Origin: Chamaelirium japonicum
Taxonomy: Eukaryota; Streptophyta; Magnoliopsida; Liliales; Melanthiaceae
Assembly: GCA_947650365.1 (NCBI GenBank)
Contig: OX393553.1
Location: 38,047,947-38,111,946 of the forward strand
DNA length: 64,000 nucleotides
Direction: 5' to 3'
Positions 1-64,000 of the stretch are shown here, one piece after another; position 1 is the stretch's first letter, and each line of letters opens with the position of its first letter. The notes under the pieces are model-generated. The model worked only from the letters and a program-made list of their open reading frames with translations. It did no database searches and had not been told where the DNA came from. The position numbers and the translations under genes were made by a program.

Positions 1-1788
1 CTCTGGAGGAAGAGCTGCAGACCGACGAACATATACACGAGTAACAGGTGGTGGTGGAGGTGTCGAGGAAGACGGAGGGGGTGGTGGAGGTGGTGATGGT
101 GGCGGTGGAGGTGGCGGGGAAGATGGAGAAGGAGTAGGCGTGGGTGAGACAACAAAGAGCGGGGGTAGAACAGGAATGTGGAGATGAGAGGAAGACGAGG
201 AGGATGACACAGGAGGCAAGGAAAGATCCCGAGACTCAGGTGAAAAGTACGGGCCATCCTCAACAAAGGAAACGTGACGGGAGACACGGACCCGACGAGC
301 CAAGGGATCGTAGCACCGATACCCATTGTGCTCCCGACTGAGCCCCAAGTGAACACATCTAATAGACCTCGCAGAGAGTTTGGTGCGCTCATGGGGAGGA
401 AGAAGAACGAAGCACGTGCAGCCAAACGTGCGAAGAAGAGAGTAGTCAGGTGGACTGGAGTGAAGGCGCTCGTAAGGGGTGGCACCGGACAGAGTAGACG
501 ACAGAGTGATATTGATGAGGTGGACAGCCGTCATGACAGCTTCAGCCCAGTAGGAGTGAGGAACAAATGCAGAGAGAAGCAAGGCTCGTGCAGTCTCAAG
601 GACATGACGATGCTTGCGTTCGGCAACGCCGTTCTGCTCATGGGTGTGGGGACAGGACTGCTGGTGAAGAGTGCCGTGAGACTGAAGAATCTCACGCATC
701 TCAGAGGAGAGATACTCCTTGGCACAATCAGACCGAAAGGTCTTGATATGCCGACCAAACTGAGTGTGTATCATAGTGGTGAATCTCCTAAAGATGTGAG
801 GTACCTCAGATCGATGACGCATAAGATAAACCCAGGTACACCTAGAATAGTCATCGATAAAGCACACATAATACATGTAACCCGATAGAGATGCAACAGG
901 AGCAGGACCCCAAATGTTCGAATGGACTAAATCAAATAAAGCTTCAAACTGGGAAGCACTAGTAGAAAATGGAAGAGCTAGATGCTTTGCCAGTCTACAA
1001 CCCGTACAAACAGAGAGGGGGGAGAAAGACGCTTGACCCAAAGCGCCCGAACGGAAAACACTTTTGAGTCGATCACTCGATATATGACCTAACCTTCTGT
1101 GCCACAGGTCGGCATCAGAGATGACAGACATGACAGACGCAACTGAAGACACATGGAGATGGTCCAACTGGTAAAGTCCTCCTGCCCTACGGCCCAGCCC
1201 AATCCTCTGACCCGTCCGCGAATCCTGCACAACACAAACAGAAGGAGTGAAGGTGACAGTCAGGCCAGAGTCGCAAAGAGAACTGATAGAGATCAGATTA
1301 ATATTAAGACGGGGGGCATGATGGACATGGGGTATGGTCAGGCGACCAGAAGGGTCAGAGGTGGTAGTGATAGAGCCACATTGTGGAATAGGGACGAGAG
1401 TCCCATCCGCAGTACGAACCTCCTGATGGGTGGTAGTGGAAGAACAGTCCGTGAGGACAGTGGAGTCAAAGGTAAGGTGACAGGAGGTACCCGAATCGAA
1501 GATCCATGGAGCAGTAGTACCAGAGGTGGCAGACAAGCCGTGCGCAGTCGCGGAGCCGGTGGAGGCTAGGTGGCGAAGAATGAGCTCCTCGAGGCGCTGA
1601 AGATGGTCCGGCTCAGGCTGAGAAGGTGCTGTAGTAGCAGTGGGGAGCGTCGAGGCCTCTACAGTAGCCGCTGTACCACCAAAGTGGCGGAAGGAAGACG
1701 AGCCACGTCCACGGCTCCGTCCACCTCGACCGCCGCGTCGATCGTCGCGGGAAGTCGAAGCCCAGCGTGGGGCTCTCTCATCCGGACC
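1..1788 (-). pseudogene. Ty1/copia pol: protease, GAG-pre-integrase, integrase (broken)
   Basis: This minus-strand frame follows directly on the gag frame and runs off the left edge. Reading right to left it shows a protease with the motif DSGTS (1483-1497, copia usual DSGAS), a GAG-pre-integrase/zinc-binding block (LWHRRLGH at about 1084-1107, then CTGC near 1000), and an integrase core with SDCAKEY and NGVAERKHR. Three lesions are visible. An in-frame TAG (1789-1791) separates it from gag. About two bases are missing near 859-861, which shifts the frame inside the integrase. The first catalytic aspartate of the usual HSDxWGP motif is Asn (codon 916-918). After the shift the frame stays open to base 1 and ends in a Pro/Ser/Thr-rich stretch. 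RT and RNase H would lie left of the window. The few lesions suggest a fairly young insertion. Domains are seen directly; the age is inferred. Confidence 0.9.
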
Positions 1789-2640
1789 CTAGCGGGGGTT
1801 GCGTGGAGGACGTGTAGGGCATTCGCGCTTCATGTGGTCGGGCTCCTTGCAGTAGTGACAGAAGACAGCCTCATCGGAGAACCCGGCTGCCAGGACAGTG
1901 TCGGAGCTAGGAGCAAGTGGAGGAGGACGAGTGCCCTGAGTCTGAAGGCGGGTCTCCTCATCGACCAAGGCGAGTAGAGCATCCTCTAGCTGAGGGAGTG
2001 GCTCACGATGCAGGAGCTGGGCAGCTATGAGAGCAAAGTCCGGCCGAAGCGCTGCCAGGAACTGGTGCAGGTGGCCCTCATCGAGGTAGCGCTGGAAATC
2101 CCGGGAGCGGGGGCAGGCACACCGCTCTGGGATCAGTGAGTCCAGCTCATGCCAGTAGGCACTCATCTGACTGAAGAAGTCCTGAATGGTGCGCTCCCCC
2201 TGACGGGCAGACTGCGAGTCACAGATGAGCTGATGCCGGCGTGCGCCTCCGCGCGGGAGAAACCGGTCCCGGAGATACTCCCACATCGCGCGCGCTGCAG
2301 GAAGGCGGCCGATGGGAGCAAGGAGCGGACGAGCAACAGAGTCCAGAAGGTACGCCCGGATGGCCTGATCGTGGCGGCGCCACGTAAGAGCAGCAACCGT
2401 GGTTGCCGTGGTAGCAGTCGCAGCGGAAGACGCGACACTGCTGGTGACAGAGGAGGAACCGGAGTAGTCAGCTGGAGGAGGATCATCGTCGGTGATGTGA
2501 CCCCACAGATCACGACTGGAGAGCGCGGCCTCGACGGTGAGTGACCAATCAGGCCAGTCGCTGGCCGATGACAGCTGAAAGGAGACCGCCTTCAGCGGTG
2601 GAGAGATCGCAACGACGGACGGCACGGCAGGAGAAGCCAT
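1789..2640 (-). CDS. Ty1/copia gag polyprotein region
   Basis: The frame codes for 283 residues starting MASPAVPSVV. It carries the retrotransposon gag fold of plant copia elements: a WPDWS-type N-terminal block, AMWEYLRDRF near the middle, and the helix ending in FLAALRPDF. A single CCHC zinc knuckle (CHYCKEPDHMKREC) lies near the C-terminus. Gag forms the cytoplasmic particle that packages element RNA. The ATG at 2640 is the first one downstream of the primer-binding site, about 560 bases away. In copia elements gag and pol normally form one polyprotein; here a TAG directly after the knuckle ends gag, and the next codons continue in the same frame with protease. I read this as a mutation, although stop readthrough cannot be excluded from sequence alone. 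Confidence 0.9.
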   Translation of the reverse strand: MASPAVPSVVAISPPLKAVSFQLSSASDWPDWSLTVEAALSSRDLWGHITDDDPPPADYSGSSSVTSSVASSAATATTATTVAALTWRRHDQAIRAYLLDSVARPLLAPIGRLPAARAMWEYLRDRFLPRGGARRHQLICDSQSARQGERTIQDFFSQMSAYWHELDSLIPERCACPRSRDFQRYLDEGHLHQFLAALRPDFALIAAQLLHREPLPQLEDALLALVDEETRLQTQGTRPPPLAPSSDTVLAAGFSDEAVFCHYCKEPDHMKRECPTRPPRNPR

Positions 2641-3200
2641 GGAGGAGGCTCAACAGAAGATGGGAATGGTTGTCAGGCGAAGGGAAGGGGCGGGTGGGCT
2701 GAGGGAAGCGGTGGGAGGGGCCGGTCGGGTGGATGAAAGGGGGTCGGGAGGTCTGCCGAGTGGAGAAAGGGGGGTCGGAGGGTGAAATGGGGGGGGGGGG
2801 GGCAGGTGGCTGTAGGGCGGCGGAAGGGGGGGGGGGGGGGGGGGGCGCTGTAGGGCTGTGAAAGGTGGGCCGGTGGCTGTCGGGGGACTGTAGGGTGGCA
2901 GGAGGTGGGCCGGTGGCTGTCGGGCGGCAGGAAGGGGGGGCCGGGTGGTGGAGGAGGGGTGACTGGTGGCTGATCGGGCGGCAGGAGGTGGGCCGGTGGC
3001 TGTCGGACGGCAGGAAGGGGGAGCCGGGGGGGCTGTCGGGTGGCAGGAGGTGGGCCGGTGGCTGTCGGACGGCAGGAAGGGAGGGTCGGGGGGGCTGTCG
3101 GGCGGCAGGAGGTGGACCGGTGGCTGATCGGGTGAAGGAAGGAGGGAGGTGCTGCCGGAGGGAGAAGTCCGTCGTCGACGTCGCCGCGCAGGAGAACCCT
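2641..3200 (-). repeat. Copia 5' leader with GC-rich minisatellite
   Basis: This is the untranslated leader between the primer-binding site and gag. Seen on the plus strand it is strongly G-rich. It has two long G runs (about 2789-2802 and 2827-2845) and five imperfect copies of a unit beginning GGTGGGCCGGTGGCTGTCGG (near 2866, 2903, 2985, 3047 and 3110). On the element's own strand these are C-rich. The open frame of 118 codons across it on the plus strand is a product of the repeat and is not a gene. Confidence 0.75.
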
Positions 3201-3215
3201 AGAGCTCTGATACCA
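3201..3215 (-). other. Copia primer-binding site (initiator Met tRNA)
   Basis: On the minus strand the bases next to the LTR read TGGTATCAGAGCTCT. TGGTATCAGA is the standard plant copia primer site, complementary to the 3' end of initiator methionine tRNA. Its position, immediately after the LTR end CA, fixes both the strand and the LTR border. Confidence 0.93.
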
Positions 3216-3356
3216 TGTTAGGAGATGACGGCTAGGGTTTGGAGAGGAATAGAATGCATTCCATTGAGGGACTCAAGCCCAATATATGTACATGTATCAC
3301 TATACAATCCGACCCAACTGTACAGTAAACCCGACCCATCTATCTATACATTAACA
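3216..3356 (-). mobile_element. 5' LTR of the copia element (141 bp)
   Basis: The LTR is bounded by the inverted pair TGTTA/TAACA, starts next to the primer site and ends at 3356. It is short for a copia LTR. A target duplication of 5 bp would be CTGTC (3357-3361). This cannot be verified because the other LTR is outside the window. Confidence 0.85.
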
Positions 3357-3360
3357 CTGT

Positions 3361-3701
3361 CATAAGAACTTCATGTAAGTAAGTATTGCAGCAATTCATG
3401 TTGATGCTGTTTAAATACTAATTTAGCTTTCAGGTCTTACTAAATTCTAATCCTTTTCCAAAGCCGTAAAGAACGTCATGGAAATAAGTATTTCAGCAAT
3501 TCATGTTGATGCTGTTTAAATACTAATTTGCCTTTGAGGTCTTTCTAAATTCTAATCCTTTTCCAAAGCCGTAAGTGATTGAATGTTGAGAAATATCGCA
3601 TTCTTTACTGTTTCCTAATTATTTATAATTCTTATACATGTTCTCCTGTCATAAGAACTTCATGGTAATAAGGGTTTCAGCAATTTGTGTTGGTGCTGTA
3701 T
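3361..3701 (+). repeat. 105-bp direct repeat, two full copies and one partial
   Basis: Two adjacent copies (about 3361-3467 and 3468-3573) share GCAATTCATGTTGATGCTG and end in CAAAGCCGTAA. The anchor word recurs at a spacing of 105 bp. A shorter third copy lies at about 3650-3701. The repeats lie in intron sequence upstream of the exon at 3886, immediately next to the copia LTR. Confidence 0.8.
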
Positions 3702-3885
3702 CTTCACTTAAGATATAAATCTTCTTTATGAGCTTGTTTTTCTATCTTAGATTTGTATATTATATAAATGTCTAAGTTTTTATTTATATTTTGCTAGATT
3801 GAACCAAACTAACCTGTTGATTTCTTTCTATACGCTTCTGATGATTTTTAATCTTAAATACTCATTGTTGTATTATCAAATGAAG

Positions 3886-16234
<12,349 letters not shown>

Positions 16235-16534
16235 TAGCTGCACGATTCGTACCGACCGATGGACATCCTGCATTCTGATGCTTTTGCATACCTGGTGAGG
16301 ATAACATCATCATTCTTTCTGTGCATCATGTTTATTTAGTAGGAAGCCTTACCTGCTTGTAATATAACCACACATTCTTACAGGAATGGACACACATGTT
16401 CTATTACCAGCTTGGACAGCCGACATTTCTTTCTTTCGATTGAAATGATATCATCAGAAATCTCAATTTTCAATTTGATCTGGGGTGGTTTGCTATGCTT
16501 TCGTTTCAACGGTCCACTCCTTAAATTGAAATTT
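16235..16534 (+). other. Probable 3' UTR and downstream flank of the peptidyl-tRNA hydrolase-like gene
   Basis: After TAATAG there is no further coding similarity. CTGGTGAGG near 16292 could be a donor of a 3'-UTR intron, but this is a guess. No clear polyadenylation signal stands out. Confidence 0.4.
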
Positions 16535-16869
16535 GGGAAAATTACAAAAACCTCCCCTGAACTATATACAACTCATTTCATATTGGTCCCTCAACAACTT
16601 GAACCCTGAACTATTCTCCTTCTGCATTAGCCCCCTCCGTCAACTTTTTGTCCCGAAAATACTCTTTTCAATGTTAGTTAAGACTCGAATGATTTTTGAA
16701 ATATTTAACTCATGCTTACTAGGTCAAGGGTATTTTTGGGCTAAAATGTTAACAGAGGGAGCTAAATGTTGACCAAGCATAGTTCAGGGCTCAAATTGTT
16801 CAAAAAAATAGTCGAGGGACCAATACGAAATGAGGTGTCTAGTTCAGGGGAGGTTTTTGTAACTTGCCC
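16535..16869. mobile_element. Mutator-like MITE, copy 1
   Basis: The ends are inverted copies: GGGAAAATTACAAAAACCTC on the left and GAGGTTTTTGTAACTTGCCC on the right. They are followed inward by CCTGAACTATA / TAGTTCAGG and by the motif GGTCCCTCAAC with its inverse. Two further copies are at 36762 and, more diverged, at 27438. The element is non-coding. Confidence 0.8.
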
Positions 16870-18794
16870 TTTAGGTTTTGAACGAGGAATTTGACCTTGA
16901 AATTCGCATGTCTTCATAGTTGTCGGCGGCATACCTTAGTCGCTTGAAACTTTTATCTCAGTGATTGATTTTGGTGCATTGAAGGGTCAATGTGGGTACA
17001 TGAGCTATTATTCTTTCTAGCCTAGTTGCATCATATGAAGCTTCACAAGGATGCTCATGTTGGTGTCCTTTGCATCATATGAAGTTCCACAAGTTGAAAA
17101 ATTCTCCAGTTCTATCGTTTAGCATTGTAACTCATGTTTCATGTTTGTGTCCATTGAATCATTTATCATTTTAAATTTGGTTGCAGGAGAGCAAAAAAAA
17201 CTGCTCGAGTCCTATACTAAATTTTCATCAAATTTGGTATCCACCAGATTTCTCCATCAAATTGGTAAGGGTCGGAAGCCACCCATCAAATCCTAACGGC
17301 TACTATTCAGTTCATCACAACTTTTACTCCACACCCCCCAAGGGTCCGAAGACTTCTTTAAAAAAGCTTCCACATCGAATTCGGTGTTGGATTAGAGTGC
17401 TCCACTTCAAATTAGTTTTCATTAGATTTGCTGTAGGGATACAAGATTTGGAATTTTGATGTAGGATTGGAGAAGCTACGAGAGGATAGAAAGAGGAGAG
17501 GAAGTGATGGTTGCTTCTTTTTTTCCATGAACTTTTTGTTTTGACATTTTTATTTTTTATTTTTACTATTTGTTTCTTGGTCGCTTTTTTTTTTTTTTTT
17601 TTAAATGAGATCTGCGGGTGTCTCAAAACTTTTCAGGCAATGACCAACTTCAGGCTCGGGTTGTTCCCTCCGGGAGTGAAGCCTGATCCACTTGGAATTT
17701 CCCACTGCACTCCTAGGTAAATTGGGGTGGGGTAGTCAAACACATAACCTCCTCACCCAAGCATCAGTTTAAGATTGGGTAGGTGTTCATTTTACTTCAA
17801 TCTTTTTGTTTTAGATTATATTTCATCCTCATCATCAATAATTATCAACCAGGTCTTATCCGATCTAAGAAACGGTTGACTATTCAGAAGATTGTCTCAT
17901 GATGCGAAAACTTGATCAAGACAACTTGGCAAAAGAGAACCAATGTCAAGATGCCTAAAAGGTCAGTTGATGGGAAAGTAGACCTATCTTGTTTGTTACG
18001 CAGCTTAAGCTTCATGCAATCATGAGGATATAAGGCACAGTTGGATGCGATGGATACCATCCAATCCTCTCTGGCTCAAATCATATTCATCACCTGATTA
18101 ACCAGAGCGCGGAGCAAGAGTGGAAGCAGGAGTGCGAGAGCGCCAAATTATAGTTTAGCATCAAGTCGTGAGCTATCACGTCATTACTTATACCATCAAT
18201 AATTGATATATTATTTAATTATATTAGATAATTATTCATCCATGCCCACATGATGGTTACACTTCTTTTGCAATCTGTCTATTTTGTCTACTCTTAATTT
18301 GGAAAAAAAAAAAGACTTAGTGAACAGACCAAAACATAAGATTCGTTTAAGCCTAAGGACATGGGATGAAGATGCCTCTCAATATTCTTTAAATTTTCAT
18401 TTGTATGTCACTCCCCTCTAAACTAAACCTAAAACCGAAACTTAATCCTAAAACCTAAGATTATAGGTCATGGGGTGAACCCTAGACCGAATCCGTACCC
18501 TAAAATCTATAATTTATAGACTATGGGATGAACCCTAGATCCAATCTTAAAACCTAAACGCTGTTGCTGTCGTCGTCGTCGCAAAATCAATATGTTGTAT
18601 GGGACCTAAACCCACCCCCCGACCCAAAAAAAAAAAAAAAAAAAATCTCTCTTAAGTAAACTATCATATGATTGGTTAAAGAGTAAAAAAAGGACTCAGG
18701 ACATTTACTCTTTTGGATGAGATTTGCACTCAAAAGCAACCATAAACCATGGTCTACAGAATGTGAAACCACACTTCATTTGTAGGAGTGAGGT
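16870..18794. other. Intergenic sequence without recognised gene
   Basis: AT-rich with poly-T/poly-A runs (17584-17602, 18627-18645). Bases 18420-18560 contain two degenerate copies of a block with AACCCTAGA and CCTAAAA. No supported coding region is seen. Confidence 0.45.
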
Positions 18795-19281
18795 TAGGGC
18801 TGACAATTCTGGACCCAACACGAAGTTAGCGAGTCTCGGTCTAGGTTAAACGGGTTCGGGTCGTAAACGGGTTGATACGGTAGATCCGTTTAATAAACGG
18901 GTTGACACGGTAGACCGTTTAATAAACGGGTCAGATACGGGTTTAGATTCTGGACACGGTAGACCCAGAAAGACCCGTTTAAAATTCAACGGGTCGGGTC
19001 GGGTCGGGTCTACCCACAATCCGATACTGTAGTATGTAGTACGAGCGGTCTTATCGGGTCAGGTCGGGTCGAGTCTGATTGGGTCGGATCGACTGAATAG
19101 ACCCGTGTGGTAAACGGGTCTAATGGGTCTTATCGGGTCTAACCGTTTATAACGGGTCAGGTACGGATTTATGATCTACACAATTAGTTAAACGGGTCGG
19201 GTCCAGGTCTAGGGGTTTTGGATACGACCCGAAACTAGACATGACACGAACCCGACCCGAAAAGATCCATTGCCACCCCTA
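18795..19281. mobile_element. hAT-like non-autonomous element, copy 1
   Basis: Termini TAGGGCTGACAATTCTGG and AGATCCATTGCCACCCCTA are imperfect inverted repeats. The interior is dense in ACGGGTC and GACCCG words arranged as inverted repeats. It is the same family as 28640-29079. A clean target duplication is not visible here. Confidence 0.75.
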
Positions 19282-19544
19282 GAGGTTTAAGAGCGAGAGC
19301 AGCAGGCAAGGTAGGAGGTTTGGGTTACTAAATGCTGGCAACATCAGCCATTCACTCTGGTGAAGATCAATCTCACCATTCATTAGCTATCCGTTGTCAC
19401 CAATGAGTGAAAAAGCTGTAACATGCGCAGCGTGCCTAACAATTATACCATCCTATCAATCAATTGAGTGGATTGTTGCTATTTATGATTTTTCTTTTTT
19501 CTTTTTTTCTAAATATTAGGCCATGAATTTTGAAATTATCTATA

Positions 19545-19952
19545 TCTATACTATATACTAAAACGGAAGCTTTACATGGAGCTTCCGCCATGTGACACAT
19601 CATTAAAAGCATTAATTTTAATTTAAATCCATTTCTACGCATGCCCATTAATTAATATCGAGATCTATTTCTTTTTTGGATGGTAGTGATTTCTCTCGAT
19701 GCCCATGGCCATAAATGAAAATTTAAATCCATTTCTATGCATGTCCATTAATGCTCTTATGATTGATTACTTTCTTATTGGCATTTGAATCCCTTCTTGC
19801 ATGTCGTTTTAAATTGAACGCTCTATCGGTTTGCAAACCATTTTCTCCCGATGCCCATTAGTGAAAAGTTAAACTCATTTCACCCAATGCCCATAAATAC
19901 TCATTTATAATTTTAATATTTTATTCCGTGCATTGCATGGGTTCAATACTAG
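19545..19952 (+). mobile_element. Mini-Helitron H1
   Basis: Begins TCTATACTATATACTAAAAC after an A and ends with the hairpin GTGCATTGCATG, a short spacer and CTAG before a T. These are the 5' TC, 3' hairpin-CTRR and A/T insertion hallmarks of Helitrons. It is the most diverged of three head-to-tail copies. Confidence 0.7.
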
Positions 19953-19954
19953 TA

Positions 19955-20256
19955 TATACTAAAATGGAAGCCTCTCTCCCGTGTTGTGACACGTGGACGT
20001 TTTTTAAAGAGACAGAATCCTTCTTCCATGTGTGAATGCGGCTCTCTTTTAAATTCATTTAAAAACATACCATAAAGATGATAAATGTTCATTCAATGAC
20101 ATTTAATGGTCATTTGATGTTAATCTCTCTTTCTCTCTCTATAACAAGTGAATCATACTCACTTTAGATTTCACATTTCTTTGAACAGTTGCGATATCGT
20201 CTTTGTCAAATGGCGTGCATCAAGCACATTCGGGCATTGCCCGGGTTTCTTACTAG
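19955..20256 (+). mobile_element. Mini-Helitron H2
   Basis: Begins TATACTAAAATGGAAGCCTC only two bases after H1 and ends CGGGCATTGCCCG-GGTTTCTTA-CTAG. The hairpin and CTAG are typical of Helitron 3' ends. The first bases are TA in place of TC. It is clearly homologous to H3 over its full length. Confidence 0.78.
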
Positions 20257-20258
20257 TA

Positions 20259-20431
20259 TCTATACTAAAATGGAAGCCTCCCTCTCGTGTTGTGACACAT
20301 GGAGGTCTTTTAAAGAGATAGAATTATTCTTCTGTGTGTGAATGTGGCTCTTTTTTAAATTCATTTAAAAACCTACCATAAAGATGATAAATTTTCATTC
20401 AATAGCATTTAATAGTCATTTCATGTTAATA

Positions 20432-20466
<35 letters not shown>

Positions 20467-20579
20467 TTAAGTGAATCATATTCACTTTAGATTTCACACT
20501 TCTTCGAACAGTTGCGATGTTGTCTTTGCCAAATGGCATGCATCAAACACATTCGGGCATTGCCCGGGTTTCTTACTAG
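20259..20579 (+). mobile_element. Mini-Helitron H3
   Basis: Begins TCTATACTAAAATGGAAGCC after an A and ends with the same CGGGCATTGCCCG hairpin and CTAG followed by T. It follows H2 with two bases between. It contains a (CT)n run (about 20431-20459) that H2 has in shorter form. Confidence 0.82.
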
Positions 20580-20605
20580 TTTTATATAATATTGGATTCT
20601 AAATA

Positions 20606-20640
20606 TCGGGTCATCATCAGATGACCTGATGATGACCCGA
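20606..20640. repeat. Perfect 15-bp-arm hairpin
   Basis: TCGGGTCATCATCAG, five loop bases, then CTGATGATGACCCGA. It lies between the Helitron trio and the MULE and belongs to neither by its ends. Confidence 0.85.
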
Positions 20641-20664
20641 GCCGACCCTTCTCCCTAAAATAAA

Positions 20665-21713
20665 GAGGTTTTGACCAAAATGACCACCAACTCTCAACTA
20701 TGGTTGAGAATGGACCCAGATGCTTTTAGGTCTTCCAAACTGACCATCCTCATGTGCGAAACGGTTCACACGGTAAACTTAAGTGGTGAAAAGACTATTT
20801 ATCCTTACCATTGCAAGACCTTTTTAGGATCTCGTCAAAATTTCATCGAATCCTAAAGTATTGGAAGTATGGTATAATTTTGTGAGAATTTCGTCCGTCT
20901 TAGAAGGACGAAATTGTGACGAAACTCCAGGATTTTGTCTATCTTTTGTCAAATACTGGAGAACTGGATATATGGCACAATTTCATCAGAGTTTTGTTGG
21001 AATTTTGTCCACCTTAAGCAGGCAAAATAGAGAAAATATGGACGAAATATAGATTTTTTTGACAAAATCTTGATGAAAACTATTCAAAATGTAGGTTCTA
21101 TATTTCTTAATTTTTGAAAGGTTTTTTTTGATAAATATTGAACGAACAAGTAGGTGGAGAGCCCTTCACCCATTCGACGTTGATCTCAAATCTGAAAATA
21201 GTGGCCGTGAAAATAGGAGGAGGGCACTCACGATCATCGTCGAAATGGGTGGAGGGTTCTCTCATGATCATCGTCGAATGGGTGGAGGGCTCTCTCATGG
21301 TCGTAGGAACGGTCTCGGTCAAAATGGTGGAAGGTCTCTCACAATCGCCGTCGATATGGATGGAGGGCTCTCTCACTGCCGCCGCCGTTGAAATGTGTGG
21401 GGGGTTCTATCACGATTGCTATAGAAATGGGTAGTGAGCTCACTTACAGCCTGTTGAAATGGGGAGAGGGCTCTCTGGCGACCGACGTCGACATGAGTGG
21501 ATGGATCCTCACAATTGTGGTGTCAAAGGGTTGAGGAGCTCTCCCTCTTAAATCGCCTCTCTAACGGTCGAACTGAGTGAAGGATTTTTACCAACAGTGC
21601 AGTGCACTTAAGGGCATTTCGGTCCGGAGAATTTTTGGTGGCCAATTTGGTAAACCTAAAAGCAACCAGGTCAACAATAGTTGACAGTTGATGGTCATTT
21701 TAGTAAAATCCTC
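20665..21713. mobile_element. Mutator-like element with about 80-bp inverted repeats
   Basis: The left end from 20665 (GAGGTTTTGACCAAAATGAC...) and the inverted right end to 21713 (...GGTCATTTTAGTAAAATCCTC) match for roughly 80 bases with small differences. Long inverted repeats suggest a MULE. The interior has no transposase. It holds a minisatellite of about 40-48 bp (units with GGGTGGAGGG at about 21240-21480) that produces open frames on both strands. A target duplication was not identified. Confidence 0.65.
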
Positions 21714-22508
21714 CCAAAAAAAAAAGTAGGTTGCTATTTGCACCCACAAGATTACTAGGGCCCTCTTTTTTATGCAAACACCCAGTCCATTCCTTTCTTT
21801 TGTTACTAGGGCCCTCATTTTAATAGGGCATCCCATAAGGGTTCGCATCCCCCTCCCCCTCTCCCCGCTCCGACTGGCCTCACAGTCACCTCGTCTCTAA
21901 CCCCTCCTCCTCCTCAATTGTAGTGACGTCGTTGCAGCACCCACGCTCCTCTCTCTCCTCCTCCTCCCCTTCTTCATTCTCATTATCCTCCGCTTTTCTT
22001 TCTCCTACTCCTCCCCTGCTTCTTCCTCTTCCTCCTCCCCCTCCCTTCTCCCTCTTCCTCCATCCTAGAGGCGTGTTGATCGCACCAGGCCGTCACATCT
22101 CGAGGGGGGGGGGGGGGGGGGGGGGGGTTGGAGGAGGTTAAAGTTCATGGAATCCGCGGCTCTAGTGGTGGTGCCTTGGCCTCATCAATATGCCTAGGAG
22201 GCCTTAACGACACATTCAATATTTCTTATTTTGATTAAGCTGGGGGCGCTAATAATTTTGCGGTGCAAATAGCAACAACCAAAACTAAAGGGCCGAACTG
22301 AACTCGACTAAACCGCAAATGCACTTGCGGTCCATGTAACATGCACCTAAATCCATGTTTTGATTGCTCTCACAACGGTCTATGACTAGGTGCACCCCAA
22401 AATTCTATAAATGTTTTCTATAGCTCCATCACGCTTGAGGCTCGGTCGCATAAGCTACTGTACCATGTAAACTTACCATTTCATCCAAAGACTTAAGTTA
22501 TTAGAGAA
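21714..22508. other. CT-rich and poly-G low-complexity sequence
   Basis: Bases about 21900-22080 are CTC-rich on the plus strand. About 22099-22126 is an almost pure G tract. No gene is recognised. Confidence 0.6.
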
Positions 22509-22825
22509 CTAGTGCATGCCCGTGCCTGTTGGCACTCGGACGGCCGCTTGCGGTGGCAACACTCCCCCGATTGTCTTTAGCGGCATCGGCACTGCAACGG
22601 TTGCCTTCGGCAGCAAAGCACATTGGCATGGGACCACACAATTCCTCGTTGGCACCCACATTCGTTCTCGATAGCCATTTTCAATGGGGTGGCCATATTC
22701 TATCATGCAAAGAGGACATATGGGTACTGATTAGGTTGCTTTAAGGAAGCCAACTTGATCAACTAACCCTACCCAAAACATACATATAAATTACGTATCT
22801 CAGTGACAGTTTTGGAATGTTTCCT

Positions 22826-22829
<4 letters not shown>

Positions 22830-22898
<69 letters not shown>
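22830..22898. repeat. (CT)n microsatellite
   Basis: About 69 bp of nearly pure CT dinucleotide inside the Helitron. Confidence 0.95.
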
Positions 22899-22902
<4 letters not shown>

Positions 22903-23473
22903 GAACTAATAGGGCATCATAGTATTCATAAAAAAAGCATCAAAAAGATTATGGATGCAGGTTTCTCAACTACACAACACAAATGATAGGGGGATGAATT
23001 GCATTTTTCTTCTAATAATCAAATACTCAGTAATTTTCAAACAAATGATGCTCAAATTATACATAGTAATTTCCATAAGTAAAAGAGGATGTCTTCACAA
23101 TACTATCAAGTACTGAATAGTGGTGCAAATATTACTAAGTGTTTCTCAACAACATAACACAGATGACATTTTTACAAAAAAAAGAGCACAGTAATATAAA
23201 AAATTAATTACTACTGCTCAACTGATCGCCCGACTGAATATCACCTCATACTCGGTCGCTGTTTAGTATAAAATATTATGTTGCTTGTGAAGGGTAATCA
23301 TTACATCACAACTAACAACCAAATACTATTCAAGATCTTGTCTTTCAAAATATTTATGCAAGCGAGAATTTCTTTGTTGCCCAATTGAAGTTTCCATCGC
23401 ACCATTGTCAGAATTAAAGTAGAGTTTTTGTTAGGTATATGAAACAAAGATTAAAATATATGGAAACAATTAT

Positions 23474-23634
23474 TTAAAAATTGCTATGCTTTGCATTTCG
23501 TAAACCCGTAAGGCAATCCAATGTTTGATCAAGAGTATAATCATATAGCAAGTGCAGCTTCTTTACAATCCCAACCTCCCTCGGCATAGATTCCAGTTGC
23601 AGCAGCCAGCGACAAATTCTAACCGAACTCATAT
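23474..23634 (-). pseudogene. Exon-like open segment captured in the Helitron
   Basis: On the minus strand TTTCAG (an acceptor-like site) is followed by an open stretch of 53 codons ending in TAA at 23474-23476. It contains RICRWLLQLESMPREVG, VKKLHLLYDYTLD and CLTGLRNAK. The composition looks like real protein, unlike the surrounding AT-rich sequence, and the frame is uninterrupted. I do not recognise the family. As Helitrons often carry captured gene pieces, I infer a terminal exon of a host gene. No matching upstream exon was identified. Confidence 0.4.
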
Positions 23635-23959
23635 CCTCACTGAAACTTACACTCTACTAAAACCAATGTAATAAGAAACCAAAATTGCCTTTTAACATTG
23701 CTACCAATAAATTTTTTTTTTAAAAAACATTGCTACCAATAATCAAAATCAAATGATGCATTCAAAACTCAGCATAAAAATGCAAACGCCCCCAAAATTA
23801 ACAACTTTTTAGGCATGGATTGAACCTAGGTTTAAAGGCTTGATGGACATTACAAACCAGAGAAATACATTGAAATGAAATATGATGGATTGCCAAAACC
23901 TAGAATGATTGATTAGAAAATGTTCATTAAAAATAAAAAAATAAAAACCCAAGATGAAA

Positions 23960-24720
23960 AAGTAAAACAGAGGAAAATGACAGCCGTGAGGCCTATCTCG
24001 ATGAAATGGACTCTGGTGAGGGTTGGTGCTCTTCCATTGCCGCTCACGACTATCTCTCTCTGCATGCTTCAAGAAAATAAAACAGAGGAAACAATAAGAA
24101 AAAAAACTAATTGTTCAACCAAATTATGATTCAATTTTTTAAAAAATAAATGATCTTAAAAAGAAAACCTTATTTAAAAAATGATTTTTTTAAAAAAATT
24201 GATTCTTGAAGAGGAATAACCAAAGGATAAAAAAAGCATGAGGCTTACCTCGACGGAGAGGAACAAAGGGGTGGTGGTGAGTGGCATTCGGGTTGGTGGA
24301 ATATGATGTTTATTAAAAAAAAAAAAACCCATGCATGATGGAAAAAAACCCAGAGGAAAATGGCAGTTGTGAGGTCTACCTCGGCGGAGAGGAGGAAAGG
24401 GACGGTGGTGACTGGCTTGAGGGTTGTTGCTTTTCCACTGCCGCCAACATCTATCTATCTCGGCTTGCTTCAAGGGGAAAAAAAACACAGGAGAAAGAAT
24501 AAGATAAAAAATTGAATGTTGAAGAGGAAAAAATCAAATCAAAGCTAAATGGCAGCATGGGGCCTACCTCGACGGAGAGGAGGAAAGGGGCGGGGGTGAC
24601 TGGCCTGACGGTTAGTGCTTTTCCTCTACCATCGATTATCTGTGAGTTTGGATTTCTGTATCGATCGTGGGGTTTTGAAATCCCCAATCAATTGGCTATT
24701 TTTTAGCCAAAATCCTGAAT
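23960..24720 (-). repeat. Irregular tandem duplication of a UTR-like block, four copies
   Basis: The word CTACCTCGACGGAGAGGAGG or a close variant recurs near 23992, 24246, 24375 and 24563, with shared flanks including GGTGACTGGCTTGAGGG and an A-rich run. On the minus strand each unit reads like a short GC-rich exon ending in a GAG/GTAGG donor-like site. Confidence 0.6.
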
Positions 24721-25477
24721 TTGTGAAATCCCTGATCTGTGATGAATCGCACAAAGAAAAAATCACCTTCCTTTCTAGGCATCGATCATGGGTTGAAATT
24801 CCCAATTCGCGAAATCCCCAATCGTGTCTGGTTTTTTAGCCAAAATTCCAAGTTAGCAATAAAAGCCACATTACATTTTAGGTAGAGAAATCTCCGATGA
24901 AGATCAGCCTGCTTTCGAAGGGGATGAAGGGATAAAATCACTTCATTTTTAGGCAGAGGAATGCTCTCGAGTTGGCTTTGTGGTTGGCTGAATAGAATTT
25001 AACCAACCCAAATGAATTGGCATCACCCTTTGCCTCTTGGTCATGACTGAGTGCGTTTCATTTGTAGGGACTAGCTAGGTTAATTGGACACGACATAGAC
25101 GGCTGATCGATTTTGAGACGACGGTTTTTTAGGCTGAAATTATCATTTCAATGGACGGCTGATCGGATTTGTCTCTCACTATTTTTTAAAATCAGAGAGT
25201 GGGAGGTTTATGGGATCGAGATTTATGGTGCACGAATTTTTTTAAACAGAGAGTGGGCATAGCTTGGCAGTTAATGAGATATAGATTTACGGTGTACATA
25301 ATGCCAGCACAACACAACTCTAGCGATTTATTTGAATAAAGAGTAGGCATTAGACGGTCACGATTTTTGACGATTTTTTTTTTGTCAAGTTGTCAGTTGG
25401 TCGAACATCGAATTTTCTAGTCAACTTGTTCATTTTTGTCTAGTCAGCTAGTAGACTGCCAAGCCATGTTATATAGA

Positions 25478-26390
25478 TGTAGCAACAGTGCACGATGAAA
25501 CTAGGTTTAAATCTCGTTATCTCCATTTGTTTTCGGAGGTCGTAGGGTCAAGTCCTGTTACCTCTATTTATTTGTCCCCCTCAATCAGTTTACTTCTCCA
25601 CATGCAGACGAGAGTCACACATAAGCAGGATGTTATCTTGACAGCATTTTCAGTCCATTTCCTAATAGCTTAAGCTTGTAGGTGAAGTTGTTACTTAGAA
25701 CAATACCATATAATAAAGAGGAATGCTATGCATACACGCGCATGTACGCAAGGTCTGCATACACGCTACCACAACCGTGCATTGCACTTGATGCACGGCA
25801 ATCGTGCGCTCTCGGTACATGACACGTCGTGGTGCGGTACCTTAGCTAGCATTGATGTCCCGATCGAACAACAAAGTCTTGTTAGATACAATCACCATGT
25901 AAATTCTTCGTCAAAGGCTTTGTTTTGACCTTGGTTTCAAGAACACCATTATAGACATCTAATGACCTCTCATTGCATCATGTAGGTGCATTCTTTATCC
26001 GAAATGAACTCCAAAGTTGAAGGATTAGTCTACGCAAATGACTCTTGTTAAAGCCTTCACGTCACCTTCGGAAACCCTAATGCCCATGTTCATCCATCTC
26101 TCGACACATCATCGAGCCTTACATCCTGCCCTCTCGACACGTAGGCCTAGCATGTATGCATGCTTTCTGTCCTAATCACGATCAAACTTAGCTCAAGTGC
26201 TAGCCAATGATAATTTTAAATCCCCGTGATGGAATTGATGACATTTTTATTATTAATTAACCCTTTGAGGCTGCGGTACGTGTACGTAGGTTTAGTTTCT
26301 TTGTCATTGCGCAGTTGAGTATGGTAAAGAATCACTTCACATGACTTTAAGGCCTTCTCCTTTTCTTTTTATTTTTCTGGAAATCTTTAA
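25478..26390. other. Intergenic sequence, no gene seen
   Basis: Contains a hairpin CCGTGCAT-N7-ATGCACGG near 25771 and generic AT-rich sequence. No supported coding region. Confidence 0.45.
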
Positions 26391-26646
26391 GGCCTCGTTT
26401 GATAGACAGAAAGTTCGGCTATGGAAGGAAAAAGTAATTGGATTCCCTCACGTGAGATTTATTGTTTCTGTTTGGTAGCCAGGAAAATATATCCAATTAA
26501 TCATGTACAAAAATGTTAATCCAACTGGTGCGAAAGTGATCTGGCATCGCATTCCTCTTTTTGATCACCGAGAGAAATTTTATTCCCTAGCTTAGCAATC
26601 TCTTTCCTCTTCCTTAGTTAAAAATTTCTTGCTACCAAACGACGCC
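26391..26646. mobile_element. PIF/Harbinger (Tourist-like) MITE
   Basis: The ends GGCCTCGTTTGATAG and CTACCAAACGACGCC are imperfect inverted repeats. The 256-bp element is flanked on both sides by TAA (26388-26390 and 26647-26649), the expected 3-bp target duplication of this superfamily. Confidence 0.85.
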
Positions 26647-26649
26647 TAA

Positions 26650-27279
26650 GTGAAACCCACCCCATCTCTCTAATCAATTTTAATTGGAGTAGGTAATGTT
26701 CATTGGAATTCTAGCATATCCCAAAAAGAAAGATATGGACTCAATTATGAACACACCGCTTCTTTCTTTTTAGTCCCGATGGGATCTTCAAAGCCAAGAA
26801 AGAGGTGACGGTTGCTAATTTGATGCTAATTTATTGTTTTAAAGGAAATTGGTAGAGATCATCTCGTGTTAAATAATACTTATTAATGTCTCATCGAGCG
26901 AAGAATTCTTCTTTCTAGGGCATAATTATGTGGGCCTGTCACGATTCGGGCGATCTTTCAATGTTGCCATCTAACATCCTTTCAATGGAAAACAAGAGCA
27001 AAGCATGATTAAGGCCTAGGTAGAGAGTTTTGTATTGGATGGTGGAGGCCACTTGAAGAAGCTATTGACCCTTTGGGCACACAATGAGGTTTGTCCCTTA
27101 TTGGTTGGTCACAACCTAAAAGAGGGGCATTGGGTCAATGACCCTAGCATAAATCATAGACAACAAGGCTTCTCATGTTGCAAGGTTACCTAAAGCATGA
27201 AAACAAATGACAAAGGGAGGACCTTAGAAGGGTAAGAGAAGCCAAAGTTCTTTTATATGATAGAGAAATTGTCCCATCA
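26650..27279. other. Intergenic sequence, no gene seen
   Basis: No coding similarity or structured repeat was identified. Confidence 0.4.
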
Positions 27280-27417
27280 CGCGTCCCGTAATGTAAGGTG
27301 GCGGTACTGATGCATCTATAGCTGCCAGTCGAGGTTGAGTGTCATTCATCGGACGTGGGTGTCTACCATCGGACAGTGTTGATGCACCAATTCCTGCCAC
27401 CTTACAGTACGGGACGC
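27280..27417. mobile_element. Short foldback MITE
   Basis: GCGTCCCGTAATGTAAGGTGG at the left is mirrored by CCACCTTACAGTACGGGACGC at the right, giving arms of about 25 bp. The middle also contains CATCGGAC words in inverted pairs. It is non-coding; the superfamily is not determined. Confidence 0.7.
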
Positions 27418-27437
27418 CTGACGAGATCATCTCTTTA

Positions 27438-27675
27438 GGAAAAGTTACAAAAGCACCCCATAAACAATACCCTCGGTTTCACTTTGATTCCTCGAGTTCT
27501 ATTTTGAACAACTTAATTGCTCCCAGAACTACACTTTTCGTTACAAATAAACCCCCTATGGAGGGCGTGTTTGCGCAGCAAAAAACATAATTCATGGGGC
27601 AAATTGTTCAAAATTGAACTTACGGGACCAACCTGAACTGAGGATGTAATTAGGAGGTGTTTTACTAATTTTCCC
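27438..27675. mobile_element. Diverged relative of the Mutator-like MITE family
   Basis: The left end GGAAAAGTTACAAAAGCACC and the inverted right end GGTGTTTTACTAATTTTCCC resemble the ends of the elements at 16535 and 36762. The interior words TTGAACAA and GGGACCAACCTGAAC also match the family pattern. Confidence 0.55.
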
Positions 27676-28639
27676 TTCTCTTTATAATAGGACATCTGGT
27701 TCTCCAACTTCAGTAGGGAACTCAAGTATCAGGGAATCAGAAAGCTTAGGGTGGTAGGTGCCTATATTAAAAAAAAAGGATCACTTCAACCACTTTATCA
27801 GGAGAATAAATAAAAGAATTTTTTTTTTTTTTTGATCAACCTAAGCTCCCTACTAAAGAAATAGACTGTAGAGATGTGGCCTTCAACAGAGGAATGATTT
27901 GTGGACATATATATATTTGTCCCCTCACCATCATTTCATGCACCAACCATACATATCTAATACCTTGGACCAAGACCTCCTACATGCAAGATTCATGAAC
28001 CCACTACTGATGGAAGCATAATCAAACTAGTCTTCTACTAGATGGGTCATAGAAACAAAAATGGCCTATGTTCACTAGCTAGGTTGTTGGGGTTGCCCAT
28101 CATGATATCAGCAAGGTTAGGTTGCATTGCGGGTTGAGGCATTAAGATTGTTTACGTATTCGTGAGTTTTCCAGAAGTGTGTACCGTCAACCGGGGACAT
28201 TGTGCATCTTATTCGTCTCTTTATTTCTTAGTAGGGCCATGTATGTGTGAGCGTCATAGATATCAATCTTCAACTGTTTTGTGGCCGTTTGTAAGTCCCT
28301 TTCATTTTCTTTTTCCGATAAACCGGTTGAGATTCATACCCAAACCCCCTCAACTCGAGGGCTCAAAAAAAAAAAAGAAAAAATCGGCCTCTGGACAAAC
28401 TCAACATTTTCAATGAATTTTTTTTGATAATGTGCCGAAGGTCCCTGACAAGAGATCGGTTTAGTGATAAGGACCGGCTAAGTTTGGTGTTAATGTTAGG
28501 TTCTTACGGTTGGTCTTTGGTAAGCACATGATCCCTCTGCCACACACAGGTAGCAACAAAATTATTTATATGTTGATTTTACCCCTACATATAACGTGTA
28601 ACAATCTGATTAACAATTGGTAAAGAGTAACAATCGGGT
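27676..28639. other. Intergenic sequence, no gene seen
   Basis: AT-rich with short poly-A/T tracts. No coding region or clear repeat was found. Confidence 0.4.
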
Positions 28640-29079
28640 TAGGGCTGGCAATTTTGGACCCGACATGGCAGACCTGACATGGACGGGTTCGGGTCATAAA
28701 CGGGTCGACACGATAGACCCATTTAATAAACGGGTCGGGTCCGGGTTTAGGGTCTGGACACGGTAGACCCGGGAAGACCCATTTAAAATTCAACGGGTCG
28801 TGTCGGGTCGGGTCTACCTGCAATCTGATACTGTAATATGTAGTACTAGCAGGTCTATCGCTTCAGGTCGGGTCGAGTCGGATTGGGTCGGATCGGGTCA
28901 ACTGAATAGATCCGAGTGGTAAACGGGTCATATCGGGTCTACCCGTTTATAAGCAGGTCGGGTCTGGGTTTTGGATCTAGACACGATTAGCTAAATGGGT
29001 CGGGTTCAGGTCGTTTTAGATACGACCCGAAACTAGATACGACACGAATTCGACCCGACATGACCCATTGCCACCTCTA
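28640..29079. mobile_element. hAT-like non-autonomous element, copy 2
   Basis: Termini TAGGGCTGGCAATTTTGG and CATTGCCACCTCTA are inverted. The flanks AATCGGGT (left) and AATCCGGT (right) form an 8-bp duplication with one mismatch, as expected for hAT insertions. The interior, rich in ACGGGTC words, is homologous to 18795-19281. Confidence 0.82.
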
Positions 29080-29233
29080 AATCCGGTAGCAAAGAGTAAC
29101 GATTTGATATGGTAAATTACAGTAATTGTGGATTGATTGTAGCTTATTATAAATAGTATTTATATACATCCAATCAAATATGATCTTTTTTGTGATAAAA
29201 AAATACATCCCGCATGCCGCATTATAGCATGCC

Positions 29234-29235
<2 letters not shown>

Positions 29236-29306
<71 letters not shown>
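29236..29306. repeat. (AT)n microsatellite without foldback element
   Basis: About 71 bp of pure AT dinucleotide. Unlike the other long AT tracts, no palindromic element abuts it. Confidence 0.95.
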
Positions 29307-29311
<5 letters not shown>

Positions 29312-29724
29312 GTGTCAAACAAAATCGATTCTATCTAGCACATAGAAAAGTAAAAATTTGGTAAAGAAGAGTAACTATTCGTTAAATGATGTTTCTGGTC
29401 ATCAGATCAAAATATATATTTTTTGGACCAAAAATTGTATTGGACTATGCGAAACCAAATCGATTTTATCTTGAACATAAATAGTAATTAACAATTCAAT
29501 AAAAAAGTGTAACTATTTGTTTGGTTGTCAGAACAATTTTTTTATGAAAATATACAAAATTTTTTTCATATTGTTTTGAATTTTATATCAATGCATGGTC
29601 TGGAGTGGTTTCAATTATTTTTTGTGCAAGAAAGAGATCGGTTTCACTTGATGGTAAGAAATATAAATTTGATGAACTTTGGCTGGGCATTGATGTTCTC
29701 TTCTTCTTGTTGGATCGACATGAA

Positions 29725-29979
29725 TTCGGGAGGGACCTAATGCAATTGAGAACTTGCAGGAGGGTTTATTGCAAGTGGGTTCTTTTGTTAGGGACCTATC
29801 ACTGAGTCCTCCAATTTTTTTTTCAAAACCTTTTTTAACATATTTTTTTAGTACTTCGAAAAAGTTTTTATGCAATACAAAATACTTGGAAAGCATTCAA
29901 ATCAAAACATTCCTTGAGGAAATCCTTTTGAATTAAAGGGCATGCAAGTTTTCAGTTTTGCACCAGGTCCCTCCCGAAA
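29725..29979. mobile_element. Inverted-repeat element with TTCGGGAGGGACC ends
   Basis: TTCGGGAGGGACCTAATGCAA on the left is mirrored by TTTGCACCAGGTCCCTCCCGAA on the right. The interior has the further pair AGGGACCTATCACTGAG/GAAGTCGCTC-like words. Probably a MITE; the exact borders are uncertain. Confidence 0.55.
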
Positions 29980-31110
29980 TGCACGTTTTACAAGAAGTCG
30001 CTCAATTAGCATTGTTGACTTTTCAACCCCTTCAACTGAACAAAATGGCCTTCCATTGCTCATCCAGTAAGAGTAACAATTTGTCCATAAATGAGTAAAA
30101 ATTTGTCAGTAAAAGAGTAACAATTTTGTTACAATTAATTAGGCAAAGCTAAGAAACTTAGAGCAGCTAATATGTTCACTTCCTTCCATATATTTGATAT
30201 TTTGTATCTTCAATAGACCAAGGTGGCCAAGCCATCTGCTAGGTTTTTTAAATCTCTAGGTGATCGTAATCTTAATTCTTGGGAATATTAATTCCAGATC
30301 GAGATACTATTGGCTTTAAGGGCGAGATATTAACTGGTTGGGATGAATCCAAATTCTCCTTAGTAGACAAACTGCTGCGTGATTATTCTGCTACAGTCTT
30401 GTTTTACAATAAGTCAGATAACTCTTAGTTTTCTATAACTTTTGTGCATGGACCTGATGACCAGGGGAAGCTAAATGATTTTATGGAGGAACTTTGAGCT
30501 ACCAGATCTTTGTTTACAGGTCCTTGGACTATTGGGGGAGATTTTAAAGTCGCTCTCTTCAAAAGGTTGTGGTAGTATTGGTAGTAGGATGGCAATGCAT
30601 GCTTTTTCCTCCTTCATTAGTGATTTGAATCTCATTGACCTTCGTCCAACTTTGAGTCTCTATATAAGCTCTCAGGAGATCTGTAGACCATTCTTACTAA
30701 GGAAGAGATTATGTGAAAGCAAAGGTCTAAGAAAAAATGGATCAAACTAGGTGATCTAAATACTTCCTACTTTTCTAGGGTGGCCAATTGAAGATGAATA
30801 AAAAATCGTATTAAGGAAATAATGATAAATGGGATCCTTTACAATTCTAGCTCAGGAACCTATTTTAAGAGAGACCACAACCTTCTACTAGTAAAATTTT
30901 AGCCATGACCACTCTCTCTTGTGTTGATATATGGATTGGGAGAATCTTGACTTCAGAATTATTTTCCCTTCTTCTTTGCAAGTGATGTTAGCTTCTTTGA
31001 GGACTCCGAGTTCAAGAAAGACATTTTCGATATGAATTCCAATAGGTCTCCTGGCTCATATGGATTTTCCATGTTCTTCTACCAATGCTTTTTGGAGGTA
31101 GTGGGAACGG

Positions 31111-31122
31111 ATATATATAAAT

Positions 31123-31204
<82 letters not shown>
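31111..31204. repeat. (AT)n tract left of element C
   Basis: Starts with ATATATAAATAT variants and becomes pure AT dinucleotide up to the left arm of the foldback element. Confidence 0.93.
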
Positions 31205-31206
<2 letters not shown>

Positions 31207-31593
31207 GGCTGTTACAATGAGCTGTGGGCTGCCGGGGGGAAAAGTGAGCTGCGGGTATTTTGACCTCCCAAGAAGTTATAGAATTTGATAAAATTTGGTG
31301 AGGTTGTTGCCTAGAATAAGATGATCATCCTCACCAATTTTCATCAAATTCCAAAACTTCTAGGGGGGTCAAATGGTCGAAACAATTTCTGCCATCCGCA
31401 GTCACCGTTAAAATTGCTTCGGCCATTTGACCCCCCTAGAAGTTTTGGAATTTGATAAAAAATGGTGAGGATGATCATCTTATCATAGGCAACAACCTCA
31501 CCAAATTTTATCAAATTCCATAACTTCTTGGGGGGTCAAAATACCCGCAACTCACTTTTCCCCCCGGCAGCCCACAGCTCACTGTAACAGCCC
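31205..31593. mobile_element. Double-hairpin foldback element C
   Basis: A 389-bp near-perfect palindrome starting AGGGCTGTTACA and ending TGTAACAGCCCT. It holds four alternating copies of a block with CTAGAAGTTTTGGAATTTGA and GTGAGGATGATCATC. (AT)n tracts lie on both sides. On the right a (CT)n run joins the arm to the AT tract, mirroring the (AT)n-(GA)n junction of element A. It is inserted within LINE sequence. Confidence 0.86.
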
Positions 31594-31719
<126 letters not shown>

Positions 31720-32109
31720 TTTTTTCATGCTTATCTTATTGATGCTATTTCCTTGGATATCATTCATTTCTCCTGGAAAACTCATTTTCCTAAAAAGAGT
31801 TAGTTGGCTCTATTTTGGACTTTCGACCTATTAGTGTCTAATTGTTTCTATAAAATCATCACCAAAGTCATTACTAATAGACTTAGATCTATTATTGATA
31901 CTTTTATCAACCCTTCTCAATTGGCCTTTATCAAGGGTCTCCATATTCTGGATAGTGTTGCTTCACCTCAAGATATTATATATCATCTTAAAAAAAAAGG
32001 GGAGGAATATATTCTTCTTAAACTTGATTTCAAGATTGCTTTTAATAGAATCAGTTGGTCCTTTCTTATGTAAGCTTTTCGTCACAAAGGATTCCTTGAA
32101 TCATGGATG

Positions 32110-32298
32110 CACTACACCAATTTGAAGAATAAACTACATAAATAAATGACGGGCATAGTTTGTCTTTTAATAAACGACGATCAATTCATATTTTTTAGTG
32201 GTAAAAAACGACGAGCATTAAAAAACGACAGACTAAAAAATGACATACTGAAAAATAATGGTCATTGCCCATCCATTTTCAACAGTATTGGTGTAGTG
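32110..32298. mobile_element. CACTA-like MITE 1 in the LINE
   Basis: Begins CACTACACCAATT and ends TATTGGTGTAGTG, flanked on both sides by ATG (32107-32109 and 32299-32301). The termini and the perfect 3-bp duplication fit the CACTA superfamily. The interior is rich in ACGAC and TAAAAAA words. Removing the element restores continuity of the LINE reverse transcriptase region. Confidence 0.87.
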
Positions 32299-32827
32299 AT
32301 GGGAGTTGTTTGGGGTTGTCTTTCTATCTTTAAACTTTCTTGCCTTATAAATGGGGTAAGTGGAAACCATTTTAAGATATATCGAGGGATTAAACAAGGT
32401 TGTCTTCTGTCTCCTTGCCATTTTATATTGGTAGTAGATATTTTTTATGCTATTCTGAGAAGGGCTACAACTTTGGGACTCTTATCTGGTTTGGGGGATT
32501 CCACTTAGAAAATATCAAAATTTTACTTTGCAAACGATCCTTTATTTCTTTGTGTAGCTAATCTATCTGAAATTACTACGTACGTACCTTAAAACTAATA
32601 TATCCTCTACTATTATGAGAAGGCTTCGGGTTTAAAAATCAATTTCAACAAAAAATGTCTTTTCTATCTGTGCGACGATGAAGACAGTAAGAACAAGACA
32701 AAGTATTTAGCGGGTATTTTTAATTGTTCTCTGGGGAGTCTACCTTTGAAGTATCATGTTTTTTCAATTCATGATAATAGAATGAGTGCTATATATAAGC
32801 TCACTAAGAAATTTGATAAGAGAATCA

Positions 32828-32957
32828 CTACACCAAAACAGACAATTTGTAATGGTTGTTACAAATATATCGCCATATTTCTAACCGTTTTTTTTTGTGT
32901 TATTAAACATTTTTATAACAGTTAGCAACGTTTCTAAATCCTGATTTTGGTGTAGTA
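32828..32957. mobile_element. CACTA-like MITE 2 in the LINE
   Basis: Begins CACTACACCAAAA and ends TTTTGGTGTAGTA, flanked by AAT on both sides (32825-32827 and 32958-32960). The last base departs from perfect symmetry. Its interior differs from MITE 1, so it is a second subfamily with the same termini. Confidence 0.83.
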
Positions 32958-33460
32958 AATATCGAGTTGGAAAGGTAGGTACCTCTCTCTTGAAGGTAGA
33001 TTAACTTTAGCAAATTCAGTTCTCTCATCTATTTTACCTATTATTTGTCATATTATCTATTTTCTTCTTGGGTTAAGCTTATCAAGATGATAGATTCTCT
33101 TTGAAGCAAATTTTTTTGGAAAGGAGCTGAAGGCACCTATGGTTTCTATCATCTGATGAAGTGGCCGGGGCAGGGAGGATTAGGAGTACAGTCTTGAATG
33201 ATTTAATAAGACTATTGTCAGAAATGGTGGTAGAGACTTCAACAACCTAATAATGATATTTGGAAAAACATCATCAAACATAGATGTACTTCAAAAGGTT
33301 TACCCCTTACCAGGTTAGATTGTGGATTTCTGATAAAATTTCACCATTTGGGAAGGACATTATTAAGATTGGAGAGGTCTATAATATGGGGAACAAATTC
33401 ATTCCTGGTAACGACATCTGGGAAAACAATTGGGAAAGAGATGTTTCACTGTAGATGCAC

Positions 33461-34560
33461 AATGAAATCACCATAGCAGCTGCTACAAATGAATTTTTAC
33501 TTTTACCATCAAATTGTTGCTCTTGTTAAACAAATTGTTACTGTTTGATGGATTGGTTCGGTTGGATGCATAATGGAAGCACACGAGATAAACCCACCGA
33601 CCATAAGGTGAGATATAAGCATGCAACAAAGATGGAAGCCCTCTATTGAATGCATAATGTAAAGCTAGATGGGGGGCATGTGGTTTACCACTAGAAGGCG
33701 CCGACAACCACTTACGTAATACAATACAACTTAAATAAAGAGGTAAGAGTCTAGGCGGGGGAAGGCACGTTCTATATACACCCACCTAACCAACCTAGCT
33801 TAGCCCCTCCATTTAATTGGGACTCAACCCACTTATGTGGCACCCCTAATAATTTCAAAATACCAAAATTAGTACCTAACCTCCTCCGCACCCACATGGG
33901 CCACATCGTCGCCCACCGCACCCAACATCATCGCCGCTCTCCTCCTCTTTCCTCCTCCTCCTCTTCTTCATGGTCAAAACCATTCGAAATATAGGTGCCC
34001 ACATGTTGGCAATGAAATGCAACGTTGGCCGAAACCCATGCATGATGCATCGACATTATTGGTCCCCATCTCCGACATCCTAGGTAGTCTCCGGCCGGCA
34101 TTGTAACTCGATTCGGCAATTGCAGACCGGTAATACACTGGTAATGTTGGTCGAAGGCTACCGAGAGTCGGAGAAGGGGGTCGGTGCATGACAACATGAA
34201 CTTCTAAAGGATGGGATCAATTGGTGTTTCGATACAAAAGATAGGAACAAGAGGAGGAGGAGGAGGAGGAGGAGGAGGAGGAGGAGGACGACGACGGCGG
34301 TGATGGCGGCGGCGGCGGGTGGCAGGACGGATGGGGAACATAGGAATCTAGGATGACGGGATGAGGGCATTTAGGAAATATAGTTTAGGGTTGTTGGGTG
34401 TACATAGGACGCCCCTCTCCAAAATCTATAGACCGGTCACCAAACAAATAAATAAACATTTTAATTTTGACAAACCAAACAGAGGCCCGGGCAAGCCAAA
34501 TCTAGGACTCCACAGTTTTTGAGAATTATTCTTCTCTCTCTCTCTCTTCTCTCTCTCTTA
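33461..34560. other. Upstream region of the zinc-finger gene, no other gene seen
   Basis: Contains an (AGG)n tract at 34251-34288 and a CT-rich run just before the TATA box. The minus-strand open frames here have no recognisable domain. Confidence 0.5.
34251..34288. repeat. (AGG)n microsatellite
   Basis: About a dozen GAG/AGG triplets followed by GAC/GGC triplets, about 300 bp upstream of the zinc-finger promoter. Confidence 0.93.
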
Positions 34561-34581
34561 ATTCTGCATAGACATCGTCGA

Positions 34582-34589
34582 TATATAAA
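34582..34589 (+). promoter_or_regulatory. TATA box of the zinc-finger gene
   Basis: TATATAAA lies 102 bases upstream of the ATG at 34684, placing transcription start near 34615 and a 5' UTR of about 70 bases. A CT-rich stretch (about 34530-34560) sits just upstream, common in plant promoters. Confidence 0.75.
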
Positions 34590-34683
34590 GACAGAGACGA
34601 ACCGACATGCAGACCGGTTCCCACTGCTCTCCTCCTCCTTTATTCTTTCAGCTCCTCCCCTTCTACTCTTCTCTCTCTTAGAG

Positions 34684-35400
34684 ATGGCAGGGATCCGCTG
34701 TCAGGCCCAACCCACCACCACCTCAGGCCTAAAGCTCTTTGGCTTCCACGTGTCAGATGACGACGAAGCCGACCACCCCACCAACACTACCACTGCTGCC
34801 TCCGGCGACGGACGGAAGTACGAGTGTCAGTACTGCTGCCGGGAGTTTGCAAACTCCCAGGCCCTGGGAGGCCACCAGAACGCCCATAAGAAGGAGCGCC
34901 AGCAGCTGAAGCGCACCCAGATGCAGCAGCACCACGCCGCCGCGCGCCGCCTGCACCCCGGTACGCTGTACCCCCGGAGCCACATGGCGAAGGCCTTCTC
35001 CCCGCCGTCCCACATGCTCCCGTTGCGCGGCGACCCCGTCGTGGTCCCCGCCACCTTGCCCTTTGCCCCGTCCACCACCAACTGGGTCTACTTCTCCAGG
35101 GGGTCCTCGTCCTTCCAAGTGTCCCACGGCTGCGTCTCCCCATCCACCTCCCGGTCTCCAGCTCCCTTCTCCATATCCGGCGGCGGCGGCGGGAGGTACG
35201 GCGAGGATACCGGAGGCCGCCCCAACTACGAGGACGGTGACATGGAGATGAGCCACCAGAGCCGTCCGATTGAGGGCCCCCCATCGCTCGCCAGGTTCAC
35301 CACCCCGTCTCCCCCCACCTCTATCGGTTCCGATTGGGCGGGCGCGGGCGACTGGTTCGGGCCCGACCTGCAGCTCAGCCTTAGGCCGGCCGGATTATAA
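34684..35400 (+). CDS. C2H2 zinc-finger transcription factor with EAR repressor motif (ZFP5/6/8-GIS type)
   Basis: A single-exon gene of 238 residues. One zinc finger is visible: C48-X2-C51 and H64-X3-H68, with the plant hallmark QALGGH at 59-64. An N-terminal LKLFGF motif (16-21) and a C-terminal DLQLSLRP with the LxLxL EAR signature (229-233) are also present. The stretch between is rich in Ser, Pro, Gly and His. This architecture is that of the ZFP5/ZFP6/ZFP8/GIS group, nuclear regulators of trichome and root-hair formation under hormone control. Whether this member does the same is inference. I start at 34684 because a longer in-frame ATG at 34519 lies upstream of the TATA box and would add a low-complexity Leu-rich leader. 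Third codon positions are strongly GC-rich, unlike the neighbouring DNA. AAAATAATAAT about 115 bases after the stop may serve in polyadenylation. No lesion is seen. Confidence 0.93.
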
Positions 35401-36761
35401 CTCGGTCGAGCTAATCGGCCCGACTCGCCCGCTTCGACTCAGAGGCTGGATGATTAGATGACTATATTTAGAATCAGGTCCTGTAAATTCCTTTATTTTC
35501 TATGCTTCTTTTCAGAAAATAATAATTTCAGTTTACTTTCGACACTTAAAACATATCATCACGAGTTCGAATCTTCTATGGTTCTGGCAACCTACTGCTG
35601 TAAACGATAAACGGTAACCAATCAATATGCGCCATGTGGCAATAACGGTATCATAGTCGTTGGATTGAGTGCGATTCATCTGTAGGCTACAGTTTCAAAC
35701 CGTATGTTGCTGACAACGCCGGCTCGACCATAAGGCCATTTAGACGGTCACCTAATGCTTCATGTGAAAAGAAGACTTTCAAGATCCAAAATAATTTAAA
35801 TAGCCTAATGTGTGAAGGCCCCAAACCTACTTAACTAGTCCAAACCCTATATAAAATAAAAAAAAAACTACGGTCATAATTTTTTTTAAAAATTTCACCA
35901 TATAATAAATATATTTATATTATAATAAATATTGAAAAGTTTTTTTTAGAATTTTGCCTTAGGCCTAATCTATTTCGAGCCGAGCCTGATTGCTGGAACC
36001 GTAGAAGATTCGAACTCGACTATCACTACTTTGTTTTAAGGAAAGTACTTCTCAACCATCCTTCTTTCCATCTAGATTGTGTCATCTTGACGTGGAATCT
36101 GATCACAACCGTTCAATCACCCTTCCCGAAAAGGGAACCTCACTCAGCGCAGCCAACAGGCAGAGGACGGCTGTGATCAGATGGCACTGCATGATGGCCT
36201 GATCCTGATTGACAACTGGATGGCTGAACATCATCCGTTTAGCTGATTCTGAATCGATCCCATCTTGAACTCGGCACACATAGTGAACGATTGAAGCAGG
36301 TTGTGCTTGAACAACCAAGATTTTGGCTGAGCCCAGCTCAAACGGACCAAAGCATAGCTCGGATCTACGAGTTAGGGCTGAGGATTGGTTGAGACGTGTC
36401 AACCTAGGCTCCAGGAAGAAGGGCAAGAACCCGACTAATGGGTCAGCCGATGAGTCCGGAAAACTTTCAGCGCATCCTGTGTAGGCTACAAGCCTACAAC
36501 CGTGGGATCCACTGCGATTCAAGAGACATGGGTAGCAGCCCCAGCAAATGGGCATAGTGGGCCCAGCACTAAGAGTTTGCTGATAGGATCTGGGCAACGG
36601 TTGTAGCGTATTGAGGATGTGCTGAAAATTTTTCCCAATGAGTCAGCATGCATGATCCAATTATCTTCTCTGTTTTCTTTTTTTTGGTGAAGTTTTATTC
36701 AACCCCCAAAAATGATATGTATATTCAATTTTCAAAAAAAAACCATTCCCTAATTTTTTTA
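35401..36761. other. Downstream region with dispersed repeat; no gene supported
   Basis: Bases about 35715-35900 (CCGGCTCGACCATAAGGCC onward) are homologous to about 45662-45860, a dispersed repeat of unknown class. The 164-codon minus-strand open frame at 36103-36597 has no recognisable domain, and I do not call it a gene. Confidence 0.5.
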
Positions 36762-37107
36762 GAGCAAATTATATAAACCTCCCCTGAACTATACACCCCA
36801 TTTCATATTGGTCCCTCAACTTTTTTTTTGAACAATTTGATCCCTGAACTATGCTCCGTCTGCATTTAACCCCCTCTGTTAACTTTTATTTCGAAAATAC
36901 CCTTGTCCTAGTAAGCATAAATTAAATTTTTTAAAATAATTTTGAGTCTTATTGGAAATTAATAAGGGTATTTTCGGGATAAAAAGTTGATGGAGGAGGG
37001 TAAATGCACACGAAGCATAGTTCATGGATCAAATTGTCAAAAAAATAGTTGAGGGACCAATATGAAATGAGGTACATAGTTTAGGGGGGATTTTTGTAAT
37101 TTTGCCC
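36762..37107. mobile_element. Mutator-like MITE, copy 2
   Basis: The left end GAGCAAATTATATAAACCTC and the inverted right end GGATTTTTGTAATTTTGCCC flank CCTGAACTATACACC-like subterminal repeats. It has the same layout as 16535-16869, including the GGTCCCTCAAC motif and its inverse. Confidence 0.82.
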
Positions 37108-37209
37108 TTTTTTTATTGCAAGAATATCCCACTACTCCGTACCATATTCTTCTTTCTTAGCACACCTTGTGTGTACCTTAACAAATAAAGAGAGAAGAAT
37201 TGACCGACT

Positions 37210-37430
37210 GTGCAACTTAGCAGCAGTCGACCGACCTTGCGACTCAGTAGCAGTCAACCGACCACACGACTCACCAGCAGTTGACAGACCCTGCAACTCA
37301 GCAGCAGTTGGTCGACCTCACAACTCAGCAGCAGTCGACTGACCCTGCAACTCAGCAGTAGTCGGCGTACCAACCCTGCAACTCAGCAGTAGTCGACCGA
37401 CCCCGCAACTCAGTAGTAGTCGGTCTGCGA
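37210..37430 (+). repeat. About 31-bp tandem repeat in the U3 of LTR 1, about seven copies
   Basis: Units contain GCAACTCAGCAGCAGTCGAC or variants such as CAGTAGTAGTCGG. Such U3 arrays often act as enhancer repeats in plant retrotransposons, but their role here is inferred. Confidence 0.85.
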
Positions 37431-37711
37431 GACTTAACTTGCCAAGGTGCAAAATAAATCTGAGGGGAACGTCATTTTCTTTGCCCCAAAGAAACTCTGC
37501 CATTCACGCGAAGAGTTGGCACGAAGATCACGGGAGGACAGCCCACGCCCCGAGATTTTTGGTCGACCAGTAATGCAAGAAGCACCCCCGACCATAACTA
37601 CCCAGTGCCTGCCAGACGACACATTGCCCACTCATGAGGCGGTTACATAGGTCACGGGAGCATGTCATCAATCATGTCCCGCTCGGAGTGCCCAGCTGTC
37701 ACCTTGAGGCA

Positions 37712-37720
37712 CTATAAAAA
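37712..37720 (+). promoter_or_regulatory. TATA box of gypsy LTR 1
   Basis: CTATAAAAA followed by GAGGCCTACCCC. The same TATA context (CTATAAAAGGGGGCCTACCCC) occurs in LTR 2 at 44743. Confidence 0.7.
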
Positions 37721-38042
37721 GAGGCCTACCCCCTCACAATGATTGATTCAAATTTTGAAACGGGAGATGCTACCCATCATTTTCCGGAGTTTTCGGAGCC
37801 AGAGAGAGAGAGTTTGAGAGGTCGGTACTTGAGAGGTCGGTTCTTTCAGGGTGTAAGTGGGTCAGGGTGAGAGTTTGTAACCCGTTTGGCTTGTTAGTGC
37901 ATTTCTCCCCCCACCCTGTAGTTTTTTCCCCTTCGACATTGAGAAGGGAATTTTCCACGTAAACCCGGTCTACTTCGTTCTTTAGATTGTTAGATTGTGC
38001 CTTGCAACTGAACCGTCTCAAACCAGAAAACCCCCCCATAAT

Positions 38043-39888
38043 CTTCGCGCCGTCTGTGTGATCAAGTCTTCGAGACTCCCAATTGAAATCCTTAACTGGC
38101 CAGTCGTCAAAGACCGACTAGTCAGTCATTCCATCTCATTGTAGTCTCGGACGCCCGATTTGTAATCTCCCTGAGTTTACCGACTAGTCGACCCGAGGGT
38201 GTCGACCGGCCAGCAGATTTAGGATTCACCACACGACCGCACGGTTGGAGATCATGGTTGGCGAACCATACCATACTCGTTCAAGCTAGCAACTCCACAA
38301 CGTTGACGTGCTCGGTGACGCCGGCAATATCGGACATCCGGCTCAGTCGCCCACTAATTCGGAGCGTACCACCCCACTAGCAAACACCACGCTGGGGGTC
38401 ACTTAGTTGAACCAAGCTCCAGTAGTAGTCGTGGCCACCCAAGGATGGGGCCTATCTGAAGCTTTCTTAGCGACTATGATGCTGTCTCAGCAAGCACTCA
38501 CTGTGCAGTTGCAGACAATGCAATGTAACTACGAAGATTTACGCGACCTTGTTCGAGCCACCCTAGTCGGAATACCGGTAAACCCAGTCGTAGGGGCACC
38601 GACTAGCTAGGACCTTCGTGTATAGGTCACCCGACCTACGATGGCGCAACAACAAGTGGCCCTCCAAACTGCGGTTGGTGCTGAGCGGTCGGTGGAGGTT
38701 TAGAGCGTTAATCCCAATGGGAGGGGATTGAGCAGCCCAGAACTGCCCGAACGAAAGCACCAGACCCAGGCAGCTTCGGTGTGTTTAAACGTCTGGTCCC
38801 GTCTTGGGTCACATCCTCGACGGTCGCCCCTGCCCAAGCATCATTTGAGAGCGAGTTTTGTGTAACCTCATCATCGGACGCAAGGAGATGGACCACATCG
38901 CCCACAGGGTGGGAGTCATCTTTCCTGAGCGACGCCAGTAAGCCAGCAGTATGTCGATACTGTCGACAAAAGAAGCATCCATGACTGCATCAGGCGACCC
39001 GCTCAAGATCGACTTGGGGATCGAGAAGAAAGCTAGTAAAATCGAGCAGGAGCGTGGGCTCCTAATTGGTTGGAGGAGGTCGCCATCCGAAGAGCCGCTC
39101 AGTTATCACTCATCGGACAACTCCTCAAGGAACCATTCCCGCAGGGATGGAACCCTCCACACCTTCCAAAGTTTGACAGAACCAAAGATCCAGTGGAGCA
39201 TGTGATCGCATTCCTAGATGCCTTAGTCCCTTATGAAGAAGATCATATCTTTTGCCGAACCTTCGCTAACAACTTATCGGGACACTGCTCGAGTGGTTCC
39301 ACAAGCTTAGACCTTCATCAATCTCCTCCTTCAGGGAGCTAAGCACGTGGTTCATTCGACCAGCCGTTACAACCGGCGGAAGCTGAAGACCATAGAGTCA
39401 CTCTTTGGGATGAGTATGACTCAGAAGGAGACATTGAGGCAGTTCTACCATAGATTCAGGGCCAAATACCTAAACTTGGCAGACACTAACGGGCAAGATC
39501 GCAGCCTTTAAGAAGACCGTCCAGCCCAGCCAACCCATCAACGCCTTACTTATAAAGCGCACGTCTGAGACAATCGACGAACTATCACAGCGAATCGAGA
39601 AGTACATCAAGATTGAAGACGCTGATCGTAAGAGAAAAGTCGCAGATACCCGAGTTCAACACCTATGCTTCAATCAACCAACGACAGTCAAAAACATCAA
39701 AAAGCAGCTAGGCGAGTCGTCTTGGCACGACACAAAGTGATAGAGACAAGATGAGCCCTCAAGGCCGTACTGTAATAGGGAGCTAACGGTACTAAATGTC
39801 CCAATCAACCAGATTCTAGAGATCACCATCAAAGATGAACCATACTTCAAGCGGACTCCGCCCCTCCAGCATAGAGAAAGAGGGTCCC
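38043..39888 (+). pseudogene. Ty3/gypsy leader and gag fragment
   Basis: After about 1 kb of leader without a good frame, bases about 39085-39660 encode the gypsy gag pattern: LLKEPFPQGW, PKFDRTKDPVEHV, FCRTFANNLSG, then (after a frameshift) LEWFHKLRPSSISSFRELS, and after another shift TQKETLRQFYHRFRAKYL. Gag of this type forms the particle. At least two frameshifts inactivate it. It ends at the copia LTR starting at 39889, so protease and polymerase are absent here. It follows LTR 1 in the same orientation, which makes it the 5' part of one gypsy element. Confidence 0.78.
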
Positions 39889-41990
39889 TGTTGGAAATAA
39901 TCCTATGGTAGAGGCTCGTAGCGAAAGTGATTAAGCGGCCAAAAGACCATTCATGGTGCACATTACATGATTTTAAATTTTATTGAAACTAATCTACAAG
40001 TGTGTGCACGTGATTCGAACACCCTAACGACAATCTAGCATAATGATTATCTAGCATGTATGCAAATCTTAGAACTCGCTAGATCTACTTGTTATAATAT
40101 GTATACCTTCATACGGATCTTTTAACTGTGGAGAATTGTCTTCTTTGTCGATGGAGACGGAAGATTGTCCGCGAGGAAGTCGATGGTATATCGGGAGATG
40201 ATGCCTTCTTGTTCACCCGATCTCGCACGACGCACGGTACGTCACTCTCGGATCTTTGAGTGCCTCCGAAGGACGACCCTACTCCTTCTCCGAAACTCCA
40301 CGCGAGGAAGATGAAGTCACAAACGGGGAAGTAAAGAGAAATGAGAGAGAGAGAATTAGGGAGAAGAGAGAGAGAGGAGGGGTTCAGTTTTTGGAGCGCC
40401 CATGGCCGACCTCCCCTTGCCCCTTTTATAAGGCTAGCCTACCCCTTGGATAAGGCTCCAAAGGGATAGGTTTATCCCCCAAAAATCTCCCTTTATCTTT
40501 CCTTCTCTTTATCATTTTTCCACACTTATAGGGTTTGTTTTGACCAATTCAAAACCCCTATCCTATCAATATGGCCGACCCTATTACTGGGGGATTCTCA
40601 TCTCCAAAATATAGGGGCTGTCCCTGCATGGTCTCCCATAACTAGGGTCGGCCACTAGTGAGGCTCGGTAGTGCGCGTTTTTACCAAAACGCTCTTATGC
40701 CTCAATTTGACAATTTCTAATGTGCGAGACTTAGCGATTCATCCATAAGTGATCTTCACAAGTTACTTCACTATTAACTGAGGTCACCGAAGGGTGCCCC
40801 TAGTAAAGTTGACTAGTCAACTCGTAACATGTCCCGGTGCATCGTACCCATGTAGCGAAAGTTCACTTATGGCGAGGAATAACTACTTGTGCCTCTGTAC
40901 TAGTCTAGGGCTTCCCCTTTAGTACTTGCATGTAGTTATGCATCTACCATGCACTAGTGCCAAGCACACATGGAGCGTAGACTTCTTACTTTCTCTTACT
41001 GCTCACTGTGTTCCGAGGAAATAGTTTAAGAACAGTATATAATATGGATAAGGTGGAACCATTAGGGACCAGGGTTCATAGCTTCCAACTAAAGCTCGAT
41101 CGACACACTCTCCAAGTGTACCGTCGATTCTCTGAGCTTGAATTAACCTACGTGGCCACCCAGAGTACGACACAGGCTGCACTCCAATTCTCCCGGACTT
41201 ACTATGTTCTCCATCATACCCATGCTCTCCGCTTAGTAGTGGTAAAGTCGTTATCACTTCACTTGATGCCATGATGCACTTCGAGCGGTGGAGAATACCG
41301 TTAGACTTGAATGCTCATATAAATTGGTTCCTTCCAGGTTGACCTATATATTATACCTCTGATTATCTCGTCGAGTAATCGAACCCAGTCAACAATCAAA
41401 CTGATAACCACCAGACCTGGGTTTGGTACAGTGTAAGTCAGACCAAGGAATGCACCTCCCGAAAGGGGTGTAGATGGCCTGACCTATAGGAGTGACACGC
41501 TGATGCAATGCCAGCTAGGTAACCCAGTATACTGTGGTTTTGGATCATGTATCTGGATCCTCATACATTGGTGCGCCAAAGCACCACTCAACTAGTTAGC
41601 CTATCAGGTGTGGTTCCTCAGGATTTAGGACCGTTTTACCCTAAGTAGAAACACGACTTAGTGTACTAGTATCCGTTCACTGATCTGTATATCGTGTTAG
41701 TTCTGTTTGGCCATAGACATTATGCCTGGTGATAACAATGGTGAAGACTTCCTATGCCTATCATGATGAGGTGACCAACCTGATCATAGCTGTGAACTTA
41801 TTTAGATTACATGGGACCAATCCACTCAGTCTTCAACTCAATGGACTACCATTTAACTATGGCTCTCTATTCTTAAAAGAACACGTAAATATGTTACGTA
41901 CCAATATGGATCTTAAATAAGAACTATTAACCTTTATTTATTAGATCAAAATATAAAGTTTTACAAGCTTAGAACACATCAATCCTAACA
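39889..41990 (-). mobile_element. Complete 2.1-kb LTR of a copia element
   Basis: Bounded by TGTTGG at 39889 and CTAACA at 41990 (minus-strand reading TGTTAG...CCAACA). On the right, minus-strand reading, the purine-rich AAGTGGGAGAT directly precedes TGTTAG: a polypurine tract, which marks this as the 3' LTR of a minus-strand element. The 5' LTR is missing from the right side. Confidence 0.82.
40421..40430 (-). promoter_or_regulatory. TATA box in the copia LTR
   Basis: On the minus strand GCCTTATAAAAGGGGC lies within the LTR, a good TATA context for element transcription. Confidence 0.6.
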
Positions 41991-43835
41991 ATCTCCCACT
42001 TGGTTTAGCAAAGCAAAACGATTTTGACTCCCATCGCGTCCACATGTCGCTCGAATGCCTTGGTAGGTATCGCCTTAGTGAAAGGATCAGTAACATTATC
42101 TGCAGATGAAATCTGTGTCACCGCTACTCAACCTTGCTTTTGAAACTACTGAATCAAGTGGAATTTGTGCTCAATGTGCTTCCCATTCTGGTGATATCTT
42201 GGCTCCTTGGCTTATGCTACCGCCCCACTATTATCGCAGTAAAGCACAATAGGTAACTGGGCCTCTGGTACATACCCCAAATGCGTAAGAAATTTCTTGA
42301 GCCATACCGCCTCTTTGGCTGCCTCGCACATTGCAACATACTCAGCCTCTATAGTCTACGATGTATTTTTGCTTTACACTCTGCCAACTAACCGCTGCTG
42401 CTTCTAACATAAATACAAATCATGATATCGATTTTCAGTTCCTGTGCAGTGTAAACCAACTCATAGTTCCTTGTTCTAAGAAGGTACTTGAGTATATACT
42501 TCACCGATGTCCAGTGATATGGAGCCGGATTCGACTGAAACCGACCCAGCATTCCTACTGCGAAATAGATATCTGGCCTTGTACAATGCATAACATACAT
42601 TAGACTACTATTGAAGTATAAGGTATCTTCTGCATTTTTGCTCTCTCCTTAAGTGTCTTAGGATATTGATCCTTAGACAGTTTTACGCCATATCTAAATG
42701 ACACAAAACCCTTCTTGGAGTTTTTCATGTTAAACCTAGCCATAACCTTATCTATATACGCAGCTTGTGACAACGAGAGAATCCTGTTCTGGTGATCTCG
42801 TGTTACCTTGATCCCCAAAACATAACTCGCTTTACCTAGGTCTTTCATATCGAACTGTGTTGATAATCAGACATTTACTGTTGACAATGTTCCAACATCA
42901 TTCCCAATGAGCATAATATCGTCTATGTCAAGTATCAAATATACCACTGTAGTTTTATCACTCCTCTTGTATATACATGGTTCATCATCGTTTTGAGTAA
43001 ATCCATATGATTGGATTGCCTGATCAAAATAAATGTTTCAACTTCTAGATGCTTACTTTAGTCCATAAATGGACTTCTACAACTTGCAAACTAGATGCTC
43101 CTGATCTTTTGACTCAAAATCTGGTGGCTGCATTATATATATATCTTCTTCCAAATCTCCATTGAGGAATGCTGTCTTGACATCCATTTTCCAGATCTTC
43201 CAGTTGTAATGTACTGCAATGGATAGAGGATCCGAATAGACTTTATCATAGCTACCGGCGAGAAGGTTTCGTCAAAGTTGATTCCTTCTATCTGGGTATA
43301 ACCCTTGGCAACTAATCTAGATTTATAAGTCTCAATGGAACCATTCAGATCCTCTCTTCTTTTTATACACCCACTTACACCCAATAGGTTTAATATTGAA
43401 TGGTGGTGTAACAAGAGTCCAGACATCGTTATGGGACATTGATGCAATTTCTGCCTCCATGGCTTTTTTTCCAGTCAGAGCCGTTAGAAGCTCCCACTGC
43501 CTCATCGTAGCTTAGTGGATCATTCTCCTGACCCTTTGGATCAACCAATAAGGTTTCTCTATAGTAAATGTTAGGAGCTCTGATGCTTTTCCCACTACGA
43601 CGAGGCGGTAGTGGTGCTACAATGTCTGTAATGTCAGCTCTCACTATGCTTTTCGGATGCGCACTCTCTACCAGTATTCAGTAGTTCATCCAGGACTACC
43701 TTACTAGTAGGCTTGTGGTCTATAATATAATCCCATTCTAGGAAATAGGCATTCGTTGAAACAATTACCTTTTTTTTCTCAGGATCATAAAGTAGTCCTT
43801 ATGTGTACCCTGATGACTGAACCAGAAGGGGGTTT
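41991..43835 (-). pseudogene. Copia integrase C-terminus, reverse transcriptase and RNase H (broken)
   Basis: Read on the minus strand from right to left: an integrase tail with PPRRSGKSIRAP; the RT entry block with [19 protein letters not shown]...[10 protein letters not shown]; the RT core with DIDDIMLIGND in place of the usual YVDD box; DLGKASYVLGIKVTRD; MYVMHCTRPDIYF; and RNase H with LYCDNSGAVA and KHIEHKFHLI next to the LTR. Several frameshifts and stops, plus the changed YVDD box, make it inactive. Gag, protease and most of integrase are missing; the sequence passes into gypsy-like LTR sequence near 43835. It is a 5'-truncated copy. Confidence 0.87.
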
Positions 43836-43844
43836 TTTTCACGA

Positions 43845-44500
43845 ACTTACCGGTAACTGCAATCTCGTCGTGGGTCAGCCACGCGCGAAGAGGAGAAGAA
43901 AGCGAATTTACCGGTAGCCGCAATCTCGTTACGGGTCAGCCACGCGCGAAGAGGAGAAAAAGAGCACACTTTGCGTCCCGAAGAAGCAAGCGAACTTACC
44001 AGGAGCCGCAATCTCGTTGCGGGTAGGCCGCGCATTAAAACGAAGTAGGGGGGGTCCAAGCTCCCCCCTAGGCCAGCCGCACACTATAATTAGGAGAAGA
44101 GGGAATCCAACTCCCCCTCTCCCAGGGGGTCGACCGTGTATTATAATTAGGAGGGGGGAGTCAAACTCCCCCCTGGTCGACCACGCACTATAATTGGGAG
44201 AGGGGGGGGGAGTCAAACTCCCCCCTGGTCAGCCATGCACTATAATTGGGAAAGGGGGGAGTCAAACTCCCCCCCTGGTCGGCCACGCACTAAGCAAGGA
44301 GAGGGGGGGAGTCCAAGTTCCCCCCCCAAGGAGGGTTGGTCGCGTACTATACCCAGGAGGAGGGGGAGTCCAAACTCCCCCCATGATGGCCGGCCGCGCA
44401 CTAAAATAAAGAGAGGGGGACTGCCCCTCCTTTTGGTTGTCAGTCGGGCACGAAAGTGAGGAGGGAGCCCCCTCTGTCTGATGATCGGCGGCACACAAAG
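43845..44500 (+). repeat. Two tandem arrays in the U3 of LTR 2
   Basis: Three copies of about 70 bp (CGAACTTACCGGTAACTGCA... and CAGCCACGCGCGAAGAGGAG) at about 43845-44030 are followed by about seven units of 55-60 bp. These pair GGTCGGCCACGCACTATAA with GGGAGTCAAACTCCCCCC, each containing a small GGGGGAGT/ACTCCCCC-type palindrome. Open frames on both strands are by-products. Confidence 0.8.
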
Positions 44501-44742
44501 ATGCAACTCGAGGGGGATCAAGATGCCCGAGAATCACGCCCCCAAAATGCGTGATGGTTGAACCCAGGAATCTCGGGCGCACGACGATTACAGGAGTGCA
44601 GCCCATGCTCCCGCGATTCCCGACTGAAATAACCAGGTGCCAGTCGGGTGCCAAGTCCCTACCATACCGACGGTTGAGTACTCTGCGGGAGCACGTCATT
44701 AACCTGTCCCATGCGGAGCACGCACCAATTGTCATCCCGGGG

Positions 44743-44750
44743 CTATAAAA
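44743..44750 (+). promoter_or_regulatory. TATA box of gypsy LTR 2
   Basis: CTATAAAA followed by GGGGGCCTACCCC, matching the promoter context of LTR 1. Confidence 0.65.
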
Positions 44751-45050
44751 GGGGGCCTACCCCTTCAGCAGAAGGGATCAAATTCTGGAGGAGGTGCTGC
44801 CCGATTCTTTCCAGAATTTGCAGAGCTAGAGAGAGAGTGAAATAGCGAAGGTCGATACTTTGAATGAGATTGCAGAGGCCAGTATCTTTGGTGATCGGTC
44901 CTCTCAGGGTGTAACTGGGTTAGGGGGACTGATTGTAACTAGATTGCTGTGTTGGTGAATTTTGCCCCACCCCGTGGTTTTTTCCCCTTTGACGTTGAGA
45001 AGGGGTTTTTCCACGTAAACCCAATCTTCCTTGTTTCTTGGCCCACTTGG

Positions 45051-47099
45051 GTTGGCGACCTTTATGGATCACTTCCTTCGCTAAGGCGATTCCGACCGTA
45101 CTCGGCCTTAGGAGTGAGCTAGCCATTGTGCTCACCCTGGTATAGCCTTGTGCCACTTGTATTGTCACACGTAGAGTAGCCATGCTACTAAGAACAACAA
45201 TATACCACTCACTGTACCCCATTAGCTGGCAACCCCAGAGTTCGACCGGTGGGAGTCCGACGATTGGGCAACCGACGATGCTGACCCTGACTTGGCACAT
45301 ACCCTCGATCTCCCCTGAGAGGACGATCTAGCCTCTTGAGCCCGCACTCAAGGTTAGCGGAACTGATCCCTCCAGGTCACGCTTGTCTCAGAGTTGATAA
45401 TGCGAATGCGGGTCCAACCTGTTTGCGTAGTCGTTTGTGCATGAGATTGACCCCTGGCGGCAACGAGGTGCTACTTAGCAGCCTAGGCTGGCCACTAGTG
45501 CGATTCCCGTGCAAACACATCTTTTGATAAATCAAGCCCGATCGTGATCGGCTTTGCCGATTTTGCCATCAACTGGCGCGATTACGACCGATTGGTCGGA
45601 TTAGTGCTATTGAATCCTAGTGCGACTCCTCGCATCAGCAACTACTTGTAAGTTGTAACCAGGGCCGGCTCGACCATAAGATCATTAAGGTGGTCGTCTA
45701 AGGTCCCATGTGAAAAGAAAGCCCCCCAATCCCAAAACTACGTTAATAACCAAAGGCTTCATATGAAAATAAGGCCCAAATCCATTTAAATAGCTTCATA
45801 GTCTTACAAAATAAAAACCTAAGGCCATATATAAGATAAAACTTAAGGCTAGATGAATAAGGAGAAAAAACTCGTAAACTTACTCTATCGACCATAAAAA
45901 TTAGGTTCAAAAATTACAAAAAGAATAAGGAGAAAAAATCTACACTTTTGGTCAACTCAAATTAGGATTCCAATTTATTCAAACTCAGATTCCTCACACA
46001 AGTTCACTCAAACTAGGACTCCTCATATTGGAATTTGGTAGTCCTTGTTGAATCCAAATCAGAGTTACCTCATCATATCTAAATGCATGTACACTCGAAT
46101 CAGGAGTAACTAATAAGATTGGTATACCCGGAATGCATCATTAACATAGCCTGGACAACATGCTTACCCGTGTCCCTCCTTATCAAGCAAAGTATGCTCT
46201 TTATATTCTTCCATGGCTGTTCTCTTGTTACCTCCATCTCTTTTTTCCTCTTGTAAACAAGTTTATGATCATTAGATGCATCATTGACTTCCTCTTCTTG
46301 CGAACTTGCCTCAGATACAATTCACCTGATGGTAAATACCCACCATTTGATGGCTAATAACCCTAATTTCCTGCCCAATTCTTGGATTCCAAGGAATACG
46401 TGCTATCCTTTGACGTGGGAAATGATCGTTTTGTGCTTCTATCTTCATAAACAAATTCAAACAATGATTATGAATAAATTTATTTTGCAACAAATGATTA
46501 TGAGTATTAATAAGATGAAATACACAATTCTAGTGTTGTTATCCTGCTCTAAGAAGATAAACCTTATACCCATTATCCACTTATGTATTTTCGAGAATCT
46601 GCTTATCCATGTAAATACCATAAGTGGGACCATTACTAGAAAAGTTTAAGAATCCAAAGTGATTCCAGATTTGAGTTTGATATGGAATTGCAATATGAAA
46701 GTGGTTGAAGATCGTAAGGTATTATGCTAGATGTCTACTACTATGAGGATTAGGGATCTAAGAGGGTTTTAGGAAAAAGCAAGGATTTGTGATGGTAGTC
46801 CTCAAAAGTTGTTCTTGCTAGAATTTATTTGTGAGTTAAGAAATTTGGGAATTTGAAGGGATTGAATTGGATTTCTAGACAATTTAGACTTTTAGATGGA
46901 TCTAGTAGTTAATCTAAGGAAGAAAATAATGGAGTACTAGTACTTGGGTTGCAATTTAAAGTACCTAGCAAAAAAATGGTAAAATCTTACTGCAAAAAAG
47001 CAGGAAAGTTTACTAGAAAGTTTAAATGAGTCCAAGCCTAATTACATAGCAGTAAACTAACTTTGAAACACACTCAAAACTCGAAAGGGGGTATTGATA
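45051..47099. other. Repeat-derived sequence, no gene supported
   Basis: Includes the possible gypsy leader to about 45660 and a dispersed repeat at about 45662-45860 matching 35715-35900. AT-rich sequence follows, with short open frames (for example 46284-46649) that lack any recognisable domain. Confidence 0.5.
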
Positions 47100-47990
47100 A
47101 TATCATAATGTAGGTCCCAAGCTTGGTAGCACAGTCAACAAGTCTGATCTTTTTTCAATGAATTTGGTGGGCTTATCCATCAACCCATCTTTGGATAGAG
47201 TAACGGAACCGCTTCTTTGTTTTCAATCTTCTGGCAAATAAAATGAAATCAAATTCAATATGTTTGCTTTTTTTTGTGAAAAACACGATTATTTGCGGTT
47301 GCTGTATGCGCATTGTGGCTTCAAAGGTATGAGCAATTGCTTGATACTTCTACATTGGACATGCCTACTATACTTCGTTATGGACCCTTTTAAGAGTTTC
47401 TGCTGGGTTTTGCTCCCGGTGGACATTTTAGATAGAAAACGTATAACATATTTTATCTAACACAAATCTTATCCCTTCCTCTGAGCAATTTCAATCTAAA
47501 GATATTTCAAGGGAGATTGTGGAAATGCTGAGCAAGAAGCTTCTGTAGATTCTCAGAGTCTTTAATGTTACTTTCAGCCAATCATCGACGCAGCTAGAAT
47601 GATATCAAGACTTGACCATGCTTGATGACGACATTATATTCAATGTGGCACTTCAATGACTATGAAACATCTTTACTAAATTTGCAAATTTGGGATGCTA
47701 TATTGACATTTTCAACTTGCACAGTTTTCTTCTCCCTTTTAAAAGTAAATCTAGGTAGCTGTTCCCTGTATACCTCTTCTTGGAATTTCCATGTAGAAAA
47801 GCACTTTGACATCCCATTGATGTGAAGTCCAGTCCATATTGGTGTCCTTGCTAATACAGTCAATATTGCAGGGATGGTTCAAACAGAACTCACCCATAGT
47901 ATCAGATTTAAAAGATAGAGTGGCTTTGCAGAGCGTGGTACTTCTCCTAAAATGTTTGAAGATCATGGAGAATGCCACGTTTTTAAGTAA
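47100..47990 (-). pseudogene. Old copia RT/RNase H remnant
   Basis: On the minus strand, NMDWTSHQWDVKVLF with a following YMEIP (about 47780-47860) matches the copia RT block xDWxxxQMDVKNAFLHG...VYMEIP. KHIEFDF and KIENKEAVP (about 47200-47260) match the C-terminal RNase H block. Order and spacing fit one element, but nearly every segment is shifted or stopped. No LTR is seen. It is unrelated in detail to the other copia copies in the window. Confidence 0.68.
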
Positions 47991-49439
47991 GGATAATGAG
48001 GTAAAAACACCTTGAGTTTATTCTCGCTTATGCAGTTATTTTTTTAGCATCCAATGCAGTTAAACAATCTTTGGTTTTAATCTGGACAGGACCACTTGCC
48101 TGGGATGAAAGGAAACTTGGATTATGAAGGGTCTCTACTGTCTTTTGTTGGGGTTGTTATCAGTGCCATCAAATTGTTTTTAGGTAGACTAAATAAAATT
48201 AATTATTGACCTATTTGGTATATAGTGAGTTCCCATAAATCTTGGGCAAGCATATAAGATAATCTGATAGCTTGTATTGCTGATACTGATAATCTTCACT
48301 TTGTTGCATTGTAGCTCTCTCTCAGATCCAAATTTCTTCAAACATTTTCAGTAGTGGGAAGTCAAATTGTCCCTCAAAGAATGTTGATGCATATTTATAT
48401 ACTGTTCCTGAAGTTCATATGAAGAAAAACCACACGGGTACTTTATCTGCATTTGTTTAGCTACTTTGTTTAATTTTTCTATGAATGTTTTAGTTTGATT
48501 TAGCAGAATGGCTCTTTCCATAAACAATAAACTGTTGAAGAGTCAACGATCAATCTGCAAAACACGAAATGCCCCAACCAATGTCTCGTCTTATATCAGA
48601 TGACATCTTTTTATTTCCCTTGCTATTTTTCCCTTAACTCTTTGACTGCACATAGGCTGACTTGTATACATCATTACCTTATTATGTTTGTATTTTCAAT
48701 AGTGTCTAATCATTCTTTGTATCTTGTACGATCACAAATCTTCTCTATTCTACAACTTCGTATCTAGTTCTACTTCAAATGAGTTTACTGTACGTACATT
48801 ACATCATACAAGCTGTAATTTATGTTTTGAATTGTGTGAGAACAACATGATACATCATCTGTATCTTCATATTGTAAATAGTATCTTAAACATGATGTTA
48901 TTGTAGGCAATTGTGAGGATGGAGCATCTGGTACAGATGTATCTTGGTTAGTATCTAACACATAATACATTAATTTATAATATAATGCAATTCTTTAAGT
49001 CAATTCTTATTATTAGAAAATAACTTAACTACTTCATGGAAAACTAATTGTTATTCTTTCCTTTTTTTATATAGATGGACGATTGACTTTATTGGCCTGC
49101 GAACGGATAATATTAGCCATCAGTTTCTACCATTTTATTTGGCATTTTAAAAAAGATGCGACATTATCTTTAAAGATATTTTTTTTTGTAGTCCTTCAGT
49201 TGATGTATGGATGTTGGTTTTATGTTACTGATCCTTAATAGAAATGAGTATGGATAAACATATGTACTTAGAAGAATAATTTAGTTTTTTTATTTGACAT
49301 TAATTGAGTTTAAATAAATACTTAGGTACTTTTATTTTCAATGAAATGTGTATTTATGAATGCATATGTATACATATTTCAAGAAAAAAAATTTAATATT
49401 TAACAAAATAATATTAAGAATTTGACTTTTAGTGGCACA
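47991..49439. other. AT-rich intergenic sequence, no gene seen
   Basis: Stops in every frame, and no domain or long repeat was recognised. Confidence 0.45.
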
Positions 49440-49948
49440 TGTAATAATTACGTCACTGAATGTGTATATTTTGTGGCCCAATAACTACATCTCCTAATGT
49501 ATACATTTGGCTTAATGGTTAAATTCAACGATACAATTATTATATCGCTAAATATATACATTATACGATGCCAAAGTATACATTCTACGACACTATTATT
49601 TGTTTGCTAGAAGTTATTGGCGACGCTATTATATACGTTGCCAAATATTTTTACTTTTGGCGATGCATATGGTGCGTCGCTAAATGTTCTATATATAAGC
49701 TTAATTTAGTTGTTTTTGCAACGCGAGAGATCATTTCAGTGATGTTTTTTGTTTCAATTGGCGACGCTTATTGCGTCACGATTGGTAAACCTTTCAGTGA
49801 CGCACTTTGATCGCGTCGCCGAAAGTATTCTCAGACGGGGAATAGGCGACGTCTTGGCGACGCAATTTGAAGCATCGCAAAATATATTTCGCAAAGAATA
49901 TAACCGTGATGCTCTAATATGTCACAGAATATGTCTTTTCTTGTAGTG
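49440..49948. mobile_element. CACTA-type element end
   Basis: The sequence ends TTTTCTTGTAGTG at 49948, the inverse of the CACTACAAGAAAA terminus of plant CACTA transposons. The preceding 300 bases carry the GCGACGC/GCGTCGC-type subterminal words usual for this superfamily (for example GGCGACGCTTATTGCGTC). I found no matching left CACTACAAGAAAA end, so it may be truncated. The satellite array starts at the next base. Confidence 0.65.
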
Positions 49949-52900
49949 ATTTTTAGGAGGCAATGATGAGGCTCTTAGAGGGTGTTTTTGGAAGGAATGC
50001 TCGATTGCATATAATTTACTTAAGGTTATCGGGTTGGGGTTCAAAAGATTATGGAAACAGTTTTAGGAAGCAATTTTGGCTCCTCAAATATAGGGAAGTA
50101 CTTAGTGAGGATCCTGGTGGGTGTCTTGGGGAGGAGTGCATAATTTGAGTATAATTTAATTATCCTTATCGTGTGGGGGTCCTGAGAAATTAGGGAGCGA
50201 TTTTGGCTCCCCAAATATAAGGAGTTTTGTAGAAATCCCAAAATAGGGAGGCATATGATGATAATTTTAAAGGGTGTTTAGGAAAGAAGTGCTCGATTTA
50301 TATATAATTCATTTTAGGTTATTAGGTGGGTGTCCTAAGAAAATAGGGAGCGATTTTGGTACCCCAATTGTAGAACTTCAGGTAGTGATCTTAAAAATAG
50401 GAAAGCACATTGTAAGTCCCTTGGAAGATGTTTTGGGAATGGTATTTGATTTGTATATAATTTAGTTATGATTGATGGGTAGGGATCCTAAGAAAATAGG
50501 GAACCATTTTGGCACTCTAAATATAAGGAATCTGGTAGCTATCCGAAAAATATAGAGACACATTATGAGGCACTTGGAGGTTGTTTTTGGGTTGACTGCT
50601 CAATTTGTAAATTATTTTACTTACGGTTGTTGGGTAGGGGTCCTGAAAAAATAGAGATCGACTTTGGCTACCCAAATATAAGGAGTCTGGTACCAATCCT
50701 AAAAATATGGAGACACGTGGTGAGGATCTTGAAGGTTATTTTGAAAAGAAGTACTCAATCTGTATATAATTTACTTATGGTTATCGTGTGAGTGTCCTAA
50801 AAAAAAAAAGGAAGAGATATTGGTTCCCCAAATATAAGAATTCTGGTAGTGATATTAAAATAGGTTGGCATATATCGAGCCTTTTTGTAGGGTATTTTGA
50901 GGAGGAGTGCTCAATTTTTATATAATTTACTTTTGATTATCGGGTGGGAGGACCTAAGAAAGTAGGTAAGTATATGATGAGACTCTTTGAGGGTGTTTAT
51001 GGAAGTAGTATTCAATTTGTATATAATTTAGTTATGATTGTCGGGTGGGAGCCTTGAGAAATTAGAAGTAATTTTGGCTCACAAAATATAAGGAGACTAG
51101 TAGCGATCCCAAAAATAAGGAGGTAATGACGAGGCTCTTTAAGGGTATTTTTGGGAGGAATGCTCGATTGTATATAAATTAATTATAGTTATCGGGTGGG
51201 GGTTCAAAAAAAATATTGAGCTATTTTGGCTCCCTAAATTTAGGAAGTCTAGTAGCAATTCTAAAACTAAAGAACATATTGCGAGGTTCTTAGAGGGTGT
51301 TTTAGGGAGGAGTGCTCGATTGTATATAATTTACTTAAGGTTGTCTTGTGGGGATTCAAAAAAAATATTGAGCGGTTTTGGCTCTTTAAATTTAGGGAGT
51401 CTAGTAGCAATCCTAAAAATAGAGAGGCATATTGTGAGGCTCATTAAGGGTGTTTTAGGACGGAATGCTTGATTCATATATAATTTATTTATGATTTTAG
51501 GTTATTTTTGGGAGGCAATATCGAGGCTCTTAGAGGGTGTTTTTGGGTGGAATGCTTGATTGTATATAATTTACTTAAGGTTATCAGGTGGGGATTCAAA
51601 AAAAATAGGGAGCAGTTTTGGCTCCCTAAATATAGGGAGTGTAGTAGCAATCCCAAAAATAGAAAGCATATTGCAAGGCTCTTAGTGGGTGTTTTAGAAA
51701 GGAGTTCTCGATTTTATATAATTTACTTAAGGTTATTGGGTGGGGGTTCAAAAAAAATATTGAGTAGTTTTGGCTTCCTAAATATAGGGAGTCTAGTAGC
51801 AATCTCAGAAATTAAGAGGCATATTGCGAGGCTTTTAGAGGGTGTTTTAGGAAGGAGTACTTGATTTATATATAATTTAATTATGATTTTAGGGTGTTTT
51901 TGGGAGGTAATAGAGAGGCTCTTAGAGGGTATTTTTAGGAGGAATGCTCGATTGTATATAATTTACTTATGTTTGTCAGATGGGAGTTCAAAAAAAATAT
52001 GGACGCAGTTTTAGGAAGTGATTTTGGCTACCCAAAGATAGGGAAGCACTTAGTGAGGATCCTGGTGGGTGTTTTGGGGAGGAGTACATAATTTGTATAT
52101 AGTTTACTTATACATATCGGGTGGGGGTCCTGAGAAATTAGGGAGCAATTTTGTCTCCCCAAATATAAGGAGTTTGGTAGAAATCCCAAAAAATGGAGGC
52201 ATATGATGATCCTTTTGAAGGGTATTTAGGTTAGGAGTGCTCGATTTATATATAATTTCTTTTAGGTTATCAGGTGGGGGTTCTAAGAAAATAGGGAGTG
52301 ATTTTGGCACCCCAATTGTAGAAAGTCTAGTAACGATCTTAAAAATAGGAAAGCACATTGCAAGTCCCTTGGAATATGTTTTGGGGAGGATGTTTGATTT
52401 GTGTATAATTTACTTATGATTGACGGGTAGGGATCTTAAGAAAATAGGGAACCATTTTGGCATTCCAATTGTAGGGAGTCTAGTATCTATCCTAAAAATA
52501 GGGAGGTACATTACAAAGCTCTTGGAGGGTGTTTTAGGAATGACTGCATGATTTGTAAATTATTTTACTTACAATTGTTAGGTGGGGGTCCTAAAAAAAT
52601 AGAAATCAATTTTGACTACCCAAATATAAGAGTCTGGTAACGATCCCAAAAATAGAAAGACACGTAGTGAGGATTTTAAAGGTTATTTTGGTAAAGAGTA
52701 TTCTATTTGTATATAATTTACTTATAGTTGTCATGTGAGTATCCAAAAAAAATTGGATGATATTTTGGTTCCCCAAATATAAGAAGTTTGGTAGTGATAT
52801 TAAAATAGGTTGGCACATATCGAGCCTCTTTGTAGGGTATTTTGAGGAGGAATGCTTGATTTATATATAATTTACTTTTGATTCTCGGGTGTGGGGTCCT

Positions 52901-54108
52901 AAGAAAATAAGGAAGCAAATGACGAGACTCTTGGAAGGTGTTTATGGAAGCAGTGCTCAATTTGTATATAATTTAGTTAAGATTATTAAGTGGGAGCCTT
53001 AAGAAGTTGGGAGTGATATTGGCTCCCCAAATATAGGGAGTCTAGTAACGATCCCAAAAATAAGAAGGCAATGACGAGGCTCTTAGAGGGTGTTTTTGGG
53101 AGGAATGCTCGATTGTATATAATTTAATTAAGGTTATTGGGTGGGGTTTAAAAAAAACTATGGAGCAGTTTTGGCTCCCTAAATATGGGGAGTCTAGTAG
53201 TAATCCCGAAAATAGTAAACATATTGCTAGGCTTTTAGAGGGTGTTTTAAGGAGGAGTGCTCGATTGTATATAATTTACTTAAGGTTGTCGGGTGGGGTT
53301 CATAAAAAATATAGAGCGACTGTAGCTCCCTAATTATAGGGAGTCTAGTAGAAATCCCAAAAATATAGAGAATATTACGAGGCTCTTAGAGGGTTTTTAA
53401 GGAGGAGTGCTCGATTATATATAACTTACTTAAGGTTGTCGGGTGGGGTTTCAATAAAAATATAGAGCTGTTTTGGCTCCCAAAATATTTAGAGTCTAGT
53501 AGCAATGACAAAAATAGATAGGCATATTGCGAGTCTCTTAGAGGGTATTTTAGGAAGGAGTGCTTGATTTATATATCATTTACTTATGATTTTACGGTAT
53601 TTTTGGGAGGCAATGGCAATGCTCATAGAGAGTGTTTTTGGGAGGAATGCTCGATTGTATATAATTTACTTAAGGTTGTTGGGTGGGGGTTCAAAAAAAA
53701 TATGGAAGTGGTTTTATAGAGCGATTTTGCTCCCCAAGTATAGGAAAGCACTTACTGAGAATCCTGGTGGGTGTTTTGGGAAGGAGTCCATAATTTGTAT
53801 ATAATTTACTTATACTTATCGGGTGGGGGTCCTAAGAAATTATAGAGCGGTTTTGGCTCTCCAAATATTAGGAGTTTGGTAGAAATCCCAAAATAAGGAG
53901 GCATTTGATGAGTCTTTTGAAGGGTGTTTAGGAGAGGACTGCTCGATTTATATATAATTTATTTTAGGTTGTCAGGTTGGGGGCTTGAAAAAATAGGGAG
54001 CAGTTTTGGCGTCCAAATTGTAGAAAGTCTGGTAGCGATATTAAAAATAAAAAAGCACATTGCAAATCACCTAGAGGATATTTTGGGGAGGATATTTGAT
54101 TTGTGTAT
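49949..54108 (+). repeat. Higher-order satellite array, left block
   Basis: Tandem monomers of about 152 bp, with shorter variants of about 88-100 bp. Each contains a (T)GTATATAATTTACTTA box, a poly-A run after GGGTGGGGGTTC, and TTGGCTCCCTAAATATAGGG. Monomers fall into recognisable types that recur in the same order, giving a higher-order unit. The type starting GATCCTGGTGGGTGTTTTGG occurs at 50110, 52058 and 53760, and the type with GTGAGTGTCCTAAAAA near 50788 and 52735. The block is cut at 54108 by a solo LTR. Short plus-strand open frames here are satellite by-products. Confidence 0.93.
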
Positions 54109-54616
54109 TGTAACATCCCCAAAAATATTAATGATTTAATATAATTTAAAACTATATAATAAGAATTTTTGATACAAAATTTAAAATAAAAATCGGACGG
54201 TGCCATTGCGTCCGTCTCGTCGAAACGATTAAAAACCATATATAAACTTTTCCGTTTTGAACTCATTTAAAGCATTAAAAAATTAAAAGAAAAAGGCTAT
54301 ATACATATGTAAACATAAATAGCCAATAGAAAGATTCGAACCCAAGACCCATTTAATAAAATTTTAAATCAGTTCCTCTAACCAAAAATCCCTTAAATCT
54401 TTTCTATTTAATTAAAGTAAAACAAATTATTATTCTATAACTAGGAATACCAAGCGTCATCTGACCGTTCGATCACAATCGAACGGCCAGAATACGAAAC
54501 GACACATAGAATACGAATCGTCATCTGCGACCGTTCGTTTCCAAATCGGACGGCCAGAATACGAAACGACAGATTTGCAATAAAGCCCCCGGGACTCTTC
54601 GTATTCCCGGGGAGCC

Positions 54617-54624
54617 TATATAAA
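54617..54624 (+). promoter_or_regulatory. TATA box of the solo LTR
   Basis: CCTATATAAACCCC in GC-rich surroundings, about 510 bases into the LTR. It marks the likely U3/R boundary and the plus orientation. Confidence 0.65.
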
Positions 54625-55642
54625 CCCCCCCCCTCCCACAAACACCTGCACAACAGTCCTCGCGACCAAGCGGGTCCCACCACCCACCGACCACACTCAG
54701 CCGCCGCCGCCACCGGTCGCCGCCTGCTGGCCGCCGGTCGCCGCCGCCGGCCACCCCACTGTCGACCACCGCCGCCGGTCACCGCCGCCGGCCGCCGCCG
54801 GCCACCACCGCCGGTCACCGCCGCCGGCCGTCGCCGGCCGCAGCCCACCACCGCCGCCGGCCGGCCACCGGTCGCCGCCGCCGCCGCCACCACCGGCCGC
54901 CACCCGGGTTGTTGGGTCGGGTATGTGATTTGAACCCATTAACCCATTTAATTTGGGTTTAAATCCATTTATAAAATAGTGATGCAAAAAGGCCATATTT
55001 GATTTAGAACCCACAACCTCTTCCAAACCTATTCTAAAGCCCTTTAGACTAACCAATAGATCCATTTACATCTTATGTTTATAAATCACCTATAATTAAA
55101 TATATAGATTATCTATGAAAACTATATTGACCTTATCTTACCCATACGGACTCGGAATTGAGTTCCGTCAGTGGCGTTGGATTCGTAATGACAAAATACA
55201 CTTACTTAGATTATAAAATTCCACAACCGACAAATAAAAAGTATATTTACCATTTTACCCCTAGGGTAAAATGGTCATAACCTCTTCATTCTAACTCAGA
55301 ATCGAATTCCGTCTGCGGCCACGGGTTCCTAATAAAAAGCTCTACAAAATGAATATAAATTTAAAATATTTTGGAATTGATCAAAATGCCCCTAAAGGAG
55401 AAAACCCATTAGTTCACATCGAAAGATATTGGAAAAATCCTGGAAAATTTAGGATAAAAACTAACCAATTATTAGTAACATATTTTCAGGTTTTGAGCAT
55501 ACTAAAGCTTCCTTATCAGGAGTAAGAGTTTGCAACGGTTCAGGTAGGGGATTTAAACTCAGTTTATTCATGCTAATTATATACTATAGAATGTCGGTAA
55601 TTTGATATGGAATGGTAAATTTTGAAATACGTAATCACTTAT

Positions 55643-55851
55643 GTGGGTGTGGGGCTAGCCCTGGCTGAGGCCAAAAAGTACCTGGGTGTGGGGCTATCCC
55701 TGGCTTGCGAGCCTAAAAGATAAATCCTGGGTGTGGGGCTGTCCCTGGCTGCGGGCCTAAAAGATAAATCCTGGGTGTGGGGCTGTCCCTGGCTGCGGGC
55801 CAAAAAGATAATCCTAGGTGTGGGGCTAGCCTTGTTGCGGACTAAAAGTAC
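55643..55851 (+). repeat. About 44-bp tandem repeat in the solo LTR, five copies
   Basis: Units begin TGGGTGTGGGGCT and contain GTCCCTGGCTGCGGGCC and AAAGATAAATCC, at 55643, 55682, 55727, 55771 and 55814. Confidence 0.9.
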
Positions 55852-56342
55852 CCGGGTAAGGATTGAGATTCCTACCCTGGCCGGATGAGCCAAAAAGGGA
55901 ATCGGGTGATTAATGTTTTAATTATTTACTTTTCATAGTCATATTTACTGCTTTCAATACATATTATTTAGCATGAGCAAAACTGAGTCATTGGTGAGTC
56001 AGTGGATAGAACTCACCCCCCTACAGATGATGTGCACCCTACAGAGACAAACCCTGCAGTACCCGGAGAAGATGAGGAGCGATCAGGATGCGACCCAGAA
56101 GGAATTGAAGACCTACTCTACACTCCTTTCTATGACGACGACGGAGCTGGATTATGATGTGACAATGTGGAAAGTCTTAGTTTTAGGCTTTTGATTTTAA
56201 TAAATTGTATGAAACAATGATGTTTTAATAGATTGGCTCAGTAATTTCCATATTTGATGGATTTTAGTTATATCAAGTTTTTATTCCTAACACCCCAGTA
56301 TTATACGGGTTGAATTAATCCGTAAAATATCGGGGCGTTACA

Positions 56343-59300
56343 TGTATAATTTACTTATGATTGACGGGTAGGGATCCTAAGTAAATAGGGAATCATTTTG
56401 GCACTTCGAATATAGAGAGCCTGGTAGCTATCCTAAAAATATGGCGGTACATTATGAGGCTTTTGGATGGTATTTTAGGGATGATTGCTCAATTTGTAAA
56501 TTATTTTACTTATGGTTGTTTGGTGGGGGTTCTGAAAAAATAGAGATCGATTTTGGCTAACCAAATATAAGGAGTCGGGTAATGATCCCAAAAATAAGGA
56601 AACACATGGTAATGATCTTGAATGTTATTTTAGGAAGGAGTACTCGATTTATATATAAATTACTTATGGTTTTTGGGTGAGTGTCCTAAAAAAAATAAGA
56701 AGCGATTTTGGTTTCCCAAATATAAGGAGTCTTGTAGCGATATTAAAATAGGTTAATATATATTATGTCTTTTTATAGATTATTTTAAGGAGGAGTGCTT
56801 GATTTGTATATAATTTACTTTTGATTATCGGGTGGGGAGTCATAAGAAAGTAGGAAAGCACATGACAAGACTCTTGGAGGGTGTTTATAGAAGGAGTGCT
56901 TGATTTGTATATAATTTAGTTAGGATTATCGGGTGGGAGTCTTGAGAAATTAGGAGTGATTTTGGCTCCCCAAGTATAGGGAGTCTAGTAGCAATCCTAA
57001 AAATTAGAAGGCAATGGCAAAGCTCTTAGAGGGTGTTTTTGGAAAGAATGCTCGATTGTATATAATTTACTTAAGGTTATTAGGTGGGGGTTCAATAAAA
57101 ATATGGAACTTTTTTGGCTATATAAATATATAATGTCTAGTAGTAATCCAAAAAATAGATAGCATATTGCGAGGCTCTTAGAGAGTGTTTTAAAGAGGAC
57201 TGCTCAATTGTATATAATTTACTTAAGGTTATCGGGTGGGGGTTGAAAAAAAAATATGGAGGGATTTTAGCTTCCTAAATATAGGGAGTCTAGTAGGAAT
57301 TTCAAAAATAAAGAGGCATATTGCGAGGCTCTTAAAGGGTATTTTAGAGAAGAGTACTTGATTTATATATAATTTTCTTATGATTTTAGGATGTTTTTGA
57401 GAGGCAATGGTGAGGCTCTTAGAGGGTGTTTTTGGGAAAAATGCTTATTTGTATATAATTTACTTAATGTTATCGGGTGGGGATTCAAAAAAAATATAGA
57501 GCTATTTTGGCTCCCTAAATATAGGGTGTCTAGTAGCAATCCCAAAAATAGAGAGCATATTGTGAGGCTCTTCGAGGGTGTTTTAGGGAGGAGTGCTTGA
57601 TTGTATATAATTTACTTTTGATTTTATAGTGTTTTTAGGAGGTAATGGTGAGGCTCTTAGAGGGTGTTTTTGGGAGGAATGCTTGTTTGTATATAATTTG
57701 CTTAAGGTTATCGGGTGGGCAATCACAAAAAAATATAGAGCTATTTTGGCTCCCTAAATATAGGGTGTCTAGTAGCAATCCCAAAAACAGAGAGCATATT
57801 GCGAGGCTCTTGGAGGGTGTTTTAGGAAGGAGTGCTTGATTGTATATAATTTACTTAAGGTTGATTGGTGGGGGTTCAAAAAAAATATGGAGCAGTTCTG
57901 GCACCCTAAATATCTAGAGTTTAGTAGCAATCCCAAAAATAGAGTGGCTTATTGCGAGGCTCTTAGAGGGTGTTTTAGGGAGGAGTGATTGATTTATATA
58001 TAATTTACTTATGATTTTTGGGTATTTTTGGGAGGCAATGGCGAGGCTCTTAGAGGATGTTTTTGGGAGGAATACTCGATTATATATAATTTACTTAAGG
58101 TTGTCGTGTTGGGGTTCAAAAAAAATATGTAAGCAATTTTAGGGTATGATTTTGGGTCCTTATATATAAGGAAGCACTTAGTTAGGATCCTGATGGGTGT
58201 TTTGGGGAGGAGTGCATATTTTGTATATAATTTACTTATACTTATCGAGTGGGGGTCCTAATAAATTAGGGAGTGATTTTGGTTCCCCAAATATAAGGAG
58301 TTTAGTAGAAATCCAAAACATAGGGAGGCATATGATGAGGCTTTTGAAGGGTGCTTAGGAGAGGAGTGCTTGATTTATATATAATTTATTTTAGGTTGTC
58401 AGGTAATGGTCCTGAGAAAATAGGGAGCAATTTTAGAGCCCTAATTGTTGAAAGTCTAGTAGCAATCTTAAAAATAGGAATGCACATTGCAAGTCCCTTA
58501 GAGGATATTTTGGGGAGGATGTTTGATTCATGTATAATTTACTTATGATTGATGGGTAGTGATCCTAAGAATATACGGACCATTTTGGCACTCCAAATAT
58601 AGGGAGTCTGGTAGCTATCCTAAAAATATAAAGGTACATTACGAGGCTCTTGGAGTGTGTTTTAGTGATGACTGCTCCATTTGTAAATTATTTTACTTAT
58701 GGTTATTGGGTGAGGGTTCTGAAAAAATAGAGATCGAGTTTGGCTACCCAAATATAAGGAGTCTGGTAACAATCCTAAAAATATAGAGACATGTGGTGAA
58801 GATCTTGAAGGTTATTTTGGAAAGGAGTGCTCAATTTGTATATAATATACTTATGGTTATTGTGTGAGTGTCCTAAAAAAATAGGAAGCGATTTTGGTTC
58901 CCCAAATATAAGTAGTCTAGTAGTGATATTAAAATAGGTTAGCACATATTGAGCCTCTTTGTAGGGTATTTTGAGGAGGAGTGCTCAATTTTTATATAAT
59001 TTACTTTTGATTGTCGGGTGGGGAGTACTAAAAAAGCACGAAAGCACATGATAAGACTCTTGGAGGGTGTTTATGGAATAAGTGCTCGATTTTAATATAA
59101 TTTAGTTATGATTATCGGGTGGAAGCCTTGAGAAATTGGGAGCGATTTTGGCTCTCCAAATATAGAGAGTCTTGTAGCGATCCCAAAAATAAAGAGGCAA
59201 AGGCAAAGCTCTTGGTGGGTATTTTTGGGAGGAATGCTCGATTGTATATTATTTACTTAAGGTTGTTGGATGGGGGTTCAAAAAAAATATAGAGCAGTTT

Positions 59301-62300
59301 TGGCTCCCTAAATATAGGAAGTCTAGTAGCAATCCCAAAAATAGAGACCGTATTGTGAGGCTCTTAGAGGGTGTTTTAGGGAGGAGTGCTCAATTGTATA
59401 TAATTTACTTAAGCTTGTCGGGTGGGGGTTAAAAAAAAAATAGAGCGGTTTTGGCTCCCTAAATATATAGAGTCTAGTAGCAATCCTAGAAATAGAGACG
59501 AATATTGCGAGGCTCTTAGAGGGTGTTTTAGAGAGGAGTGCTTGATTTATATTTAATTTATTTATGATTTTAAGGTGTTTTTGGGAGGCAATGGCGAGGA
59601 TTTTAGAGGGTGTTTTTGGGAGGAATGCTCGATTATATATAATTTATTTAAGGCTGTCGGGTGGGGGTTCAAAAAAAATATGGTGCGGTTTTGGCTCCCT
59701 AAATATAGGGAGTCTAGTTGCAATCCCAAAAATAGAGAGCATATTGCGAGGCTCTTAGAGGGTGTTTTAGGGAGGAGTGCTCGATTGTATATAATTTACT
59801 TAAGGATTTCGGCTGGGGTTTAAGAAAAATATAGAGCAATTTAGGCTCCCTAAATATAGGGAATCTAGTAGGAATCCAAAATATAGAGAGCCATAGTGCG
59901 AGGATTTTAGAGGGTGTTTTAGAGAGGAGTTCTTGATTTATATATAATTTACTTATGATTTTAGGGTGTTTTTGGGAGGCAATGGTGAGGCTCTTAGAGG
60001 GTGTTTTTGGAAAGAATGCTTGATTGTATATAATTTACTTAAGGTTGTCGGGTGGGGGTTCAAAAAAAATATAGAATCAATTTTACAGAGCGATTTTGGC
60101 TCCCTAAATATAGGAAAGCACTTAGTGAGGATCATGGTGGGTGTTTTGGGGAGGAATACATAATTTGTATATAATTTACTTATACTTATCGGGTGGGGGT
60201 CCTGAGAAATTAGGGAGCGATTTTGGCTCTTCAAATATAAGGAGTTTAGTTGAAATCCTAAAATAAGTAGGCATATGATTAGGCTTTTAAAGGGTGTTTA
60301 GTAGAGCAGTGCTCGATTTATATATAATTTATTTTAGGTTGTCAGGTGGGGGTCCTGAGAAAATAGGGAGCGATTTTAGCTCTCCAATTGTAGAAAGTCT
60401 GATAGTGATCTTAAAAATAGGGAAGCACATTGCAAGTCCCTTGGAGGATATTTTGGGGAGGATGCTTTATTTGTGTATAATTTACTTATGATTGACGAGT
60501 AGGGATCCTGAGAAAATAGGGAACCATTTTGGCACTCCAAATGTAGGGAGTCTGGTAGCTATTATAAAAATATGGAGGCACATTACGAGGCTCTTGGATG
60601 GTGTTTTAGGGATGACTCCACGATTTATAAATTATTTTACTTACAATTGTTGGGTGGGGTTCTTGAAAAGTAGGGAGACACGTGGTGAGGATCTTGAAAG
60701 TTATTTTGAGGAGTGCTCAATTTGTATATAATTTACTTATAGTTGTCGTGTGAGTGTCCTAAAAAAATAGGAGTGCTCAATTTGTATATAAGGGGTCTGG
60801 TAGCGATATTAAAATAGGTTGTCACATATCGGGCCTCTTTGTAGTTTATTTTGGGGAAGAGTGCTCGATTTGTATATAATTTACTTTTTATTGTTGGGTG
60901 GAGGGCCCTATGAAAGTAGGAAAGCACATTACCAGACTCTTGGAGGGTATTTATGGAAGGAGTGTTCGATTTATATATAATTTAGTTATAATTATCGGGT
61001 GGGAGCCTTGAAAAATTGGGAGCTATTTTGGCTCCCCAAATAAAGGGAGTCTAGTAGCGATCCCAAAAATAAGGAGGCAATGACAAGGCTTTTAGAGGGT
61101 GTTTTTGGGAGGAAAGCTCGATTGTATATAATTTACTTAAGGTTGTCGGGTGGGGGTTTAAAAAAAACATGGAGCGGTTTTGGCTCCCTATATATAGGGA
61201 GCCTAGTAGGAATCCCAAAATTTTATAGCATATTACGAGGCTTTTAGAGGGTGTTTTAGGGAGGAGTGCTTGATTTATATATAGTTTACTTATGATTTTA
61301 GGGTGCTTTTGGGTGGCAATGGCGAGGCAATTAGAGGTGTTTTTGGGAGGAATGCTTGATTGTATATAATTTACTTAAGGTTGTCGGGTGGGGGTTCAGA
61401 AAAAATATGGAAGCAGTTTTAGAGAACGATTTTGGCTGCCCAAATATAAGGAGTATTGTAATGATCCCAAAAGTAGGGAGACATGTGGTGAGGATCTTGA
61501 TGGTTATTTAGGGAAGGAGTGGTCAATTTGCATATAATTACTTATGGTTGTCATGTGAGTATCCTAAAAAAATAAGAAGTGATTATTATTCCCCAAATAT
61601 AAGGAGTCTGGTAGCGATATTAAAATAGGTTGGCATATATCTAGCCTCTTTGTAGTGTATTTGAGGAGGAGTGCTCGATTTGTATATAATTTATATTTGA
61701 TTATCGGATGGGGGGTCCTAAGAATATAGGGAAGCACATGACGAGACTATTAGAGGGTGTTTATGGAAGGAGTGCTCGATTTGTATATAATTTAGTTATA
61801 ATTATTGGGTGGGAGCCTTGAGAAATTGGGAGCGATTTTGGCTCCCCAAATATAAGGAGTCTAGTAGAGATACCAAAAAATAAGGTGGCAATGGCAAAGC
61901 TCTTAGAGGGTGTTTTTAGGAGGAATGCTTGATAGTATATAATTTACTTAAGGTATACGGGTAGGGGTTCAAAAAAAAAATGGAGCGGTTTTGGCTCCCA
62001 AAAAATAGGGAGTCTAGTAACAATCCTAAAAATAGAGAGCATATTACTAGGCTCTTAGAGGGTCTTTTAGGGAGGAGTGCTCGATTGTATATAATTTACT
62101 TAAGGTTGTCGGGTGGGGGTTTAAAAAAAATATGGAGCGGTTTTTGCTCCCTAAATATAGGGAGTCTAATAGCAAGCCCAAAAACAGAGAGGTATATTGC
62201 GAGGCTCTTAGACGGTGTTTTAGAGAGAAGTGCTTGATTTATATATATATATATATAATTTAATTATGATTTTATGGTGTTTTTAGAAGGTAATGGCGTG

Positions 62301-64000
62301 GCTCTTAGAGGGTGTTTTTGGGAGGAATGCTCGATTGTGTATAATTTACTTAAGATTGTTGGGTGGGGGTTCAAACAAAATATAGAGCAGTTTTGGCTTC
62401 CTAAATATAGGGAGTCTTGTAGCAATCCTAAAAAATGGAGAGCATAATGCGAGGCTCTTAGAGAGTGTTTTAGGGAGGAGTGCCCGATTGTATATAATTT
62501 ACTTAAGGTTATCGAGTAGGGGTTCAAAAAAAATATGGAGAGGTTTTGGCTCCCTAAATATAGGTAGTCTAGTAGCAATTCTAAAAATAGAGATGCATAT
62601 TACAAGACTCTTAGAGGGTGTTTTAGGGAGGAGTGCTTGATTTATATATAGTTTACTTATTATTTTATGTTGTTCTTGGGAGGCAATGGCGAGGCTCTTA
62701 GAGGGTGTTTTTGGGAGGAATGCTCGATTATATATAATTTACTTAAGGTTATCGGGTGGGGGTTTAAGAAAAATATGGAGCGTGTTTGGCTCCCTAAATA
62801 TAGGGAGTCTAGTAGCAATCCCAAAAATAGAGAGCATATTGCTAGGCTCTTAGAGGGTATTTTAGGAAGGAGTGCACGATTGTATATAATTTAGTTATGA
62901 TTATCGGGTGGGAGCCTTGAGAAAATGGGAGCGATTTATGCTCCCCAAATATAAGGAGTCTAGTAGCGATGCCAAAAATAAGGAGGCAATGGTGAGGCTT
63001 TTATAGGGTGTTTTTGGGAGGAATGGTCAATAGTATATTATTTACTTAAGGTTGACGGGTGGTGGTTCAAAAAAAATATGAAGCCATTTTGCTCCCTAAA
63101 TATAGAGAGTCTAGTAGCAATCCAAAAAATAGAGAGCATATTGCGATGCTCTTAGAGGATATTTTAGGGAGGAGTGCTCGATTGTATATAATTTACTTAA
63201 GGTTGTCGCATGGGCGTTCAAAAAATATATAGAGTGGTTTTGGCTACCTAAAAATAAGGAGTGTAGTAGCAATCTCAAAAATAGAAAGGCATATTGCGAG
63301 GCTTTTAGGGGGTGTTTTAGGGAGGTTTTTTGATTTATATATAATTTACGTATGATTTTATGGTGTTTTTAGGAGGCAATGGCGAGGCTATTAGAGGGTA
63401 TTTTTGGGAGGAATACTCGATTATATATAATTACTTAAGGTTATCGGTTTGGGGTTTAAAAAAATATAGAGCAGTTTTGGCTCCATAAATATAGGAAGTA
63501 TAGTAGCAATCCAAAAAATAGAGAGCATATTGCGATATTCTTAGAGGGTGTTTTAGGGGAAAAGTGCTTGATTATATATAATTCACTTAGGGTTGTCGGG
63601 TGGGGGTTCAAAAAAAATATGGAGCGATTCTGGCTCCCTAAATATAGGGAGTCTAGTAGCAATCCCAAAAATAGAGAGAATATAGTGAGGCTCTTAGAGG
63701 TTATTTTAAGGAGGAGTGCTCGATTGTATATAATTTACTTAAGATTGTTGGGTGGGGGTTTAAAAAAAATATGGAGTGATTTTGGCTCCCTAAATATAGG
63801 AAGTCTAGTAGCAGTCCCAAAAATAGATAGCATACGGCGAGGCTAATAGATGGTATTTTTGGGAGGAATGCTCGATTGTATAAAATTTACTTAAGGCTGT
63901 CGGGTGGGGATTCAAAAAAAATATGGAGCAATTCTTGCTCCCTAAATATATTGAGTCTAGTAGCAATCCCAAAAATAGAGAGTATATTGTGAGGATCTTA
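56343..64000 (+). repeat. Higher-order satellite array, right block (runs off the window)
   Basis: Continuation of the same monomers. The first monomer is the right half of the one cut by the LTR. Marker types recur: GATCCTGATGGGTG near 58186, GATCATGGTGGGTG near 60130, and GTGAGTGTCC near 56669, 58864, 60750 and (ATCC variant) 61554. From about 60690 on, the order of types shows skips, and from 62950 the array is mostly one monomer type plus its short partner. No interruption by other elements is seen. The array continues past the right edge. Confidence 0.93.

What the first reader, a model, noticed from the sequence alone, without database searches (positions are those of the whole stretch)
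49949..64000. Satellite with multi-monomer higher-order repeat of about 1.7-2.2 kb
Nucleosome-sized monomers (about 152 bp) fall into at least nine distinguishable types whose order repeats: several common monomers, a short 88-bp type, then a fixed run of seven specialised types. Marker words recur at 50110, 52058, 53760, 58186 and 60130; after subtracting the solo LTR the spacings are about 1948, 1702, 2187 and 1944 bp. Variation in period comes from differing numbers of the common monomer. Higher-order repeats are known mainly from centromeric satellites. Here one sits within 15 kb of a zinc-finger gene and inside transposon-rich DNA.
Basis: seen in the sequence. Interest (0 to 1): 0.82.

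Follow-up and report, generated by a model that had tools for sequence, protein, structure and literature searches.

The report
Frozen plant satellite with higher-order repeats
A plant chromosome carries a long block of repeated DNA whose roughly 150-base units follow a fixed order of about ten types, and the copies sampled on three chromosomes look as if they were all made at about the same time and have drifted apart separately ever since.

Summary
The higher-order repeat (HOR) is real. The array (49949-64000) reads ABCDEFGH + (c,c,t)n: eight specialised monomers, then common (152 bp) and truncated (86 bp) ones. There are five full or near-full units and a recombinant sixth. Labels from position-blind clustering recur in order, outside 5,000 shuffles at each of four cut-offs.

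The window lies in a held 1.52-Gb plant genome (C5:38.05-38.11 Mb). The array spans about 150 kb: HORs at both edges, a c/t core, and disordered, more diverged monomers beyond the right edge. Marker counts extrapolate to about 52,000 common monomers and 365 HOR units genome-wide.

The surprise is the age structure. HOR units are 86% identical within an array and 86% between chromosomes. Common-monomer identity is flat at about 0.84, from neighbours to 200 kb, and the same between chromosomes. The tree of 22 units is a star. An inverted duplicate of the array edge, 3.7 Mb away, matches position for position at 97.4% and lacks the solo LTR, so these copies have not been homogenised since.

Best reading: a relic satellite whose copies date from one episode (burst or last homogenisation), now decaying by G:C>A:T change. 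The active-centromere hint is not supported. CENH3 was not testable; the species was not identified.

The parts
49949..64000 (+). Satellite array, monomer about 152 bp, HOR ABCDEFGH + (c,c,t)n; continues beyond the window to about window position 65111 and, after interruptions, to C5:38247261
50008..51954 (+). HOR unit 1: ABCDEFGHcctcct
51955..53657 (+). HOR unit 2: ABCDEFGHccct
53658..58082 (+). HOR unit 3: ABCDEFGHcctctcct, split in D by the solo LTR
58083..60026 (+). HOR unit 4: ABCDEFGHcctcct
60027..61362 (+). HOR unit 5: ABCDeFGHct, E shortened to 96 bp
61363..62882 (+). HOR unit 6, recombinant: a 168-bp monomer that begins like A and resembles E, then FGHcctcctc (B, C and D missing)
62883..64000 (+). 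H, then common and truncated monomers, start of the c/t core
54109..56342 (.). Solo LTR, 2234 bp, starts TGTAACA and ends GTTACA, target-site copies TGTAT at 54104-54108 and 56343-56347; absent from the inverted duplicate (unfilled site at C5:34375347)
49640..49948 (.). Right end of a CACTA-like transposon abutting the array: 12 bases equal to the CACTA-type end (recalled motif) at 49937-49948, with GCGACGC-like subterminal repeats; no left end with at most one mismatch in the window

Best explanation
This is a plant satellite family with a nested HOR, built from 152-bp monomers. Shown: the ordered unit A-H plus a variable number of c,c,t; its recurrence on C3 and C5; and the absence of any gradient of similarity with distance or chromosome in the samples. 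Inferred: the copies seen today arose within a short time from near-identical templates. Either one replicative burst with spread to many sites made them (for example rolling-circle copies of circular satellite DNA put back into the chromosomes), or one thorough genome-wide homogenisation ended at that time. Homogenisation then practically stopped, and each copy has decayed on its own, mostly by G>A and C>T change as expected of methylated heterochromatin. The array now looks like a relic with no sign of being under selection or of being an active centromere core.
For: (1) The 22 intact ABCDEFGH blocks taken from C5 (3 left edge, 6 right edge) and C3 (13) have mean identities of 0.861, 0.858 and 0.863 within groups and 0.856-0.861 between groups. 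(2) IQ-TREE: 0 of 19 inner branches supported at its starred level, 16 drawn open, printed inner lengths 0.0015-0.0074 against a median end branch of 0.087 (bootstrap not settled). (3) Spread of pairwise differences: sd 0.0101 against 0.0095 with columns shuffled (86 of 300 shuffles reach it); coefficient of variation 0.071 against at least 0.339 in 200 Kingman trees; the spectrum of non-majority bases (392, 259, 150, 102, 60 ...) follows a star with gamma rates (385, 252, 165, 106, 68 ...) and not the neutral folded spectrum. (4) 477 common monomers of C5: mean identity 0.839 at 0-200 bp, 0.839-0.840 out to 60 kb, 0.846 at 60-200 kb; 0.848 to 94 of C3 (150 of the 477 used); 34 of C2: 0.836 among themselves, 0.838 to C5. 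(5) Natural control: the inverted duplicate at C5:34.37-34.38 Mb is 97.4% identical position by position (window 49439-54108 and 56343-61684), while the same stretch matches neighbouring units at about 84-87%. (6) Changes against the type consensus: C>T 154 of 1256 and G>A 316 of 3172 sites, highest at CG; other changes at most 0.039 per site.
Against: The gamma shape used for the star expectation (0.99) was fitted to the same 22 sequences. A burst and the sudden end of thorough homogenisation leave the same star. Duplication has not stopped altogether: 20 of 477 C5 common monomers have a partner above 0.95 identity, at three offsets (about 1124, 2706 and 8773 bp); the inverted duplicate exists; and contigs C42 and C259 hold near-equal array pieces. 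The core is not younger than the HOR edges (c to c 0.837 against 0.854 and 0.858), so it gives no layering of ages inside. Substitution rates differ between columns beyond base identity (for G sd 0.096 against a binomial 0.016); I did not separate sequence context from constraint. Blocks that were interrupted or had one mislabelled monomer were dropped before the count of 22. Only parts of three chromosomes were read, and long homogeneous arrays may be collapsed or missing in this assembly.
Confidence: 0.72

Rival explanations
1. The array is, or borders, a working centromere, and the HOR reflects ongoing homogenisation there, as in human alpha satellite.
For: Nucleosome-sized monomer, real HOR, abundant family (34,624 c-marker hits), position at 38 Mb of a 93-Mb chromosome, disordered more diverged monomers outside the HOR at one end on C5 and on C3.
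Against: Neighbouring HOR units differ by 13-16% and are no more alike than units on another chromosome; A-marker places on C5 alone lie at 16.8, 33.7, 34.3-34.4, 38.1-38.2 and 53.4 Mb (100 of 227 listed); a transposon end, a solo LTR and two further interruptions cut the array. One CENP-B-box-like match (recalled consensus) in 264 kb, no chance level computed, and plants need none.
Confidence: 0.1
2. No burst: the family was old, gene conversion and unequal exchange kept it uniform genome-wide, and that homogenisation stopped everywhere at once (for example on loss of centromere function or a switch of chromatin state).
For: Gives the same star and needs no explosive spread; recombinant unit 6 and truncated t and G show that exchange and deletion did work at some time.
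Against: It requires a uniform exchange between many loci on different chromosomes and a simultaneous stop. Inside the array, types A-H kept 17-28% differences while copies of each were uniform, which is more easily made by amplifying a finished unit.
Confidence: 0.3
3. The tandem array is internal sequence of a transposon (for example CACTA or Helitron) that spread it.
For: A CACTA-like end abuts the array at 49948, and arrays lie at many sites.
Against: The array lies outside the element's end, spans about 150 kb, and no transposon ends or reading frames frame it; the longest stop-free run in the array parts tested is 128 codons.
Confidence: 0.05
4. Assembly or base-calling noise makes copies look equally divergent.
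For: Assembly of 3253 contigs, quality unknown.
Against: The duplicate is 97.4% identical over two stretches of about 4.7 and 5.3 kb, so errors cannot supply 14%; the changes are mostly G>A and C>T.
Confidence: 0.02

Closest known systems
Switchgrass (Panicum virgatum) centromere repeat HORs with truncated monomers (PMC4053949, passages seen)
   Same: A plant HOR made of several full monomers plus a truncated one: 792 bp (four monomers plus one about half-size) and 1,131 bp (six 175-bp monomers plus 53 bp)
   Different: Those are described as homogeneous arrays; here the unit is 1.7-2.2 kb, has eight distinct types plus c and t, variable length, and about 14% divergence between units with no local homogenisation
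Human alpha-satellite HOR arrays with flanking monomeric layers (recalled; listings only)
   Same: Ordered monomer types, with disordered, more diverged monomers outside the ordered zone
   Different: Human HOR units are nearly identical within an array (recalled); here they are not, and the core between the HOR edges is made of the simple c,c,t repeat and is not younger
Chenopodium satellite family CficCl-61-40: concerted, HOR-forming and non-concerted evolution (PMC6429384, passages seen)
   Same: A plant satellite with little homogenisation (C. vulvaria) and HOR formation in relatives
   Different: There low homogenisation goes with multidirectional variation seen in short reads; here the HOR order is intact and all sampled copies are equidistant
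VaccSat3 of Vaccinium, monomers 152-154 bp (PMC7290377, one passage seen)
   Same: Monomer length
Circular extrachromosomal DNA from plant satellites (PMC2543021, passages seen)
   Same: A proposed route for amplifying monomer or HOR multiples from one template
   Different: A mechanism, not a sequence family; its authors did not see rolling-circle intermediates, and nothing here tests it directly

Membership tests
Satellite DNA | Long head-to-tail arrays of a repeated non-coding unit, abundant in the genome | tested here: met
   927 monomer hits in about 150 kb; 34,624 c-marker hits genome-wide, 0 for the backward control; no long reading frame
Higher-order repeat | Monomer types in a recurring order; same-type copies more alike than neighbours | tested here: met
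   same order on C3
Homogenised (live) HOR array | Neighbouring HOR units near-identical and more alike than units elsewhere | tested here: not met
   0.84-0.87 between units in the window; within-array equals between-chromosome; flat with distance
Functional plant centromere satellite | CENH3 nucleosomes on the repeat | not testable with these tools
   no chromatin data
Functional plant centromere satellite | One main cluster per chromosome | tested here: inconclusive
   several places per chromosome for the A marker and for the c marker on C2, but only the first 100 places of each search are listed
Layered-expansion array | More diverged monomers outside, younger repeats inside | tested here: inconclusive
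   outer zone more diverged (0.755 mean pairwise), but the core is not younger than the HOR edges
Transposon-internal tandem repeat | Array framed by transposon ends | tested here: not met
   only one CACTA-like end, outside the array; about 150 kb of array

The most novel reading that the evidence does not exclude
The family, about 10 Mb by extrapolation, was laid down across the chromosomes in one short saltatory episode, HOR order included, and then entered recombinational silence: tens of thousands of tandem copies that started the same clock together, a replicated record of neutral mutation in plant heterochromatin.
Probability: 0.4. Interest if true: 0.68.

Novelty: new variant of a known kind. 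Interest (0 to 1): 0.5.

Why it matters
Satellites are expected to be kept uniform by local exchange, so neighbours should be most alike. Here similarity does not depend on distance or chromosome in the samples taken, while a complex monomer order survives. That separates two questions usually mixed together: how a HOR is made, and how it is kept uniform. It also offers a ready test of burst against gradual origin, since sister species that split after the episode should share HOR units position by position, and it gives many independent copies from one starting sequence for measuring mutation by sequence context in heterochromatin.

Tried and rejected
Centromere reading: see rivals. Transposon-internal repeat: rejected. 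Coding function: the longest stop-free run in the array parts tested is 128 codons.

Layered expansion with a young core: expected after seeing HORs at both edges, not borne out by divergence. HOR-to-outer junction shared between C5 and C3: both leave the HOR after a final cctcct, but C5 goes on into another A and the sequences then differ, so no shared breakpoint was shown. First and last c of the c,c,t group as separate types: not separable (0.850-0.854 within, 0.847-0.850 between).

Strand bias: GC skew is 0.37-0.44 in array-dominated bins, but C>T and G>A run at similar rates per site (0.123 and 0.100), so the skew looks inherited from the founding sequence and not ongoing.

Print and other collections: six 20-24-base words of the monomer in the full text of the held papers: none. 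'152 bp' with satellite terms: 3 papers, one relevant by length only. '152-bp' with assembly terms: none. 'star-like' and 'saltatory' searches: none. One 22-base word in viral contigs: none. Species: a test through a protease family was asked twice and not answered; I did not go on, so the plant is unnamed and whether this satellite is already described for it is open.
Full report
What is there. The stretch 49949-64000 is a one-strand tandem array of monomers of about 152 bp. Cut at a shared anchor it gives 84 monomers with ten recognisable types: A (140-141 bp), B-F (mostly 152-156 bp), G (101 bp), H (151-152 bp), the common c (about 152 bp) and a truncated t (86 bp). Five units start with A at 50008, 51955, 53658, 58083 and 60027; a sixth is recombinant, starting with a 168-bp monomer that begins like A and resembles E and then going on with F, G and H. 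The end of t matches the end of H, so t looks like an H that lost about 66 bp (read from the consensus sequences; inference).

Is it more than chance. With monomers clustered without use of position, the entropy of the next label is 0.60-1.05 bits at four cut-offs, against shuffled means of 2.03-2.23 and lowest values of 1.74-1.92 in 5,000 shuffles each. Same-type identity is 0.84-0.88; identity between the eight specialised types is 0.72-0.83. The order recurs on another chromosome (C3).

Setting. The window is G000:C5:38047947-38111946 of a 1.52-Gb genome in 3253 contigs. It is a plant by a copia-type Gag (PF14223, E 7.7e-8), a QALGGH zinc finger (weak Pfam match, below the curated cut-off; motif recalled) and a CACTA-type end (recalled). 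The species was not identified. On C5 the array spans 38097885-38247261 in four stretches of 4.2, 8.8, 3.8 and 110.7 kb, with 927 monomer hits. Read by type it has an HOR zone at the left, a core of c, t and scattered H, an HOR zone at the right (about 38.210-38.2345 Mb) and an outer zone to 38.2473 Mb whose monomers fit no type (mean identity to the best type 0.767, margin over the second 0.012). The C3 stretch 9.185-9.235 Mb is HOR throughout, with the same kind of outer monomers at the same end.

How much of it there is. A 24-base word of type A has 227 matches with up to two mismatches, a 25-base word of c has 34,624, and the backward controls have none. In the C5 and C3 stretches 23 A-word hits stand for 37 A monomers and 399 c-word hits for 602 c monomers. 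That extrapolates to about 365 HOR units and 52,000 c monomers, and with the t share to about 9.6 Mb, 0.6% of the genome. The listed A words lie on C3-C11 and on contigs C42, C140 and C259 (100 of 227 listed); the listed c words on C1-C3 (100 listed).

The age structure. The 22 intact ABCDEFGH blocks (9 from C5, 13 from C3; interrupted or mislabelled blocks dropped) have mean identities of 0.858-0.863 within the left edge of C5, the right edge of C5 and C3, and 0.856-0.861 between them. Their tree has no supported inner branch (0 of 19 starred) and end branches of median 0.087. Pairwise differences vary no more than when columns are shuffled (sd 0.0101 against 0.0095; 86 of 300 shuffles reach it), far less than in coalescent trees, and the base-count spectrum follows a star (its gamma shape comes from the same data). 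For 477 common monomers of C5 (labelled c, 145-160 bp, over 0.8 identity to the consensus), mean identity is 0.839 for neighbours, 0.839-0.840 out to 60 kb, 0.846 beyond, and 0.848 to C3. For C2 it is 0.836 within and 0.838 to C5. In the first genome search, the 42 matches after the window itself and the 97% duplicate, from C3 to C11 and three contigs, are 85-89% identical to window 50000-51000; these are the best of 6091 candidates, of which 40 were scored.

A natural control. The left edge of the array, with its CACTA-like flank, has an inverted duplicate at C5:34.37-34.38 Mb. Window 48499-52500 matches at 97.5%; window 49439-54108 and 56343-61684 match at 97.4% in one continuous stretch that lacks the solo LTR and holds one unbroken copy of its target site (C5:34375347). 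Each HOR unit is thus closest to its counterpart 3.7 Mb away and about 84-87% identical to its neighbours. Since that duplication these units were not homogenised, and the solo LTR came later. The zinc-finger gene is not in the duplicate: its only full match is itself, the next best 74% on C3.

How it decays. Against the type consensus, C>T affects 154 of 1256 sites and G>A 316 of 3172, with CG sites highest (0.26 and 0.15) and CHG and CHH sites at 0.09-0.18; other changes are at most 0.039 per site (type E left out). In 571 common monomers no column has lost its consensus base as the majority, and no G or C column is free of change (lowest 6%); column rates vary more than base identity explains.

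Mechanism. Shown: order, star, no gradient, positional identity in the duplicate. Inferred: one episode made or levelled the copies, after which exchange was rare (three local duplications seen among 477 monomers). Circular satellite DNA copied by rolling circle is a plausible maker, since plants form such circles in multiples of monomer or HOR length (PMC2543021, passages), but the end of a genome-wide homogenisation leaves the same pattern. I put 0.72 on the relic reading as a whole.

Known and new. HORs with truncated monomers are known from switchgrass (PMC4053949, passages), and low homogenisation from Chenopodium vulvaria (PMC6429384, passages). What I did not find, in the searches named under Tried and rejected, is a complex plant HOR whose copies are equidistant within and between chromosomes.

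Noticed in passing
window 48499-61684 and C5:34.37-34.38 Mb (L002, L007, L034): Inverted duplicate of the array edge and its flank, 97.4% identical, without the solo LTR and without the zinc-finger gene; its full extent was not mapped.
   Followed up: partly
C42:1823943 and 1881196, C259:268476 (L003-L005): Array pieces with near-equal scores and the same marker variants, 57 kb apart on one contig and on another: recent duplication or haplotype copies.
   Followed up: no
C5:34254395-34275135 and C5:53383484-53405768: In the marker list these two places, 19 Mb apart, share several rare marker variants at similar spacing, as if another array piece had been duplicated.
   Followed up: no
C5 array, offsets of about 1124, 2706 and 8773 bp: 20 of 477 common monomers have a partner over 0.95 identical, at only three offsets: rare recent local duplications.
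   Followed up: partly
window 50001-54000 and 56001-64000: Strong GC skew (0.37-0.44) over the array, with C near 10% on the + strand.
   Followed up: partly
C5:38234900-38247261 (L021, L022): Outer zone: monomers fit no type and differ by about 25% on average, yet each has a neighbour-like partner at 0.86 on average, so the zone may hold a repeat order of its own.
   Followed up: partly
window 44149-44325: 52-bp tandem repeat, 2.8-3.4 copies, in GC-rich retrotransposon-like DNA.
   Followed up: no
c monomer, consensus positions about 61-77: The common monomer holds the inverted repeat CTCCCTA-AATA-TAGGGAG, imperfect in most specialised types (read from the consensus sequences).
   Followed up: no
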